The translations under genes and the position numbers were made by a program. 64,000 nucleotides of DNA from Thermophilibacter immobilis. GTDB lineage: Bacteria > Actinomycetota > Coriobacteriia > Coriobacteriales > Atopobiaceae. Positions 1-64,000 of this stretch are shown piece after piece. The notes beneath the pieces were generated by a model. That model was not told where the DNA came from. It saw only the letters and a program-made list of their open reading frames with translations, and did not search any database. The stretch covers positions 310,001 through 374,000 of the forward strand of contig NZ_CP063767.1 in the NCBI RefSeq assembly GCF_015277515.1, in the 5' to 3' direction. Each line of letters opens with the position of its first letter. Position 1 is the first letter of the stretch.

Positions 1-249
1 GGAGACCTGGTCTACAAGGACATGCTCTTCGCCTACTACCCCTCAGTCTACCCGCAAGCATATCTGACAAGTCGCGAGAAGGTCGCATCGCTTCCGATGA
101 AGCGGGTGTTTCCGGCGCACCACACACTGGACATACAACCCGAGATCCCCCTCCGCATGCGCAATGCCTTTCGTCAGCTCGATGCGGAGGGGAAGTTCCA
201 TCATGGCAGCGGCATCTTCAACTACGGGGATTGGGCGGTCTGGCTGTAG
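1..249 (+). CDS. MBL-fold metallo-hydrolase, C-terminal fragment (cut by window edge)
   Basis: The frame is open from base 1 (GDLVYKD...) and ends at a TAG at 247-249, so only the last 82 residues are visible. The tail FPAHHTLDI, followed by a helix and a closing HHGSGIFNYGDWAVWL, resembles the end of MBL-fold metallo-hydrolases, where a late His belongs to the metal site. The main HxHxDH motif lies outside the window. I cannot tell whether the gene is whole to the left. The substrate is unknown. Everything after it for 5 kb is broken, so it may itself be a remnant. Confidence 0.6.
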   Translation, partial: GDLVYKDMLFAYYPSVYPQAYLTSREKVASLPMKRVFPAHHTLDIQPEIPLRMRNAFRQLDAEGKFHHGSGIFNYGDWAVWL

Positions 250-778
250 GCCGCCCATGTCGATTTCTCCTGTTCCAAGATGGCCTCGAGGTGCCCCGCC
301 ATCGACTGGCGAGGCTACCGTTGAAGCGGCTCAGTCGAGGTCACTGCCGGCCGCGCAGAGCACGTTTCGATGATGTCTCAGCAGGGCTTGTTATCGGCCA
401 GGACCAGCATGGTCACGATGTCGAATCGCACGAGGCTTTCCGGCTCGTCCGCGTGCTCGGCCATGTTGCCGGAGCTGCCCGAGCCGGAGAAGCGGAAGTA
501 GTAAATCCTTCGTGCGAACCGACTTACTGAGTCTACTGGGGTGTGACTGAGGTGTTATCAGCCGTTATCGGATGAATAGCAGCGGGAGAGTCGGGCGGAG
601 AGGGTATCGATCATGCCAGAGCTCGCAAAACCTCGAGCGCTGTCGTGCGGAACGTCTTGAACGAAAGGCCTTTGCTGTACGCGAACCTATACGGTTTATC
701 CGCGGTGTTATGGGGTTGTAAACTCGAGGGCGATAGCTTATCGCCGATTAAAGATGTTACGCAGTGATAAATAAGAAT
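250..778. other. Gene-poor stretch with one unidentified open frame
   Basis: There is no convincing gene in this 0.5 kb. On the minus strand a frame is open from about 533 to a TGA at 378-380; it reads ...ARRIYYFRFSGSGSSG... and ends FDIVTMLVLADNKPC. It has no start codon or ribosome site and I do not recognise it, so it may be a decayed gene end. The remainder shows no RNA gene or terminator that I can support. Confidence 0.3.
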
Positions 779-863
779 CTAGGTCCAGGCGGGGATATAT
801 CTCCGGAATTTCGGTCCCGCATCGCTGTCTTCCTCTTTGATCAGTTTGTTTTCGCTGTATTCG
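779..863 (-). pseudogene. ATP-binding/helicase-like protein, 3' fragment left of the IS
   Basis: Read on the minus strand across the IS as if it were removed, the frame gives ISRLIREYSENKLIKEED, then a short linker, then FRRYIPAWT and a stop at 779-781. This resembles the C-terminal winged-helix end of RecG-like/AlbA_2 ATP-binding proteins, where an LRERFGL helix precedes an SRLIxE helix and the protein ends RYIPxW. The matching upstream half lies at 2371-2491, beyond the insertion sequence. Family assignment is from memory of the motif. Confidence 0.5.
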
Positions 864-2361
864 GTAGTGTCGGAAATGTTGGTGTAAATGAGACTTCGAC
901 TCTGACGACAAAGCCTAGAACCCTAGTTGATGAGTCGAATCCTACGCCGCCTCCCTTTCCATGGCAACCCCTGCGGCATCGAGCACCTTGCGAGCCTCTT
1001 CGTCTGCTGCGGCACGTCGGGCATCAGTGATCGGTTCCGACTCGTCCCCATGTCCGCATCTCTCCAGTAGCGACCAGAACTCGTCCATCTTCCCCTCGGC
1101 GAAGTAGCGTGATTGTGACCATGTCTCGTCGGACTCCGCGACGACGGCACCTACGAGTCGCACGAGCGACTGCCTTGACGGGAAGACCTGCACCACGCGA
1201 CTCCTGCGCCTGGTCTCGCGGTTGCATCTCTCTTGGACGTTGTTGGTCCTCAGACGCTTCCAGTGCGAGGACGGGAAGTCGAGATAGGCCAGCGCATCCG
1301 GCTCGGCCTCCACGAGAATCCTTTGCGCCTCCTGGCTCACCTGCCCCACCATCTGCGTCGCCCTGTGATACAGAGCCCTCACCACCAATGCGTCCTTGGC
1401 GCGAAAGACCGGAGAGAGAAGCTTCGCGACCCGCACTCTCTTGGAACGGCTTCTCGTCGCACGGCAGCAGTCGCGGATCAGGTGCACGATGCATCTTTGC
1501 CAGGCGGCCCCCAGAAACGTCTCCGAGATGGCTCGCACGAGACCCTCGTGGGCATCGGAGACGACGAGCCTCACGCCCCTATCGGAGGCGTCTCAGAAAG
1601 GGGAGCCAGGAGTCATATGACTCGGTGTCGACGACATCGAAGCCGACCATGTGTCCGTGACCCTGCCCGTCACAGGCGATCGCCGTCACGACGGCTGTCG
1701 AGCTGACATGCCCCCCGTCGCGGCATCTCGCATAGGTCGCGTCAAGCCACAGGTAGGGAAACTCCTCATCCTCGCCGAACATGCGCCCGTTGAGGTCGGC
1801 CGCCTCGGCGTCGAGGGCAGCACGGATACGGCTCGCCTGGTCCTTGCCGGGCCTGTCGACGCCAAGCGTCTTGGCCACCCCCTCGACCTTTCTGGTGGAG
1901 ACCCCGCTGCGACACGTCTCCGCCACGGCGGCCACGAGCGCGCGATCGGTCCTGGAGTAGCGCTCGATCACATCCTCCGGGAAGAAACAACCGTTCCTCA
2001 CCTTTGGTATCCGCAGGTCGGGCGTCCCGATACAGGTGTCGGGCTTTCGGTCACGATAGCCGTTCCGTGCGGTACCGACGTCTTCGCAGGCCATGTCTGC
2101 CTCGGTGCTCATCACCTCGTCTGCCACTTGCTCCACGAGCTGACGGGCAAGCTCTTGCAAATTCACCGACCCGTCCCCGAACCTTGGCATGCTGGCTGCG
2201 GCCGACATGCTCGACGCTGCTACACTCTCCATTGCGGTCATCGTCCTTTCCACGAATCCACGTACTTGGCAGTCGCAGATTCTAGGCGATGACCGTCCTT
2301 TCTACCGACGTCTCTTCAATAGGTCCACTTTCGGCCTTACACCAACTTTCGCGACGTAATC
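864..2361 (-). mobile_element. IS256-family insertion sequence, about 1.5 kb
   Basis: The element is bounded by imperfect terminal inverted repeats. The left end contains GTCGGAAATGTTGGTGTAA (869-887) and the right end, read in reverse, GTCGCGAAAGTTGGTGTAA (2355-2337), matching at 16 of 19 positions. Outside these lie a few less conserved end bases and the 9-bp duplication ctgtattcg. It carries one transposase frame on the minus strand, broken by a frameshift. The insertion separates the two halves of an ATP-binding/helicase-like gene end. Confidence 0.85.
942..2253 (-). pseudogene. IS256-family transposase, frameshifted
   Basis: The frame from 2253 runs to a TAG near 1579 and ends ...SWLPFLRRLR. 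A second frame continues directly as GVRLVVSDAHEGL and runs to 942. Together they make a full-size IS256/Mutator-type transposase of about 430 residues. Family landmarks are the acidic residues in LWLDATY and VVSDAHEGL and the late motif NNVQERCNRETRRR, which supplies the third DDE residue. The break falls between the first two catalytic Asp residues, so the enzyme should be inactive unless the base call is wrong. The likely start is the ATG near 2241, after AAAGGACG. No slippery heptamer is evident, and programmed frameshifting is not usual for this family. Confidence 0.85.
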
Positions 2362-2370
2362 CTGTATTCG

Positions 2371-2491
2371 CGGATGAGGCGGGAGATGGCGGCGCCGTTT
2401 CCCTTTCGTCTGGAAGGCCAAAACGCTCTCTTAAGGATTGATTGCTCATCGATTCGCTCGCGACACAGGTAGTAAGGTCAATCACCAGCAA
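2371..2491 (-). pseudogene. ATP-binding/helicase-like protein, fragment right of the IS
   Basis: The minus-strand frame reads ...MSNQSLRERFGLPDE and then needs a frameshift to continue as KGNGAAISRLIREYSEN, which joins the fragment at 779-863 once the IS and one target copy are removed. LRERFGL followed by SRLIRE is typical of the winged-helix tail of RecG-like/AlbA_2 ATP-binding proteins. No N-terminal part of that protein is present upstream, so the gene was already truncated and frameshifted apart from the insertion. Confidence 0.5.
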
Positions 2492-2522
2492 CGCTGGCGC
2501 CGATCATGGATAGAGCGCTCTT

Positions 2523-3326
2523 CTACGCTTCCGATATCGTCACGACAAGCCTGTTGCCCCATACGACGGCCTCGTCCACGGTCGGGAGGACCGGCAGATC
2601 CTCCTTGGCGTGATCGTAGATCTCACCCCAGTCTCTGCCTTTGACGATGGTGGGAGGCCAGACCTGCTTCCTTCTCGAGGCGGCCTGGCGCGCGCAAGCC
2701 TCTTTTGTCTTCGGCATGTCGATGTTGTCGTGTGCGGTTATGAGCTGTAGGTCAATCAGATCGTGCGCGCGGGCGCTGTTCTCTCCGGTGAGGCCATGGA
2801 GCTTCTGGGCTATCTGGTGGTGCAGTGACATGATTGCGACAGGTCTCGGAGCGGGGAATCCGAGCTGCGTGAACAGGTCGACCATGTCCTTGGAGATGCT
2901 GTCGCCGATCTCATCATGACCGATCTCCAGTGGCACCGTTACCCATGACTTGCCGTTGTAGGCGAGCTTGACGTCGAAGGGCTGCATGACGTAGTCTTCC
3001 GGCACGCCCGTGGGATGCGCGGGTTCGCGCTCCGTGATGGTGCCGGTAAACCCGTTCCAGCCGGACTCGAGCGATGCGGCGAGTTCGTCGATGAAGATCT
3101 CGAGGCCCTCATCCCTGGCGGCATCGAGGTCGGTGGTAAAGCGTGTGTTCGCATATCCATAGCGTAGCCTGAGAGCGCTTCCACCCTTGACGACTCCACG
3201 GGGCAGGAGTTGGCCGACGATGGCGTTTGCCATGGACGTTCGCGCCTGCTGGGCTTTCCGTCCTTGTCCGTGGAGCCTCTCCAGCGCAAGGTCGAGGTTG
3301 CGCCTGCTGTTGGGGATCTTCGTCAT
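2523..3326 (-). CDS. abiEii: AbiEii-type nucleotidyltransferase toxin
   Basis: 267 residues, the usual size for AbiEii/AbiGii toxins of type IV abortive-infection and toxin-antitoxin modules. The N-terminal third has the DNA-polymerase-beta-like nucleotidyltransferase signature KGGSALRLR followed by FTTDLDAA, that is GS then DxD for metal and NTP. Members of this family (MenT, AbiEii) transfer nucleotides to tRNA or bind GTP and stop growth. The start overlaps the stop of the upstream antitoxin by 4 bases (ATGA), implying translational coupling. The length is complete and the motifs intact, so it looks functional although its neighbours are broken. The target is not known from sequence. Confidence 0.85.
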   Translation of the reverse strand: MTKIPNSRRNLDLALERLHGQGRKAQQARTSMANAIVGQLLPRGVVKGGSALRLRYGYANTRFTTDLDAARDEGLEIFIDELAASLESGWNGFTGTITEREPAHPTGVPEDYVMQPFDVKLAYNGKSWVTVPLEIGHDEIGDSISKDMVDLFTQLGFPAPRPVAIMSLHHQIAQKLHGLTGENSARAHDLIDLQLITAHDNIDMPKTKEACARQAASRRKQVWPPTIVKGRDWGEIYDHAKEDLPVLPTVDEAVVWGNRLVVTISEA

Positions 3327-3853
3327 CGGCCTGCCTCCTCGCTCAGGGCGGCATGCTGTGTACGGGTGACGAGGCCTTCCCGCCTCGCCCTGTCCGCAGC
3401 ATCATGCAGGCGCTCGGGCATCATCATGCCCTTGCAGGATCGGATGGCATCGAAGACGCTCTGGGAGGCGATGCCCTCGTAGCGGACTGTCTTCTCGCAT
3501 GTTTCACGGCGTACGACGACGATGTGGTCGGGCAGCGTCTTGCGGATGCGCTTCGGTGTGGCGACGTATAGGAGCTTCGGGTTGGTCGGTGCCAGACCAT
3601 GCAGTGCGATAACGGATTCACCGAAGAGATAGGCCTCGGGCCCTACGAGCGCCACCGCCTCCGCATAGGAGTCATATGGTGTGGGCACGTAGTGCGCCAG
3701 GCGGTACAGTCCCCGTCCGACATGAATGAGACGTCCGCGTTTCGCCAGCTTAACCAGTTCGATCGCAGGGACACCCATCTTCTGAGCGGTAGCGGAGGAG
3801 ACGAGCCCGTAGTCATCTGCCGCCACTTCGTATATGTCATCATAGTAGGACAT
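3323..3853 (-). CDS. abiEi: AbiEi-type antitoxin / transcriptional regulator
   Basis: 176 residues starting MSYYDDIYEVA at 3853. The open frame extends further upstream, but that part reads antisense to the integrase remnant and is not coding. The N-terminus is a winged-helix (AbiEi_4-like) domain with GLVSSATAQKMGVPAIELVKL and GRGLYRLAHY; the C-terminal part is the AbiEi antitoxin domain. In characterised AbiE modules this protein represses its own operon through inverted repeats. An exact 6+6 palindrome lies just upstream of the start. It is coupled to the toxin by a 4-base overlap. Confidence 0.85.
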   Translation of the reverse strand: MSYYDDIYEVAADDYGLVSSATAQKMGVPAIELVKLAKRGRLIHVGRGLYRLAHYVPTPYDSYAEAVALVGPEAYLFGESVIALHGLAPTNPKLLYVATPKRIRKTLPDHIVVVRRETCEKTVRYEGIASQSVFDAIRSCKGMMMPERLHDAADRARREGLVTRTQHAALSEEAGR

Positions 3854-3863
3854 GGCAAGAGTA

Positions 3864-3881
3864 TACCATTTACGGTATAGA
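3864..3881 (-). promoter_or_regulatory. Palindromic operator/promoter candidate of abiE
   Basis: TATACC-N6-GGTATA forms a perfect 6+6 inverted repeat about 10 bases upstream of the abiEi start. The downstream arm also supplies a TATACT-like -10 hexamer on the minus strand, so a repressor bound here would cover the promoter. AbiEi proteins are known to bind inverted repeats in this position. The assignment as an operator is inference. Confidence 0.5.
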
Positions 3882-3892
3882 ATTGACATAAC

Positions 3893-4463
3893 GTCACATC
3901 CACAGCAGCACCGATCATGAAGGTGACGAAGGTATGTCTCAGATCGTGGAAGGTACAGGTGAAGCCGTTCATCTTGCAGAAGGCCTTGAAGTCCTTGGAG
4001 AGCATGCCGGGACTGTAGGGCCTGGAGTCGAGTCCGGCCGCTCCCAGCAGATACGGGTCGCCAAAGGGTGCGCCTAAAGACCTGCAGACGTACTCTTTGT
4101 CTGCGCGTATGGCATGGAGTGCAGAGGCGATTGAGGGGGCCAGGGGGATGGTGCGGCATGACGAGTCGGTCTTGGGCCCCTTCTCGTAGAACGTGCCACC
4201 GGCGTTTCCCAGCGCGCGGGCAACGCTGATGGCGCCGTCCTCATTCATGTCGCTCCAGCGAAGGGCACAGACCTCGCCCCGTCGCATGCCGGTGGTGAGT
4301 GCCAGTCCGATGACCATGGCCAGGGGATTGGGCATGGCCCTGAACGCGAGGTCGAGCATGCGGCTCCTTTCGGTGCGGTCGAGGGTGTTGATCTTGGACT
4401 TGACGCGTTTGTGCGGCTTCGTGAAGTTGCAGGGATTCTTCCTCAGGATGTCCTGGGGGCCAC
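3893..4463 (-). pseudogene. Tyrosine recombinase (phage/ICE-type integrase), truncated both ends
   Basis: The minus-strand frame covers the catalytic domain from about RKNPCNFTKPHKRVK through GLALTTGMRRGEVCALRW (first catalytic Arg) to FTCTFHDLRHTFVTF (HxLR motif). It then leaves the family at MIGAAVDV, just before the abiE promoter, so the last His and the Tyr nucleophile are missing. The N-terminal arm-binding and core-binding domains are missing too; beyond 4463 the strand is antisense to a Fic fragment. It is a dead remnant of a mobile element. Confidence 0.8.
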
Positions 4464-4773
4464 GGCGGCGGACTTCCACAGCCGCTTCGAGCGGATTCAT
4501 CCCTTCGAGGACGGCAACGGGCGCACGGGGCGCATTCTTATAGACCGAGGCCTCATCAAGTCCGGCCTCGCCCCGGCGGTCATCACCAAGGACGTAAGGG
4601 CCGAGTATTTCGGCTTCATCACCGAGAGGGACGTGCTCGGCCTCGCCGGGCTCCTTCGCAGCCTCGTGGCGGACGAAAACGCCCGCATTGCCGCCTTCGA
4701 GGCGTGCAAATGTCGCAGAGCGCACTCTCGATTGCATCCCCGTCGCGTGCTAGACAGGGACCCTTCCGGATAA
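4456..4773 (+). pseudogene. Fic/DOC-family fragment
   Basis: The frame carries a perfect Fic motif, FERIHPFEDGNGRTGR (HPFxDGNGRxxR), followed by ILIDRGLIKSGLAPAVI and a C-terminal helix LLRSLVADENARIAAFE. Fic proteins AMPylate targets using the His of this motif. Everything N-terminal to about ATAADFHSR is missing because the frame runs into the opposing integrase remnant, and the last 20 residues look unrelated. There is no start codon with a ribosome site. I read it as a broken toxin-like gene. Confidence 0.7.
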
Positions 4774-4966
4774 GTCGTCGTCTCTCGATTAGATCTTTGC
4801 CTTCTCCTCGGTCGAACCGTCGATATGGGTGTCCGGGAAGCGCACGACCCCCCTAGTGTTCCAGTGCCACTTGGAAGCGTAGCGAAAACGTGTGCACTGC
4901 TCGTGCCATACTGCGAATTGCATCATCCGCTAGAGGGGAGCTCATATGGGGTTCGTGGATATTCCA

Positions 4967-5135
4967 TCAGATATAAGGAGCCGCCTTGGTTCCCTTGTTA
5001 ACCTGACGCTCGCAGATGAGGTCCAAGACGCCGATGGTGCCCGTCTCGGTGTGGTACTCATATACAAGATTGAAGGGTCTTACCAAGAGCGTGCGAACCT
5101 CGGGTCCGAAGGCCGTGCGGATGGAGTGGGGCGGG
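4967..5135 (-). pseudogene. Possible RelE/ParE-family toxin tail
   Basis: On the minus strand, directly after the last recognisable old-yellow-enzyme residues, a different frame reads IRTAFGPEVRTLLVRPFN, then LVYEYHTETGTIGVLDLI, and ends at 4967-4969. A basic strand followed by YEY...VLDLI..RQ resembles the C-terminal beta-sheet of ParE/RelE toxins. It has no start and is too short to be sure. An alternative is antisense noise. Confidence 0.3.
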
Positions 5136-5745
5136 TCAGGTCGATGAGGTCGACGCTCTCCCGTTCGAGCGCCACGGCTGCCGCGACGGCATCTTCGATC
5201 CGCAGGTTAGTGAGCGGCGAGAAGAACGTGTTGAGCAGATAGCCGTGTGCCGCATGGATTTCGACGGCGTCGAACCTGGCCCGCTTGACCCTGAGGGCAG
5301 CCTCGGAGAACTCCCTGACAACGCACTCCAAATCAGAGAGGCGCCCATTGCTCTGACGGGGTCGCCGGACGAACGGGGAGACGGGCCCAGCAGCTTCGGG
5401 CCCGTGACCGCGCGTGTCGTGCTGGTTCCCGCGTGGTTGATCTGACAGGCCGTCCTGACTCCGTTCGCATGAATGACGTCCGCGAGGCGTGCGAGTCCGG
5501 GGACCATCTCGTTCGTGGCCGCCGAGAGCTGTCGCGCGACGGCCTTGCCATCGCGCGCAACGTAGGCGTGCTCTACGATTACCATGCCGAGAAACCCGCC
5601 CTGCGTCTTGTCATTCGTAGTGGTGAAGCAGCTCGTCGGAGACGCTCCCGTCAGGGTTGGCCTTCTTCGTGGTAAACGGGGGCATGACGGGACGGTTGGA
5701 AAGCGTCAGATTCAGAATCCGGATTGCGTTCGTCAGCCCTGTCAT
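5080..5745 (-). pseudogene. NADH:flavin oxidoreductase (old yellow enzyme), degraded
   Basis: The original start is clear: ATG at 5745 with GGGGAGGAC eight bases upstream, reading LTNAIRILNLTLSNRPVMPP and VSDELLHHYE. A frameshift near 5605 switches to GGFLGMVIVEHAYVA, then PGLARLADVIHANGV and QINHAGT, typical OYE barrel strands. A second disruption near 5330 leads to FDAVEIHAAHGYLLNTFFSP, the substrate-binding strand, and the gene then stops. Barrel strands 5-8 and any C-terminal domain are gone. It would have been an FMN-dependent ene-reductase-like enzyme. Confidence 0.8.
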
Positions 5746-5787
5746 GAACCAGTCCTCCCCTTCGCTCCATCCTCACTTTGCCCGCAT

Positions 5788-5825
5788 GAAAAAGGTGCGG
5801 CCGCGAGTTGCCTCGCGGCCGCACC
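5788..5825 (-). terminator. Rho-independent terminator after the nitroreductase
   Basis: The perfect 14-bp stem GGTGCGGCCGCGAG / CTCGCGGCCGCACC with a 4-base loop occupies 5794-5825. On the minus strand it is followed by a T5 run. It lies just past the nitroreductase stop at 5851. Confidence 0.85.
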
Positions 5826-5850
5826 GGGCGCACACGGAAAGGTGCCGCCG

Positions 5851-6447
5851 TTAGCGTACGACGCGGACGCGCTTGTCCGCAGGCTGACGCTGCTGCTCGT
5901 CGGCCGGTGCCGCGATGCCGCCAAATACGAGCTGGGCAACGAGGCGGTAGCTCTCCGGCACGTCCCAGCGCGCCTTCACGGCGTCGTCGATGATGGGGTT
6001 ATAGTGCTGCAGGTTGGCGCCGATGCCCTTCTCAGCGAGCTCGTTCCAGACGTTGACCTGAGCGATGCCCTGGCCGTGTGCGGACCAGTCATCGAAGTGT
6101 GACGCGTAGGAGGGGAACTGCTCCTTCAGGCTGGCAATGGCAGCGTCATCCTCGAAGTAGAGCACCGTGCCGGCTGCGGCAGAGAAGCCGGCAATCTTCT
6201 GGGCCGTCGGAGCGAACGCCTCTGCCGGGACGATTGCCTTGAGGGTGCTGGTGACGATGTCATCCCAGAGCGCCTTGTGCTGCGCGCCAAGAAGGATGAT
6301 AGCGTGGGCGCTCTGAATGTTGAAGGCCGAGGGGCTCGCGACGATGGCGTCTTCGATTACCTCGACGGTCTCGTCCTCGCTGATGGGGAGCTGGTCGTTA
6401 AGTGCATAAATGCTGCGGCGCTTGTTGATGGTGTCCTGGTAGGTCAT
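5851..6447 (-). CDS. Nitroreductase-family protein
   Basis: 198 residues starting MTYQDTINKRRSIYALNDQL at 6447, after GAGG; longer frames upstream lack homology. RRSIY near the N-terminus contacts FMN phosphate in this family, SPSAFNIQSAH is the usual SxxNxQ flavin loop, and the C-terminus has the NELAEKGIGANLQHYNP helix seen in oxidoreductases of the HBN/YdgI-like group. These enzymes reduce nitro compounds or quinones with NAD(P)H. It is monocistronic, with a strong terminator downstream, and sits beside a dead OYE gene, another flavin reductase. The substrate is unknown. Confidence 0.85.
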   Translation of the reverse strand: MTYQDTINKRRSIYALNDQLPISEDETVEVIEDAIVASPSAFNIQSAHAIILLGAQHKALWDDIVTSTLKAIVPAEAFAPTAQKIAGFSAAAGTVLYFEDDAAIASLKEQFPSYASHFDDWSAHGQGIAQVNVWNELAEKGIGANLQHYNPIIDDAVKARWDVPESYRLVAQLVFGGIAAPADEQQRQPADKRVRVVR

Positions 6448-6559
6448 GGGCTCGCCTCTTGAAGAGTGTCGGTTAGTTGTGAGACTATCTACCCAATTGC
6501 CCGCGTCGCCTTGCGGCGAAGTTCCGATTTGTGGCGGGGCACATGGAAACGCGCGGCCG

Positions 6560-7489
6560 CTACAGACGGGTGAGCTCGACGCGGTCGATGAGGGAGTCCA
6601 CGACGGAGCGCTCGGCGGCCTGCGTGCCGGACTCCATGACGTTGGCGGCGCCCGTTGCCATGGCAAGGCGCATGGTGTCCTCGAGCGGGAGGCCGCAGGC
6701 GTCCGCATAGGCCAGGGCGGCTACCACGGCGTCGCCGGCACCGACGGTGCTGCCCACGGGGACCTCGACGGAGCTGGCGTGCCAGATCTCGTCCGGGGTG
6801 GCCACGACCGCTCCCTTGCCGCCCATCGAGACGACCACGCGTCCGATGCCTTCCCCCACAAGCTCCCGAGCGGCGCAGGCTATGTCTTCCAGGCCGTCCA
6901 GCTTGCGGCCCACGAGCTCGGAGAGCTCGTGATCGTTGGGCTTGGCAAAGAAGGGCTTCGCCTCGAGTCCGCGGCGCAGCGCCTCGCCGTCGGCATCAAG
7001 GTAGACGCGAACCCCCTCGCTGCGAAGCACGCGCGTCCACGCACCGTAGGTGGCCGGGTCGACCCCGGCGGGTAGGCTTCCAGACAGGACCACGATGTCG
7101 TCGTCCACGATGCCCTCGACAAGAACGTCGAGCAGCTCCTCCAGCATGGCCCCGGTCACCTGGGGCCCGGGCTCGTTGATGTCGGTATGCGTGTTGTTCA
7201 CGGGATCGACGACCTTGAGGTTCGTGCGGGTCGCTCCCTCGGCGGCGTAGGCCGTGACGTGGATTCCCGCCTCGGCGAGCGCTCCGCGGATCCAGTCTCC
7301 CGTTCCGCCCGCGAGAATGGCCACGGCCTCGGAGGTGCCCCCCAGCTGGGCGATGACCTTCGACACGTTGATGCCCTTGCCTCCCGCGTCGCGGCGGAGC
7401 TCCGTGATGCGATTGACGGCATCGACCTCAAAGTTGGGAATGTGGACGGTCTTGTCGAGCGCCGGGTTGAGCGTGACGGTGTAAATCAT
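6560..7489 (-). CDS. fruK: 1-phosphofructokinase
   Basis: 309 residues from the ATG at 7489, preceded by GGGAGGAACCG. It is a PfkB-family kinase: MIYTVTLNPALDKTVHI at the N-terminus, DAGGKGINVSKVIAQLGG (substrate/dimer motif), and VPVGSTVGAGDAVVAALAYA near the C-terminus with the GAGD catalytic Asp and anion hole. The TVTLNPALD start and GGKGINVS motif are typical of FruK/LacC, which phosphorylate fructose-1-phosphate or tagatose-6-phosphate. No fruA or fruR lies alongside, so the fructose PTS must be elsewhere and a tagatose-6-phosphate kinase cannot be excluded. Confidence 0.85.
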   Translation of the reverse strand: MIYTVTLNPALDKTVHIPNFEVDAVNRITELRRDAGGKGINVSKVIAQLGGTSEAVAILAGGTGDWIRGALAEAGIHVTAYAAEGATRTNLKVVDPVNNTHTDINEPGPQVTGAMLEELLDVLVEGIVDDDIVVLSGSLPAGVDPATYGAWTRVLRSEGVRVYLDADGEALRRGLEAKPFFAKPNDHELSELVGRKLDGLEDIACAARELVGEGIGRVVVSMGGKGAVVATPDEIWHASSVEVPVGSTVGAGDAVVAALAYADACGLPLEDTMRLAMATGAANVMESGTQAAERSVVDSLIDRVELTRL

Positions 7490-7602
7490 CGGTTCCTCCC
7501 TGAGGCGTGCGGAGCGATACATGGTTTCATTCTAGCCGCTGCGGTCCCTTCTCGGCCCTCCGTGACGCTCATTTGAACACCGTGTGGCGACCAAATTTAA
7601 GG

Positions 7603-7630
7603 TTCTGACGCTGGGGCCATGCGCTATAGT
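7603..7630 (+). promoter_or_regulatory. Candidate promoter of rplM-rpsI
   Basis: TATAGT at 7625-7630 with TTCTGA at 7603-7608 gives a 16-base spacer. It lies about 100 bases ahead of the rplM start, leaving a 5' leader that could carry ribosomal-protein control. The hexamers are only moderate matches. Confidence 0.45.
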
Positions 7631-7729
7631 ATTAAGGCTTTTCCACAGAGCCCCGTAATCTCTGATAAGAAAAAGCACGACGGTCCGTCCAGGGGCTGTC
7701 ACCGTATGCAGGTACGTAGGAGGAGTCAA

Positions 7730-8170
7730 GTGAAGAAGTCGACTCAGTTCGCCAAGGCCGGCGAAGTCGAGCGCAAGTGGGTGCTCATCGACGCCGAGGG
7801 CGCCACGCTCGGCCGCCTTGCCACCACGGCTGCCATGGCCCTTCGTGGCAAGAACAAGCCGCAGTACACGCCCAACGCCGATACGGGCGATTTTGTCGTG
7901 GTCATCAATGCCGACAAGGTCGTTCTGACGGGCGTCAAGGCCAACCATAAGGAGTACTGGCGCTACTCCGGCTATCTCGGAGGCCTCAAGACCGAGAGCT
8001 TCCGCGAGGCCATGGAGAAGCATCCCGAGCGCGTCATCGAGCACGCCGTCAAGGGCATGCTCCCCAAGACCACGCTCGGTCGCCAGCAGGCCACCAAGCT
8101 CAAGGTCTACGCTGGGCCCGAGCACCCGCACATGGCCCAGAACCCCGTCCAGATTGATTGGAGGGCCTAA
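7730..8170 (+). CDS. rplM: 50S ribosomal protein L13
   Basis: 146 residues with a GTG start at 7730 behind TAGGAGGAGTCAA; upstream in-frame codons have no ribosome site. Family blocks are all present: [45 protein letters not shown]-like [18 protein letters not shown] and [15 protein letters not shown]13 is an early-assembly protein of the large subunit. It is followed by rpsI after 3 bases, the standard bacterial L13-S9 operon. Confidence 0.97.
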
Positions 8171-8173
8171 CCG

Positions 8174-8569
8174 ATGGCCGACAACACCGTTGTTTACACT
8201 GGCACGGGTCGCCGCAAGGAGTCCGTCGCCCGCGTTCGTCTTGTCCCCGGAACCGGCAAGGTCGTCGTCAACGGCCGCGAGGCCGCCAACTACTTCGGCC
8301 GCCAGCAGCTCGTTGACAACGCGATCGCGCCCCTGCGCCTCACCGAGACGGCCGAGCACTTCGACGTGCTCGCCAACTGCGACGGAGGCGGCATCAACGG
8401 GCAGTCCGGCGCCCTGCGCCTGGGTATCGCCCGCGCCCTTCTCGAGGCCGGCGAGTATCGCGAGGACCTCAAGAAGGCTGGCTTCCTCACGCGCGACTCT
8501 CGCGCGGTCGAGCGCAAGAAGTACGGCCTGAAGAAGGCGCGCAAGCGCCCGCAGTTCTCGAAGCGCTAG
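8174..8569 (+). CDS. rpsI: 30S ribosomal protein S9
   Basis: 131 residues. [20 protein letters not shown] at the N-terminus and the basic C-terminus [17 protein letters not shown], whose tail reaches the P-site tRNA, are diagnostic. It is translationally coupled to rplM with a 3-base gap. A GC-rich stem-loop follows the stop. Confidence 0.97.
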
Positions 8570-8594
8570 GCCTTCGAGGCACGTTTGGACTTCC

Positions 8595-8625
8595 GGGGCC
8601 TGTCGGCGCGTGCTCGACGGGCCCC
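8595..8625 (+). terminator. Stem-loop after rpsI
   Basis: GGGGCC-T-GTCG pairs with CGAC-G-GGCCCC across a short loop, followed by TTCTC rather than a long T run. It is a plausible but weak intrinsic terminator between rpsI and glmM. Confidence 0.5.
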
Positions 8626-8688
8626 TTCTCGTATCGGGGACCTCGCAGGTGACAATGCCCAGGCGAGGACGTGAAGAGGGGACGACTC

Positions 8689-10026
8689 ATGAAGTACTTT
8701 GGCACCGACGGCTTCCGCGGCCGCGCGAACGAGGGACTCAACGTCGAGCACGCCTTCAAGATCGGCCGCTTCGTGGGCTGGTACTACGGGGCCCGGCAGG
8801 GAAAGAAGGCCCGCGTCATCTTGGGCAAGGACACGCGCCGCTCGAGCTACATGTTCGAGTCGGCGCTCGTGAGTGGGCTGGTTGCCTCAGGAGCCGATGC
8901 CTACATGCTGCACGTCATTCCCACGCCGGGCGTCTCCTTCGAGGTGCCGGACGGGGGCTTCGACTGCGGCGTCATGATTACCGCCTCGCACAACCCCTAT
9001 ACGGACAACGGCATCAAGCTCGTGAACCGCGAGGGCTACAAGATGGAGGAGGAGGTTCTGGAGCTTATCGAGAGCTACATCGACGGTGGCTCCGAGGTCC
9101 CTCTGGCCACCGGCGAGGCGATTGGCCGCACCGTCGACTACATGCAGGGGCGCAATCGCTACCTCTCGAGCCTCATCAGCAGCTGCGGGTTCTCGCTGCA
9201 GGGCTTCAAGATCGGTCTGGACTGCGCCAACGGTGCGGCGTCCTCCGTGGCTCGCCCGGTCTTTGACGCCCTGGGTGCCGAGACCCACGTGATCAGCAAC
9301 GCCCCCGACGGGTTCAATATCAACGTCGACTGCGGCTCAACCCACATCGACAGCCTCCAGCGCTTCGTGGTCCAGAACGGCCTTGACGTGGGCTTTGCCT
9401 ACGACGGCGACGCCGATCGCTGCCTGGCCGTGGACGAGCGCGGCCACGTGGTCGATGGCGACCTCATCCTCTACGTGTGCGGCACCTACCTCAACAAGCA
9501 CGGACGCCTCTCCGGGCAGACCGTCGTTCCCACGATCATGTCCAACTTCGGGCTCTTCCGTGCCTTCGACGCGGCGGGCCTCTCCTACGAGAAGACCGAC
9601 GTGGGCGACAAGAACGTCTACGCCTGCATGCGCGAGCATGGCTACTCCCTGGGCGGCGAGCAGTCGGGCCACATCATCTTCGGTGACCTGGAGAAGACCG
9701 GCGACGGCGTCATGACGAGCCTCAGGGTGATGGAGGTTCTGCGTGCCGAGCGCGAGAAGCTCTCCGAGCTGTGCCGCCCGGTCACGCTCTACCCGCAGCA
9801 GCTCGTGAACGTGCGCGTGAGCGACAAGGAGGCCGCCATGGGCGCGCCCGCCGTGAAGGACGCCGTGGCGGATGCGGAGCGCTACCTCGAGGGCAACGGC
9901 CGCGTGCTCGTGCGCGCCTCCGGCACGGAGCCCCTGGTGCGCGTGCTCGCCGAGGCCCCCGAGGAGCGCCTGTGCACCGAGGCCAACGCATTCGTGCTCA
10001 AGGCGCTCGACCCCTTTAGGGCGTAG
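8689..10026 (+). CDS. glmM: Phosphoglucosamine mutase
   Basis: 445 residues from the ATG at 8689, after GAGGGGA. It interconverts glucosamine-6-phosphate and glucosamine-1-phosphate, the second step to UDP-GlcNAc. Motifs appear in order: KYFGTDGFRGRAN at the N-terminus, the phosphoserine loop MITASHNPYTDNGIK, the metal loop AYDGDADRCLAVD, the sugar loop GEQSGHIIF and the phosphate loop RVLVRASGTEPLVRV. GEQSGH and TASHNP are the GlmM rather than PgcA/ManB versions. It lies directly ahead of glmS, and glmU is also in this window, so three steps of the route are present. Confidence 0.96.
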   Translation: MKYFGTDGFRGRANEGLNVEHAFKIGRFVGWYYGARQGKKARVILGKDTRRSSYMFESALVSGLVASGADAYMLHVIPTPGVSFEVPDGGFDCGVMITASHNPYTDNGIKLVNREGYKMEEEVLELIESYIDGGSEVPLATGEAIGRTVDYMQGRNRYLSSLISSCGFSLQGFKIGLDCANGAASSVARPVFDALGAETHVISNAPDGFNINVDCGSTHIDSLQRFVVQNGLDVGFAYDGDADRCLAVDERGHVVDGDLILYVCGTYLNKHGRLSGQTVVPTIMSNFGLFRAFDAAGLSYEKTDVGDKNVYACMREHGYSLGGEQSGHIIFGDLEKTGDGVMTSLRVMEVLRAEREKLSELCRPVTLYPQQLVNVRVSDKEAAMGAPAVKDAVADAERYLEGNGRVLVRASGTEPLVRVLAEAPEERLCTEANAFVLKALDPFRA

Positions 10027-10102
10027 GCGGTCTCTACGCCCTGGCGTGCCCCTGCTAGAATCTTGATTCGTACTTTAAACGCAGCCTGCAAGGAGGACCT
10101 TC

Positions 10103-11953
10103 ATGTGCGGAATCGTTGGCTATACCGGTAGGAACCAGGCGGTCGAGTACCTGCTTGAGGGGCTTCAGACCCTTGAGTACCGTGGCTACGACTCCGCCGG
10201 AGTCGAGGTCGTGGGAGCCGACGGGGCCCTGCACGGCGTCAAGTGCGCCGGCCGCGTCTCCACGCTCGTGGATCGCTGCCAGACGGCCAACCTTGTGGGC
10301 ACCGCGGGCATCGCCCACACGCGCTGGGCAACCCACGGTGCCCCCACCGACAAGAACTCCCACCCGCACCGCGACTGCTCGGGGCGCATCGCCATCGTGC
10401 ACAACGGCATCATCGAGAACTTCCGCGAGCTGCGCTCCTATCTCACGCGCAACGGCCATGAGTTCGCCTCCGAGACCGACTCCGAGGTCATCGCGCACCT
10501 CATCGAGGACGCGTGGAATGGTCCCTACCAGGGAGACCTCGTCTCGGCGGTGCGCAACGCGGTTCGTCGCCTCGAGGGCTCGTGGGCGCTTGCCGTGGTC
10601 TGCGCCGACGCCCCGGGAGAGATCGTATGCGCGCGCAACGGCTCGCCGCTCGTCGTGGCCTCCACGAAGGACGGCGCGTACGCCGCCTCTGACGTCACGC
10701 CGCTCGCGAACGTGACGTCGCACGTCATCCAGCTCGAGAACGGCCAGGTGGCCCGCCTCGAGCGCTCCGGCGCGGTGACGGTCTTCGACGAGGAGGGTCT
10801 GGTCGTGGACGTTCCCACTGCGGTTGACGTGGACTGGGACGCCTCGGCGGCCACGCTCGGCGGATACGCCGACTTCATGGCCAAAGAGATCGCCGAGCAG
10901 CCCGAGGCCATCGAGCGTCTGCTCGCCGGTCGCCTGGACGAGCGGGGGATCAAGCTCGACGAGCTCTCCATGAGCGAGGAGGACCTCGCGGCGATCGACC
11001 GCGTCTACCTGATCGCCTGCGGCACGTCCTACCACGTGAGCCTCATCGCGCGCACGCTGGTGCAGACCTGGGCCAAGGTGCCGGTCATCTGCGAGTATGC
11101 GTCCGAGTTCAACTACGAGCAGGACGTTCTCGTGACGCCCCACACGCTCTGCGTGATCATCACGCAGTCCGGTGAGACGGCCGACACCCTCACGGCGGCG
11201 CGCCGCATGCGGGGGATGGGCTGCAAGGTCTTCGCCATCACCAACGTGCTCGGGTCCTCTGCCGCGCGCGAGTCCGACGGTGTGCTCTACGTTCAGGCTG
11301 GCCCCGAGGTCTGCGTGGCCTCGACCAAGGCCTACACGGCGCAGATGGTCGCGGGCGCGCTGTTCGCGCTGCGCCTCGCCCAGGCCCAGGGGCAGATGGA
11401 GCCCGACGAGGTCGAGCGTCATTATCGCGACCTGTGCTCGCTGCCCGACCTCATCCGCGAGGTCATCGCCCGCTCCTGGCAGGACAAGCGTGCCGCCGCG
11501 GTCTTCCGCCGCGCGCACTCGGCCCTGTTCCTGGGTCGTGGCGTCAACTCGACCACGGCCTACGAGGGAGCCCTCAAGCTCAAGGAGATCAGCTACCTGC
11601 ACGCCGAGGCCTATCCGGCCGGCGAGATGAAGCACGGGCCCATCGCCCTGCTCGAGCCGGGCTTTCCCGTCGTGGCCATCGTGCCGGCCGACGCCGTCCA
11701 CGACAAGACCGTCTCCAACATCCAGGAGGTCATCGCCCGCGGTGCCGTCTGCGTGGCCGTGGCCACCGACGGCGACGAGGACGTGGCGTCCCTCGTCGAG
11801 CACGTCCTGTGGATTCCGCCCGTGGCAGACGAGCTTCTCGTCCCCATCGTGGCCGTCGTCCACCTGCAGGTCCTTGCGCGCTACGTGGCCCGCATGCGCG
11901 GCTGCGACGTGGACAAGCCCAGAAACCTCGCCAAGTCCGTCACGGTGGAGTAG
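10103..11953 (+). CDS. glmS: Glutamine--fructose-6-phosphate aminotransferase (isomerising)
   Basis: 616 residues, start at 10103 behind AGGAGGACCTTC. Cys2 (MCGIVGYTG) is the glutaminase nucleophile of the N-terminal class-II amidotransferase domain. RWATHG, HNGIIENF and SETDSEVIAHL follow. The C-terminal half has two SIS domains with ACGTSYHVSL and SQSGETADTL, then STKAYTAQ, and it ends DKPRNLAKSVTVE. It makes glucosamine-6-phosphate and is the committed step for peptidoglycan amino sugars. No glmS ribozyme is recognisable in the short leader. Confidence 0.97.
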   Translation: MCGIVGYTGRNQAVEYLLEGLQTLEYRGYDSAGVEVVGADGALHGVKCAGRVSTLVDRCQTANLVGTAGIAHTRWATHGAPTDKNSHPHRDCSGRIAIVHNGIIENFRELRSYLTRNGHEFASETDSEVIAHLIEDAWNGPYQGDLVSAVRNAVRRLEGSWALAVVCADAPGEIVCARNGSPLVVASTKDGAYAASDVTPLANVTSHVIQLENGQVARLERSGAVTVFDEEGLVVDVPTAVDVDWDASAATLGGYADFMAKEIAEQPEAIERLLAGRLDERGIKLDELSMSEEDLAAIDRVYLIACGTSYHVSLIARTLVQTWAKVPVICEYASEFNYEQDVLVTPHTLCVIITQSGETADTLTAARRMRGMGCKVFAITNVLGSSAARESDGVLYVQAGPEVCVASTKAYTAQMVAGALFALRLAQAQGQMEPDEVERHYRDLCSLPDLIREVIARSWQDKRAAAVFRRAHSALFLGRGVNSTTAYEGALKLKEISYLHAEAYPAGEMKHGPIALLEPGFPVVAIVPADAVHDKTVSNIQEVIARGAVCVAVATDGDEDVASLVEHVLWIPPVADELLVPIVAVVHLQVLARYVARMRGCDVDKPRNLAKSVTVE

Positions 11954-11956
11954 CGC

Positions 11957-12496
11957 ATGGCGACGGCCGGCATTGGGGTGGACATGCTCGAGATCGCGCG
12001 CATGGAGCGCGTGATGAGGCGGCGCCCGAGCTTTGTGCGCCGTGTCTTCACGGACGAGGAGCGTGCCTACTGCGAGAGCTGCGCCCGCCCGGCCGAGCAC
12101 TACGCGGCCCGCTTCGCGGCCCGCGAGGCCGTGCTCAAGGCCTTGGGCACGGGCTTTGCGGAGGGCATCGGCGTGCGCGACGTGTCCGTCACGCGCGACG
12201 ACTCCGGTCGTCCACGCGCCCTGCTCGCGGCCCGCGCAGCCGAGGTCGCCCGTGCGCGGGGCATCCGCGAGATCGCGCTCTCCATCTCGCACACCCGCGA
12301 GGTCGCCGTGGCCAATGCCCTTGCCGTGACCGATGACGTGCGTCCCGTTGCGGACGCGCACGAGGACGCGGCCCGCGCGCTCGCTGCCTCGTTCAAGGAG
12401 GCCCGCTCGGTGCTCGACGAGCTCGAGCGGGTGCAGGAGTCCTCTCTGGACGGCCTGGCGCGCGCTCATGCTGACCAGCCTTCTTCCGAGGAGTAG
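11957..12496 (+). CDS. acpS: Holo-[acyl-carrier-protein] synthase, with C-terminal extension
   Basis: 179 residues, 3 bases after glmS. The first about 125 residues are a normal AcpS: AGIGVDMLEIARMERVM with the metal Asp, and RFAAREAVLKALGTGF with the metal Glu and substrate Lys; IREIALSISHTREVAVANAL closes the fold. It transfers phosphopantetheine from CoA to ACP. The remaining roughly 55 residues are an acidic, Ala-rich helical tail that I do not recognise and that standard AcpS (about 120 residues) lacks. The next gene starts 6 bases downstream, so the tail is not an artefact of a missed stop. Confidence 0.93.
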   Translation: MATAGIGVDMLEIARMERVMRRRPSFVRRVFTDEERAYCESCARPAEHYAARFAAREAVLKALGTGFAEGIGVRDVSVTRDDSGRPRALLAARAAEVARARGIREIALSISHTREVAVANALAVTDDVRPVADAHEDAARALAASFKEARSVLDELERVQESSLDGLARAHADQPSSEE

Positions 12497-12502
12497 AACA
12501 TC

Positions 12503-14116
12503 ATGCAGCCCGTACTCAACATAGAGGACGTCAAGTGCGTCGAGGTGGCCCTCACGCGCGAGGGGGTGAGCGTCTCCGAGCTCATGCACCGCGCGGGCTA
12601 TGCCGCCGCGCAGGAGACCATCGCCCTGGGCGACGTGGAGAACGTCGTGGTGCTCGTGGGGCTGGGCAACAACGGCGGGGACGGCTGGGTCGCCGCCGAG
12701 GCCCTGTTCGCGCGCGGCGTGAACGTCAAGGTGGTGACGCCCCTCGAGCCCGACCAGATATCGGGGGACCTTGCGCGCCAGGTGGCCCAAAGCGCGGTCA
12801 AGGCGGGGGTCAGCCCGCTCGTGGGCCCCTCTCGCGACGAGCTGGAGGACCTGCTCTCCACGGCCGACGCCGTGCTCGACTGCATGCTCGGCACGGGCTT
12901 TCACGGCGAGGTCCGCGCCCCCTTTGACATCTGGATCGAGTGCGTGAACGCCTCGGGGGCCCGCGCGATCTCCGTCGACGTGCCCAGCGGGCTGTCCGCC
13001 CAGACCGGTCGTGCCGCCCAGGCGTGCGTGGTGGCGGACATGACCGTCACGATGCTCTCGCTCAAGCCGGGCCTCCTTGCCGACGACGGGCGCGACGTGT
13101 GCGGTTCCATCGTGGTGGCTCCCCTGGCCGAGCAGACCGAGCATCTCGTGGTGGAGGCCGATCCCGTGGCCTGGCGCACCGATCTGAGCGACTACCTGGA
13201 CGTCATTCCAGCACCCACCCAGGCGGTCGACAAGTTCACGCGCGGCTCGGTGCTCGTGGTGGGAGGCTCCCGGCGCTTCCCCGGCGCGGCGATCATGGCG
13301 GCTCGCGCGGCCGCGCGCATGGGGGCCGGCTACGTGACGCTGGCCACGCCCGCCTCCGTCGCCGCGATCGCCCAGGCCCACCTGCTCGAGATTCCCGTGG
13401 TGCCCCTTCCCGAGGACGCCGACGGCGTGCTCAGCGCGGACGGCAAGGACGTGGTCCTCAAGCTCGCGCGGGGCGTCTCCGCCGTGCTCGTGGGCTCGGG
13501 CATGCGGATCTCGGGGGGCACGGTCGCGCTCGTCTCCGCGCTGATCGAACAGGATGTCCCGCTCGTGGTGGACGCGGACGGCCTCAACTGCCTGGCTCGT
13601 CTGACCGACGGGGCGCTCCCGGACTTTCCCGAGGTCACGCGCCGTAACGCGCCGCTCGTCCTCACGCCGCATCGCCGCGAGCTCGGACGGCTGGTGGGCC
13701 AGGCGAAGACCCCGCCCGACTCGCTCGTGGATGCGCTCGAGGACGCCCGCAAGATCGTCTGGTCGGACGGGGGCTCCAACCTCGCGATCGTTGCCAAGGG
13801 CTCGGCCACTGGCTGCGTGGGCGTCGACCAGGCCCTTTTGCCCAAGCCGGGGCCCTGCGCCCTGGCCACGGCCGGCTCCGGCGACGTGCTCGCGGGCATG
13901 ATGGTCTCGGCGCTTGCCCAGGGCTCGGGCCAGGGCGGGGACCTGACGCTCATGGCCGCCTACGTCTGCGAGGTCCACGGCTACGCCGGGTCGCTCGCCG
14001 CCGAGCGCCTGGGCTCGCGTGCCGTCATGGCCACGGATGTCATTGACGTGATCGGCCTTGCCGCTGATGCCGTGGGGGAGCACGTGATGTTTCCCGAGGG
14101 CGTCGAGGAGGCGTAG
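12503..14116 (+). CDS. nnr: Bifunctional NAD(P)H-hydrate epimerase / ADP-dependent dehydratase
   Basis: 537 residues. The N-terminal YjeF_N domain (about 1-220) carries LVGLGNNGGDGWVAAEAL and ISVDVPSGLSAQTG, and epimerises damaged NAD(P)HX. The C-terminal ribokinase-like YjeF_C domain (about 235-537) carries GSVLVVGGSRRFPGAAIMA, then PLVLTPHRRELGRL and the signature ATAGSGDVLAGMM, and dehydrates S-NAD(P)HX with ADP. Between acpS and alr this is the arrangement seen in many bacteria (acpS-nnr-alr-tsaE). Confidence 0.95.
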   Translation: MQPVLNIEDVKCVEVALTREGVSVSELMHRAGYAAAQETIALGDVENVVVLVGLGNNGGDGWVAAEALFARGVNVKVVTPLEPDQISGDLARQVAQSAVKAGVSPLVGPSRDELEDLLSTADAVLDCMLGTGFHGEVRAPFDIWIECVNASGARAISVDVPSGLSAQTGRAAQACVVADMTVTMLSLKPGLLADDGRDVCGSIVVAPLAEQTEHLVVEADPVAWRTDLSDYLDVIPAPTQAVDKFTRGSVLVVGGSRRFPGAAIMAARAAARMGAGYVTLATPASVAAIAQAHLLEIPVVPLPEDADGVLSADGKDVVLKLARGVSAVLVGSGMRISGGTVALVSALIEQDVPLVVDADGLNCLARLTDGALPDFPEVTRRNAPLVLTPHRRELGRLVGQAKTPPDSLVDALEDARKIVWSDGGSNLAIVAKGSATGCVGVDQALLPKPGPCALATAGSGDVLAGMMVSALAQGSGQGGDLTLMAAYVCEVHGYAGSLAAERLGSRAVMATDVIDVIGLAADAVGEHVMFPEGVEEA

Positions 14117-14146
14117 GATCGTGGGATCAGCAGGGGAGGCGTCATC

Positions 14147-15307
14147 ATGGACAAGGTCGTGAGCCCCCAGGATCGCTGGTCCTGGGTAGAGGTCAACCTC
14201 GCGGCGCTCAGGCGCAACACTGCCGCGTTTCGTCATCAGATCGCGCGCGGCGTGCAGATGATGTGCGTCGTCAAGGCCGATGCCTATGGCCACGGTGCCG
14301 CTGCGTGCGCCAAGACCATGCGTGCGGCAGGCGCGGACCAGTTTGCCGTGGCCACGGTCGCGGAGGGGGTGGCGCTGCGCCGTGCGGGCATCTCGTGGCC
14401 CATCCTGGTCCTGTCCGAGCCGCCCGTCGACTGCGTGGGCACGCTCGTGGAGTACGACCTCATGCCTGCGGTCTACACGGCCGACTTCGCGCTCGCCCTG
14501 GGCGAGGCGGCCGCCGCCGCCAACCGCGTGGCCCGCTACCACCTCGCCGTGGACACGGGCATGACGCGCATAGGCGTGCGCCGCTCCGACGCCCTCGAGC
14601 TTCGTCGCACGATTGACTTTCATCGCGGCCTCGAGTGCGCGGGGACCTTCACGCACTTCGCGACTGCCGACGTGCTCGACGACTGGGACTTCGCGCTGCA
14701 GCTCAACCGCTTCCAGGAGGTCGTGAGCGCCCTGCGCGGCGCCGGGCTCGAGTGCGGCCTGGTCCACTGCGACAACACGCCGGGCACCATCCTGCACCCC
14801 GAGTGCCACTTCGACATGTGCCGCGTGGGCATTGGCCTCTACGGGCTGCACCCGGCCGAGACGACGATGCCGCGCATCCAGCTCGAGCCGGTGATGAGCG
14901 TGCGCGGTCGCGTGACGCGCGCCCTCTACCCCAGCGTGGGCGACGGCGTGGGCTACGGGATGACCTATCGCGTGCCCAAGCAGAACATCCAGATCGCCAC
15001 GGTGCCCATCGGCTACGCCGACGGCCTCGCGCGTGAGCTCTCCAACAACATGGACGTTATCGTGGGGGGCGGCCGTTGCCGTCAGGTGGGCAGCATCTGC
15101 ATGGATCAGTTCATGTTCGCGGTGGACGTCAACAGCGCCCGCGCTTATCGCCCCTCGCGCCCGGTCGAGTACGGGGACGTGGTCACGCTCATCGGCGCAG
15201 ACGGCGACGAGCTCATTGGGGCCGACGAGATGGCCGGCCTGCGCAACACCATCAACTACGAGGTCGTCTGTGACTTTGGGATGCGCCTTGAGAAGATCTA
15301 CACCTAG
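14147..15307 (+). CDS. alr: Alanine racemase
   Basis: 386 residues, fold-type III PLP enzyme making D-alanine for peptidoglycan. The PLP lysine is in MMCVVKADAYGHGAAACAK. AVDTGMTRIGVR, THFATAD and MCRVGIGLYGLHP line the barrel. The C-terminal beta domain has GDGVGYGMTYRVPK with the catalytic Tyr and VGSICMDQFMF. The start is the ATG at 14147, 30 bases after nnr, with GGGGAGG upstream. Its position between nnr and the tsaE segment is typical. Confidence 0.96.
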   Translation: MDKVVSPQDRWSWVEVNLAALRRNTAAFRHQIARGVQMMCVVKADAYGHGAAACAKTMRAAGADQFAVATVAEGVALRRAGISWPILVLSEPPVDCVGTLVEYDLMPAVYTADFALALGEAAAAANRVARYHLAVDTGMTRIGVRRSDALELRRTIDFHRGLECAGTFTHFATADVLDDWDFALQLNRFQEVVSALRGAGLECGLVHCDNTPGTILHPECHFDMCRVGIGLYGLHPAETTMPRIQLEPVMSVRGRVTRALYPSVGDGVGYGMTYRVPKQNIQIATVPIGYADGLARELSNNMDVIVGGGRCRQVGSICMDQFMFAVDVNSARAYRPSRPVEYGDVVTLIGADGDELIGADEMAGLRNTINYEVVCDFGMRLEKIYT

Positions 15308-15320
15308 GGGGTTGGACCTC

Positions 15321-15938
15321 ATGTCCGTCATGCACATTCCCGGCCATACGCATCAGGGTCCCGGCGAGGTGACGCTTCCCGAGATTCGCGACGTCATGGG
15401 TGACTGTCAGCTCTGCCCCCTGGGTCAGACGCGCACGAACCTCGTCTTTGGCGTGGGCAACCCCCATGCGCGCGTGATGTTCATCGGCGAGGGGCCGGGC
15501 AGAAACGAGGACCTGCAGGGCGAGCCGTTCGTGGGGGCGGCGGGCAAGAAGCTCGACGCGCTGCTGTCCTGCGCGGGGCTCACGCGCGAGGAGATCTACA
15601 TCGCCAACGTGATCAAGTGCCGCCCGCCCTCGAATCGCAACCCCCGTCCCGAGGAGATCGAGGCCTGCTCGCCGTTTCTGCGCGAGCAGATTCGCAGCAT
15701 CTGGCCGGACGTGATCGTGTGCCTGGGCAACTTCGCCTCGCAGTTCGTGCTGCGGACGCAGGCGGGCGTGACCACCCTGCGCGGCCGCATGCATCAGACC
15801 GGCCACTTTATGGTGTGCCCGACCTTCCATCCGGCTGCCTGCATCTATCACTCCGACTGGCAGCCGCTGCTCGAGGACGACCTGCGCATGGTGGGCCAGT
15901 GGCTCGCCGAGCACCCGGCGCAGGGGGTGGCACGATGA
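15321..15938 (+). CDS. Uracil-DNA glycosylase, family 4 ([4Fe-4S])
   Basis: 205 residues from the ATG at 15321. Family-4/5 UDG features are seen in order: [16 protein letters not shown] with the first cluster Cys pair, [20 protein letters not shown] as motif A (GEGPGxxED), [18 protein letters not shown] with the third Cys and motif [12 protein letters not shown] with the fourth Cys, and [10 protein letters not shown] with the catalytic-loop His. It removes uracil from DNA. It overlaps tsaE by 4 bases (ATGA). This is a thermophile/actinobacterial-type UDG unrelated to Ung in the iron-sulfur cluster. Confidence 0.93.
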
Positions 15939-16432
15939 GCGAGCTGCGCCTCAAGACGGCCTCCCAGCCCCAGACGGTCGCGCTGGGGCGCATGCTCGGG
16001 GGCCTCTTGGTCCCTGGTGACGTGCTCGTGCTGACGGGTGACTTGGGGGCCGGAAAGACCCAGCTCACCAAGGGCATCGCGGCGGGCCTGGGCGTTCAGG
16101 CCGACGTGACGAGCCCCACCTTCACGATCGAGATGGTCTATGAGGGAACGAGCATGCCGCTCTATCACTTTGACCTCTACCGACTGGACGACCCAGAACA
16201 GCTCGAGGACACGGGCCTCTTCGACGTCCTCGACGCCGACGGTGTCTGCGCCATAGAGTGGGGCGAGCAGTTCGCCGACCAGATCGGCCCTGCGCGCCTG
16301 GACGTCTACGTGACGCGCCTCGACGATGAGGCCGCTCCCGGCGAGGAGCCCCCGCGCGAGGTTCGCCTGGTCGCGCATGACGCACGCGGCGAGGAACTCG
16401 TGGCCGCCCTGCGTGCGGCCCAAGTCAGGTAG
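15935..16432 (+). CDS. tsaE: tRNA t6A biosynthesis ATPase TsaE
   Basis: 165 residues starting at the ATGA overlap with udg. It has the P-loop LTGDLGAGKTQLTKGIA, the switch-like TSPTFTIEMVYEG, HFDLYRLDDPEQLEDTGLFD and IEWGEQF. TsaE is the ATPase that binds the TsaB-TsaD dimer and drives catalytic turnover of t6A37 synthesis on ANN-decoding tRNAs. Its partners are encoded as a fusion 245 bases downstream. Confidence 0.94.
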   Translation: MSELRLKTASQPQTVALGRMLGGLLVPGDVLVLTGDLGAGKTQLTKGIAAGLGVQADVTSPTFTIEMVYEGTSMPLYHFDLYRLDDPEQLEDTGLFDVLDADGVCAIEWGEQFADQIGPARLDVYVTRLDDEAAPGEEPPREVRLVAHDARGEELVAALRAAQVR

Positions 16433-16677
16433 GAGCCTTCTGGTTTGGTTCCCCTCACCTCCGGCCACATTATGAGGAAATTATTTATGCATGTCTCCAA
16501 TCTTACATAAATTATTAATTCTCTTTGACGGGGGATTTTATTGAGAAGATCTCCCAAATACCTCCTGAACACGCCGCCTCTCGAATTCGTAAGCATGGGG
16601 CCAGCACGGGGCAAACGCCGCCCCGGTTGGATGGCTACACTAGAACGGTTGAAGCAACCGGGCAAGAAGGACCGCGC

Positions 16678-19140
16678 ATGAGCGAGAAGGACAACGAGCC
16701 GCAGCTCGTACTAGCCGTAGATACCTCGACCGATATGCTGGCCTGCGCCGTGGCCCGCTGGGTGCCCGCGACGGGAGCGGTTCCCGCCGTCGCCGAGGTC
16801 CTGGCTTCGAAGGATCACCTCTGCCGTCGCCGCGCCAACGTGGAGCTCGTCACCACGGCTATGGACGCTCTCGCTGCCTGCGGACACACCATGAAGGACG
16901 TGGACGCGGTTCTCGTGGGACGCGGGCCAGGGTCGTTCACGGGCGTGCGCATCGGCATCGCCACGGCAAAGGGCCTGGCCTGCGGCCGTGGCTGCGCCCT
17001 CTACGGAGCGTCCGCGCTCGACGCCATGGCGTGGTCGGCCTGGGACGTGGGCGTGCGCGGCAAGCTCGTCGTGGTTGGCGACGCCATGCGCGGCGAGGTC
17101 TACCCGGGCGTCTACGCCCTGGACGAGAGGGGCGCGCACCGGTGCTTCGCGGCCGAGACCGTGGCCAAGGCGGACGCCTGCGTGGCCGCGCTCGCCGAGA
17201 GCCCCGACGCCTCTGAGCTCACCCTCTCTGGCAACGGCCTGCTCAAGTACCGCGCGCGCTTCGAGGCGGCGGGAATCGCCCGCTTCGCGCCCGAGGAGGC
17301 ATGGTACCCCACTGGCGAGGGGCTCCTGCGCTCCGCCGCCGAGGTCGCGTCCATGCCTCAGGGCTCCCCCCAGACGGGCGACCCCGCCGTGGTCCTGCCC
17401 CTCTACACGCGTCTCTCGGACGCCGAGGAGGCGGAGCGCACCCGCCTGGGGCTCAAGCAGCCCCTCTCCGTCGAGCTCACGGGCGTGGACGACGCGCTCG
17501 CGGGCATCCACCTGCAGCTGCGTCCCATGACGCTCAACGACGCCTCCGCCGTGGCAGTCCTAGAGGAACGCGTCTACGAGGGCTCGGCCCACACGCCCTG
17601 GACCGCGCGGCTCTTCGAGGAGGAACTCTCCCAGTCGGGCCGCAGCTGGTGGGTCGCCCACGACCAGGGGACAATCGTCGGCTTTGCCGGTGGCGTCCTT
17701 GCCGGGGCGGACTTCGAGGTCGAGGAGGTCGTCGTAGACGCGCCGCGTCGCCGCGAGAAGATCGCGAGCCGCCTGGTGGCGCGCGTCGCCTATGACGCGC
17801 AGATGCTGGCCGCGAGCACCGTCTCCCTCGAGGTCGACGCCGCGAACGAGGCGGCCCGCAGCCTCTACGAGCAGCTCGGCCTTGTCCAGGAGGGCATCCG
17901 CCCCGACTACTACGGGCCCGGCCACGACGCCCTGATCCTGCGCGCCGCGCTGCCGCTCGCGGCCGACGCGGGCCAGCCCGAGCGGCCGGAGCCGCACGCC
18001 TCGATTCGCCCGTGGCCCCTCACGGCCGCCCCGCGCGACGCCCAGGCGCAGGCCGCGCTCGCGGCGGCCGGCCCGCTCGTGCTCTCGATCGAGTCCTCCT
18101 GTGACGAGACCGCCATGGCCGTCACCGACTCGCGCGGCGTGGTCTGCGCGAGTGTCGTGGCCACCCAGATCGACTTCCACGCGCGCTTTGGCGGCGTCGT
18201 GCCCGAGATCGCGAGCCGCAAGCACACCGAGGCCATCGTCGGCGTCTTCGAGGAGACCCTCGCCCGCGCCGGCGCCCACTTTGGGGTGGACACGCTCGTG
18301 GCCTCGGACCTGGCGGCGGTGGGTGTGACGGCGGGGCCGGGTCTCGTGGGCGCGCTCGTGGTGGGCGTGGCCTTTGCCAAGGGTCTCTGTGTGGGTGCTG
18401 ACCTCATGCTCATTGCGGTGCAGCACCTCGAGGGTCACCTCATGGCCAACCTCTTCGACACCCCCGACCTCAGGCCGCCCTTCGTGGCGAGCCTCGTCTC
18501 GGGAGGCAACACCATGCTCGTGCACGTCCGCGCATGGGGCGACTACCAGGTCCTGGGCACCACGATCGACGATGCGGTGGGGGAGGCCTTCGACAAGGTC
18601 GCCAAGGCGCTCGGCCTGGGATACCCCGGCGGCCCCGTGATCAGCCGCCTCTCGGCCCAGGGCAGCCCGCGCGCCATCCGCTTCCCGCGCGCGATGCTGC
18701 ACAGCGGCGACTACTCGTTTTCCCTCTCGGGCCTCAAGACGGCCGTCATCACCTACATAGAGGGCGAGAACCGCGCGGGGCGGCCCATCAACCTGCCGGA
18801 CCTCGCGGCCTCCTTCGAGGCCGCCGTCATTGACGTGCAGGTCGCCAAGGCCGTGCGCGCGGTCGAGGAGACGGGCGTGTCGGACTTCTGCGTCGGCGGC
18901 GGCGTGGCGGCCAACGCCTCCCTGCGTGCGGCCTACCGTGGGGTGTTCGAGAAGCGCGGCGTGCGCGTGACGGTTCCGCCCTTCTCGGCCTGCGGGGACA
19001 ACGCGGCCATGATTGGCATCTGCGCCCTGCGCAGCTATAACGCGGGAGTCTTCTCGCCGCTCACCTTGGACGCCAACCCCAATGCCCCTCTCGGCGCCTG
19101 GACCTCCCCGGCCGCCCCCGTTCCGCCCATCTGGGAGTAG
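16678..19140 (+). CDS. Triple fusion TsaB-RimI-TsaD
   Basis: 820 residues from the ATG at 16678, after AAGAAGG. Residues about 10-230 are TsaB (LVLAVDTSTDMLACAV, GRGPGSFTGVRIGIATAKGL). Residues about 276-422 are a RimI-like GNAT domain (LRPMTLNDASAVAVLEERVY, SLEVDAANEAARSLYEQLGL, DYYGPGHDALILR). Residues about 464-820 are TsaD (VLSIESSCDETAMAV, the metal motif QHLEGH, SLVSGGNTMLVHV, FCVGGGVAANASLR). TsaB and TsaD form the t6A37 threonylcarbamoyl transferase; RimI acetylates the S18 N-terminus. In many genomes these are neighbours; here they are one chain. The acetyl-CoA loop of the GNAT part reads RRREKIAS, where families normally have RxxGxG/A, so acetyltransferase activity is doubtful. Confidence 0.94.
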   Translation: MSEKDNEPQLVLAVDTSTDMLACAVARWVPATGAVPAVAEVLASKDHLCRRRANVELVTTAMDALAACGHTMKDVDAVLVGRGPGSFTGVRIGIATAKGLACGRGCALYGASALDAMAWSAWDVGVRGKLVVVGDAMRGEVYPGVYALDERGAHRCFAAETVAKADACVAALAESPDASELTLSGNGLLKYRARFEAAGIARFAPEEAWYPTGEGLLRSAAEVASMPQGSPQTGDPAVVLPLYTRLSDAEEAERTRLGLKQPLSVELTGVDDALAGIHLQLRPMTLNDASAVAVLEERVYEGSAHTPWTARLFEEELSQSGRSWWVAHDQGTIVGFAGGVLAGADFEVEEVVVDAPRRREKIASRLVARVAYDAQMLAASTVSLEVDAANEAARSLYEQLGLVQEGIRPDYYGPGHDALILRAALPLAADAGQPERPEPHASIRPWPLTAAPRDAQAQAALAAAGPLVLSIESSCDETAMAVTDSRGVVCASVVATQIDFHARFGGVVPEIASRKHTEAIVGVFEETLARAGAHFGVDTLVASDLAAVGVTAGPGLVGALVVGVAFAKGLCVGADLMLIAVQHLEGHLMANLFDTPDLRPPFVASLVSGGNTMLVHVRAWGDYQVLGTTIDDAVGEAFDKVAKALGLGYPGGPVISRLSAQGSPRAIRFPRAMLHSGDYSFSLSGLKTAVITYIEGENRAGRPINLPDLAASFEAAVIDVQVAKAVRAVEETGVSDFCVGGGVAANASLRAAYRGVFEKRGVRVTVPPFSACGDNAAMIGICALRSYNAGVFSPLTLDANPNAPLGAWTSPAAPVPPIWE

Positions 19141-19331
19141 GCCTCACCTCCGGGTTCTATGGTTTCGCGAGCGTTACGGTGTGAGAATGCGTGGCTCCCT
19201 CGTGCCCGCCGTCGCTATTCTGTGCCCTGTGCACGTAACTTTCTCGCATTGAGTTGCAAGGGGGAGGGGAATGGGTCCCCTCCGGTTGCGTGATACGGAA
19301 GGGGTCTCGCACCAGACGGAAGGGAACCACC

Positions 19332-20264
19332 ATGACCACCAATGTTTCTGACATGCAGACAGAGCTCATACCGTGCTCGCGAAGGAGCTTCCTCAAGCTC
19401 TCGGGACTTACCGCGTTAGGCGTGGGAGGCATGATGGTTCTTGCCGGGTGTGGCCCGGCCGCACAGGATGACACCACAGACACCGGCACATCCGACAAGA
19501 CCGGAGGCTCCTCCGCAGCCGAGGCCCTCGGCGACGGCACGACCCTGCGCGTGGGCATGGAAGCCGCCTACGCCCCCTACAACTGGCAGGTCTCGGCCGC
19601 CGGCGACACCACCATTCCCATAGACAACGTAGACGGCGCCTTTGCCGACGGCTATGACGTGCAGATCGCCAAGAGGATCGCCGAGGCGCTGGGCATGGAG
19701 CCCGTCGCTGTCAAGCTGAGCTTCGACGGCCTGGTGAACGCCCTCAACAACGGCCAGATCGACATCATCTGCGCGGGCATGTCCACCACGCCCGAGCGCG
19801 CCCAGTCCGCGGACTTCTCCGACTCCTACCTCGACGACGACATCGTCCTCGTGGTCAGGCAGGACTCCCCCTACGCCTCCGCGACCACGCTGGCAGACTT
19901 TGCCGGCGCCTCCGTGATGGGCCAGGCGGCGACCCTGCTCGACGACGTCATCGACCAGATTCCGGACGTCAACCACATGACGCCCGCCGAGACCGTACCC
20001 CTGGTGGTCGAGAACCTCGCGCGCGGGACCTGCGACGCCATCACCTTCTCCAAGATGAGCGTCCCGCAGCTCCTGGTGAACTACCCCGACTTCGTTCAGC
20101 CCTCGCTCACCGACAGCTTCACCGACTCCGTCATGCCGGACAACGCCGCCATAGCCAAGGGCCAGGAGGCCGTCCTCGCCAAGATCAACGAGGCCATCGA
20201 GGCTGTCTCTGCTGACGAGCGCCAGCAGATCTGGACCGACTGCATGGAGCGCCAGCCCGCCTAG
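19332..20264 (+). CDS. Polar amino-acid ABC transporter, substrate-binding lipoprotein
   Basis: 310 residues from the ATG at 19332, after GGAAGGGAACC. The N-terminus has a Tat-like CSRRSFLKLSG segment, a hydrophobic stretch and the lipobox VLAGC, so it should be exported and lipid-anchored. The mature part is an SBP_bac_3 fold: TLRVGMEAAYAPYNWQ, YDVQIAKRIAEALGMEP, FDGLVNALNNGQIDIICAGM and TPERAQSADFSDSYL, the last with the Arg that binds the amino-acid carboxylate. It is first in a three-gene operon with permease and ATPase. The ligand could be basic, polar or cystine-like; the sequence does not settle it. Confidence 0.92.
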   Translation: MTTNVSDMQTELIPCSRRSFLKLSGLTALGVGGMMVLAGCGPAAQDDTTDTGTSDKTGGSSAAEALGDGTTLRVGMEAAYAPYNWQVSAAGDTTIPIDNVDGAFADGYDVQIAKRIAEALGMEPVAVKLSFDGLVNALNNGQIDIICAGMSTTPERAQSADFSDSYLDDDIVLVVRQDSPYASATTLADFAGASVMGQAATLLDDVIDQIPDVNHMTPAETVPLVVENLARGTCDAITFSKMSVPQLLVNYPDFVQPSLTDSFTDSVMPDNAAIAKGQEAVLAKINEAIEAVSADERQQIWTDCMERQPA

Positions 20265-20347
20265 GCGGCCCTGAAGGCGAATCTGACGGCGCGCCCGACG
20301 CTTCGTGCGGGCGCGCCGCACGTGCATGAGGACCTAAGGAGAAAAAC

Positions 20348-21556
20348 ATGAGCTCGTCCGTATCACGCGAGCCTGCGGCCGCGAGAAGGCGGCGCCGCCT
20401 GGCGTCGTTGCTGCTTGACGACCACCGCTACGTTCTTCTCGGCACGGCCGTCGTGGCCTTTTGTGGCATGCTGCTCTCGAGCAGCCCCCGTCCCGCGATG
20501 AGCTTTCTGGCGCATGCGTTCGCCGTCGAGGTGATTTTGTACTACCTGCTCGTCGCCTGGCTCGTGATCTCGGCCGTGGCGCTTGTTAACAAGGCCGTGC
20601 GCTGGAAAGACTACGCCACGACCTCGCCCTTTGTGAGATCTGCCGTCCGTCGCGCGCTGCGCATAGGCAGCTACGTGATCTGGGGCATCGTTCTTGTCCT
20701 CGTGGTCGATCGCGTGGTCATGGGCGTTGCCTCCGCATGGGCCGTGGCCACCACGGCGAGCACGCGTCCCGAGAAAAGCCTTGAGAGTATCCTCTACCTC
20801 CTGTGGCAGGGGCGTCAGACCTTTGTGACCGGCGCCGTGACCACGGTCGAGATCGCCGTCTTTGGCACCGTCATCGCGTTCTTCCTGGCGCTGCTCCTGG
20901 TGTTCTGCCGCATCCAGGTCCCCGACCGCTCCGACAACGATCTCGTGCGCTTCCTCAAGGTCACGGGACTCGACTTTGCCAAGGTCTACAGCACCGTGGT
21001 GCGCGGCACGCCCATGATGGTCCAGGCGGGCATCATCTTCTACGGGATCTTCGGCCTGATGCGCCTGACCACGCTCAGCGTCACCGAGATAAACGCCCTC
21101 TGGTCACCGTTTCTGGCCGGTCTGGTGGTCGTCTCGCTCAACTCCACGGCCTACATGATGGAGGTCCTGCGCGGCGGCATCGAGTCGGTCGACACGGGGC
21201 AGATGGAGGCGGCCCGCTCGCTGGGGCTCTCCCAGTGGCAGGCCATGGCGCGCGTGGTCTTTCCTCAGGGCATCAAGTACGCCATCCCCGGGCTCTCCAA
21301 CGAGCTCGTCATCAACATCAAGGACTCCTCGGTTCTCTCCGTGATCGGTACCTTTGACCTGATGTTTGCCAGCAGGACCGTGGCTGGCATCTACTATCAG
21401 AACTTTCAGGCGAACCTCATTGCCGCCGTTGTCTACCTCGTCTTGACCATGGTGGCCTCGGCGCTGCTCTCGCGCTTCGCCCAGCACTTCAACGTGAAGA
21501 GCGTGCCCGTCATGGGCACGGCCGGTCACACCATCAAGGCCACGGTCGAGGAGTAG
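20348..21556 (+). CDS. Polar amino-acid ABC transporter, permease with N-terminal extension
   Basis: 402 residues, start at 20348 behind AAGGAG. The C-terminal about 250 residues are a HisM/GlnP-type inner-membrane domain: [20 protein letters not shown], a [19 protein letters not shown] loop, and the EAA-type coupling helix [17 protein letters not shown]. The first about 150 residues add three further hydrophobic segments separated by basic stretches, longer than the usual 220-250 residue permease. Such extensions occur in some Coriobacteria and Firmicutes; their role is unknown to me. One permease with one ATPase suggests a homodimer. Confidence 0.92.
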
Positions 21557-21558
21557 CC

Positions 21559-22353
21559 ATGACTCAGAACACACACGACGTCGCCAACGCCGGCGACGAG
21601 GGTGTCACTGCGAACACCCAGCCCATCGTCCGCATCGAGGGGCTGCGCAAGTCCTTTGGCGACAACGTGGTCCTGCGCGACATCGACTTCGAGGTCATGG
21701 CCGGCCAGGTGGTCACCATCATCGGTGCCTCCGGCTCCGGCAAGTCGACGCTTCTGCGCTGCATCAACCTCCTCGAGACGCCCGATGCGGGCCACGTGTG
21801 GTTCCACGGCAGCGATCTCGCCGCCGAGCGCGTAGACGTCAACCGGCTGCGCGAGAAGATTGGCATGGTCTTCCAGGGCTTCAACCTCTTCAACAACATG
21901 AATGTTCTCGATAACTGCACGCTCGCGCCCGTGACCCTCAAGAAGGCGGGCAAGGCAGAGGCCGAGCGTGTGGCGCTCGGGCACCTGGAGACGGTGGGAC
22001 TCGCCGACTTTGCGCGTGCGGACGTGAATACGCTCTCGGGCGGTCAGAAGCAGCGCGTGGCCATCGCACGGGCCCTGTGCATGAACCCCGACCTCATGCT
22101 CTTCGACGAGCCCACGAGCGCGCTCGACCCGGAGATTGTGGGGGAGGTTCTCGAGGTCATGCGCGATCTGGCCGCACGGGGCATGACGATGGTTGTGGTC
22201 ACCCATGAGATGGCCTTCGCCAAGGAAGTCTCCGACCAGGTCGTCTTCATGGACCAGGGCGTCATTGCCGAGCAGGGCACGCCCGCCAAACTCTTCTCGG
22301 CACCCGAGCAGCCGCGCACGCGCGAGTTCCTCTCCCGTTATCTGGAGGGATAG
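21559..22353 (+). CDS. Polar amino-acid ABC transporter, ATP-binding subunit
   Basis: 264 residues starting 2 bases after the permease stop. Walker A is [20 protein letters not shown], the Q-loop is [12 protein letters not shown], the signature is [18 protein letters not shown], Walker B is [14 protein letters not shown] and the H-loop is VVTHEM. The spacing and the MVFQGFNLF motif are those of the GlnQ/HisP (PAAT) class. It powers import of the ligand of the preceding lipoprotein. A 25-bp perfect inverted repeat lies directly downstream. Confidence 0.95.
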
Positions 22354-22387
22354 CTCTCCGCCTGTCGCCTTGCGGGGCCTCAAGGGA

Positions 22388-22480
22388 GGGTGCTACTTCG
22401 CGGACCATACCCGAACGCGTACTTTGGTCTCTCTGGGAGCTCAAAACATGCGATAGGGTATGGTCCGCGAAGTAGCACCC
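22388..22480. repeat. Palindromic repeat type A, copy 1
   Basis: Two perfectly complementary 25-base arms, 22388-22412 and 22456-22480, are separated by 43 bases. The left arm contains GCTACTTCGCGGACCATACC. The same core followed by CGAACGC recurs at 41.46 kb. The element sits between the ABC ATPase and nadE. A transcript would form a long hairpin that could end or protect mRNA; no T run follows. Confidence 0.8.
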
Positions 22481-22529
22481 GTGCTCCCGTGCTACGATTC
22501 TGCCATTGAGGCGTCCCCAGGGAGGTAAC

Positions 22530-24458
22530 ATGCAGGACGGATTCGTGAAGGTCTGCGCCGTGACGCCTGAGGTGCGCGTGGCCGACGTGCGGTTTAATGT
22601 GGACGCCTGCGTGGAGGCGGTCAACGAGGCGTGCACCGGCGAGGGGGCCATGGTCGTGGTCCTGCCCGAGCTGGCCCTCACGGCTTACACCTGCGAGGAC
22701 CTCTTCTGGCAGGACGCCCTGCTCGACGCGGTCGAGCGCGGCCTCGCCGACTTCGCCGCGCGCACGTCCGATCTCGACGCCCTCCTGCTCGTGGGCCTTC
22801 CGGTTCGCGTGAACGCCAAGCTCTACAACTGCTGCGCCGTGCTCTCGGCGGGCACCATCCTGGGCGTGGTCCCCAAGCGCCACCTGCCCACCTACAACGA
22901 GTTCTACGAGGGGCGCCACTTCGTCGCTGGCACGACCGACGTCGTGGGCATCGACCTCGCGGGCCAGCTCGACGTGCCCTTTGGCATGCGTCAGCTCTTC
23001 GCCTGCGAGGAGCTGTCCGAGCTCGTGGTCGCGGTCGAGATCTGCGAGGACCTCTGGGTCCCTGAGCCCCCCTCGATCGCCCACGCCCAGGCCGGGGCCA
23101 CGCTCGTCTGCAATCTCTCCGCCTCCAACGAGCTCGTGGGCAAGGCGGACTATCGTCGCAGCCTCGTCTGCGGGCAGAGCGCCCGCCTCGTCTGCGGCTA
23201 CGCTTACGCGAGCTCCGGTGCGGGTGAGTCGACGCAGGACCTGGTCTTCTCGGGTCATGACCTCGTGGCTGAGAACGGCCGTCTGCTCGCGGAGGGGGCG
23301 TCGTTTCAGGAGGGCCGCGCCGTCTCCGAGCTCGACGTGCGCCAGCTCGTAGCCGAGCGCCGTCGCATGTCCACCTTCGAGACGGCCGCCAGCGCGGTTC
23401 AGCGGGGCTACCACGTGAGTCGCTTCTCGCTGGACGTGCGCGAGACGCGCCTCACGCGCTGGGTAGATCCGCACCCCTTCGTGCCCGCCGACGCCGCGCG
23501 CCGCGCGGAGCGCTGCGAGGACGTCCTCGCGATTCAGGCGCATGGCCTGGCCAAGCGCCTCGCGCATACGCACGCGCGCCGCGCGGTGGTGGGCGTCTCG
23601 GGCGGGCTCGACTCCACGCTCGCCCTACTCGTGGCCGCACGCGCCTTTGACCTGCTCGACCTTGACCGTTCGGGCATCATCGCCGTGACCATGCCCGGCT
23701 TTGGCACCACGGACCGCACGCATGACAACGCCTGCAGCCTCTCCGATGCGCTCGACGTGGACCTGCGCGAGGTCAACATCGCCGACGCCGTGCGCCAGCA
23801 CTTCTCCGACATCGGCCATGACGAGGCGGTCCACGACGTCACCTACGAGAACGCCCAGGCGCGCGAGCGCACGCAGGTCCTCATGGACCTGGCCAACCAG
23901 GAGGGCGGCTTCGTCATCGGCACGGGCGACCTCTCCGAGCTTGCGCTCGGCTGGGCCACCTACAACGGTGACCACATGTCCATGTACGCGGTGAACGCGA
24001 GTGTCCCCAAGACCCTCGTGCGCCACCTCGTGCGCTACGTGGCCGACACCTGCGGCGAGGAGGAGACCTCCGAGGTTCTCTACGACGTGCTCGACACCCC
24101 CGTCTCCCCGGAGCTTCTGCCCGCCAGCGGCGACGGCACGATCTCGCAGCGCACTGAGGACCTCGTGGGTCCCTACGAGCTGCACGACTTCTTTCTCTAT
24201 GAGGTTCTGCGCCATGGGGCATCCCCGCGCAAGGTGTATCGCCTGGCGTGCCATGCCCTGGGCCAGATCTACGATGACGAGACCATCCTCTCCTGGCTCA
24301 AGGTCTTCTACCGGCGCTTCTTCTCCCAGCAGTTCAAGCGCAGTTGCCTGCCCGACGGTCCCAAGGTGGGCTCCGTGGCGGTGAGCCCGCGCGGCGACCT
24401 GCGCATGCCGTCCGATGCCTGCGCCACGCTCTGGCTCGCCGAGCTCGAGGAGCTTTAG
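22530..24458 (+). CDS. nadE: Glutamine-dependent NAD(+) synthetase
   Basis: 642 residues from the ATG at 22530, preceded by GGGAGGTAAC. The N-terminal nitrilase-type glutaminase (about 1-290) shows the Glu in VVLPELALTAYTCEDLF, the Lys in VVPKRHLPTYNEFYEGR and the nucleophile Cys in VEICEDLWVP. The C-terminal synthetase has the PP-loop VVGVSGGLDSTLALLV and VIGTGDLSELALGW with YNGDHMSMY. It converts deamido-NAD to NAD using ATP and glutamine. The length matches the two-domain NadE class of actinobacteria. It appears to be a single-gene unit. Confidence 0.95.
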   Translation: MQDGFVKVCAVTPEVRVADVRFNVDACVEAVNEACTGEGAMVVVLPELALTAYTCEDLFWQDALLDAVERGLADFAARTSDLDALLLVGLPVRVNAKLYNCCAVLSAGTILGVVPKRHLPTYNEFYEGRHFVAGTTDVVGIDLAGQLDVPFGMRQLFACEELSELVVAVEICEDLWVPEPPSIAHAQAGATLVCNLSASNELVGKADYRRSLVCGQSARLVCGYAYASSGAGESTQDLVFSGHDLVAENGRLLAEGASFQEGRAVSELDVRQLVAERRRMSTFETAASAVQRGYHVSRFSLDVRETRLTRWVDPHPFVPADAARRAERCEDVLAIQAHGLAKRLAHTHARRAVVGVSGGLDSTLALLVAARAFDLLDLDRSGIIAVTMPGFGTTDRTHDNACSLSDALDVDLREVNIADAVRQHFSDIGHDEAVHDVTYENAQARERTQVLMDLANQEGGFVIGTGDLSELALGWATYNGDHMSMYAVNASVPKTLVRHLVRYVADTCGEEETSEVLYDVLDTPVSPELLPASGDGTISQRTEDLVGPYELHDFFLYEVLRHGASPRKVYRLACHALGQIYDDETILSWLKVFYRRFFSQQFKRSCLPDGPKVGSVAVSPRGDLRMPSDACATLWLAELEEL

Positions 24459-24504
24459 GGCATCCTCGCCTGCGCCCGAGCACCTCAGGAAATCTAAGCG
24501 TCTC

Positions 24505-24536
24505 TTGTAAGATTTTTTCTATAGAGATGGTATAAG
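24505..24536 (+). promoter_or_regulatory. Candidate promoter of groES-groEL
   Basis: An AT-rich patch about 110 bases upstream of groES contains TTGTAA at 24505-24510 and an extended -10, TGGTATAAG, ending at 24536. The spacing of about 20 bases is long. I see no CIRCE (TTAGCACTC-N9-GAGTGCTAA) between nadE and groES, so HrcA control through a standard operator is not supported here. Confidence 0.4.
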
Positions 24537-24644
24537 TCGGGACATCTGGGTATTATTTTGAGCGTTGGCTAGAGCGAGGCCAGAGAGGGTCTGGTCTCGC
24601 AGAAACGTGCGCCCGCTGGGCGCCTCAAAAGGAGGTTCCTGAAC

Positions 24645-24935
24645 ATGACTCTGAAGCCGTTGGGAGACCGCGTCCTCGTGAAGCCCGCACCCAAGGAGGA
24701 GAAGACCTCTTCGGGTCTGTACATCTCGAGTGGCGCGCAGGAGAAGCCGCAGAAGGGCGAGGTCGTCGCCGTGGGAGCCGGCAAGCTCGATGACAAGGGC
24801 GAGCGCATCGCTGTCGACGTCAAGGCCGGGGACCAGGTCTTCTATGGTAAGTTCGGCGGCAACGAGGTCAAGGTCGACGGCGAGGACTACCTGCTGCTTC
24901 GTGCCGATGACATCTACGCCATCATCGAGGACTAA
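24645..24935 (+). CDS. groES: Co-chaperonin GroES
   Basis: 96 residues behind [29 protein letters not shown] at the start, then the mobile-loop residues [39 protein letters not shown] and the end [14 protein letters not shown] are all typical Cpn10. It caps the GroEL chamber. It is 46 bases upstream of groEL and shares its promoter. Confidence 0.97.
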
Positions 24936-24978
24936 GCCGGTCGCACCCGTTCTGCGAAACCATACTTTGGAGGATTAA

Positions 24979-26625
<1,647 letters not shown>

Positions 26626-26658
26626 GGTACTAAGGCCAAGGCTCACCTAGCCGGGTAT

Positions 26659-26724
26659 GCCCCCGGCCTTCCCACGAGAAGCGCGCTTTGCGCAGCTTCT
26701 TCTCGGAAGGCCGGGGGCGTTTTT
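26659..26724 (+). terminator. Rho-independent terminator after groEL
   Basis: GCCCCCGGCCTTCC at 26659-26672 pairs with GGAAGGCCGGGGGC at 26705-26718; within the loop ACGAGAAG pairs with CTTCTCG. A GTTTTTC run follows directly. It ends the groES-groEL transcript. Confidence 0.9.
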
Positions 26725-26751
26725 CTGCGTGATGTGCCTGGACCCTTGGCC

Positions 26752-26768
26752 CATCGAGTGCGCGAAAG
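26752..26768 (+). repeat. Half-site of palindromic repeat type C
   Basis: ATCGAGTGCGCGAAAG here matches one arm of the 115-base palindrome at 62756-62870. No complementary arm is seen nearby, so this is a solo or decayed copy. About 25 bases further on (26791) GCTCACGAAT begins the type-B material, so both types sit together at both loci. Confidence 0.6.
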
Positions 26769-26790
26769 CCCGTTGTGGCTCTGAGAAGGC

Positions 26791-26890
26791 GCTCACGAAT
26801 TCGGCCCTGGGGCACGGCGGCAAGACGATTGCGCAGGAATCGGGGGCTGGGGCACGTCACAAGGGGCGGTACGTGCCCCAGCCCCCGATT
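26791..26890. repeat. Palindromic repeat type B, copy 1
   Basis: Perfect 20-base arms AATCGGGGGCTGGGGCACGT (26838-26857) and its complement (26871-26890) enclose 13 bases. Just before them, GCTCACGAATTCGGCCCTGG (from 26791) repeats the same theme in degenerate form. The arms match the element at 62.62-62.73 kb, which shares GGCACGTG and CGTGCCCCAGCCCCCG. It lies between the groEL terminator and the converging nfnB terminator, and has no coding content. Confidence 0.8.
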
Positions 26891-26921
26891 CATGAGCGGT
26901 TGGCCGTGATGCGCTTCTCGT

Positions 26922-26961
26922 TTACAAAAAGAGCCCGGAACCGCAAGGCGGCTCCGGGCTC
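26922..26961 (-). terminator. Rho-independent terminator after nfnB
   Basis: Read on the minus strand, GAGCCCGGAGCCGCC-TTGC-GGTTCCGGGCTC (with one mismatch in the stem) is followed by TTTTTG. It lies 26 bases past the nfnB stop at 26987 and converges on the groEL transcript. Confidence 0.9.
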
Positions 26962-26986
26962 GGTACGTACTCGATCGAACGAAGAC

Positions 26987-28387
26987 CTATGCGCAGAGAG
27001 CCCTGGTGATGCTCGCTGCGGCAGTCTTGCCGGCGCCCATGGCCAGGATGACCGTGGCCGCACCGGTGACGATGTCACCGCCGGCCCAGATGCGCGGGTC
27101 GGACGTGCGGCCGTCCTCGTCGGCGAGGATGTAGCCCCACTTGTTGAGCTTGATGTCGCCAATCATCTTGGCGAACGGGTTGGCGTTGGTGCCGATGGCG
27201 GAGATGGCCACGTCGCAGGGAATCTCCTCGATGGCACCCTCGATGGGCACCGGGCGCCTGCGACCGGACGCATCGGGCGCGCCGAGCTCCATCTTTTGGA
27301 CGCGCACGGCGCAGACGCAGCCGTCCTCGCCCTTGACGAACTCGAGCGGGGAGACGAGCGGCATGACCTCGACGCCCTCGGCCTTGGCGTGGTGCAGCTC
27401 GGCGCGACGGGCGGGCATCTCCTCCTCGGAGCGGCGATACGCGATGACGGCGCGCTCGGCGCCCAGGCGCTTGGCGGTGCGCACGGCGTCCATGGCCACG
27501 TTGCCGCCGCCAAAGACCACGACGTTCGTGCCGTGCTTGGTGGGCGTGTCGTAGGTGGGGAACTTGTTGGCCTTCATCAGGTTCACGCGGGTGAGGTACT
27601 CGTTCGCGAAGAAGACGTTGGGCAGGTTCTCTCCCGGCACGTTCAAGAACTTGGGCAGACCGGCGCCCGTGGCCACGTAGATGGCGTCGTAGCCGGCCTC
27701 GAAGAGCTCCTCGGCATCCGTGATGCGACCCACGACGCTGTTGAACTCGAACTTGACGCCCAGCTCCTCGAGGCCGTCGATCTCGCGCTTGACGACCGCC
27801 TTGGGAAGACGGAACTCGGGGATGCCGTAGACGAGCACGCCGCCGCCGGTGAAGAAGGCCTCGAAGACCGTCACGTCAAAGCCGTTGCGCGCGAGCTCGC
27901 CTGCGCAGGCGATGCCGGAGGGGCCGGAGCCCACGACGGCGACCTTCTTGCCGTTCTTGGGGGCCATCTGGGGCTTGGAGGCCAGGTCGGGCTGGTCGCC
28001 CAGGAAGCGCTCCAGCTGGCCGATGGCCACGGGGTCGCCCTTCTTGCCGCGGATGCACTTGCCCTCGCACTGGTTCTCCTGGGGGCAGACGCGACCGCAG
28101 ATGGCCGGCAGCATCGACTCCTCGCGGATGACGTCGAGCCCGCCGCCGAAGTCCTCGTCGCGAATCTTCTCGATGAACTTGGGGATGTTGATGTTGACGG
28201 GGCAGCCGTCGACGCAGAGGGGCTTCTTGCAGTCCAGGCAGCGATCCGCCTCGGCGAGCGCCATCTCCTTGGTGAATCCCTTGTCGACCGAGCGGAAGTC
28301 GCAGGCGCGCTCGGCGGCCGGCTCCTCGTTGTCTGCGGTGCGCGGGGACTTCATGTTGGGAACAAAGCGACCGTTTATCTGTGGCAT
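26987..28387 (-). CDS. nfnB: Flavin/iron-sulfur subunit of NADH-dependent ferredoxin:NADP oxidoreductase (GltA/GltD-like)
   Basis: 466 residues. The N-terminal iron-sulfur part has CLDCKKPLCVDGCPV and CGRVCPQENQCEGKCIRG, the two-cluster motif of GltD-type proteins. Then come the FAD site VAVVGSGPSGIACAGELA, VYGIPEFRLPK, the NADP site VVVFGGGNVAMDAVRTA with YRRSEEEMPARR, and the terminal FAD motif IWAGGDIVTGAATVI. Alone it would be called glutamate synthase small subunit, but no gltB large subunit is near. It overlaps by 13 bases a PyrK-like flavoprotein gene, which is the NfnA-NfnB arrangement. NfnAB bifurcates electrons from NADPH to NAD and ferredoxin, or runs in reverse. The older name for such pairs is sulfide dehydrogenase SudAB. 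Confidence 0.85.
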   Translation of the reverse strand: MPQINGRFVPNMKSPRTADNEEPAAERACDFRSVDKGFTKEMALAEADRCLDCKKPLCVDGCPVNINIPKFIEKIRDEDFGGGLDVIREESMLPAICGRVCPQENQCEGKCIRGKKGDPVAIGQLERFLGDQPDLASKPQMAPKNGKKVAVVGSGPSGIACAGELARNGFDVTVFEAFFTGGGVLVYGIPEFRLPKAVVKREIDGLEELGVKFEFNSVVGRITDAEELFEAGYDAIYVATGAGLPKFLNVPGENLPNVFFANEYLTRVNLMKANKFPTYDTPTKHGTNVVVFGGGNVAMDAVRTAKRLGAERAVIAYRRSEEEMPARRAELHHAKAEGVEVMPLVSPLEFVKGEDGCVCAVRVQKMELGAPDASGRRRPVPIEGAIEEIPCDVAISAIGTNANPFAKMIGDIKLNKWGYILADEDGRTSDPRIWAGGDIVTGAATVILAMGAGKTAAASITRALCA

Positions 28388-29217
28388 GCGCAGTTCGCCT
28401 CCTCATAGGCCTTGAGGGCCTGGCCCTCCTCGGTACGGTATGCGGCCTGACGGGCGCGCAGGTCGTTCCAGTCGACCTTGGTGGCGTCGAAGTCGGGGCC
28501 GTCGACGCAGGCGAACTTCGTCACGCCGTCGACCTCGACGCGGCAGCAGCCGCACATGCCCGTGCCGTCGACCATGATGGGGTTGAGCGACGCGGTGATG
28601 GGGGTCCCGTACTTCTCGGCCGTGAGGGCGGAGAACTTCATCATGGGCACGGGGCCCACGCAGAAGACGTGGTCGACGGCCTTGGCCTCGAGCAGTCGCT
28701 CGAGCGGCGCGGTGACGACGCCCTTCTCGCCATAGGAGCCGTCGTCTGTGGTGATGTGAACGTGATCGTCGTCGAGGACCTCGCGGAACTGGTCCTCGAG
28801 CAGGAGCAGGTCCTTGGTGCGGGCTCCCATGATGGCATGGACCTCGTGGCCCGTGGCCTTGAGCTGGCGCGCGACGGGAAAGGCGATGGCAAGGCCCACG
28901 CCGCCGCCGATGACGGCCCACGTGCCCTCGCTCATCTCGGTCGGGCGGCCCAGGGGACCGGTGACGTCGGTGAGGTAGTCCCCCTCCTCAAAGGAGGAGA
29001 GCATCTCGGTCGTCTTGCCGATCACCATGAAGATGAACTCGACCCAACCCTCCTCGGCGTTCCAGTCCGCGAACGTGAACGGGACGCGCTCGCCCGTCTC
29101 GTTGGCGCGAATCATGAGGAACTGGCCGGCGTGAGCGTGCTTGGCCATGCCGGGTGCCTCGATGCGGAACTTGAACACCTTCTCCGAGAACTGTGTCTTA
29201 TCGAGGATCTTGTACAT
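28375..29217 (-). CDS. nfnA: FAD/NAD-binding [2Fe-2S] subunit of the same oxidoreductase (PyrK-like)
   Basis: 280 residues. N-terminal FAD domain: HAHAGQFLMIRANETGERVP and PFTFADW. NAD domain: WAVIGGGVGLAIAFPVARQL and VFCVGPVPMMK. The [2Fe-2S] ligands lie in DGTGMCGCCRVEVDG and FACVDGPDFDA (four Cys), the pattern of sulfide-dehydrogenase/NfnA beta subunits; PyrK has a related but different spacing. It is the promoter-proximal gene of the pair and overlaps nfnB, so the subunits are co-translated. No pyrD lies nearby, which argues against dihydroorotate dehydrogenase. The complex would be cytoplasmic and balances NADPH, NADH and ferredoxin in an anaerobe. Confidence 0.87.
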   Translation of the reverse strand: MYKILDKTQFSEKVFKFRIEAPGMAKHAHAGQFLMIRANETGERVPFTFADWNAEEGWVEFIFMVIGKTTEMLSSFEEGDYLTDVTGPLGRPTEMSEGTWAVIGGGVGLAIAFPVARQLKATGHEVHAIMGARTKDLLLLEDQFREVLDDDHVHITTDDGSYGEKGVVTAPLERLLEAKAVDHVFCVGPVPMMKFSALTAEKYGTPITASLNPIMVDGTGMCGCCRVEVDGVTKFACVDGPDFDATKVDWNDLRARQAAYRTEEGQALKAYEEANCACHR

Positions 29218-29318
29218 TAACCGAACTCCTCTCCTGCCTCACATGCCCATGCCAAAGGCCCGCCCACTCCCCCCGAAGCGGTTGCGGCAGCGTGACCAAA
29301 CGGCATTCTACATAGCAA

Positions 29319-29324
29319 ATTATA
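29319..29324 (-). promoter_or_regulatory. -10 box upstream of nfnA
   Basis: A perfect TATAAT on the minus strand lies about 100 bases before the nfnA start in a locally AT-rich stretch. The region 17-18 bases further upstream has no good TTGACA match, so the -35 is unclear. Confidence 0.4.
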
Positions 29325-29364
29325 CGCTCACGCCCGCATATTTCTTTGGGGCCAGACGAGAAGA

Positions 29365-29946
29365 TCAGAACTTATCTGAGGGGGGTCCCGTGGTGAGAAG
29401 GTCCTGCGTTACGTCGCAGGCGCGCGCGACCGCGGCCTCGAAGTCGGCGAGAAAGTCGCCCTTGAGCTCGCGCAGGACGTAGTCGGCCACGCCCATGCGC
29501 CCGGGCGGCCGTCCGATGCCCAGCTGCACGCGAACGAAGTCGCGGCTGCCCAGCTTGTCGGCAATCGAGCGCAGGCCGTTATGGGCGTTGAGGCCTCCCC
29601 CCACCTTCACGCGCACCTCGCCGGTCGCGAGGTCGACCTCGTCGTGGATGACCAGAATCTGCCCCGGCATGACGCGATGGGCGCGCGCGAGCTTGGAGAG
29701 GGGCCCCCCGCTCGTGTTCATGTAGCTCATCGGCTTGGCGAGAAGGACCGTGCGCACCTCGCCGTCCGCGTCTTTCCAGTCGAGCGCGGCGACCTGCGCG
29801 CCCGCCTCGCTCTTCCAGTAGCGCACGGCATGACGCTGGGCCAGGGCGTCCACCACGGCAAAGCCGGCGTTGTGGCGCGTGTGCGCGTACGCGGCGTCGG
29901 GGTTGCCGAGACCGCAGACGATCATGAGGGGGCGGCTCTGGGACAT
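29365..29946 (-). CDS. pth: Peptidyl-tRNA hydrolase
   Basis: 193 residues from the ATG at 29946, after GAGAGGCCCC. GLGNPDAAYAHTRHNAGFAV contains the catalytic His, NLAKPMSYMNTSG-like LLAKPMSYMNTSGGPL the substrate Asn, and HDEVDLATGEVRVKVGGGLN the Asp and the GG loop, followed by AHNGLRSI. It releases peptides from tRNA after ribosome drop-off. It lies downstream of prs, from which a terminator separates it. Confidence 0.95.
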   Translation of the reverse strand: MSQSRPLMIVCGLGNPDAAYAHTRHNAGFAVVDALAQRHAVRYWKSEAGAQVAALDWKDADGEVRTVLLAKPMSYMNTSGGPLSKLARAHRVMPGQILVIHDEVDLATGEVRVKVGGGLNAHNGLRSIADKLGSRDFVRVQLGIGRPPGRMGVADYVLRELKGDFLADFEAAVARACDVTQDLLTTGPPSDKF

Positions 29947-29980
29947 GGGGCCTCTCTTGCGGGCGGCGTGCTCGTAATGG

Positions 29981-30007
29981 GAAAAGGGGCCGCCCGAAGG
30001 CGGCCCC
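29981..30007 (-). terminator. Rho-independent terminator after prs
   Basis: A perfect 9-bp stem with loop CGAA (29986-30007) is followed on the minus strand by TTTTC. It lies 12 bases past the prs stop. Confidence 0.85.
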
Positions 30008-30018
30008 TGACGCGCGAA

Positions 30019-31014
30019 CTAGAGGTTGAGGTTGCCGCCGAAGATCTCGGAGACGGATTTGCGCAGGTAGACGCTGTTGATGGCCTCGGCGAGCTCGTTG
30101 GCGACCGAGATCATCTTGATCTTGGAGCCGGGCTTGTTGGCCTCGTCGCACGGGATGATGTCGGTGACCACGCACTCCTCGATGGGGGCGTTTTGCAGGC
30201 GCTCGAGCGCCTCGCCGGAGAAGATGCCGTGGGTGGCGGAGACGTAGATGTCGCCGGCGCCCATGTCCTTGAGCTTGCAGACCGACCCGCACAGGGTGCC
30301 CGCCGTGTCAATCATGTCGTCGTTGACGATGCAGGTCTTGCCCTTGATGTCGCCGATGATGCCCATGACCTCGGACGTGTTGTGTCGGGGACGGCTCTTG
30401 TGGGCGATGGCCACCTCGCAGCCCAGGTAGTCGGAGAGCTTCTTGGCGGCCTTGGCGCGACCCATGTCCGGGGAGACCACGACGGTGTTGTCCCAGTCGA
30501 AGCCCTTCCCCTTGAAGTAGTCCCCCAGGAGGTAGAGGGCCGTGAGGTGTGTCACGGGGACGTCGAAGAAGCCCTGGATCTGGCCCTGGTGCAGGTCGAT
30601 CGTGATGACCTGGTCCACGCCGGCGGCCTCGAGGAGGTTGGCCACGAGGCGCGCGGTGATGGGCTCGCGCGCGGCGGCCTTGCGGTCCTGGCGGGCGTAG
30701 CAGTAGTGGGGGAGCACGGCGGTGAACTTGGAGCAGGAGGCGCGCTTGGCGGCGTCCGTGGCGATGAGCGTCTCCATGAGGAGGTCGTTGACGTTCTCGC
30801 CGGCGAGCGACTGGATGAAGAAGACGTCGTCGCCGCGGACCGACTCGTCGTAGCGGGCGTAGATCTCCCCGTTGGCGAACTTCTCGATCTTGAGGCCCTG
30901 GAGCTCGAGGTGAAGGATGTCCGCGATCCTCTGGGAGAGCCCGGGGTTGCCCGTGCCGGTGTAGAGTTTGATCTCCTTCTTCAGAGGAATCGGTTCACAC
31001 AGGTTCTCGTACAT
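30019..31014 (-). CDS. prs: Ribose-phosphate pyrophosphokinase
   Basis: 331 residues. The class-I PRPP synthetase features are IKLYTGTGNPGLSQRIADIL, RPPxxxxx-type YCYARQDRKAAAREPITARL (ATP loop), TIDLHQGQIQGFFDVPV, VVVSPDMGRAKAAKKLSDYL (catalytic flexible loop) and the PRPP site CIVNDDMIDTAGTL. It makes PRPP for nucleotides, NAD and histidine. It follows glmU with only 0-4 bases between them, the common glmU-prs order, and should share its transcript. Confidence 0.95.
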   Translation of the reverse strand: MYENLCEPIPLKKEIKLYTGTGNPGLSQRIADILHLELQGLKIEKFANGEIYARYDESVRGDDVFFIQSLAGENVNDLLMETLIATDAAKRASCSKFTAVLPHYCYARQDRKAAAREPITARLVANLLEAAGVDQVITIDLHQGQIQGFFDVPVTHLTALYLLGDYFKGKGFDWDNTVVVSPDMGRAKAAKKLSDYLGCEVAIAHKSRPRHNTSEVMGIIGDIKGKTCIVNDDMIDTAGTLCGSVCKLKDMGAGDIYVSATHGIFSGEALERLQNAPIEECVVTDIIPCDEANKPGSKIKMISVANELAEAINSVYLRKSVSEIFGGNLNL

Positions 31015-32409
31015 CTACGCGTTGTCCCTTCTCAGCCGGTCGAGTCGCTTGGCAGCGTACCCCTCTACTATGCGCTCCTCGTTGCGCTCAAGGGCGAGCG
31101 CGCCCGAGGGAACGTCGTGCGTGATGCAGGAGCTGGCGCCTACGAGCGCGCCGTCGCCGATGGTGACGGGGGCGACCATCATGGTGTCGGAGCCCACGAA
31201 GACGTCGTTGCCGATGGTGGTGCGGTGCTTGTGGACGCCGTCGTAGTTGCAGGTGATGGAGCCCGCGCCGATGTTGACGCCCGAGCCCATGGTGGTGTCG
31301 CCGATGTAGGAGAGGTGGGGGACCTTGGAGCCCACGCCGATGGTGGAGTTCTTGATCTCGACGTGCGTGCCCACGTGGGCACGGTCGAGCAGGTGCGCCC
31401 CGGGGCGCAGGTAGGCGCGCGGCCCCACGGTGACGTTCTTCTCGATGGTGGCCTGGATGCCCACGGTCTCCTCGACGGAGCTGCCGTCGCCCACCGAGCA
31501 GTCGGTGAGGCGGGTGTTGGGGCCCACGACGCAGCCCTCTCCCACGTGGGTCTGGCCCCAGAGCATGGTCTGGGGGAGGAGCTCGGTGTCGCGCCCCACG
31601 GTGGCGTCGGGCCCCACCCAGACGAGCGAGGGGTCGAGCATGGTGACGCCCTCGGCCATGAGGCGCTCGTTCGTGCGATCGCGCGCGATGCAGGAGAGCT
31701 GGGCGAGCTGGGCGCGCGAGTTCACGCCGAGAAGCTCGTTGGTGTCGGTGGCCTCGATGGCGCTCACGCGCTCGCCGTGTGCCTGCAGGATCTCGACCAT
31801 GTCGGTGAGGTAGAGCTCGTGCTGGGCGTTGGCGCAGGAGAGCTCGCTGATGTGCGCGGCGAGGGTGGCGGCGTCGAACGCATAGAAGCCGGGGTTGCAG
31901 GAGCGTAGGTTCCGGTCCTGCTCGGGGCTGCAGTCCTTCTGCTCGATGATGCGCGCGACGGAGCCGTCCGCAGCAAACTCGAGGCGACCGTAGCCGGTGG
32001 GGTCCTCGGGAACCCAGGTGAGCATGGCCTCTGCGGCACCCTCGCGCTCGACGGAGTCAGCGAGGCGTCGGATGGTGTCGGGCTCCACGAGGGGTGCGTC
32101 GCCGTAGAGAACGACGAGTGTCCCCTGCGTGAGGTGCGCCTCCCCGAGGGCGACCTTCACGGCGTGGCCGGTGCCCCGGCGCTCGGCCTGCTCGACGAAC
32201 TCGATGTCCTTCTCGGCGGCAAGACAGTCGCGCACCTCAGAGGCACCATGGCCCACGACCACGACGATGCGCTCGGCGCCGGCCGCGCGCGCGGCGCGCG
32301 TGACCCACGAGACGAGCGGACGGTCGAGGAGATTATGAGTGACCTTGGGGTGGCGGGACTTCATGCGCGTTCCCTCGCCGGCAGCGAGGATAATCGCGGT
32401 CATGGGCAT
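31015..32409 (-). CDS. glmU: Bifunctional UDP-N-acetylglucosamine pyrophosphorylase / glucosamine-1-phosphate N-acetyltransferase
   Basis: 464 residues, start after GGAGGATCACACCA. The N-terminal uridyltransferase has AIILAAGEGTRMKSRHPKV, QAERRGTGHAVKVAL, VLYGDAPLV and GVNSRAQLAQL. From about residue 255 the left-handed beta-helix runs as hexapeptide repeats (VGDGSSVEETVGIQATI, VGTHVEIKNSTIGVGSKV), and HLSYIGDTTMGSGVNIGAG holds the acetyl-CoA and active-site region. It completes UDP-GlcNAc synthesis begun by glmS and glmM. Confidence 0.95.
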   Translation of the reverse strand: MPMTAIILAAGEGTRMKSRHPKVTHNLLDRPLVSWVTRAARAAGAERIVVVVGHGASEVRDCLAAEKDIEFVEQAERRGTGHAVKVALGEAHLTQGTLVVLYGDAPLVEPDTIRRLADSVEREGAAEAMLTWVPEDPTGYGRLEFAADGSVARIIEQKDCSPEQDRNLRSCNPGFYAFDAATLAAHISELSCANAQHELYLTDMVEILQAHGERVSAIEATDTNELLGVNSRAQLAQLSCIARDRTNERLMAEGVTMLDPSLVWVGPDATVGRDTELLPQTMLWGQTHVGEGCVVGPNTRLTDCSVGDGSSVEETVGIQATIEKNVTVGPRAYLRPGAHLLDRAHVGTHVEIKNSTIGVGSKVPHLSYIGDTTMGSGVNIGAGSITCNYDGVHKHRTTIGNDVFVGSDTMMVAPVTIGDGALVGASSCITHDVPSGALALERNEERIVEGYAAKRLDRLRRDNA

Positions 32410-32502
32410 TGGTGTGATCCTCCAATAACGTATGTCCCAGCAGGAATCACCCTCATACTAGCGCACGGGACGCCCGCTCTAGGAGAGGAGCCGCCCCTTC
32501 CT

Positions 32503-33267
32503 TCAGATTACCTCGGTTCCCGTCGCCTGGCAGCGCTGAACCAGATCGGCGCTCAGCTGCCCATCCGAGACGATGGCGTCGACGTCCTCGAGGTCGCAGA
32601 CGGTAAACGTGCTGCGCCGCCCGAGCTTCGAGGTGTCCATGAGCATGATGACCTGCTCGGCCTGGTGGATGCAGGCCTGCTTGAGCTCGCACTCCTCGTC
32701 GGAGCCACAGTAGAAGGTCCCGCTCTCGCTCACGCTGGTGACGCCAATGAAGGCCTGGTCGAAGACGAGTGAGTTGATGCTGCGGATGGTGCTGCTGCCC
32801 GACAGGCTCATGCTGTAGCGGTTGAGGTGGCCGCCCGGGACGATGACGCTCGGCTTCTCGAGGCGCGCGAGCTCAGAGAGGCACGAGATGCCCGTCGTGA
32901 AGACGATGAGCCTCTCGTCCGGGAGCGCGCCGGCCAAAGCCGTGGTCGTGCTGCCCGAGTCGAGGAAGATCGTGGTGTCAGAGCGTACGAGCGAGGCGGC
33001 CTTCTCGGCGATGGCGATCTTTGCGGTGACGTTGCGCGTCTGTCGTGCGGCAAGAAGGTCGTCGGTTCCCACGGCGTAGCCCACCGAGCGCGCGCCGCCA
33101 TGCACGCGGATGAGGCGGCGCTCGTCGTCGAGGGCCTTGAGGTCGGTGCGCAGCGTCATCTCGGAGACGTCGGGCAGCTCATGCTTTATCTGCGCAAACG
33201 TCACGCTGCCCTCCGTGTTGGTGAGCAGGACGATTTTCTCGCGACGCTCGTTCATGTCCAGGCTCAT
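32503..33267 (-). CDS. DeoR/GlpR-family sugar-responsive repressor
   Basis: 254 residues. The N-terminal HTH reads NERREKIVLLTNTEGSVTFA and VSEMTLRTDLKALDDERRLI, ending in the family's RVHGGA wing. The C-terminal DeoRC isomerase-like domain has TIFLDSGSTTTALAGAL, the sugar-phosphate loop. Such regulators usually control a neighbouring PTS or sugar pathway. Here the neighbours are halves of a polyol dehydrogenase and of a mannitol-type PTS, so a hexitol phosphate effector is likely by context only. If those genes are truly broken it may have lost its targets. Confidence 0.88.
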   Translation of the reverse strand: MSLDMNERREKIVLLTNTEGSVTFAQIKHELPDVSEMTLRTDLKALDDERRLIRVHGGARSVGYAVGTDDLLAARQTRNVTAKIAIAEKAASLVRSDTTIFLDSGSTTTALAGALPDERLIVFTTGISCLSELARLEKPSVIVPGGHLNRYSMSLSGSSTIRSINSLVFDQAFIGVTSVSESGTFYCGSDEECELKQACIHQAEQVIMLMDTSKLGRRSTFTVCDLEDVDAIVSDGQLSADLVQRCQATGTEVI

Positions 33268-33366
33268 GGGGTCGTCCTTTCAGGCAAAAGGGAGGCTGCT
33301 CCCATCGTCGCACAAATGCGGGGTCTGCGCGCCGGCAGAGTGGCAGGACAACTCCCCATTCCACGA

Positions 33367-33413
33367 AGGCGAGGGGAGCGTCCCATCGAGCGTGCGGGAC
33401 GATCCCCTCGCCT
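33367..33413 (-). terminator. Long stem-loop between dehydrogenase fragment and DeoR gene
   Basis: AGGCGAGGGG...CGTCCC at 33367-33384 pairs with GGGACG...CCCCTCGCCT at 33396-33413, an 18-bp stem with one small mismatch region and an 11-base loop. No T run follows on either strand. It may attenuate read-through into the regulator or stabilise mRNA ends. Confidence 0.45.
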
Positions 33414-33439
33414 GAGGCCCTGTGGTGCGGGGTGAAGCC

Positions 33440-34160
33440 TTACCCCTCGTCGGGCCAGTTGGAGAGAAGGAAGCGCTCGGCCTCCGGATTCCACAGCCCG
33501 TTGTGGGCGTCGACGATGTCGGCGAGCGTGGTGAAGCGCTCGTCTCCGGTCTTCTCACCCTGGGCGCGCAGCTCGTCCAGGGCGATGAGCGGCAGCGTGA
33601 TGTGGGTGTAGATGAGCTTCTTGCCTCCGGGGATCTTGGGCAGGGTCAGCGTGGCGTCGGGTGCCGCGTCGAGGCCGCCGATGTGGGTCACCATGACGGC
33701 GGGGTCGAGGCGCCCGTCCGCCGTGAGCTCGAGCGACTCGATCATGTCGTCGGTGTTGCCCCCGGTGGTGCCCATGACGTGCGTTGAGTTGTAGTGCACG
33801 TCATAGAAGTTCATAGGTGCCGAGAAGTTCTTGTCGGTGGGGCCGGCAAAGAAGTTGAGGCAGCCGTCGCGCCCGAGGATCGCGCTGCACAGCGTCACGA
33901 CGGGTGCGACGGGAGCGTAGCAGAGCACGTCGTCGTAGCCCTTCCCGTCCGTGATGGCCCGCAGGAGGCCGGCAGGGTCGTCCGTCTCGCCGGTGTTCGC
34001 GAAGTGCACCTCGACGCCCTCCTCGGCCTTGATGGTGGCGGGGTCGAAGAGCTGGGCGGCGCGGTCGAGGCGCTCCTGGTTGATGTCGGCAACGGTCAAG
34101 ATGGCCGGCTTGCGGCCGCAGTGAAGCGCATAGGTGATCGCGCCCAGGCCCATGGGAGCC
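33440..34160 (-). pseudogene. Zinc-type sugar-alcohol (phosphate) dehydrogenase, 3' half
   Basis: The minus-strand frame carries the C-terminal Rossmann half of a medium-chain dehydrogenase: APMGLGAITYALHCGRKP at the nucleotide site, ILTVADINQERLDRAAQLFD, VLCYAPVAPVVTLCSAILG, DGCLNFFAGPTDK, and an end in WNPEAERFLL. This looks most like sorbose-1-phosphate reductase/sorbitol-type dehydrogenases. The zinc-binding N-terminal half is absent; at about 34150 the sequence switches to a PTS gene running the other way. The remaining frame has no credible start, so I treat it as broken. Confidence 0.8.
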
Positions 34161-35726
34161 ATGATCATGGGCCCGCTCGCTGGTTGGCTTATCAAGCGTT
34201 GGGACGCGTGGGCCAAGACCTGGACACCCGCCGGCTTCGAGATGCTCGTGGACAACTTCTCGCTTGGCATCATCGGTCTCCTGCTGACCATCTTTAGCTT
34301 CTTTGCCGTGGGACCCTTCATGGGAGCGATCCTTACCGTCCTCATGGCGGGCGCGCAGATCCTTGCCGAGCACGGCCTGATGCCGCTTCTGGCCGTCTTC
34401 ATTGAGCCCGCCAAGGTGCTCTTCCTCAACAATGCCATCAATCACGGCATCTTCAGCCCCATCGGCATGCAGCAGGTCGAGGAGGCCGGCCGCTCGATCA
34501 TGTACATGCTCGAGGCCAACCCCGGCCCCGGCTTGGGCGTTCTTCTTGCCTATGCCCTCTTTTGCAAGGACGACAGCACGAGGCAGTCTGCCCCCGGTGC
34601 CATAATCATTCACTTCTTTGGGGGCATCCACGAGATCTACTTCCCCTACGTGCTCATGAACCCCAAGGTCATCATCGCCCCCATCGTGGGCAACGCCTGC
34701 GCCATCCTGTGGTTCTCCCTGACGGGATGCGGCCTCGTCGCCCCGGCGTCTCCCGGCTCGATCATCTCGTTCATCGCGATGTGCCCGGCCGACAAGATCG
34801 TGTTCACGCTCATCGGCGTGGCCATCGCCGCCGGCGTCTCCTTCGTCATCGCCATGCCGATCGTGCGCACGGCCGACGTGAAGATCGAGGGTACGGACGA
34901 GGCGGGCTTTGAGCTTCCCCGGACCACCGTCGATCCCACGGCCGTTCTTGCGGGCGTCTCCACCGTCGTGTTCGCCTGTGACGCGGGCATGGGCTCCTCC
35001 GCCATGGGCGCCACCCGCTTTGGCAAGCGCATCCAGCAGCTGAGACCTGACATCACGGTCGTGCACAGCTCCGTCGACGAGGTCCCCTCCAACGCGGATG
35101 TGGTCGTGTGCCAGAAGGCCCTTGCCGAGCGCGCCCGTCAGAGCTCTCCCGCGAACGCTCAGATCGTCGTCATCAACAACTTCATGAAGGACCCCGCGCT
35201 TGACGCGCTGGAGTCCCAGCTTACCGTTAACGTGGCCGAGCAGCCCGCCGCCAAGGCGGCAACCGAGGCAGCCTCCGCAGCCATTGCCACAGACGTCAAG
35301 GTCGCCGACAAGGTCATGGTCCCCGAGGGAGTCCGCCTTGGCCTGACGGGCACCGATCGCGAGGAGGCCGTGCGCGCCTGTGGCCAGGTCCTCGTCGAGC
35401 AGGGATGCGTCGACGAGGAGTATGTGGAGGCCATGGTCGAGCGCGACCGCGAGGTCTCGGTCTACATCGGCAACGGCGTCGCCATCCCGCACGGCACGAA
35501 CGAGGCCAAGCGCCACATCAAGAGGACGGGTGTGGTGGCCCTGCAGTACCCGAACGGCATCAAGTTCGCGGACGGAACCGCCTACGTCCTCTTTGGCATT
35601 GCCGGCCTGGGCGACGAGCACCTGGAAATCCTTGCCAAGATCGCAAGTGCCTGCGGGGACGAGAAAATGGCCTCCGCACTGAGCACCTCGACGAGCGTCG
35701 ATGATTTCCTGAGGATCCTGAACTAG
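34147..35726 (+). pseudogene. Mannitol/hexitol-type PTS EIICBA, lacking the N-terminal part
   Basis: From MGAMIMGPLAGWLIKRW on, the frame matches the mannitol EIIC domain from about residue 100 of a normal MtlA, through FLNNAINHGIFSPIGMQQ and FFGGIHEIYFPYVLMNPK, the GGIHE sugar-binding motif. EIIB follows with the phosphorylated Cys in VVFACDAGMGSSAMGATRF. A linker rich in Ala leads to an EIIA with the active His in VAIPHGTNEAKRHI. The first two or three membrane segments are missing because the gene abuts the opposing dehydrogenase half. EIIB and EIIA look intact; import is unlikely with this EIIC. A GTG at 34134 could start a chimeric product. Confidence 0.85.
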
Positions 35727-35738
35727 AGGAAACCGCGT

Positions 35739-35779
35739 GAGGCCCCGTCGCGAGATGACGCACGCGGCGGGGCCTTTTT
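35739..35779 (+). terminator. Rho-independent terminator after the PTS gene
   Basis: AGGCCCCGTCGCG pairs with CGCGGCGGGGCCT across a 12-base loop, followed by TTTTTC. It lies 13 bases after the PTS stop. Confidence 0.9.
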
Positions 35780-35818
35780 CATGAGAATGCATGCTGAGAC
35801 GTCGCGCCGTTTGCGAGA

Positions 35819-35893
35819 TGGCAGGGGTAGTAGGATTCGAACCCACATTCCGGGCACCAAAAACCCGTGTCCTAGCCATTGGACGATACCCCT
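35819..35893 (-). tRNA. tRNA-Gln (anticodon UUG)
   Basis: The minus strand gives a full cloverleaf. The acceptor is AGGGGTA/TACCCCT, and the D-loop contains AATGGCTAGGA. The anticodon stem CGGGT/GCCCG has loop TTTTGGT with UUG at positions 34-36. The T arm is GTGGG-TTCGAAT-CCTAC. G is the discriminator, and CCA is encoded at 35821-35819. It is a single gene between the PTS terminator and the AlbA_2 gene. No attachment-site duplication was found next to it. Confidence 0.95.
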
Positions 35894-35932
35894 GTGTGCC
35901 GTGCGACAGCAGGATTGTAACAGAGGCAGAGG

Positions 35933-37210
35933 CTATGTCTCGTCTCGCGTCTCGAGACTCGTGCTGAGCAGGGCGTCTACGAGCTCGACGTCTTGGGGGT
36001 CGTGCGAGCCAAGGGGAAGGCCGCAAGCCTCGAAGAAGTGGCTGCCCGCGAACTGGCGGGCGCGGAAGGACTCGTGAGCGCCGTCATCGAGATAGCGGAC
36101 GCGACTTCGGCAGTCCGTGGTCCCGCAGAAGAGGATGCCGCGCGTGCGTACGTAGGACAGATAGATCTCATCGTCGCTCCAGAGCAGGGCACCTGCGAGC
36201 CCCTCGAGCTCGTAAGCCACGGCATAGCCCTGCCAGGTAATGGTGCGCAGACGTGCGTAGCGATCGAGCAGGGAGGCCATGCGGGTCACGCGGTGCAGCG
36301 TGGAGTGCGCGTCGACGAGAAGCGCATCGTCTGTCACATGGAGCCTGAGCCCCCGAAGCTTCTCAAGGGCAGCCGTTCGCTGCGCCCCCTCGAGAAGTAC
36401 GGCGGGAATGGAGAGCTTGAGAGAGTCGTCCGAGAAGAGCTCCAGAGCCGAATGGGCCTCGGGAGAGCTGAAGGCGGGCGAGGCGCGCAGGATGAGCGAG
36501 TCGTGCGCGTGCTGGACGTGGCACTCCATACCCTGCTGAGAGAAGCTCTCTCGCATGGCGTCGGCCCGCTCGTTTTCTGCGGCCCTCGAGGAGGAGAGGA
36601 TCTCGCGGGGCTGTCCCATGCGAAGGAGATAGAGATCGAAGAGGGGGACGGGACGTTCGACCGCATCGAGGGACGTGGGATAGTAGACCGTCCTGCGAAA
36701 GAACTCCGAGACGGCCCGCCTGCGTCCCGCGGCCTTTTCGTAGAGTTCCACGAGGGTGCCTCCCGTGGCGGGTCCCGAGGTGGAACCCTCTCGAATCCCC
36801 ACGATTCCATCGGCCACGTAGGGAGGAAAGTCTCCCTCCTCGACGCGAATCACGGCGACGCCTCGCCCGTCGTCCGTGGGGTCTGCGAGGAAGCGCACGT
36901 CGAAGCGGGGGACGGGGGAGACATGCCTGCGACAGAGCTCGCCAATGGTCTGGCTGAGGTCTGCGGAGGGGCGGGAGAAGGGGCAGACGGACTTGTCGGC
37001 GTCAGCGATGCCGATGACGATCCATCCGCCGCGCGAGTTGGAGAACGAGGCGATGATCTTGGGAATCTTGCGCCGTACCGAGGCCGTCCAGGCGACCTTG
37101 AACTCGAGCGCAAAGCCCTCCTCGGCATCCCGCAGCTGGGAGAGATCCTCCCGGCGCACCTCGGCGAGCTCCTTGGGGGCTTCGCCTGCGTCATGAAACG
37201 GGCTGAACAT
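35933..37210 (-). CDS. AlbA_2 (Schlafen-type) domain protein
   Basis: 425 residues, start at 37210 with GGAAGGACA upstream. Residues about 25-140 form an AlbA_2 domain: FALEFKVAWTASVRRKIPKI, then FSNSRGGWIVIGIADA, a putative nucleic-acid/ATP-binding fold shared with Schlafens and RecG-like regulators. The rest (about 160-425) has no motif I recognise and contains many Leu/Arg helices. No winged-helix tail of the LRERFGL type is present, unlike the remnant at 0.8/2.4 kb. It might be a regulator or a defence-type protein; the function is unknown. Confidence 0.75.
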   Translation of the reverse strand: MFSPFHDAGEAPKELAEVRREDLSQLRDAEEGFALEFKVAWTASVRRKIPKIIASFSNSRGGWIVIGIADADKSVCPFSRPSADLSQTIGELCRRHVSPVPRFDVRFLADPTDDGRGVAVIRVEEGDFPPYVADGIVGIREGSTSGPATGGTLVELYEKAAGRRRAVSEFFRRTVYYPTSLDAVERPVPLFDLYLLRMGQPREILSSSRAAENERADAMRESFSQQGMECHVQHAHDSLILRASPAFSSPEAHSALELFSDDSLKLSIPAVLLEGAQRTAALEKLRGLRLHVTDDALLVDAHSTLHRVTRMASLLDRYARLRTITWQGYAVAYELEGLAGALLWSDDEIYLSYVRTRGILFCGTTDCRSRVRYLDDGAHESFRARQFAGSHFFEACGLPLGSHDPQDVELVDALLSTSLETRDET

Positions 37211-37262
37211 GTCTGTGTCCTTCCGCGACTCGGCCTTTGGACATGAGAGCCGAGGGGCCTTG

Positions 37263-38180
37263 CTACAGCTCCAGACGGTCGAAGGCGACGCAGATGGCGT
37301 CGAGCAGCAGCACCGCGAAGGTCTGTGCGTCGTTCATCGTGAAGGCCGCCTTGCCTACGGGCAGCTCGACGCGGGCGGCGCGCGGATTGGTCGAGGAGCT
37401 CTGAATGGCGGTCTGCAGCCTCAGCGGGAGCGTGTCGGTGTCGTCGAGCGCAACGTTGCCCACGCCGGCAGCCTCGCCTGCGGGCAGCGGGGTGGACGAG
37501 AGCACGATGAGCGCGCGCGTCTCGGCGCTAGCGTCGGCGGGAGCGTCCACGAGCTCGATGCCGCAGTTCTCGACCGTGGCGTGGGCGAGGTTCCAGATGC
37601 GCCCGGCGACGTTGCGTGAGATGGGGTCGCTGGCGGTGATGGCGATGCCGGCGTCCTCGAGCACGCTGGCGGCGCGGGCGAACCCGATGCCACCCTGGGG
37701 ATGCGGTCCCGCGGCGGGCTTTCCGGCCCAGACGTGGCGCAGCCGCTCGATGGCATCGAAGGTGTCGGGGAAGGCCATGCCGTCCGCGAGCGCGCCGACG
37801 CTCTCCTGGAAGAGCTTCACGGCCGCCTCGGTGTGGACGCCGTAGACGCCGTCGGACTCACCGCAGGAGAACCCCAGGATGTTGAGGCGCTCCTGCAGCT
37901 GATGGACGTCGTTGCCGTGAAAGTTGGGAAGGCGCAGGTAGAGTGTGCGGTCTCCCAGCTGGTAGCACTCGTCGACGAGCGTGGCCCACGTTGGTGCGTC
38001 CACGACCTCGCCGAGCGGGAGGTCGTGGTCAAGGCGAAAGCGCGCCACGGCCGTGGCGGTGGAGTGGCCGAAGAGCTTCTCGGCGCGCTCGTGTGCGTCC
38101 ATCTTGTAGCTCAGCGAGCCCAGGCGCTCCTGTATGTCCTCGACGGCAGCACCTGATGCCCCCTCGTGAATTACTTCCAT
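37263..38180 (-). CDS. Cytosolic protein with two peptidoglycan-binding domains
   Basis: 305 residues, no signal peptide or membrane segment. Two PG_binding_1 repeats lie at about 5-70 (VIHEGASGAAVEDIQERLGS, TATAVARFRLDHDLP) and 80-145 (HGNDVHQLQERLNILGFSCG, VYGVHTEAAVKLFQESVG). The C-terminal about 140 residues look like a worn alpha/beta domain (ARAASVLEDAGIAITASD, ALIVLSSTPLP) and show no zinc ligands. The layout (two PG-binding repeats, then an amidase-like domain, no export signal) recalls actinobacterial CwlM, which stays in the cytoplasm and controls envelope synthesis. That comparison is inference; an ordinary hydrolase is unlikely without export. Confidence 0.6.
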   Translation of the reverse strand: MEVIHEGASGAAVEDIQERLGSLSYKMDAHERAEKLFGHSTATAVARFRLDHDLPLGEVVDAPTWATLVDECYQLGDRTLYLRLPNFHGNDVHQLQERLNILGFSCGESDGVYGVHTEAAVKLFQESVGALADGMAFPDTFDAIERLRHVWAGKPAAGPHPQGGIGFARAASVLEDAGIAITASDPISRNVAGRIWNLAHATVENCGIELVDAPADASAETRALIVLSSTPLPAGEAAGVGNVALDDTDTLPLRLQTAIQSSSTNPRAARVELPVGKAAFTMNDAQTFAVLLLDAICVAFDRLEL

Positions 38181-38216
38181 GTTGCCTCTCCTGTAGTGGG
38201 TGGGGTGGGGGCGGAC

Positions 38217-39299
38217 CTAGTCCGCGCGCTCCACGAAGAAGTCTGCCATAGAGCAGAGCAGGCCGCACGCCTCAGCCGTGATGTGGCCTGCCTCGGCGAG
38301 CGCACGGGACTGCTCGGCGGCGGCGTCGGCGCGCTCACGGGCGAGCGCGCGGCACCGCCCGAGGCCACCGCCGCGCCCGATGAGATCGACGGCACGTGCG
38401 AGCTCTTCCGCGCTCGTGGTCTGGCTGCCGAGAAGCGCCACGAGCTCCGCGCGCTCGGAGCTCGCCAGATGCTCGAGCGCCCAGACGACGGCGAGCGTGC
38501 GCTTGCCCTCGGTGACGTCCGAGCGGAAGTCCTTGCCCTGGATTTGGGGGTCACCGACCAGATTGAGCAGGTCATCGGTCAGCTGGAAGGCCGCCCCCGC
38601 CGCGAGGCCAAGCTCGAAGAGCCCCTGGGCCGCAACCTCCGAGCCGCCCGCGGCAAGCGCGCCCGCACGCAGCGGAATCGCCGCGGAGTACCACGACGTC
38701 TTGCTGTCGACCATGTAGAGGTAGTCGGCGGAGGTGACGTCCCAGCGCTCGTCGCGCGCCCAGCCCAGGTCGAGGGCCTGTCCCTCGAGGGTGTGGCGCT
38801 CCATGCGCACGAGCTCGCCCAGCACGCGCAGGCGGCGCTCGGGCTGGAGCGACTCGTCGTCGAGCACGACCTCGAAGACGCGGGCCAACGCGAGGTCGCC
38901 CGCGTTGAGGGCGCACCCCGTCCCCTCGCTCACGTAGAGGCAGGGCTCGCCGCGTCGCAGCTCGCTCTTGTCGGCGATGTCGTCGTGGATGAGCGCGGCG
39001 CTCTGGAAGAGCTCGATGGCCACGCCGCAGGAGAGCGCGTCGGCGGCCCGACCGCACACGGCCTCGGCGCCGAGCAGCGCGAGCACGGGGCGCACGCGCT
39101 TGCCGCCGGACGCGGTGAAGCGCTCGAGCGGGGCGTAGAGGTAGCGCTCGAGGTCATCGGCCGTGCCCCCGTCCGCCTTGGCGAGCGGGTGTGCGACCGT
39201 TCGAGTGAGGGCCTCCTCGACGACGGGGAGCTTCTGGGCGAGATAGCCGACAAACGCGCGCGAGCGTGCGGACGGTGCCTGCGTCATGGGCGTCCGCAC
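38217..39299 (-). CDS. Polyprenyl (isoprenyl) diphosphate synthase
   Basis: 360 residues from a GTG at 39299 that directly follows GAGGGATA; an ATG at 39287 is the alternative. The first aspartate-rich motif is LIHDDIADKSELRRGEP (DDxxD), preceded by SGGKRVRPVLALLGAEA. The second is QLTDDLLNLVGDPQIQGKDF with SDVTEGKRTL. It condenses isopentenyl diphosphate with an allylic primer; chain length cannot be read reliably. It lies immediately behind galE in the same direction. Likely products are precursors for menaquinone or carrier lipids. Confidence 0.9.
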   Translation of the reverse strand: MRTPMTQAPSARSRAFVGYLAQKLPVVEEALTRTVAHPLAKADGGTADDLERYLYAPLERFTASGGKRVRPVLALLGAEAVCGRAADALSCGVAIELFQSAALIHDDIADKSELRRGEPCLYVSEGTGCALNAGDLALARVFEVVLDDESLQPERRLRVLGELVRMERHTLEGQALDLGWARDERWDVTSADYLYMVDSKTSWYSAAIPLRAGALAAGGSEVAAQGLFELGLAAGAAFQLTDDLLNLVGDPQIQGKDFRSDVTEGKRTLAVVWALEHLASSERAELVALLGSQTTSAEELARAVDLIGRGGGLGRCRALARERADAAAEQSRALAEAGHITAEACGLLCSMADFFVERAD

Positions 39300-40355
39300 C
39301 TATCCCTCGTAGCCGTCGGGGTTCGTGGACTGCCATCTCCAGGAGTCGTGGCACATGTCGTCGATGTCGTAGCGCGCCTTCCAGCCCATCTGAGCCTTGG
39401 CCTTGGAGCAGTCGGCGTAGTTCGACGTGACGTCGCCCGCGCGGCGGGCCTCGATGACGTAGGGAATCTCCTTGCCGCAGGCGCGGCCGAAGGCGTGGAT
39501 GATCTCGAGGACCGAGGTGCCGCGACCGGTGCCCAGGTTGAAGACCTCCACGCCGGTGCGGCCGTTCATCCAGGCGAGCGCGGAGGCATGACCCGTGGCA
39601 AGGTCGCAGACGTGGATGTAGTCGCGCACGCCGGTGCCGTCGGGCGTGTCGTAGTCGTCTCCAAAGACGTGGACGGCGTCGAGCTTGCCAATGGCGGTCT
39701 GGGCGACGTAGGGCACGAGGTTGTTGGGGATGCCCTTGGGGTCCTCGCCCATGAGCCCCGAGGGATGCGCTCCGATGGGGTTAAAGTAGCGCAAGAGCAC
39801 GACGTTCCACTCCGGGTCGGCGGTGTTGAGGTCGGTGAGGATCTGCTCGATCATCCACTTGGTCCAGCCATAGGGGTTGGTCGCCGGCTTCTTGGGGCTG
39901 GCCTCGGTGAGGGGCAGGGAGTCAGGGTCGCCGTAGACGGTGGCGGAGCTCGAGAAGATGATGGACGTGCAGCCATGCACGCGCATCACGTCCACGAGGG
40001 TGAGCGTGCTGCCGATGTTGTTGGCGTAGTACTCGATGGGCATGGAGACGGACTGGCCCACGGCTTTGAAGCCCGCGAAGTGAATCACGCGGTCGATGTG
40101 GTGGGCGTCGAAGATCTTGGTGAGAGTCTCGCGGTCGTTGACGTCCGCCTCGTAGAAGGTGAGGTTGGCCGCCGCCTGCTCGCCCACGATGGTCGCGATG
40201 CGGTCGAGGACCCTGGCGGATGCGTTGGAGAGGTCGTCGACGATGACGACCTGGTAGCCATCCTGGAGCAGCTCGACGACCGTGTGGCTGCCGATGAACC
40301 CGGCACCGCCGGTGACAAGCACGCAGGTGTCAGCGGGGGCGATCTTCTCGCTCAT
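39300..40355 (-). CDS. galE: UDP-glucose 4-epimerase
   Basis: 351 residues, start MSEKIAPADTCVLVTGG at 40355 after AAAGGACTCCC; the longer frame upstream has no support. GGAGFIGSHTVVELLQDG is the NAD loop, SSSATVYGDPDSLPL the catalytic Ser region, and NPYGWTKWMIEQ the YxxxK. HPSGLMGEDPKGIPNNLVPY and GTGVRDYIHVCDLATGHA are GalE-specific. It interconverts UDP-glucose and UDP-galactose for galactose use and surface glycans. Confidence 0.95.
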   Translation of the reverse strand: MSEKIAPADTCVLVTGGAGFIGSHTVVELLQDGYQVVIVDDLSNASARVLDRIATIVGEQAAANLTFYEADVNDRETLTKIFDAHHIDRVIHFAGFKAVGQSVSMPIEYYANNIGSTLTLVDVMRVHGCTSIIFSSSATVYGDPDSLPLTEASPKKPATNPYGWTKWMIEQILTDLNTADPEWNVVLLRYFNPIGAHPSGLMGEDPKGIPNNLVPYVAQTAIGKLDAVHVFGDDYDTPDGTGVRDYIHVCDLATGHASALAWMNGRTGVEVFNLGTGRGTSVLEIIHAFGRACGKEIPYVIEARRAGDVTSNYADCSKAKAQMGWKARYDIDDMCHDSWRWQSTNPDGYEG

Positions 40356-40506
40356 GGGAGTCCTTTCGGTTGGGACGCGCAAACTAACAAAAGAGTATAC
40401 GACCTGCGTGTGTTCGTCGCGTGCGATGCGAGGGGCTGCTGGTCTGGCTAGACTGATTCTGTCAAGGGAGCGGCAGTCTGCCGGCCATGCGAGACGGGAG
40501 CGCGAC

Positions 40507-41429
40507 GTGGCCAAGGACGCCAAGCAGTTCGCCCTGGACATGCATCGGAAGTGGCGCGGCAAGATCGAGGTCGTGAGCCGGGCCGCCATCACCACGCCCG
40601 AGGTGCTGGCCGTGGCCTACACGCCGGGCGTCGCCCAGCCGTGCCTTGAGATCCAAAAGGCCGTTGATGAGTCCTATGCCTACACGCGCCGGGCCAACCT
40701 CGTGGCCGTGGTCACGGACAGCTCGGCGGTGCTCGGCCTGGGAGACATTGGCCCCGAGGCCGGCATGCCGGTCATGGAGGGCAAGTGCGCCCTGTTCAAG
40801 ACCTTTGCCAACGTGGACGCCTTCCCTTTGTGCATTCGCTCCCATGACGCGGACGAGATCGTGCGCACCATTGAGCTGCTCGCTGGCAGCTTCGGTGGCA
40901 TCAACCTGGAGGATATATCGGCGCTGCGCCACTTCGAGATAGAGCGCCGCCTGCGCGAGGTCTGCGACATCCCCCCGTCTTTCACGACGATCGGCATGGG
41001 ACGGCAGTTGTGAGCTGCGCCGCGTTGATCAACGCATGCCGCCTCACGGGGCGCAAGATGGACACGGCGCGCTCCATGGCACCTGACCCCATCGTCTTTG
41101 CCTGCGCGAACCCCGTGCCCGAGATTATGCCCACCGAGGCCCTGGTCGCCGGTGCCGCCGTGGCCGCGACGGGTCGCTCGGATTTCCCGAACCAGATCAA
41201 CAACGTGCCGGCGTTTCCGGGCATCTTCCGCGGGGCGCTCGACGTGCGTGCCTCAGTCATAAACGACGGGATGGTGGAGGCTGCCGCCTATGCCATCGCG
41301 GATCTGGTGGACGATGCGTATCGTGCCTCCGACTATGTGATTTCGGGCGTCTTCGACGAGCGCGTGGCCCCATCCGTCGCCGCCGCGGTCGTCGACGCCG
41401 CGTGCAGGACGGGCGTGACGCGGGCGTAG
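40507..41429 (+). pseudogene. NAD(P)-dependent malic enzyme, frameshifted and internally deleted
   Basis: From a GTG at 40507 the frame matches malic enzyme: MHRKWRGKIEVVSRAAITTP, AVAYTPGVAQPCLEI and GINLEDISALRHFEIERRL. At a run of six C near 40975 the frame breaks; shifting it restores VFHDDRHGTAVV and ALINACRLTGRKM. After RKMDT the sequence jumps to ARSMAPDPIVFACANPVPE, so about 90-100 residues of the Rossmann NAD-binding domain are missing. The end is PNQINNVPAFPGIFRGALDV and a normal C-terminus. Two independent lesions make it a clear pseudogene of the malate-to-pyruvate decarboxylating enzyme. Confidence 0.9.
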
Positions 41430-41454
41430 GGTTTGAGAGCTCGTTTTTACGAGG

Positions 41455-41525
41455 GCTACTTTGCCGACCATACCCGAACGCCCGATTCAGGGTCAGAATC
41501 GACCCCGATTAGGCGTTCGGGTATG
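41455..41525. repeat. Palindromic repeat type A, copy 2
   Basis: GCTACTTTGCCGACCATACC followed by CGAACGC repeats the left arm of the 22.39 kb element with two differences. Here the inverted arms are CATACCCGAACGCC (41469-41482) and its perfect complement at 41512-41525, so the hairpin is shifted inward relative to copy 1. It lies between the malic enzyme pseudogene and a small gene. Confidence 0.75.
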
Positions 41526-41585
41526 ATTGCTCGAGTGGCTACCCCACCGTCTCCGTGTATCGTGAGGAAGCTTGAGGGAGCGGCC

Positions 41586-41783
41586 GTGAGAGTGACGATG
41601 AAGCCGGGCGAGGACCCGGCGGAGTATCGCGCCTGCGCGCGCAAGAAGCGCTATGCGAGCCGCGTGGAGGCGATCAAGGCCGCCGAGCGCAGCTCAAAGC
41701 GCAGGGACGCCCCCAAGATCTTCGTCTACGAATGCTCCTACTGCGGCGGCTGGCACCTCACGCATCGGCGGCCCAAGAAGTAG
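41586..41783 (+). CDS. Small basic protein with CxxC...H zinc-finger-like end
   Basis: 65 residues from a GTG at 41586 behind GAGGGAGCGGCC; an ATG four codons later is possible. The sequence begins with a charged helix rich in Lys and Arg (ACARKKRYASRVEAIKAAER) and ends YECSYCGGWHLTHR. The CxxC plus H-x3-H spacing could bind one zinc ion, and the rest could bind nucleic acid. I recall similar short CxxCGxWHLT proteins in actinobacteria and phages but cannot name a function. It stands alone between a repeat and a convergent transporter gene. Confidence 0.65.
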   Translation: MRVTMKPGEDPAEYRACARKKRYASRVEAIKAAERSSKRRDAPKIFVYECSYCGGWHLTHRRPKK

Positions 41784-41802
41784 GGCGCACTTTGGGGCGG
41801 GC

Positions 41803-42867
41803 CTATGCCTCGTGCGGGGCGGCCATGGTATGACGTGCCTCGAGGGACGCGGAAAGCTTCTTCGCAGGCCGCTGGGGCGCGCGGTTCACGATGACGATGC
41901 CCGCGCTCACCATGACGAGGGCAATCGCAGCCACGACGGGATCGAGCACGTGGGCCTCGCCCAGCAGAAGCGCGGAGAGGATGACGCCGGCGACGGGGTT
42001 GATGAACCCAAAGACCGCCACGCGCGAGACGGGGTTGCAGGCGAGCGTTATGGTCCACAGCGAGTAGGCCGCCGCCGAAATGAATCCCAGGTAGACAAAG
42101 AGTGCCACGGCGGGCAGGGGGCGTGCGGGGTCGACGGGAGCCACGTGTCCGCCAAGTCCCAGGCCACAGGCCAGCATGACGGCGCCCGCCAGGGCGAACT
42201 GCCAGCCGCTCAGGAGCACGGGGTCATGGTCAGCCGAGAAACCCTTGGCCAGGTTGCTCGAGACTGCCGCGCAGACCGTGGAGAGCAGCACGAGGCCCTC
42301 GCCGCCCAGCGAGAAGGACAGACCCGCCCCCGGCGCGCCCACGATGTTGACCAGTATCACTCCGGCGAAGCCAACGGCGCAGCCCAGGACCTTGCGGCTC
42401 GTGAGGCGCTCCGTGCGAAACACGATGGCGGCGAGAAGGACGCAGAGCAGCGAGTTGCTCGCCTCTATGATCGAGCTCGTTACCCCCGAGGTGCGCGAGA
42501 GGCCGATGTAGAACAGGCTGTACTGCGCGATGGTCTGGAAGAAGGCGAGTGCGCCGATGGCGTGCCAGTCGCGCCTTTTGGGTACGAGGGCGTGTCCGCC
42601 TGCCATGCTCGTGCCCACGATTACCATGACGCCCGCTAACAGGAAGCGCGCCCCCGCGAACGCGATGAGCGACGCGAGGTCAGACGATTGGATTCCAAAC
42701 AGCTCGTAGCCGATTTTTACGCAGGGGAAGGCCGATCCCCACAAAAGGCAGCTCACTGTGCACGCGGCCAGCACGCCCGGTGTTGTCGACAAGGACTTCT
42801 GAAACTTCGTGGTGCCCACTCCCAAAACGTAAAACTGAGGCTCTTCAGTCAAAGTGTAACCTAACAA
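41803..42867 (-). CDS. EamA/DMT-family transporter
   Basis: 354 residues in the longest frame; the first about 30 lack membrane character and the true start is uncertain (the listed one is TTG). Ten hydrophobic helices form two EamA repeats. The first begins near ACTVSCLLWGSAFPCVKIGY, the second near GEGLVLLSTVCAAVSSNLAK. The end of the second repeat, FGFINPVAGVILSALLLGE, is the typical EamA signature. These inner-membrane proteins export metabolites such as amino acids. The substrate is unknown and the gene is monocistronic. Confidence 0.88.
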   Translation of the reverse strand: MLGYTLTEEPQFYVLGVGTTKFQKSLSTTPGVLAACTVSCLLWGSAFPCVKIGYELFGIQSSDLASLIAFAGARFLLAGVMVIVGTSMAGGHALVPKRRDWHAIGALAFFQTIAQYSLFYIGLSRTSGVTSSIIEASNSLLCVLLAAIVFRTERLTSRKVLGCAVGFAGVILVNIVGAPGAGLSFSLGGEGLVLLSTVCAAVSSNLAKGFSADHDPVLLSGWQFALAGAVMLACGLGLGGHVAPVDPARPLPAVALFVYLGFISAAAYSLWTITLACNPVSRVAVFGFINPVAGVILSALLLGEAHVLDPVVAAIALVMVSAGIVIVNRAPQRPAKKLSASLEARHTMAAPHEA

Positions 42868-43018
42868 AGTGTCTGATATACCTTATAAAAAGTAAGATAT
42901 AGCACGTGCACATGAGCTTCTTATCGGGGATGCCCCTCGTCGCGGCACGTCGCTGACGAGAATCGCGCGCACTCGAAGCTGAAAACCCTTCGGAGGCTGC
43001 GGCCGCGGCCCCCGATAG

Positions 43019-46000
43019 CTACGCCGTGAAGTAGTCCACGCCGCCCTCGATGAGGGGCTGGTAGGAGTTGCCGGGCACGTTCTGGTAGAGCCCGCGTCCG
43101 CTGCGCTCGCTGTGGCCCATCTTGCCGAGCACGCGCCCGTCGGGGCTCGTGACGGCCTCGATGGCCAGGACCGAGCCATTGGGGTTGACGTCGAGCGCCA
43201 TGCCGGGCTGGCCGTTTTCGTCCACGTACTGCGTGGCGATCTGCCCCCTGGCGGCGAGCCTTGCCACGAGCTCAGGAGATGCCACGAAGCGACCCTCGCC
43301 GTGGGATATCGCCACGTTGTGGACGTCACCGACCTCGCAGCGAGAGAGCCAGGGCGAGAGGTTCGAGGCCACGCGGGTGCGCACCAGACGGCTCTGGTGG
43401 CGGCCGATGGTGTTAAACGTCAGCGTGGGGCAGGTCTCGTCCATCGGGCGGATGTCGCCAGAGGGGACCAGGCCGAGCTTGACGAGCGCCTGGAAGCCGT
43501 TGCAGATGCCCAGCATGAGGCCGTCGCGGCTCTGCAGGAGGTCGCGCACGGCCTCGGTGATCTCGGGGGCGCGGAAGAACGCGGTGATGAACTTGGCGGA
43601 GCCGTCGGGCTCGTCTCCGCCGGAGAAGCCCCCGGGGAGCATGACGATCTGGCTCTGGCCGATCAGGCGCGCGAGCTCATGGGTGCTCTCGGCGACGCTC
43701 GTGGGCGTGAGGTTGTTGATCACGAGCACGTGGGGCTCGGCACCGACGCGCTCGAAGGCTCGGGCGGTGTCGTATTCACAGTTGGTGCCGGGGAAGACCG
43801 GGATCACCACGCGCGGATGCGCCACGTGAAGGACGGGCGTGGGACGCGTGGCCCCCTGCGCCGTGAGGTCAAACGAGACGCGCTCGACCTTCTCGCCAGG
43901 CGCTCGGTACGGGAAGACCGGCTCCAGGGCGCCCTCCCAGGCCTCCTGCAGCTTACAAAGGTCGATGCGCTCCTCGTCGACCACGAGCTCGTAGGCCTGG
44001 GTCGTGGTGCCAAATTGGGAGAGCGCGACGTTGCGGGCGACCTCGGGCAGCGCGGCGTCGTCGGAGAGCTCCACGAGAAAGCTGCCGTAGGAGGGACAGA
44101 AGAGGGCCTGCGCGCCAAAGGCAGGAGCCACCTCCAGGCCCAGGAGGTTGCCCACACACATCTTGAACACGGCCTCGGCGGCCCCGCCGTAGCCGACCGT
44201 GGAGACGCTCAGCGCATCGCCGCGCGCGATCATGTCCTCGACCAGCGAGAACGTGGCCAGAAGCGCATCGGAGTCGGGCGTGAGGCCGTCTGCGGCGTAG
44301 TCGGGCACCACGACCAGCACGCGATGGCCCGTGCCCTTGAACTCGGGGGAGACCATGCGGTCCACGCGCGCGAGCCCCGTGGCAAACGAGACGAGGGTGG
44401 GAGGCACGTCGAGGTCCTCGAAGCTGCCGGACATGGAGTCCTTGCCGCCGATGGCGCCGATGCCCAGGTCGACCTGGGCCATGAGGGCGCCGAGAAGGGC
44501 TGCGGTGGGCTTACCCCAGCGATAGGGGTCGTCGCGAAGCTTCTCGAAGTACTCCTGGAACGTGAGGTAGAGGTCCTCGTGAGCAAAGCCGGTTGCCACC
44601 ATGCGGCAGACGGATTCGACGACGCTCAGGTAGGCGCCCGTGTACGGGTTGGCGCTCATGAGGTAGGGGTTGAAGCCCCAGGCCATGCCGGAGCAGGTGG
44701 TGGTCTCGCCGTCCACGGGGAGCTTGGCGACCATGGCCATGGTAGGCGTGAGCTGCGTGCGCCCGCCGAAGGGCATGAGGACCGTGGCAGCGCCGATGGT
44801 GGAGTCGAAGCGCTCGGAGAGTCCCTTGTGGGAGGCCACGTTGAGGTCGCAGACCAAGGAGCGCATCTTCTGTGCGACCGTGTCGCCCACCCAGGTGCGC
44901 GAGAACTCCCGGGGTGCGCTCACGTGCACGGAGGTGGACTTGGGGGCCCCATTGGAGGCCAGGAACTCCCGGCTCACGTCCACGATCGTGGCGCCGTTCC
45001 AGCTCATGCGCAGGCGCGGCGCGGCCGTGACGGTGGCCACCGCGGTGGCCTCGAGGTTCTCCTCGCGGGCGTAGCCCAGAAACTCGTCGACGTCTGCGGG
45101 GGCCAGGGCCACGGCCATGCGCTCCTGGCTCTCGGAGATGGCGAGCTCGGTGCCGTCCAGGTCCTCGTACTTCTTGGGGACGAGGTCGAGGTCGATGTCC
45201 AGGCCGTCGGCCAGCTCGCCGATGGCCACGCTTACGCCGCCCGCGCCGAAGTCGTTGCAGCGCTTGATGAGGCGGCAGGCATCCTCGCGGCGAAAGAGGC
45301 GCTGGAGCTTGCGCTCGACGGGGGCGTTGCCCTTCTGGACCTCGGCGCCGTCCTTCTCGAGGGACTCGACCTTGTGGGCCTTGGATGAGCCCGTGGCGCC
45401 GCCGATGCCGTCGCGGCCGGTGCGCCCGCCGAGAAGCACGATCACGTCGCCGGGGGCGGGGCGCTCGCGGCGCACGTGCGAGGCCGGCGTGGCGGCTACG
45501 ACGGCGCCGATCTCCATGCGCTTAGCCACGTAGCCGGGGTGGTAGAGCTCCGCGACCTGCCCGGTTGCCAGGCCGATCTGGTTGCCGTAGCTTGAGTAGC
45601 CGGTTGCGGCGGTGGTCACGAGCTTGCGCTGCGGGAGCTTGCCTGGGAGCGTCTGAGACACGGGGAGCGTGGGGTCGGCCGCGCCGGTCACGCGCATGGC
45701 CTGGTAGACGTAGGAGCGCCCCGAGAGCGGGTCGCGGATGGCCCCGCCGATGCAGGTTGCCGCGCCGCCGAAGGGCTCGATCTCCGTCGGGTGGTTGTGG
45801 GTCTCGTTCTTGAAGAGGAAGAGCCAGTCCTCGTCGCGTCCATCTACGTCCACCGTGACCTTGACGGTGCAGGCGTTTATCTCCTCGGACTCGTCGAGGC
45901 CGGTGAGCTGCCCGGTGTGGGCGAGCCACTTGGCGCCGATCGTGCCCATGTCCATGAGGCAGACGGGCTTGTGGTCGCGGCCGAGCTCGTGGCGCATCTG

Positions 46001-46750
46001 CAGGTAGCGGTCGAACGCGGCAGCCACGACCTGGTCGTCGAACTGGACGTGCTCGAGCGCCGTGCCAAAGGTGGTGTGGCGGCAGTGGTCGGACCAGTAG
46101 GTGTCGATCATCTTGATCTCGGTGATCGTGGGGTCGCGGTGCTCGCCGGCAAAGTACGTCTGGCAGAACTGGAGGTCGGCGAGGTCCATGGCCAGCCCGC
46201 GCCTCTCGATGAAGGCGGCCAGGGCGGCCGCATCGAGCGCGGAGAAGGCGTCGAGGGTCTCCACCGGCTCGGGCTCAAGATGGCGCGCGGACAGGGTGGC
46301 GCGCGGCTCGAGCGAGGCTTCGCGGGCCTCGACGGGGTTGATCACGTAGCGCTTGACGGACGCGACGTCGGCCTCGCTCAGGGGGCCCTCGAGCACGTAG
46401 ACCCTGGCGGAGCGTACGAGGGGCCGCTCTCCCTGGCTTATGAGCTGGATGCACTCGCTCGCGGAGTCGGCGCGCTGGTCGAACTGGCCGGGGAGAAACT
46501 CCACGGCAAAGACCGTGGCGCCTACGACCTCGGGAATCTGGGGGCTGACGTCGTCGGTCTGCGGCTCTGAGAAGACCGTGGGCACGCAGGTCTCGAAGAG
46601 CTCGGAAGAGATGCCCTCAACGTCATAGCGATTGATGATGCGCACGTTGGTGAGGGCGCTGATGCCAAGGAGCCCCGTGAGCTCGCGCTCGAGCGTCCTG
46701 GCCTCTCCATCGAATCCGGGCTTCTTCTCCACGTAGATGCGAGAGACCAT
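43019..46750 (-). CDS. purL: Phosphoribosylformylglycinamidine synthase, single-chain
   Basis: 1243 residues, start MVSRIYVEKKPGFDGEAR at 46750. Synthetase part: FCQTYFAGEHRDPTITEIKM, SDHCRHTTFGTAL, FLFKNETHNHPTEIEPFGGA and GGKDSMSGSFEDL. The C-terminal glutaminase (about 985-1243) has VFPGTNCEYDTARAF, the nucleophile in MLGICNGFQALVKLG and ISHGEGRF with the His-Glu pair. It makes FGAM from FGAR, ATP and glutamine. The single-chain form with this short N-terminal (PurS-like) part resembles the clostridial/coriobacterial type rather than PurLQS. No other pur gene is adjacent. Confidence 0.95.
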   Translation of the reverse strand: MVSRIYVEKKPGFDGEARTLERELTGLLGISALTNVRIINRYDVEGISSELFETCVPTVFSEPQTDDVSPQIPEVVGATVFAVEFLPGQFDQRADSASECIQLISQGERPLVRSARVYVLEGPLSEADVASVKRYVINPVEAREASLEPRATLSARHLEPEPVETLDAFSALDAAALAAFIERRGLAMDLADLQFCQTYFAGEHRDPTITEIKMIDTYWSDHCRHTTFGTALEHVQFDDQVVAAAFDRYLQMRHELGRDHKPVCLMDMGTIGAKWLAHTGQLTGLDESEEINACTVKVTVDVDGRDEDWLFLFKNETHNHPTEIEPFGGAATCIGGAIRDPLSGRSYVYQAMRVTGAADPTLPVSQTLPGKLPQRKLVTTAATGYSSYGNQIGLATGQVAELYHPGYVAKRMEIGAVVAATPASHVRRERPAPGDVIVLLGGRTGRDGIGGATGSSKAHKVESLEKDGAEVQKGNAPVERKLQRLFRREDACRLIKRCNDFGAGGVSVAIGELADGLDIDLDLVPKKYEDLDGTELAISESQERMAVALAPADVDEFLGYAREENLEATAVATVTAAPRLRMSWNGATIVDVSREFLASNGAPKSTSVHVSAPREFSRTWVGDTVAQKMRSLVCDLNVASHKGLSERFDSTIGAATVLMPFGGRTQLTPTMAMVAKLPVDGETTTCSGMAWGFNPYLMSANPYTGAYLSVVESVCRMVATGFAHEDLYLTFQEYFEKLRDDPYRWGKPTAALLGALMAQVDLGIGAIGGKDSMSGSFEDLDVPPTLVSFATGLARVDRMVSPEFKGTGHRVLVVVPDYAADGLTPDSDALLATFSLVEDMIARGDALSVSTVGYGGAAEAVFKMCVGNLLGLEVAPAFGAQALFCPSYGSFLVELSDDAALPEVARNVALSQFGTTTQAYELVVDEERIDLCKLQEAWEGALEPVFPYRAPGEKVERVSFDLTAQGATRPTPVLHVAHPRVVIPVFPGTNCEYDTARAFERVGAEPHVLVINNLTPTSVAESTHELARLIGQSQIVMLPGGFSGGDEPDGSAKFITAFFRAPEITEAVRDLLQSRDGLMLGICNGFQALVKLGLVPSGDIRPMDETCPTLTFNTIGRHQSRLVRTRVASNLSPWLSRCEVGDVHNVAISHGEGRFVASPELVARLAARGQIATQYVDENGQPGMALDVNPNGSVLAIEAVTSPDGRVLGKMGHSERSGRGLYQNVPGNSYQPLIEGGVDYFTA

Positions 46751-46858
46751 ACGTTGCTACCTCCTGGGGTGCCGTGGGTGATGTCTGTAATTTCGTATTC
46801 TACGGCAACGCAGGAGGTCGCGGGCCGTGAAGCAAGGCAGGGCGTCAGGCCTCGTGGC

Positions 46859-47653
46859 CTAGCCGAGCGCGACCAGGGCGCAGAGAAACGCGGCGCTGGT
46901 GAGGGCGGCTACGGCGTCGCGCGTCCGCAGGCGCTGCTCGTGGAGGTGGGTGCGCCCGACCCCGCCCTCGTAGCAGCGGGCGTCAAGCGCGCGCGAGAGC
47001 CCCTCGGCGTGGCGCAGCCCACTTGCGAGCAGGGCCACGACCACGGGCACGATCGAGCGGACGCGCTGGATGACGCCCCCCTCGTCAAAGGCGCCGCCGC
47101 GCAGCGACTGCGCCTCGATGATCGCCGAGGCCTCGTCGGCGAGCGTGGGCACGAAGCGCAGCATGAGCGAGAAGACCATCGCGATCTCGTGGCCGGGCAG
47201 GCCCAGGCGCGACAGGGGAGAGAGCATGCGGTCAAAGGCGTCGGAGAGCTGCGTGGGCGTGGTCGTGAGCAAGACGAGCGAGCCCACGAAGAGGGCGAGG
47301 GCAAAGCGCGTCGTGTACAGGACGGCGGCCCACACGCCCCCCGAGGTGAGCGCGAGGGGGCCGAGCGCGACCACCACCTCGCCGGTGCGCACGAAGACGA
47401 GGTTGAAGAGGGAGAGCAGGGCGAGCACCGCGAGCAGGGGACGCGTCGAGGCCAGGATGCGGCCGGCGGGGATGCGCGCGAGCGCGAGCAAGAGGGCGGT
47501 GAAGGCGGCGCCGGCCACGAGCTGCGCGGGGTTGGAGATGCAGAAGAGACCGACCAGGACGGGAAGCGCGCAGCAGAGCTTGGCGCGGGCATCGAGCGCG
47601 TGCAGGGGGGAGCTGGCGGCGTAGTACTGGCCGACCTCTATGCGCAGGGCCAC
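46859..47653 (-). CDS. ecfT: ECF transporter transmembrane subunit EcfT
   Basis: 264 residues with about five or six hydrophobic helices; LHALDARAKLCCALPVLVGL at the N-terminus is the usual EcfT opening. The coupling helices have the short A-R-x motifs: SQSLRGGAFDE-type EAQSLRGGAFDEGG, and SRALDARCYEGGVGR near the end. It couples the ATPases to the substrate-binding S subunit. Its start overlaps the end of ecfAA' by 16 bases, and with ribU upstream the operon encodes a complete ECF transporter. Confidence 0.92.
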   Translation of the reverse strand: MALRIEVGQYYAASSPLHALDARAKLCCALPVLVGLFCISNPAQLVAGAAFTALLLALARIPAGRILASTRPLLAVLALLSLFNLVFVRTGEVVVALGPLALTSGGVWAAVLYTTRFALALFVGSLVLLTTTPTQLSDAFDRMLSPLSRLGLPGHEIAMVFSLMLRFVPTLADEASAIIEAQSLRGGAFDEGGVIQRVRSIVPVVVALLASGLRHAEGLSRALDARCYEGGVGRTHLHEQRLRTRDAVAALTSAAFLCALVALG

Positions 47654-49404
47654 GAGGATCCCCCTTCCGCGAGCGCGTCCACGAGGGCCGCCGTGGTCAG
47701 GGGGCGCCCAAGGCCGGTGACCCCGCGTCGCGCGAGCTCTCCGGCAAAGCGCAGCGAGCGCGGCACGCCCAGACCGGCGCTGGTGAGCCTCTCGGCTCCC
47801 TCGGCCGAGAAGACCTCGGCGGGGGTGCCCGCCATGAGCACGCGCGACTGGTTGAGCACGATGACGCGGTCGGCGCGGGCCGCGTCCTCCATCGAGTGGG
47901 TGACCTGGACGAGCGTGGTGCCCTCATCGCGCAGACGCGCGAGGACCGAGCGCAGGAGCGCCCGCCCGCGGGGGTCAAGGCCTGCGGTGGGTTCGTCGAG
48001 GATGAGCATGCGAGGCTTCATGGCGAGGATGCCCGCGAGCGCGCAGAGGCGGCGCTGCCCGCCGGAGAGCGTGAACGGCGAGGCGTCGCGCCGGTCGGAG
48101 AGCCCCACGAGCTCGAGGGCCTCGGCGGTGCGCCGGCTCACCTCCTCGGGAGAAAGACGCAGGTTGTGGGGACCAAAGGAGACGTCCTTCTCGACCGTCT
48201 CGGCAAAGAGCTGGCGCTCGGGGTGCTGCATCACGTAGCCCACGATGCCCCTGACCTCCCTGCGCCCGCGACGGGTCGCGGTGTCGATTCCGCAGACGCT
48301 GACGCGCCCGGCGTCCGGCGTCTCGAGACCGCAGAGTAGCCGTAGGAGCGTCGACTTGCCCGATCCGGTCTGGCCCACGACGGCCGTGGAGGTGCCGGCG
48401 GTGACCTCGAGCGAGACGTCGTCGAGTACGTGTGCGCGCGGGCCGTACGAGAAGCTCGCGCGCTCGACGCAGATGACGGGCGCGGCGACGGGTGCTGTGG
48501 GAGTCGCCTTCGCCGCGGTCGCGGCCTTCTTGGCCCGGAGCAGTCCCCCCCCGTGCGCGAGAACCTTCGCGGCGACCTCGTCGGCGAGGACGGCCTCGTC
48601 CACGGTCCTGTGCACCCGCAGCCCCGCGTCGACGAGTCGTGACGAGAGCGCGGCCGCAAAGGGCATCTCGAGCCCCAGGTCAGCCAGGCGCGCCCCGCCC
48701 GCCGAGAAGACCTCGGCTGGCGTGCCCGCAAGCGCCACACGCCCGTGGTCGAGTACGATGACGCGGTCGGCAGCCAGGGCCTCGTCCATGTAGTGAGTCA
48801 CGTGCACGAGCGTCGTGCCCGCCTGGGAAAGGCGCCCCATCACGTGCAGAATGGACCGGCGCCCGCGCACGTCCAGGAGCGAGGCGGGCTCGTCGAGCAC
48901 GAGCACGGCGGGCTCCATGGCGAGCGCGCCCGCAATGGCCACGCGCTGCTTCTGGCCGCCCGAAAGACGCGTGGGATCGGCCTGGGCGTAGTCGTCGAGC
49001 GCGACGCGATGCAGCTCACGCGCCACGCGCGCGGCGATCTGGTCGCGGGGCAGACCGAGGTTCTCGGGACCAAAGGCCACGTCGTCCTCGACAATGCTCG
49101 TGACGATCTGGTCGTCGGGGTTCTGGAACACGAGGCCGAGCGAGCGCCGGGCGCGTCGGTAGGCCTCGAGGTCAGGCGTGCCACCCGTGCAGACGTGCTC
49201 GTCGACGAGCTCGACGTCGCCCTCGTCGGGAGCCAAAAGGCCGCAGATCACGGAGGCGAGGGTAGACTTGCCCGAGCCGTTTGCCCCCAGGACGCAGAGG
49301 CGCTCGCCGCGCGCCACCTCGAGGGAGACGTCATTGAGGGCGACGTGGTCGCCTCCGTAGACGAGGCGCACCTGGGAGAGCCTGAGGGGGGCAGCTGCGG
49401 CCAC
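47638..49404 (-). CDS. Fused ECF transporter ATPases EcfA-EcfA'
   Basis: 588 residues from a GTG at 49404, 18 bases after ribU, with GAGAAG upstream. Two complete ABC ATPases lie in one chain. The first has Walker A CVLGANGSGKSTLASVICGL, signature [20 protein letters not shown] and Walker B VLVLDEPASLLD. The second has [36 protein letters not shown] and LILDEPTAGLD. An Ala/Lys-rich linker (about 290-310) joins them. Usually EcfA and EcfA' are separate proteins that heterodimerise; the fusion fixes 1:1 pairing. Since it lies between ribU and ecfT it should serve RibU, and may serve other S subunits. Confidence 0.94.
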   Translation of the reverse strand: MAAAAPLRLSQVRLVYGGDHVALNDVSLEVARGERLCVLGANGSGKSTLASVICGLLAPDEGDVELVDEHVCTGGTPDLEAYRRARRSLGLVFQNPDDQIVTSIVEDDVAFGPENLGLPRDQIAARVARELHRVALDDYAQADPTRLSGGQKQRVAIAGALAMEPAVLVLDEPASLLDVRGRRSILHVMGRLSQAGTTLVHVTHYMDEALAADRVIVLDHGRVALAGTPAEVFSAGGARLADLGLEMPFAAALSSRLVDAGLRVHRTVDEAVLADEVAAKVLAHGGGLLRAKKAATAAKATPTAPVAAPVICVERASFSYGPRAHVLDDVSLEVTAGTSTAVVGQTGSGKSTLLRLLCGLETPDAGRVSVCGIDTATRRGRREVRGIVGYVMQHPERQLFAETVEKDVSFGPHNLRLSPEEVSRRTAEALELVGLSDRRDASPFTLSGGQRRLCALAGILAMKPRMLILDEPTAGLDPRGRALLRSVLARLRDEGTTLVQVTHSMEDAARADRVIVLNQSRVLMAGTPAEVFSAEGAERLTSAGLGVPRSLRFAGELARRGVTGLGRPLTTAALVDALAEGGSSWPCA

Positions 49405-49421
49405 GTTCTTCTCGCTAGGCG

Positions 49422-49997
49422 CTAGGCGGAGAGGGCCTGGGAGAGGGGCCGCTGGACGAGGCCCGTGACCACGCAGTTGAGGATGATCTTTATCAGGTTG
49501 AAGGGAAGCAGGATAGGCACGATCATGGCGATGACGTCGGCGATGCCGACCGCCGTGTAGAGGGGCGTTACGACGAGGTTGCACAGGATGGAGGCCACGA
49601 GTGAGACCAGGCCGCCCACGACCATGCCCACTACGAGGCCGCGCGTGCCCCGGACGCGGCGCGCCACGAGCGCGGCCGGAAGGATGAGCGCGAGATTGGC
49701 GACGATGGCCATGAGGTGGCCCCAGACGTTAAACGAGAAGAGGGTCTTGAGCACCCAGGGGAGCACGACGACGATAGCTCCCGTGCCTGGCCCAAAGGCG
49801 AGGGCGGCCACGAACGCCACGATGCCCGAGGGGTCGTACTCGAGCCACGGGGCAGGCGGGAAGATGGGAATCTCCACGAAGGTCATGATGAACGAGAGCG
49901 CGCAGAGCAGCGCCGTCACGGAGATGCGCCGCGTGGGCCAGCCACCTCGACGCGTGGTCGCGTGGGTGTCGTGTTGCGCATGTGGGGGGATGGCCAT
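49422..49997 (-). CDS. ribU: Riboflavin ECF transporter S component RibU
   Basis: 191 residues from the ATG at 49997 (GGAGA seven bases upstream); the longer frame runs into the riboswitch. It starts with a His-rich cytosolic segment, then six hydrophobic helices: ISVTALLCALSFIMTFVEIP, WLEYDPSGIVAFVAALAFGP (the YDPS motif of RibU), LMAIVANLALILPAALVARR and a final segment INxILN-like LIKIILNCVVTGLV. It binds riboflavin or FMN outside and delivers it with EcfT and EcfAA'. The FMN riboswitch in its leader supports the substrate. Confidence 0.92.
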   Translation of the reverse strand: MAIPPHAQHDTHATTRRGGWPTRRISVTALLCALSFIMTFVEIPIFPPAPWLEYDPSGIVAFVAALAFGPGTGAIVVVLPWVLKTLFSFNVWGHLMAIVANLALILPAALVARRVRGTRGLVVGMVVGGLVSLVASILCNLVVTPLYTAVGIADVIAMIVPILLPFNLIKIILNCVVTGLVQRPLSQALSA

Positions 49998-50011
49998 GAT
50001 GGTCTCCGTTT

Positions 50012-50137
50012 CTTCCATCCGGACTGTCACCGTTGGTCCTGGAATCGCACCAGGTCAGCCGCTGTTTTAGCGGGTCGCGGACTTCGAGCGCATGGGCTCG
50101 TTACCGCCAGTGGGGAGTTGCACCCCGCCCTGAAACC
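50012..50137 (-). ncRNA. FMN riboswitch (RFN element)
   Basis: On the minus strand the conserved 5' block reads TCAGGGCGGGGTGCAACTCC then CCACTGGCGGTAA, and the 3' block reads CAGGTGCGATTCC(AGG) then ACCAACGGTGACAGTCCGGA(TGG). These are the paired cores of the FMN aptamer. It ends about 15 bases before the ribU start, so FMN binding probably blocks initiation, closing the P1 helix next to the ribosome site. It senses FMN and shuts the riboflavin importer operon. Confidence 0.95.
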
Positions 50138-50175
50138 GACAGGGCGAGTGTAGCACGTATCGCCCGCGGCCGCGC

Positions 50176-50184
50176 TGCTATACT
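50176..50184 (+). promoter_or_regulatory. Extended -10 promoter element upstream of murB
   Basis: TGCTATACT at 50176-50184 is an extended -10 (TGnTATACT) about 45 bases before the murB start. No clear -35 is seen, which such promoters tolerate. Confidence 0.45.
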
Positions 50185-50229
50185 GGCAGACGCTGCTGTT
50201 TTTCGTTGAAGGGAAGCGTGTATACAAGC

Positions 50230-51144
50230 ATGTCCGAGAGCGACATACCTCTTGCCTGGACCCTGCGTTCCATCGTGGGCGAGGAGAACGTGCTCGTAGA
50301 CGAGCCCATGAGCGGGCACACCACCTTTCGCGTGGGCGGCCCCGCCGACCTTTTGGTGACTCCGGATGACTTCGATGAGGTCCGCGACGTGCTGCATGCC
50401 TGCGAGGACGCGGGTGTGGAGCGCTTCGTACTGGGGCGCGGCTCGGACCTCCTGGTCTCCGACGAGGGGTATCGCGGCGTCATCGTAGCCCTGACCGAGG
50501 GCCTCGTGGGCGTTGCCGTCGAGGGAACGCAGATGTGCTGCCAGGCGGGCGTCGACCTGCGCGAGGCCTCCGAGATGGCCTGCGAGCTGGGGCTCTCCGG
50601 ACTTGAGTTCGCCTGCGGCATTCCGGGGTCCGTGGGTGGGGCGTGCTTCATGAACGCGGGTGCCTACGGCGGCTGCGTCGCGGACGTGCTCAAGTGCGTG
50701 CGCGTGCTCATGCCGGACGGTACCCAGGAAACCATTGACGTCTGCGACCTGAACCTGGGCTACCGGCAGAGCCGCGTGCACGACGAGGGGCTCGTGGTGC
50801 TCTCGGCCACGTTTGCCCTGACGCGCGGAGACACCGAGAAGATTCGCGCCACTACGGACGATCTCATGCGCCGGCGCGAGGAGAAGCAGCCGCTCGAGCT
50901 TCCGAGCGCCGGCTCCACCTTTAAGCGTCCCGAGGGCCACTACGCGGGCAAGCTCATCCACGACGCGGGCCTCATGGGCTACCAGGTGGGCGGCGCTGCG
51001 GTCTCGAAGAAGCACGCGGGCTTCGTGGTCAACGTGGGCGGCGCAACGGCGGCTGACGTGCGCGCCGTGATCGGACACGTCCAAGAAGAGGTCGAGCGCC
51101 AGTTTGGCGTGCGGCTTGAGACCGAGGTGCGGTTTCTGGGGTAA
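50230..51144 (+). CDS. murB: UDP-N-acetylenolpyruvoylglucosamine reductase
   Basis: 304 residues from the ATG at 50230; GTG (50218) and TTG (50206) starts in frame are possible. FAD domain: HTTFRVGGPADLLVTPDDFD and LGRGSDLLVSDEGYRG. Substrate domain: EFACGIPGSVGGACFMNAGA, then ELPSAGSTFKRPEGHYAGKL with the catalytic Ser, and HAGFVVNVGGATAADV. It reduces enolpyruvyl-UDP-GlcNAc with NADPH to UDP-MurNAc. The size and missing Tyr loop fit a type-II MurB. It is divergent from the ribU operon. Confidence 0.95.
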   Translation: MSESDIPLAWTLRSIVGEENVLVDEPMSGHTTFRVGGPADLLVTPDDFDEVRDVLHACEDAGVERFVLGRGSDLLVSDEGYRGVIVALTEGLVGVAVEGTQMCCQAGVDLREASEMACELGLSGLEFACGIPGSVGGACFMNAGAYGGCVADVLKCVRVLMPDGTQETIDVCDLNLGYRQSRVHDEGLVVLSATFALTRGDTEKIRATTDDLMRRREEKQPLELPSAGSTFKRPEGHYAGKLIHDAGLMGYQVGGAAVSKKHAGFVVNVGGATAADVRAVIGHVQEEVERQFGVRLETEVRFLG

Positions 51145-51170
51145 GGGCGATGGGGTGCCGGCGCAGTTGC

Positions 51171-51427
51171 GCAGTTTCGGCCTTTGACGCACGTTTCCCA
51201 AAAACTGAGTGTAGCTTGGCGTCTCAACACGCACTCTTTAGATCTTAAATAGAAGATTTCACAATAAATGGTTATATCGATATTAAAGAGGTATAGGTAA
51301 AAACTTCGTCGCTATTTTATTCTGCATATTTTTCTCGCGTGAAGGTAAAGTCCGCAATCAACGTGCGTATCGAAGGCTCAAACTACACGCGGAAATCAAA
51401 AAACGTGCATCGAAGGCCAAAACTGCA
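51171..51427. repeat. Large imperfect palindrome with AT-rich centre (repeat type D)
   Basis: This occupies the 303-base gap between murB and the DUF711 gene. GCAGTTTCGGCCTTTGACGC (ACGTTT) at 51171-51196 returns inverted at 51402-51427. Inside it, a related unit GTGTAGCTTGG...ACGCAC at 51209-51236 returns inverted at about 51361-51388 (GTGTAGTTTGAGCC...ACGCAC). So four related units of about 28 bases are arranged two and two in opposite direction around a markedly AT-rich core (51240-51350). No coding frame is credible. It resembles a MITE-like element. Confidence 0.7.
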
Positions 51428-51447
51428 CACATGGCTTCCTCGACCAC

Positions 51448-52812
51448 CTAGTTTTTCAGTGAGTTGAGCGGTGCGGGGAAGCGTCCACCGCGGTGGGCCA
51501 GCACAGTGCCGGCAAAGCTGCTGATGGGCATGACCGGGGCAGAGCCAAAGAGGCCTCCGAACTCGAGCACGTCACCGGACTCGCGTCCAATGGCAGGGAT
51601 GAGGCGCACGGCGGTGGTCTTGGTGTTGATCACGCCGATGGCCATCTCGTCGGCAATGACGCCGGCGATGGTCTCGACCGAGGTGTCTCCCGGCACGGCA
51701 ATCATGTCCAGACCCACCGAGCACACGCTGGTCATGGCCTCGAGCTTCTCGATGGAGAGGGCGCCGTCCACGGCCGCGCGAATCATGCCGGCGTCCTCGG
51801 ACACGGGGATGAAGGCGCCTGAGAGGCCCCCCACCGACGAGCTCGCCATGACGCCGCCCTTCTTGACGGCATCGTTGAGCAGAGCCAAGGCACAGGTGGT
51901 GCCCGGTCCGCCGCACTCGCCGACGCCGATGATCTCCAGGATCTTGGCAACCGAGTCTCCTGCCGCCGGCGTCGGGGCGAGCGACAGGTCCACGATGCCC
52001 TTCTCGACGCCCAGGCGCCGTGCGGCCTCGCGGCTCATGAGCTCGCCGGCGCGCGTGATCTTGAAGGCGGTCTGCTTGATTTTCTCGGCGACGTCCATGA
52101 GGCTTGCGGATTCCGGCAGCTCGGAGAGGGCCGCCGCCATGACGCCGGGACCTGAGACGCCCACGTTGATGACCGCGTCGGCCTCCCCCGAGCCGTGGAC
52201 GGCCCCTGCCATGAAGGGCGAGTCCTCGACCATGTTGGCAAAGACCACGAACTTGGCCGCACCGTAGCAGTCGATGTCCTGCGTGCGTCGGGCGCACTCG
52301 AGGATGGTTTGGGCGGCGAGCAAGACGGCGTCCATGTTGATGCCCGCGCGCGTGGAGGCGACGTTGAGCGACGAGCAGACGCGCTGGGTGCCGGCGAGGG
52401 CGTCGGGGATGGAGGCGATGAGCTTGCGGTCGGTGGCGCCGATGCCCTTCTGCACGAGCGCGGAGAAGCCGCCCATGAAGTCGATGCCCAGGGCCTGGGC
52501 GGCGCGGTCCATGGCACGCGCGATGGGTGAGAGGTCCTCGTCAGGACAGCAGGCCGCAATCTGGGCGACGGGCGTCACCGAGACGCGCCTGTTGGCGATG
52601 GGTATGCCGTACTCGCTCTCGAGGTCGTTGGTCGTTTTCACGAGGTGCTCAGCCGTATGCGTAATGTGGTCATAGACCTTGTCGCAGAGGCGTCCCATGT
52701 CCTCGTCGGCGCAACCTGCGAGCGAGATACCCATCGTGATCGTGCGAAGGTCGAGGTTCTGCTCCGAGACCATGGACAGGGTCTCGGCAACTTCCTGCGG
52801 GGTGATGTCCAC
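51448..52812 (-). CDS. UPF0210/DUF711 (PFL-like) family protein
   Basis: 454 residues with the expected blocks [106 protein letters not shown] and [14 protein letters not shown]. Length matches the family. The fold is related to glycyl-radical PFL-like barrels, but the family lacks the glycyl-radical motif and its activity is unknown. In many genomes an ACT-domain gene precedes it; none is present here. It is monocistronic. Confidence 0.92.
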
Positions 52813-52966
52813 GAGGGGGCCTTTCGTTAGGACGGCTGGGCGCGTCTCATTATAGGGGAGGCGTGGGCGTGGACAGACTTTGAGAAACCCCCGCGCAACG
52901 GGGCCCGTTCCGGATGCTTCGGGTATCCTGAGAGCCTGACCAACTGTTCAAAGAGAGGAACCGTAC

Positions 52967-53764
52967 GTGGGAGAGGGCAACAAAGCGACACCGGTCGTCG
53001 CGTTCTTTGACGTGGACGGCACCCTTACGGATCGTGGAAATGACGACGGCTACGAGGTCATGCCCACCGCGCGGGTCCAGGAGGCCATCCATGCCTTCGT
53101 GGAGCAGGGAAACGTCGCCGTGGTATGCACGGGCCGCAGCATCCTCGGCGTGAGGGGGCTGCGCGACATGCCCTTCTCGGGGTTTGTGACGCTCAACGGG
53201 ACGCACGTCATCCTGGGTGACCAGGTGATTCTCAACCACGTCATCCATGCCGACATGCTCTCACGGACGCTGGAGGAGATGCGCCGCGTGGGCATGGAGG
53301 CCCTCATCGAGGGCACCTATGGAAACGTGCTGGTAAGCGGTGTTTCCAGTGACATGGAGCAGATGCGCATGCCGAGGATCGAGGATTACGAGCGCGCGGG
53401 CGGACGCATGGAGTTCGGCAAGATCGACTTCATGGACTCGAGCATGGACGCCTACCGCGCGAGCGAGTTCCTCACGAGCTGCTACACCTACTTCAACGTG
53501 GGAGACGGCTACCACGAGCTGTCCATTCCCGGCACGAGCAAGGGGATTGGCGGCCGCGCCCTCATCGACGCGCTACCGTTCGAGCCGTCACGCGTCTACG
53601 CCTTCGGTGACTCCGAGAACGACCTGGGCATCCTGGCCGAGGCCGACGTTGCCGTGGTGATGGAAAACGCAAGCGACGTGGTCAAGCGCCATGCCGACTA
53701 CGTAACCGACCACGTCCACGACGATGGGGTGGTCACCGCGCTAGAGCACTTCGGCCTGATCTAG
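52967..53764 (+). CDS. HAD-family (Cof-type) phosphatase
   Basis: 265 residues from a GTG at 52967 behind AAAGAGAGGAACC. Motif I is AFFDVDGTLTDRG, motif II is in VVCTGRSIL, and motifs III/IV lie in STSKGIGGRALIDAL and YAFGDSENDLGILAEADVAV. The C2B-type cap between motifs II and III (about 80-190) marks the Cof subfamily, which dephosphorylates sugar phosphates or FMN/PLP-like compounds. Divergent from DUF711; single gene. The substrate is unknown. Confidence 0.9.
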   Translation: MGEGNKATPVVAFFDVDGTLTDRGNDDGYEVMPTARVQEAIHAFVEQGNVAVVCTGRSILGVRGLRDMPFSGFVTLNGTHVILGDQVILNHVIHADMLSRTLEEMRRVGMEALIEGTYGNVLVSGVSSDMEQMRMPRIEDYERAGGRMEFGKIDFMDSSMDAYRASEFLTSCYTYFNVGDGYHELSIPGTSKGIGGRALIDALPFEPSRVYAFGDSENDLGILAEADVAVVMENASDVVKRHADYVTDHVHDDGVVTALEHFGLI

Positions 53765-53955
53765 CCTGCCAGGTTGAGGTTTTCGCACTCCGGGTACTTC
53801 GATTCATGCGAAAGCAAACTCGCCTCTTCTGCATAAAATTTTCTCGCTAACAGGTTCTTTTTGGGACGTGGTGCATACTTTTGTGATTTGCGGCCGCAAA
53901 AGTCAGAGATGCGGGAGTTGGCAGGCGGCCATGCGGCAACCGGCCATGCGGCGTC

Positions 53956-55281
53956 TCACGCGTCGACGACCTCCGGCACGGCGAGAAGCGCGTTGAGGTA
54001 GAAGATGCCCTTCTCCGCGCCCACGTGGAGCGTCCCGCCGTAGCGCCGCACGATGCCGCGCATCGAGCGCATGCCAAAGCCGTGGTTCGACTGGTCGCCC
54101 TTGCTTGTGACGGGGAGGCCGCTCTGGAAGAGGGGCTGGTGGGCGTACCAGTTCTCCAGGTTCACGGCCACCATGCCCCCGCGTCGGCGCACCGTGAGGG
54201 TGATGGTGCGGCGCTCGGGGTCGTCCACGGCGCGCACGGCCTCGATCGAGTTGTCGAGCGCGTTGCCAAAGAGCGAGTAGATGTCCGAGGGACCCATGAA
54301 GTCGAGTGCGCCTCCGTCGGCGATGACGGACAAGACGATGCCCTCGCTCGAGCAGGCCAGGCTCTTCTCGGTGAGTATCGTGTCCAGGGCCTCGTTGCCC
54401 GTCTCCACGACGGAGTCGTAGATATTGACCTCGCGTGCGATGTCGGCGAGTGCCTTGCGGTTCACGGTTTGCTCCCCGTCGGAGAGGTGGCGTATCTGGT
54501 GGCGGATGTCGTGACACTTGATGTTGATGGCCTCTATGTTCGCACGCGAGAGGCGATACTGCCGGTCGCGCTCGGCCAGGAGGCGCTCAGTCTCGGCCTT
54601 CTCCTCGCTCATGCGCTTGGCATAGAGGATCTCGTATTCGGCGAACAGCACGAACACGCAGATGGCGGCATGCAGAAGCCTCAGCAGAACCAGGTAGGAG
54701 AAGACGGTCCCGAACATGGCCACGCCCTTGATGACCACGTCGAGGCCGATGATCATGCAGATCGTGATGGCGAACATGAAGAGCATGAGCTTGTTCTCGA
54801 CGACGATGAGCCCGTTCTTGTCGATGCGGCGCACGAACCCAAAGTAGGTGACCGTGTAGGCGAGCGCGGGCACGCCCAAGGAGACGATGAGCCCCAGGGG
54901 CTCGGCGAGCACGTCGCCGGGGCGGCCGTTGATGAGGTACTGGGCGAGGATGGTGACGCCGCTCGAGAAGTTCTGGATCGTGTAGCCGGCCGTCGCGCAA
55001 AAGAGCGCCTGCCATGGGCTCGCGTCGTAGGCGAACACGATGAGGCCCACGAAGACGGCGAGAAGCACGCTGAACACCAGAAAGGCCTGCATAGTGTCGA
55101 GCCCGGTCACCAGGCCCGTCGCCAAGGGAACGACGGCCAGGCAGAGCAGAAAGGCCATCACCAGGGCAAGGCGCAGCGTCGTGGTGGGACGCCGGGGGAG
55201 CCTGCGACACAGAAGATAGATGGGGATGACGAGCTGGGCCAGGATCTCGAGCGTCCAGTAGCTTGAGAGAAACTCCCTCAT
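53956..55281 (-). CDS. Membrane sensor histidine kinase, GHKL/AgrC-like
   Basis: 441 residues. About six hydrophobic segments fill residues 1-200 (EILAQLVIPIYLLCRRLPRR, TLRLALVMAFLLCLAVVPLA, AFLVFSVLLAVFVGLIVFAY and others). A coiled linker with EEKAETERLLAERDRQYRLS follows, then the phospho-His region NIKCHDIRHQIRHLSDG. The ATPase has the N-box YSLFGNALDNSIEAV and the G-box SNHGFGMRSMRGIV. This SPOR/AgrC-type (HPK10) kinase usually senses peptides. It overlaps its response regulator by 4 bases. A remnant of a paralogue lies at 62.9 kb. Confidence 0.92.
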   Translation of the reverse strand: MREFLSSYWTLEILAQLVIPIYLLCRRLPRRPTTTLRLALVMAFLLCLAVVPLATGLVTGLDTMQAFLVFSVLLAVFVGLIVFAYDASPWQALFCATAGYTIQNFSSGVTILAQYLINGRPGDVLAEPLGLIVSLGVPALAYTVTYFGFVRRIDKNGLIVVENKLMLFMFAITICMIIGLDVVIKGVAMFGTVFSYLVLLRLLHAAICVFVLFAEYEILYAKRMSEEKAETERLLAERDRQYRLSRANIEAINIKCHDIRHQIRHLSDGEQTVNRKALADIAREVNIYDSVVETGNEALDTILTEKSLACSSEGIVLSVIADGGALDFMGPSDIYSLFGNALDNSIEAVRAVDDPERRTITLTVRRRGGMVAVNLENWYAHQPLFQSGLPVTSKGDQSNHGFGMRSMRGIVRRYGGTLHVGAEKGIFYLNALLAVPEVVDA

Positions 55282-55988
55282 CTGCGTCCGCCCAGATAGT
55301 CGGTTACGGTGTCCATGACCTCGCGTTTGCGGGTGCGTGAGACGCGCAGCCGGTCTCCCGAGCTCATCTGTAGGTAGTCGTTGCGGATGAGGGAGACCTT
55401 GTCCATGTTGGCGAGGCAGCTCTTTGAGACGCGCACGATCGGGGCGTCGGTGAGCTCCTCCTCGAGCTGGCCGAGCGACCCGCGTGCCTCGAGGGGCTTC
55501 TCGCCCTCGAGGTGGTAGGTCAGCCGATGGCCCATGACCTCAACGAACACAATTGAGCCGAGCGCAATCACGCGCACGCCGTCCTCGGTGGGCACCATGA
55601 CGGAACGCCCGGAGTTCTGACTGAGGGCGCGCAGCACGCGGTCCAGGTTCATGGCCACGTTTCCGTAGGTCGCGGGCTTGACGATAAACCCGAGCGCGTC
55701 GACCTCATAGCCGCGCACGGCGTACTTGGCGAGGTTGGTCACAAAGACGAGCGGTGTCGTCTGGTCGTACACGCGCAGCAGCTGGGCGGCGTCCATGCCG
55801 CTGATCCCCGGCAGGTCGATGTCAAGGAAGCAGAGGTCATAGTGGCTTTTGTCGGAGAGCATCTCCATGGCGGAGGCGTGCCGCGTGATGTGGAACTGGA
55901 CGTGACGCGCCTCGCCGTAGCGACCGACGAGCTCGCTCAGCCGGTCTGCGTCCTCGGATTCGTTCTCCACGATGAGTGCTCGATACAT
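55278..55988 (-). CDS. LytTR-family response regulator
   Basis: 236 residues. Receiver domain at 1-125 with acidic pocket ALIVENESEDADRL, phospho-Asp in CFLDIDLPGISGMDA, and the Lys in GFIVKPAT. The LytTR DNA-binding domain (about 135-232) has PTEDGVRVIALGSIVFVEVM and VRVSKSCLANMDKVSLIRND. LytTR proteins bind paired direct repeats. It is first in the operon with the kinase and divergent from the GH3 gene, so the shared 0.33-kb intergenic region is the likely target. Confidence 0.93.
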   Translation of the reverse strand: MYRALIVENESEDADRLSELVGRYGEARHVQFHITRHASAMEMLSDKSHYDLCFLDIDLPGISGMDAAQLLRVYDQTTPLVFVTNLAKYAVRGYEVDALGFIVKPATYGNVAMNLDRVLRALSQNSGRSVMVPTEDGVRVIALGSIVFVEVMGHRLTYHLEGEKPLEARGSLGQLEEELTDAPIVRVSKSCLANMDKVSLIRNDYLQMSSGDRLRVSRTRKREVMDTVTDYLGGRR

Positions 55989-56131
55989 GGCATCTCCCTT
56001 GGCGCGCTCCCTGGGGGGGCGCGAGTCTTCTCTTGTCTAATGTAACATGCGGCAAACGGGAGCGGTGACGCGCTAAGTGTCGGCAATCTTTTCTACTGCT
56101 TTCACCAGCACTTTATTTAAACTGTGCACAT

Positions 56132-56174
56132 GCCGTTTACCGAGGGGGGAGACCGTTCGCCGCCACCGTTCGCC
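56132..56174. promoter_or_regulatory. Direct repeats, candidate LytTR binding sites
   Basis: The 332-base gap between the response regulator and the GH3 gene holds no other gene. Within it GCCGTTTACC (56132), ACCGTTCGCC (56152) and ACCGTTCGCC (56165) lie in the same direction. The first two are 20 bases apart, close to the 21-base spacing of LytTR half-sites, and the core xCCGTTxxC fits the published loose consensus [TA][AC][CA]GTT. The third is 13 bases on. Another notable feature is an AT-rich patch CACTTTATTTAAACTG just before, a possible promoter region. Confidence 0.4.
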
Positions 56175-56320
56175 GGTTAGCGCCTCACTACGGGTCAAAA
56201 AAGCGCTTCGTTGGGTCAGGGCGCCAGTGGAGGCGTCTCTGAAACGTATCTTAGGGGTGCCAGTAGGCGGGGTGGGGACAAATCTGCCTCCCCGTTGCCA
56301 TTTTCTCAGGGAGGAGAATG

Positions 56321-58768
56321 ATGGAAAAGCATAATCTCACCAGGCGTTCGTTTGTTAAGGGAGGCGCTGCGGTCACCGGTGCCGCTGCCATGCTCACGAC
56401 ACTCGCGGGCTGCGGCCAGGGGGCGAGCGACCCCACGGCGGCACCTGCGGCCGACACGTACCCCCTTGACCCAGATGACTCCAAGGTCGAGGCGAAGTGG
56501 TCCTCCGAGACGGTTCGAGACGGCTGGACCAAGGTGACCAACCCCGAGGGCTCCCCCGAGCTGGGCGTCATGGACGAGGCCAAGATCATTCAGGTGGACG
56601 GCCTTGCCTTCAAGGACCTTAACGGCAACGGCAAGCTCGACCTCTACGAGGACTGGCGCCAGAGCGACGAGGACCGCGCCAAGAGCCTCGCCGACACGAT
56701 GAGCGCCGAGGAGATCCTCCCGCTCATGTTCCACGACGGCATGATGAGCACGAGCGCCCCGCTCGACGAGGACTCCGAGGCCAAGCTCGGCGAGGGCCTT
56801 CGTGCGGGCGTCTCCCGCGCAAACGCCAACGCGGACACCTACGCGAGCGCCATCGCCTGGATCAACGCGGTCCAGGAGTGGTGCGAGGCAAACGACAAGT
56901 ACGGCATCCCGTACATGAACTCCACCGATCCCTACCAGCTCTACGACATCCCGGACAACCACTGCCTGGTCTCCTCCTTCGACCCGGAGCTGTGGAAGAA
57001 GTCGGGGCACTACACCGGTCGCGCGTGGCGCGTCACGGGCGCCCGCGTGAACCTCGGCCCGCAGATCGACATCGGCTCCAACATCGTCTACACGCGCCTG
57101 GGCGGCTCGATCAGCGAGGATCCCGCGGCCAACCGCGACCTCTGCAAGGCGTTCGGCGGCGGCATGCAGTCCACCTGGGGTGACGACGACTGCACCGACG
57201 ACAAGGGTTGGGGCGAGGACTCCGTCGCCATCATGCTCAAGCACTACGTGGGTGCCGGCGCCGTCGAGGGCGGCCGCAACGACCACAACGACGCGGGCAA
57301 GTACGACGTCTTCCCCGGCGACAACTTCAACGCCCACCTTATCCCGTTCCTCGACGGTGGCATGCACCTTGAGTCCTCGACGGGTCAGATGGCGGCGGTC
57401 ATGCCCAACTACGGCATCGCCTACACCGAGGACGAGTCCCTCGGCCCGATCTGGGGAGGCGCCTACAACAGGCGCAACCTCATGATCCTGCGTAACGCCG
57501 GCTGGGACGGCATGATCACCACCGACTGGCAGATCCTGCGCGAGACCGACTTCGGCGACCGCGCCCACGGCGTGAAGGACATGACCGAGCCCGAGCGCTT
57601 CGAGAAGCTCCTCGAGGCCACCGTCGACCAGGTCGGCGGCGACTGGGCGGTCGACGTGGCCACCGAGGGGTACAAGCTCTACGAGCAGGAGTATGGCGAG
57701 GACGAGGCGCTCGCCCGCGTGCGCGACTCCGCGCGCCGCATCTTCACAGTGATGAACCGCGTGGAGCTCTTCGACAACCCCTACTCCGACCGCGAGCGCG
57801 CCAAGGAGATCCTGAACGACCAGGCCGCCCTCGACTTTGGCCAGGAGGCGTCCGACCGCTCCATCGTCATGCTCAAGAACAAGGGCAACGTCATCTCCGA
57901 GGCGGGCATCTCCGGCAAGCCGAAGTGCTACATCCCGCAGAAGTCCTCCGGCGGCGGGTTCTTCTCGTCCACTCCTGCCACCGTCGGCCCCGCTATCAGC
58001 CAGGACCTCGCCGACGAGCTCTTTGACGTGGTGACCGACACCGTTGACGAGTCCGGCGAGAGCCCGGTCATCACCGACCTCCCCGTGGCGGACATGGCGG
58101 GCTGCGAGTACGTCTTCTACGTCATCTCCTCGCCCGACACCGGGGCGGGCGAGCCGCAGGGCGGCGGCTTTGGCCCCGACGCGGCGCCCGTCGACCCCGA
58201 CGCCCCCAAGTACCTGCCCATCTCGCTGCAGTACCGTCCCTACACCGCCGACACCGCGCGCGACCCCTCGCTTGCCGGCGACATCCTCGAGGACGGCACC
58301 AAGGAGAACCGCTCCTACCGTGGCCAGTCCGTGACCGCGAGCAACGAGGCCGACCTCGACCGCCTGATCGAGATCCGCGAGGCCCTGCCCGACGCCAAGA
58401 TCATCCTGGCGGTCGAGGCCACCAACAACGCTCAGTGCTTCCACGAGATCGAGCCCTACGCCGACGTCATCCTCTGGTCCTGGGCGAGCTCGGGCCGCAA
58501 CTTCGAGCAGGCGTACGGCCGCATCCTCAAGGGCGAGGTCGAGCCTACCGGCCTGCTGCCCTGCCAGATGCCCAAGGACATGGAGACCGTCGAGGCCTCC
58601 TACGAGGACGTCCCGCGTGACGTCGAGTGCTACACCGACTCCGAGGGCAACACCTACGACTTCTGCTTCGGCCTCAACTGGGCCGGCGTGATCGACGACG
58701 AGCGCGTGTCGACCTACAAGGCCAATCCGCTGACGAGTCCCGAGACCGAGGTCAAGGCGGACGCGTAG
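56321..58768 (+). CDS. Lipid-anchored glycoside hydrolase family 3 enzyme
   Basis: 815 residues; the second of two adjacent ATGs is preferred because GGGAGG then lies six bases upstream. N-terminal Tat-like LTRRSFVKGGAAVTG, hydrophobic run and lipobox LTTLAGC point to export and lipidation. An EF-hand-like loop FKDLNGNGKLDLYEDW follows. The TIM-barrel domain comes first (about 110-440) with the predicted nucleophile Asp in AGWDGMITTDWQILRETDFG. The C-terminal alpha/beta sandwich begins near SDRSIVMLKNKGNVI and ends with DVPRDVECYTDSEGNTYDFC. GH3 enzymes release glucose, xylose, GlcNAc or related sugars; the specificity is not readable. It is the first gene rightward of the divergent two-component system. 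Confidence 0.9.
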   Translation: MEKHNLTRRSFVKGGAAVTGAAAMLTTLAGCGQGASDPTAAPAADTYPLDPDDSKVEAKWSSETVRDGWTKVTNPEGSPELGVMDEAKIIQVDGLAFKDLNGNGKLDLYEDWRQSDEDRAKSLADTMSAEEILPLMFHDGMMSTSAPLDEDSEAKLGEGLRAGVSRANANADTYASAIAWINAVQEWCEANDKYGIPYMNSTDPYQLYDIPDNHCLVSSFDPELWKKSGHYTGRAWRVTGARVNLGPQIDIGSNIVYTRLGGSISEDPAANRDLCKAFGGGMQSTWGDDDCTDDKGWGEDSVAIMLKHYVGAGAVEGGRNDHNDAGKYDVFPGDNFNAHLIPFLDGGMHLESSTGQMAAVMPNYGIAYTEDESLGPIWGGAYNRRNLMILRNAGWDGMITTDWQILRETDFGDRAHGVKDMTEPERFEKLLEATVDQVGGDWAVDVATEGYKLYEQEYGEDEALARVRDSARRIFTVMNRVELFDNPYSDRERAKEILNDQAALDFGQEASDRSIVMLKNKGNVISEAGISGKPKCYIPQKSSGGGFFSSTPATVGPAISQDLADELFDVVTDTVDESGESPVITDLPVADMAGCEYVFYVISSPDTGAGEPQGGGFGPDAAPVDPDAPKYLPISLQYRPYTADTARDPSLAGDILEDGTKENRSYRGQSVTASNEADLDRLIEIREALPDAKIILAVEATNNAQCFHEIEPYADVILWSWASSGRNFEQAYGRILKGEVEPTGLLPCQMPKDMETVEASYEDVPRDVECYTDSEGNTYDFCFGLNWAGVIDDERVSTYKANPLTSPETEVKADA

Positions 58769-58981
58769 GCACGAGGGGAGCTGTGGTTCGGGGCTGGCTC
58801 GTGGGCCGGTCCCGAGCCGCTCGCCGGAGCGCTCTGCCCCACGGGCCGCGAATGTGCTCCGTTGTGACAAAAGCCTGCGATTTTGGCGCCTTGGGCTAAC
58901 CTTACGATATGAAAGAGCCAGGGGAGGGCTCACCCGACTCCCTATGGCGGCACGGTCCAAAAAGAAGGAAGGTTTTCGAGT

Positions 58982-59446
58982 ATGAGGAAGAACGTCATCA
59001 TGGGCGGCGTCATGGCCGCTGCTCTTGGTCTTTCCCTCGTCGCCTGCGGCGGGGCAACCACCGACGACAAGACCACCACGACGGGGAGCACTACGACCCA
59101 GGAGCAGAGCGGCGGGGACTTCGACGCCGTCGCGCTCTATCACGGCCAGTGGCGCGGCTCCGTAGAGATCACCGGTCAGACCGTCTACGGTACGGCCGGA
59201 GGCAACGAGCAGATGCTCGACGTCAACCTGGAGGAGGACGGCACCTGCACCGTGGTGCCCCTCGAGGCCCACGCCGACCTGCTGAGCGACGAGGGCACCT
59301 GGGAGGGCACCGAGGACCAGGTCACCCTGCACCTCTCCAAGGGCGACATCGTGCTCAGCGTCGTCGACCCCTCCAAGCTCGAGGGCAAGGCCGCCGACTT
59401 TGACATCGCGGACTTCGACACCATCAACTTCGACTTCTACGGCTAG
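58982..59446 (+). CDS. Small secreted lipoprotein, lipocalin-like
   Basis: 154 residues. Signal peptide KNVIMGGVMAAALGLSLVAC with the lipobox SLVAC, a Thr/Ser/Asp-rich linker, and a beta-rich domain of about 110 residues: ALYHGQWRGSVEITGQTVYG, MLDVNLEEDGTCTVVPLEAH, DEGTWEGTEDQVTLHLSKGD and an end in FDTINFDFYG. The opening (WRGS, then an aliphatic strand and EEDGTC) resembles small lipocalin-like domains, but I cannot name a family. It sits between two GH3 genes. A decayed paralogue lies at 63.6 kb, again right after a GH3 end, so the pairing is conserved. Confidence 0.8.
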   Translation: MRKNVIMGGVMAAALGLSLVACGGATTDDKTTTTGSTTTQEQSGGDFDAVALYHGQWRGSVEITGQTVYGTAGGNEQMLDVNLEEDGTCTVVPLEAHADLLSDEGTWEGTEDQVTLHLSKGDIVLSVVDPSKLEGKAADFDIADFDTINFDFYG

Positions 59447-59612
59447 GACGGCGTGCCTCGCAAGCCGCGATACGAATGCTAGGAGTCCGATACGAGCCAG
59501 GTGATGAGCGCGCCGTCCCACATTCTGGAGCGGCGCGCTTTCTCCCCCCGGCCTTCTCGGCCCCTTGCGGGAAGAGGCCCTGCCGCCACGCGGCAGCGTG
59601 AAAGGAGACAAG

Positions 59613-62573
59613 ATGGCTGAGACAGCCAAGAAGCAGGACGGAAAGCCCAAGAAGCCGAGAAAGCCCCTCACACGCCGCACGTTCATTGGTAACGCGGCCG
59701 TGTCGGCGGGGCTCGTGGGCGTCACGGCGGCGGCGAACGTGGGGACCAACATGTTCCGCTCGCTGCTCGACCACTATCTGGGAGGGCGCCCCTCCACCGT
59801 CACCAACGTGGCTGGGTCGGAGAGCTGGGACACCGCCTACTACGACGCCCAGTACCGTGGGCGCGCCAAGGCGACCGCCGACGCCGAGACGCTCGTCGCC
59901 GAGATCATGGGCGAGGGCGCGGTCCTCCTCAAGAACGAGGGGGGCGCGCTGCCCCTGGCGGCCGGCACCGAGGTGTCGCTCCTGGGTCGCTACGCGGCCG
60001 ATCCCATCTACGGCGGCGCGGGTTCGGGCACCGTGGACGAGTCCTCGTGCGTGAACTTCTACACGGGTTTGTCCAACGCGGGTCTGGCTCTCAACGACGC
60101 GGCCTACACCTGGACGGCGGAGAACTTCTCGACCTATCCCAAGGCCAGCATCACCATGGACGACCCCGCCACGGCCAGCTACTACATCGGGGAGATCCCC
60201 TGGTCGGCCTATCCCGACGACGTGAAGAACTCCCTTTTCGGGACCACGGCGGTCGTGGTCATCGGGCGCGGCGGCGGCGAGGGCGGCGACCTCTCCCGCG
60301 ACCTTCTCGCCGACCTGGACTCCGGCGTCTCGAGCAACTTCACCGAGAACGACGAGACGTCCAACTACGTCGAGGGCCAGCATCAGCTCGAGCTCTGCCA
60401 GGAGGAGAAGGACCTCATCTCCGCTGCCAAGGCGAGCTGCGACAAGGTCGTCGTGCTGGTGAACGCCTCCACGCCGCTTGAGCTGGGTGCCCTCGTAGAC
60501 GGGGAGTACGCGGTCGACGCCATCCTGTGCGTGGGCTCCTTGGGCGCCTCGGGTGCCACGGGCGTGGGGCAGGTCCTGACGGGCGCCGTGAACCCCTCCG
60601 GCAAGACGACGGACATCTGGGCCTCGGACTTCACCGCCGATCCCACGTTCAACAACTTCGGGGGCAAGCACTACACCGACGTCTCGGGCTACTACGCCTC
60701 CAACTACAACTCGAGCGCCGCCGAGGGCACCGCCTACTTCGTGGAGTACAAGGAGGGCGTCTACGTCGGCTACCGCTTCTACGAGACGGCCGCCGCCGAG
60801 GCCGCGGCCGGAACCTACGCGGGCTTTGACTACGACTCCGCCGTCGTCTTCCCGTTTGGCTACGGGCTCTCCTACACGACCTTCTCGCAGGCGCTCGACT
60901 CCGTGGAGGCGTCTGCGGACGCGATCACGGCCTCGGTAACGATCACCAACACGGGATCGGCCGCCGGCAAGGACGTGGCCGAGCTCTACTACTCCGCCCC
61001 CTACGTGGCCGGCGGCGTCGAGAAGCCCGCCGTGGTCCTGGGTGCCTTTGGCAAGACGCAGCCGCTTGACCCCGGGTCGTCCGAGACCCTGACGCTGGAG
61101 GTCCCCGTGCGCGCCCTGGCCTCCTGGAGCTCCGAGAAGGGCGCCTACGTCCTGGGCGCCGGAGATTACGTCATCAGCCTGCGTACCGACTCGCACACCG
61201 TGGTCGGCTCCGAGACCCTGACGCTGGATGCCCAGACCTTCGACACGGACTCCGCCACGGGCGCCAAGCTCTCCAACCAGTTCGACGACATGACCGAGCA
61301 CATGCAGAGCTACTGCGAGAACCTCTCCCGCTCCGACTTCGCCGGCACCTGGCCCAAGCCCGCCGAGGACATGACGGCCGAGTCCGTGGGCCTTAGCTTC
61401 GAGGAGTACGACTACTCCCAGCACCTGGACGATGGGGCCCAGATGCCCACGACGGGGGCCTCCAACGGCCTGCAGCTCATCGACGTGCGTGGCCTTGACT
61501 ATGACGACGAGGCCTGGGACGCCCTGCTCGACCAGCTCTCCGTTGACGACATGGCCGGCATGCTCAACGACTGCGCCTACAACACCGGCGCGGTCGAGTC
61601 CATCGGCAAGCCGGAGACCACCGAGCCCGACGGCCCCGCCGGCTTCACCTCGCTCACCGGGCCCACCGGCAACTGCTCGTACTGCTCCGAGTTCATCATG
61701 GCCCAGACCTGGAACACCGAACTCATGGGGCGCATGGGCCTCATGGTGGGCCAGGAGGCCCTGGCCTCGGGCTACAACGGCTGGTACGCCCCGGCCATGA
61801 ACACGCACCGCAGCCCCTTTGCCGGTCGCAACTTCGAGTACTACTCGGAGGACCCGCTGCTCGCCGGCAAGATCGGGGCCGCCGTGGTCTCGGGCGCGGC
61901 CACCAACGGCTGCTACGCGATGGCCAAGCACTTTGCCCTCAACGACCAGGAGTCCTACCGCATCCAGCACATCTGCACCTGGGCGAGCGAGCAGGCCACG
62001 CGCGAGATCTACCTGCGCCCCTTTGAGATCACGGTCAAGGAGGCCACCTGCGAGATGAAGTACATCGCCGATGACGCGGGCACCGTCAAGACCAAGACCA
62101 TGCCGGGCTGCACGGGTATGATGAGCTCCTTCAACTACGTGGGTGCCGAGTGGTCGGGCGGGCGCAAGAGCCTGTGCACCAACGTCCTGCGCAACGAGTG
62201 GGGCTTCACCGGCTGCATGATCACCGACTTCAACCTCTACGGCTATATGGAGAAGAACCAGGCCCTGGCCGGGGGCACCGACCTACAGCTCACCTATTCC
62301 GCGATGACGCCCAACTTCAAGGGCACCAACACCGCGACCGTCGTGGCGCAGATGCGCGAGGCGATGCACCGCACGCTCTTCACGGTGGCCAACTCCAACG
62401 CCCTGCAGGGCATGGCGCCGGGCTCCAAGGTGAGCTACGGAACGGCTCCGTGGCAGATGGGCGTCTGGGGTGGCAGTGCCGTGCTTCTGGCTGGTGCCGC
62501 CTTCTTCGGGTATCGCGCCTACAAGGCCAACCGCACGCTGGCCGCGGCCAAGAAGGACGAGGACAGCGAGTAG
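59613..62573 (+). CDS. Membrane-anchored GH3 enzyme with reversed domain order
   Basis: 986 residues from the ATG at 59613 behind AAAGGAGACAAG. A twin-Arg segment PLTRRTFIGNAAVSAGL leads the export signal. The alpha/beta sandwich domain comes first (EGAVLLKNEGGALPLAAGTE, GRGGGEGGDLSRDLL), then a fibronectin-III-like part (VTITNTGSAAGKDVAELYYS), and the TIM barrel last (GYNGWYAPAMNTHRSPFAGR, AKHFALNDQE, nucleophile in GFTGCMITDFNLYG). This is the opposite of the usual barrel-first GH3 order. The C-terminus has one hydrophobic helix (GGSAVLLAGAAFFGYRAY) followed by Lys residues, so the enzyme stays on the outer face of the membrane. The substrate is unknown. Confidence 0.9.
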   Translation: MAETAKKQDGKPKKPRKPLTRRTFIGNAAVSAGLVGVTAAANVGTNMFRSLLDHYLGGRPSTVTNVAGSESWDTAYYDAQYRGRAKATADAETLVAEIMGEGAVLLKNEGGALPLAAGTEVSLLGRYAADPIYGGAGSGTVDESSCVNFYTGLSNAGLALNDAAYTWTAENFSTYPKASITMDDPATASYYIGEIPWSAYPDDVKNSLFGTTAVVVIGRGGGEGGDLSRDLLADLDSGVSSNFTENDETSNYVEGQHQLELCQEEKDLISAAKASCDKVVVLVNASTPLELGALVDGEYAVDAILCVGSLGASGATGVGQVLTGAVNPSGKTTDIWASDFTADPTFNNFGGKHYTDVSGYYASNYNSSAAEGTAYFVEYKEGVYVGYRFYETAAAEAAAGTYAGFDYDSAVVFPFGYGLSYTTFSQALDSVEASADAITASVTITNTGSAAGKDVAELYYSAPYVAGGVEKPAVVLGAFGKTQPLDPGSSETLTLEVPVRALASWSSEKGAYVLGAGDYVISLRTDSHTVVGSETLTLDAQTFDTDSATGAKLSNQFDDMTEHMQSYCENLSRSDFAGTWPKPAEDMTAESVGLSFEEYDYSQHLDDGAQMPTTGASNGLQLIDVRGLDYDDEAWDALLDQLSVDDMAGMLNDCAYNTGAVESIGKPETTEPDGPAGFTSLTGPTGNCSYCSEFIMAQTWNTELMGRMGLMVGQEALASGYNGWYAPAMNTHRSPFAGRNFEYYSEDPLLAGKIGAAVVSGAATNGCYAMAKHFALNDQESYRIQHICTWASEQATREIYLRPFEITVKEATCEMKYIADDAGTVKTKTMPGCTGMMSSFNYVGAEWSGGRKSLCTNVLRNEWGFTGCMITDFNLYGYMEKNQALAGGTDLQLTYSAMTPNFKGTNTATVVAQMREAMHRTLFTVANSNALQGMAPGSKVSYGTAPWQMGVWGGSAVLLAGAAFFGYRAYKANRTLAAAKKDEDSE

Positions 62574-62620
62574 GGGACGGCTGATCACTGGCCCAACCGC
62601 GACCGCTCACGGCCGCGGTT

Positions 62621-62728
62621 GCTCACGAATCCGGGGCTGTGGCACGTGGGGGCTTCTCCTCACGTGCCCCAGCCCCCGTTTCATGCGCATCCGGCGTCCG
62701 TAGCTGCCACGGCCCCGGATTCGTGAGC
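62621..62728. repeat. Palindromic repeat type B, copy 2
   Basis: Outer 17-base arms GCTCACGAATCCGGGGC (62621-62637) and its exact complement (62712-62728) enclose GGCACGTGGGGGC...CACGTGCCCCAGCCCC, which forms an inner hairpin and repeats the arms of the 26.84-kb copy. It lies in the gap after the second GH3 gene with no coding content. Confidence 0.8.
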
Positions 62729-62755
62729 GCACCTCGGGATGGAGTCGCCGGCTTC

Positions 62756-62870
62756 ATCGAGTGCGCGAAAGTCCTCGTTATGTGATAGGGGCCGAGCCCC
62801 GCCAACTGGGAAAACACTACCGAGAACCGCGCTCTTCTCGTCCACGTAGCCCGACTTTCGCGCACTCGAT
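62756..62870. repeat. Palindromic repeat type C
   Basis: Perfect 18-base terminal arms ATCGAGTGCGCGAAAGTC (62756-62773) and the complement (62853-62870) bound 79 bases. A half-site of the same sequence is at 26752-26768. With type B it fills the 310-base gap between the GH3 gene and the kinase remnant. Confidence 0.8.
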
Positions 62871-62883
62871 TTTGGGCCCTGCG

Positions 62884-63033
62884 TCACAGGGCTTCCGGGC
62901 TGTGGAGCACCACGTTGAGGTAGGAGAGGTCGCCGTCGACGTCTGCGTGAAGCGTGCCCCCATAGCGCCGGGCGATCGCGCTCATGGAGCGAACGCCAAA
63001 GCCGTGGTTTGCGGTGTCCGGCTTAGTCGTCAT
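62884..63033 (-). pseudogene. Histidine-kinase C-terminal remnant
   Basis: The frame reads MTTKPDTANHGFGVRSMSAI then ARRYGGTLHADVDGDLSYLN and ends at 62884. It aligns with the end of the complete kinase at 53.96 kb (SNHGFGMRSM...RRYGGTLHVGAEKGIFYLN). Only the G-box and last strand remain. It faces away from the following GH3 remnant, the same divergent layout as the intact locus, with the kinase front, the regulator and the GH3 front deleted. Confidence 0.85.
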
Positions 63034-63041
63034 CGGAAGTA

Positions 63042-63613
63042 TTGCCTACTCCGATGTCCATCGTCATGCTCAAGGACAAGGGCGGCGTGATTAAGAATAT
63101 GGGGAGCATGCCGCCGACGGCCCCCGCGTGCGCGAGGAGCCTATCTCCGGCAACGTGGTCGACGGCGTCAAAGAGAACCGCAGCTATCTTGGGCAGAAGG
63201 CAACCGTGGTCAACTCCGACGAGCTCACGCTCATCCAGGGCAGCGTGGCTCTCATGCAAGACAAGCCCGTCGTGGTCTGCCTCAACGCCACCAAGCCCAT
63301 GGTCTTCTCCGAGTTCGAGTCCGAGGTCTCAGAAATCCTGATGGGCTTTGGGACCAAGGGCACCGAATTCCTGAACATTCCTGCCGGTCATGCTGAGCCC
63401 TCTGGCCTTTTGCCCCTGCAGATGCCGGCCAGCATGGACGCTGTCGAGGCCCAGCTCGAGGACGTCCCCCGCGACATGGACTGTCACGGGGGCTCCGAGG
63501 GCAACGAGTACGACTTTGCCTATGGCCTCAACTGGTCCGGGACAATTGACGATGAGCGAACCAAGACCTATAAGGCCGATCCGCTCACCGCGTCAGAGTA
63601 CCTCAAGCTGTAG
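63042..63613 (+). pseudogene. GH3 paralogue, C-terminal remnant
   Basis: It begins in the middle of the sandwich domain (SIVMLKDKGGVI, compare SIVMLKNKGNVI in the first GH3). It then shifts frame near 63128 and continues GVKENRSYLGQKATVVNSDE, EPSGLLPLQMPASMDAVEAQ, LEDVPRDMDC, NEYDFAYGLNWSGTIDDERT to a TAG at 63611-63613. This matches the end of the 56.3-kb GH3 closely. The whole catalytic barrel is missing. Confidence 0.88.
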
Positions 63614-63615
63614 CC

Positions 63616-63982
63616 ATGGGGAGGGAGCAGACATCTCGTCTCTCCCGCAGGAGGAGGGCCGTCCTCATCGTGGCGGCCCCCCTTGTCGCGCTGCTCGCGG
63701 TGGGCGCGACCCTTCTCAGGACGACGTCGGGGACCAAGGGACTGGGGCGCTTCTATGTGGGTACCTGGCGCGGGTCGGTGAACACGGCGGCACGGTCGAT
63801 CTACGGGAACGTCTCGGGCAAGGAATATCTGTTCGAGCTCGTGATGGAGTCAGACGGCAATGCTCGTTTGACGACGCTCGACGGCCATTGAGCTTACCGT
63901 CGTGGATGACGCCACGCTCGCAGCTCCAGCCCAGGCCTTTGGCGTTGAGCGATTCGATACCATACACTTCGAGTACTCCTAG
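63616..63982 (+). pseudogene. Decayed paralogue of the small lipocalin-like protein
   Basis: The frame from the ATG at 63616 has a basic start and a hydrophobic helix (AVLIVAAPLVALLAVGATLL) but no lipobox Cys, then FYVGTWRGSVNTAARSIYGN and an ESDGNARLTTLDGH block. It stops early, yet a shifted frame continues ELTVVDDATLAAPAQAF and ends RFDTIHFEYS at 63982. Both parts match the protein at 58.98 kb; about 20-25 residues are lost at the shift. It is the third member of the duplicated block. Confidence 0.8.
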
Positions 63983-64000
63983 ACAGCCGCCTTCCACGCG

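Follow-up and report, generated by a model that had tools for sequence, protein, structure and literature searches.

The window, by which we mean the whole stretch of 64,000 nucleotides that was analysed, corresponds to positions 310001-374000 of the genome of Thermophilibacter immobilis, a single contig of 2.16 Mb. Two gaps between genes predicted by a simple gene caller hold short palindromic elements of two types, B and C. The first gap (26626-26986) separates two convergent genes, which we take to be groEL (24982-26625, plus strand) and a glutamate-synthase-small-subunit-like (gltD-like) gene (26987-28387, minus strand). Here a complete type B element on the minus strand (26791-26897, profile E 2.7e-22), with three arms at 26791-26814, 26831-26854 and 26874-26897, abuts a half-copy of type C (26753-26790, minus strand, orientation judged by eye) that consists of the arm ATCGAGTGCGCGAAAG at 26753-26768 and about 20 bp more, the other arm and the core being absent. 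A terminator-like hairpin stands on either side of the pair. In the second gap (62574-63127), a type B element on the plus strand (62621-62728, profile E 4.8e-25, arms at 62621-62644, 62665-62688 and 62705-62728) is followed after 27 bp by a complete type C element of 115 bp on the same strand (62756-62870, profile E 3.6e-20), whose arms form a perfect 18-bp inverted pair (62756-62773 and 62853-62870) around the core CCAACTGGGAAAAC (62802-62815, plus strand). Type B arms reading CGTGCCCCAGCCCCCG lie at 26841-26856, 26872-26887 and 62663-62678. A third type, A, has two window copies of 63 bp with no strand assigned, at 22403-22465, where pairing reaches outward to 22388-22480, and at 41466-41528. 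One scan also met an element of the window in three Olsenella metagenome assemblies.

The first-pass annotation had singled out the B and C repeats at 26.75 and 62.6 kb, and they are real, arms of both types being found at both places, as is the gene-free character it gave to the two loci. Its description of the arms as perfect or near-perfect holds for the C pair at 62.6 kb and fails at 26.75 kb, where the single C arm has no partner. Next to the B and C elements, 62894-63613 is pieced together from fragments. One (62894-63009) matches a portion of the gene at 53956-55281 (72%), and two more, 63057-63091 (89%) and 63395-63588 (71%), resemble a glucosidase-like gene at 56318-58768. By this similarity the fragments are likely pseudogene debris. 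Elsewhere in the window, Rfam recognizes a Corio-PBP RNA (19229-19302, plus strand) and an FMN riboswitch (50003-50141, minus strand).

Placement of types B and C across the genome

In the genome we count 14 type C loci and at least 27 type B loci. To the elements found by profile, at least 12, the first figure adds the 336-kb half-copy and a copy at 845 kb that is rearranged; it leaves out a weak further match (744468-744595, 27.8 bits); the C profile matches mostly on both strands because the elements are palindromes. The second was obtained at E up to 1.6e-4 with a profile of the whole B element. Allowing two mismatches, the C arm matches 20 times in the genome (12 and 8 on the two strands), as compared with 0 for the reversed pattern. 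The B 16-mer alone gives 20 matches (10 and 10) against 18 (10 and 8) for its reversed control and is therefore uninformative by itself.

All 41 loci of the two types lie in gaps between predicted genes, which bears out the shared preference for gene ends that had been suggested. The gaps around B are convergent in 12 cases, tandem in 15 and divergent in none of the 27, and three B copies run 9-29 bp into the 3' end of a gene; those around C are convergent in five, tandem in seven and divergent in two of the 14. The other suggestion, that B and C together form one composite element, draws on the three gaps that they have in common (82, 336 and 372 kb of the contig). The opposite order reported for the two window loci is a matter of strand: read in the orientation of B, C comes after B at all three, as a composite would have it. 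The chromosome-wide linkage check proposed at the time gives a divided answer. If all non-divergent gaps are weighted equally, 0.62 shared gaps are expected by chance and three or more have P=0.02; with weighting by length the expectation is 2.0 and P=0.31, placement being simulated in gaps modelled on the window and the length-weighted figure leaning on one gap of 1,997 bp. Against a composite, most of the counted loci stand alone (24 of 27 for B, 11 of 14 for C), the spacing and completeness of C vary, a preference for long gaps would bring the sharing within chance, and one B copy, the weakest, lies beside an element of a different family (435 kb). We find a composite element hardly credible, and conclude that a common liking for roomy gene ends is enough to account for the sharing, with a modest excess possible: B and C are two independent palindrome families at gene ends.

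Type B-like units also occur in BIME-like tandem arrays with a period of about 110-120 bp, in the congener G025 (C20:518-864, C15:35415-35701 and C21:28812-29172). The word CGAGAAG, considered as an over-represented word or uptake sequence, was dropped, since it shows no excess between genes (14 occurrences, 13 expected).

Near-constant length and free interiors

The outer arms of type C in this genome read CGAGTGCGCGAAAGTC, except that four copies have CGAGTGCGTAGAAGTC at both ends (one arm with a one-base change), and enclose a core near CCAACTGGGnAAACG; of 28 aligned elements, 22 agree with the core word CAACTGGGAAAACG at no fewer than 11 of its 14 bases. Six copies span 115 bp, and the others 107, 114, 114, 123, 123 and 138 bp, with one of 86 bp in outward orientation. 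The six 115-bp copies, all equal in length, agree best in the arms (mean pairwise identity 92-95%) and the core (84%); the right part (49%) and the left spacer (29%) are far less alike. The longest copy (804819-804956 of the contig) owes its length to about 23 bp duplicated in tandem inside it (115 + 23 = 138). In the shortest, which takes up 86 bp (845844-845929), the arms face outward, as though it had been rearranged. Type A is stricter: its 12 pairs in this genome span 63 bp every one, with two further unpaired arms, and their interiors are 49% identical.

The arms of C covary. In 26 C-type elements from 13 genomes, chosen by us from a collection made with a model in which paired arms score well, which favours covariation, the main arm helix is 98.2% paired and 10 of its 15 pairs have changed on both sides; the whole-structure covariation score is 0.439, against 0.193 in shuffles, and is reached by none of 500 of them, the count of pair types being reached by 6 of 500. 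For type A, arm covariation is not above shuffles (117 of 500). C interiors folded alone have z-scores between -6 and +0.5; only some congener copies are clearly negative, and in the genome studied here no value goes beyond -1.2. A loop core ACCTGC is present in 9 of 23 loci, of which four are C-type relatives, where 1.1 would be expected; as the top 6-mer in shuffles averages 7.7 (maximum 11), a core common to several families is suggestive only. By eye, no target-site duplication is seen at the elements, whose flanks often extend the palindrome, and a GTAG tag is found in the outer arms of type A, in the inner arms of a genome from another family of the order (G047) and in a minority C arm, being absent from the majority C arm.

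Covarying arms and a position downstream of genes, with no divergent gap among 27 B loci, would suit hairpins that act in RNA, as bidirectional terminators or as stabilisers of mRNA 3' ends. Nevertheless, a terminator-like hairpin already stands on each side of the elements in the groEL-gltD gap, and the nuclease-like genes described below, which such elements flank, would be left unexplained. Terminators, besides, need no 16-base arms common across a genome. Rfam 15 has no match at the window elements at the gathering score, and 11 loci searched at E up to 0.05 gave none, for which reason we also dropped the reading of the elements as a known RNA family. A role in RNA thus appears very improbable to us.

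Palindromes on both sides of a family of nuclease-like genes

Inverted C pairs, 1.3-1.5 kb apart, bracket a gene at 745 kb of this genome and its homologues in the congeners G025 and G010. Up to E 1, Pfam recognizes nothing in the C-flanked proteins, and it is from remoter relatives that the nuclease label comes: of 41 such family members, 19 match PF18741 and 13 match PF04480 at E up to 0.1 (best 2.6e-6 and 4.8e-5), the matches of four remote members being far under Pfam's cut-off. In the PDB, the best match to a profile of the 41 members is 3r3p (E 0.012), a mobile-intron protein. The most conserved residues, SPxE, GG, N, D, E and H and, less strictly, D, R and Q, presumably fit a Vsr-type PD-(D/E)XK nuclease. 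With weak to moderate confidence, we read the family as putative Vsr/DUF559-like nucleases (PD-(D/E)XK, EDxHD-type). Nine members compared with NCBIfam and PADLOC gave nothing useful, one scan for viral relatives confirmed none, and a single-sequence AlphaFold model (mean pLDDT 31) has no usable fold.

The family is present in all 31 genomes of the genus, ours included, with 8-24 matches each (some genes counted twice), and class-wide in 108 of 197 genomes at E up to 1e-6, 106 of them within three families of the order. The genome of T. immobilis has eight family loci; the six longer proteins are 21-46% identical pairwise, and thus no gene has a second copy among these. The Y1 transposase domain PF01797 has no match in this genome at E up to 0.001, the control search giving matches in 5 of 14 genomes; REPs driven by a RAYT were rejected for this genome on that ground. 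None of the family members scanned has a Pfam match to a transposase.

A gene was scored as positive when an exact word of at least 11 bases formed inverted-repeat arms in each of its two flanks of 500 bp. This was so for 18 of 57 family genes of the genus and for none of 175 control genes taken from the same loci and the window; a looser test, asking for a palindrome on one side and its word on the other, gave 33 of 57 against 2 of 175. Forty of the 57 had been picked from the match list blind to elements and yield 9 in the strict test and 20 in the looser one; the other 17 were partly chosen for nearby elements. The initial set had 61 genes, four of which had flanks too short to use. Palindromes in both flanks are rarer outside the genus (4 of 43, against none of 30 controls). 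The exact-word test finds no both-flank match for 39 of the 57 genes in the genus and 39 of the 43 outside it, and it misses pairs such as the one of 108 bp on both sides of the 1,978-kb gene of this genome. The arms vary between genes and are the same on the two elements of one gene. The two spans are often equal (97/97, 57/57, 48/48, 108/108, 127/127, 145/145 and 134/134), with other pairs unequal (96/95, 126/125, 118/120, 128/117 and 114/152).

In this genome, type A copies at 1,826,373 and 1,827,568 bracket the family gene at 1,826 kb, as C copies do the one at 745 kb. A palindrome of 129 bp, of a further family, lies on one side of the 567-kb family gene; in the stretches examined it recurs once, at 435 kb (435429-435557), 45 bp from the weakest of the 27 B loci. 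For type B, we found no family gene with exact B arms in this genome. The G028 family gene, however, lies between two palindromes, the better of which spans 69-71 bp, whose arms have an inner GTGGCACG part in common with B, and the B profile matches on both sides of it; in our own genome, the 1,565-kb gene has multi-armed elements with GCGCTCAC in common with B. By this resemblance, and in congeners, type B is likely tied to a nuclease-like gene. The 1,565-kb arms themselves match 27 times within 358 kb, against 10 for the reversed word, and 12 of the 27 fall in the two flanking elements, which does not support a dispersed population for them. For the dispersed copies sampled, arms are identical to those beside the gene in G010 (three copies) and, with one copy per genome, in G013, G019, G027 and G028; they differ by at least 2 of 15 bases in G025, in G009 and in six of eight type C copies of our genome, the register of this comparison being wrong in some G022 and G025 rows.

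In G025 and G022, two inverted C elements flank another gene (L174:2520-3959 on G025:C10, where it is called as two pieces, and L075:356-2032 on G022:C296), presumably aldo-keto-reductase-like and lying between hisA and hisF. Genes seen between matching repeats are nuclease-like or, once, an aldo-keto reductase, which suggests a passenger gene. Flanking of this second gene, together with inverted flanking copies and terminal inverted repeats in general, gives the arrangement the look of an autonomous transposon, made of gene and two palindromes, from which the dispersed palindromes would derive as MITEs. Yet the six longer family genes of our genome are only 21-46% identical to one another. 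In five congeners, the gene adjoins what we take to be argC-like and DJ-1-like genes in spite of differing arms, and in three more, where a contig ends, it has one of the two as its neighbour; to this is added the lack of a Pfam transposase match in the members scanned. We regard a transposon as unlikely.

If flanking arms mark a dispersed population, those beside the gene of G047 should recur in its genome, and they do, with 59 matches as against one for the reversed pattern. They form 29 inverted pairs, 24 of 134 bp, one of 135 and four of 145, plus one unpaired arm, and two of the pairs flank the gene. Three G047-family genes have different outer arms and, by eye, a common inner sub-arm, CGAGTAG.. 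/ ..CTACTCG. From 134 to 145 bp the span grows by 11 bp, close to one turn of the helix. This step, the near-constant spans, the placement at gene ends and the conserved arms with free interiors could also be expected of binding sites for a DNA-binding or architectural factor, involved in regulation, supercoiling or chromosome structure, that do not move. Fixed sites do not sit well with the groEL-gltD gap, though, which holds a C remnant and B in our genome, a C-type element with arms of other sequence in G013 (by eye) and, over 223 bp, no element visible by eye in G015; and the profile matches of the protein indicate a nuclease. An architectural role therefore has a low probability in our eyes. 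The same gap has other sequence in G004, G030, G024 and G023, and G003, where groEL is not adjacent, has a C-type element downstream of gltD. Elements seem to come and go, or to change, at one site; across congeners we saw presence and absence, with no clean empty-site junctions, and no transposition or excision event was observed in the genomes compared.

A nuclease proposed to serve palindromes in trans, and known systems

For types A and C, the genome studied here presents near-constant spans, placement at gene ends, copies flanking a gene, gene-specific arms and dispersed copies. The explanation that we favour, and think fairly probable, is that A, B and C are separate palindrome populations, each served in trans by a single-copy nuclease-like gene that carries copies of the element on both sides, the nuclease spreading or maintaining the elements. 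Short palindromes of nearly constant length at gene ends would each be, or have been, attended by one Vsr/DUF559-like gene; the paired outer arms would serve as a gene-specific address, and some of the families may have a short loop core (ACCTGCG / AACTGGGnAAACG) in common. The nuclease would recognize its cognate hairpin or cruciform and cut it, thereby spreading or maintaining the element; binding, cleavage and copying of DNA by the putative nuclease are what we infer from this layout. B and C would co-occur because both survive only at gene ends. To our knowledge, only HuH enzymes of the RAYT type have been described as owning dispersed palindrome populations in bacteria. We found no description of a link between such nucleases and palindromes in the open literature; the accessible part of PMC8040213 mentions palindromic candidate RNAs in general only.

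MITEs resemble these elements in being short and intergenic and in having terminal inverted repeats. Here, in contrast, neither a parent transposase (in the members scanned) nor a target-site duplication (by eye) was found, and the interiors diverge widely with little change in length. The weak match to 3r3p (E 0.012), which we take to belong to the EDxHD or Vsr-like homing endonucleases, would possibly place the protein in the same nuclease superfamily. Homing endonucleases spread selfishly through DNA cutting. Unlike them, the gene described here is free-standing between palindromes and, as far as seen, not intronic. TIRtrons, as portrayed in the accessible part of PMC3733652, also have a gene between long terminal inverted repeats that form dispersed families as well; their enzymes, the TIRYTs, are of the same class as RAYTs, tyrosine transposases of the IS200/IS605 group, whereas our proteins have no such match.

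The closest likeness is with the REPIN-RAYT system, or REPtron, of Pseudomonas, E. coli and Stenotrophomonas (PMC3116915, PMC8266576, PMC3733652, each as far as its accessible part goes). REPINs are there inverted REP doublets with invariant 16-mers, in classes that lie beside distinct single-copy RAYTs (PMC3116915). Extragenic inverted pairs of about 16 bases at near-constant distance, several classes per genome, each beside its own single-copy gene, and tandem arrays in some genomes are found in both. Fixed distance is seen here in all 12 type A pairs (63 bp) and in 24 of the 29 pairs of G047 (134 bp), C being less strict (86-138 bp). Repeats flank the cognate gene in 18 of 57 cases against none of 175, most genes being negative by the exact-word test, and the eight family loci of our genome give one single-copy gene per class, with no gene of its own identified for B. 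Our arms differ in being long inverted repeats, in which, by eye, the GTAG tag is not general. The enzymes differ too: that of REPIN-RAYT is a HuH/Y1 tyrosine transposase, TnpAREP being thought domesticated (PMC8266576), and the protein described here resembles Vsr/DUF559 nucleases, in a genome with no PF01797. The layout would accordingly work like REPIN-RAYT without being a member of it, its enzyme appearing unrelated.

We incline, with some reserve, to see in Coriobacteriales a second, independently evolved counterpart of REPIN-RAYT: a large family of Vsr/EDxHD-type nucleases, in several divergent single copies per genome, that would keep palindromes of near-constant length, with fast-changing paired arms as the address and a conserved loop core as the common working site, nuclease and arms coevolving as the gene stays at its locus. 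This would also hint at what a large, unnamed family of Coriobacteriales proteins does. If it is true, the palindrome-owning way of life arose more than once, with an unrelated enzyme, and what keeps such populations alive becomes testable by the comparison of two independent cases.
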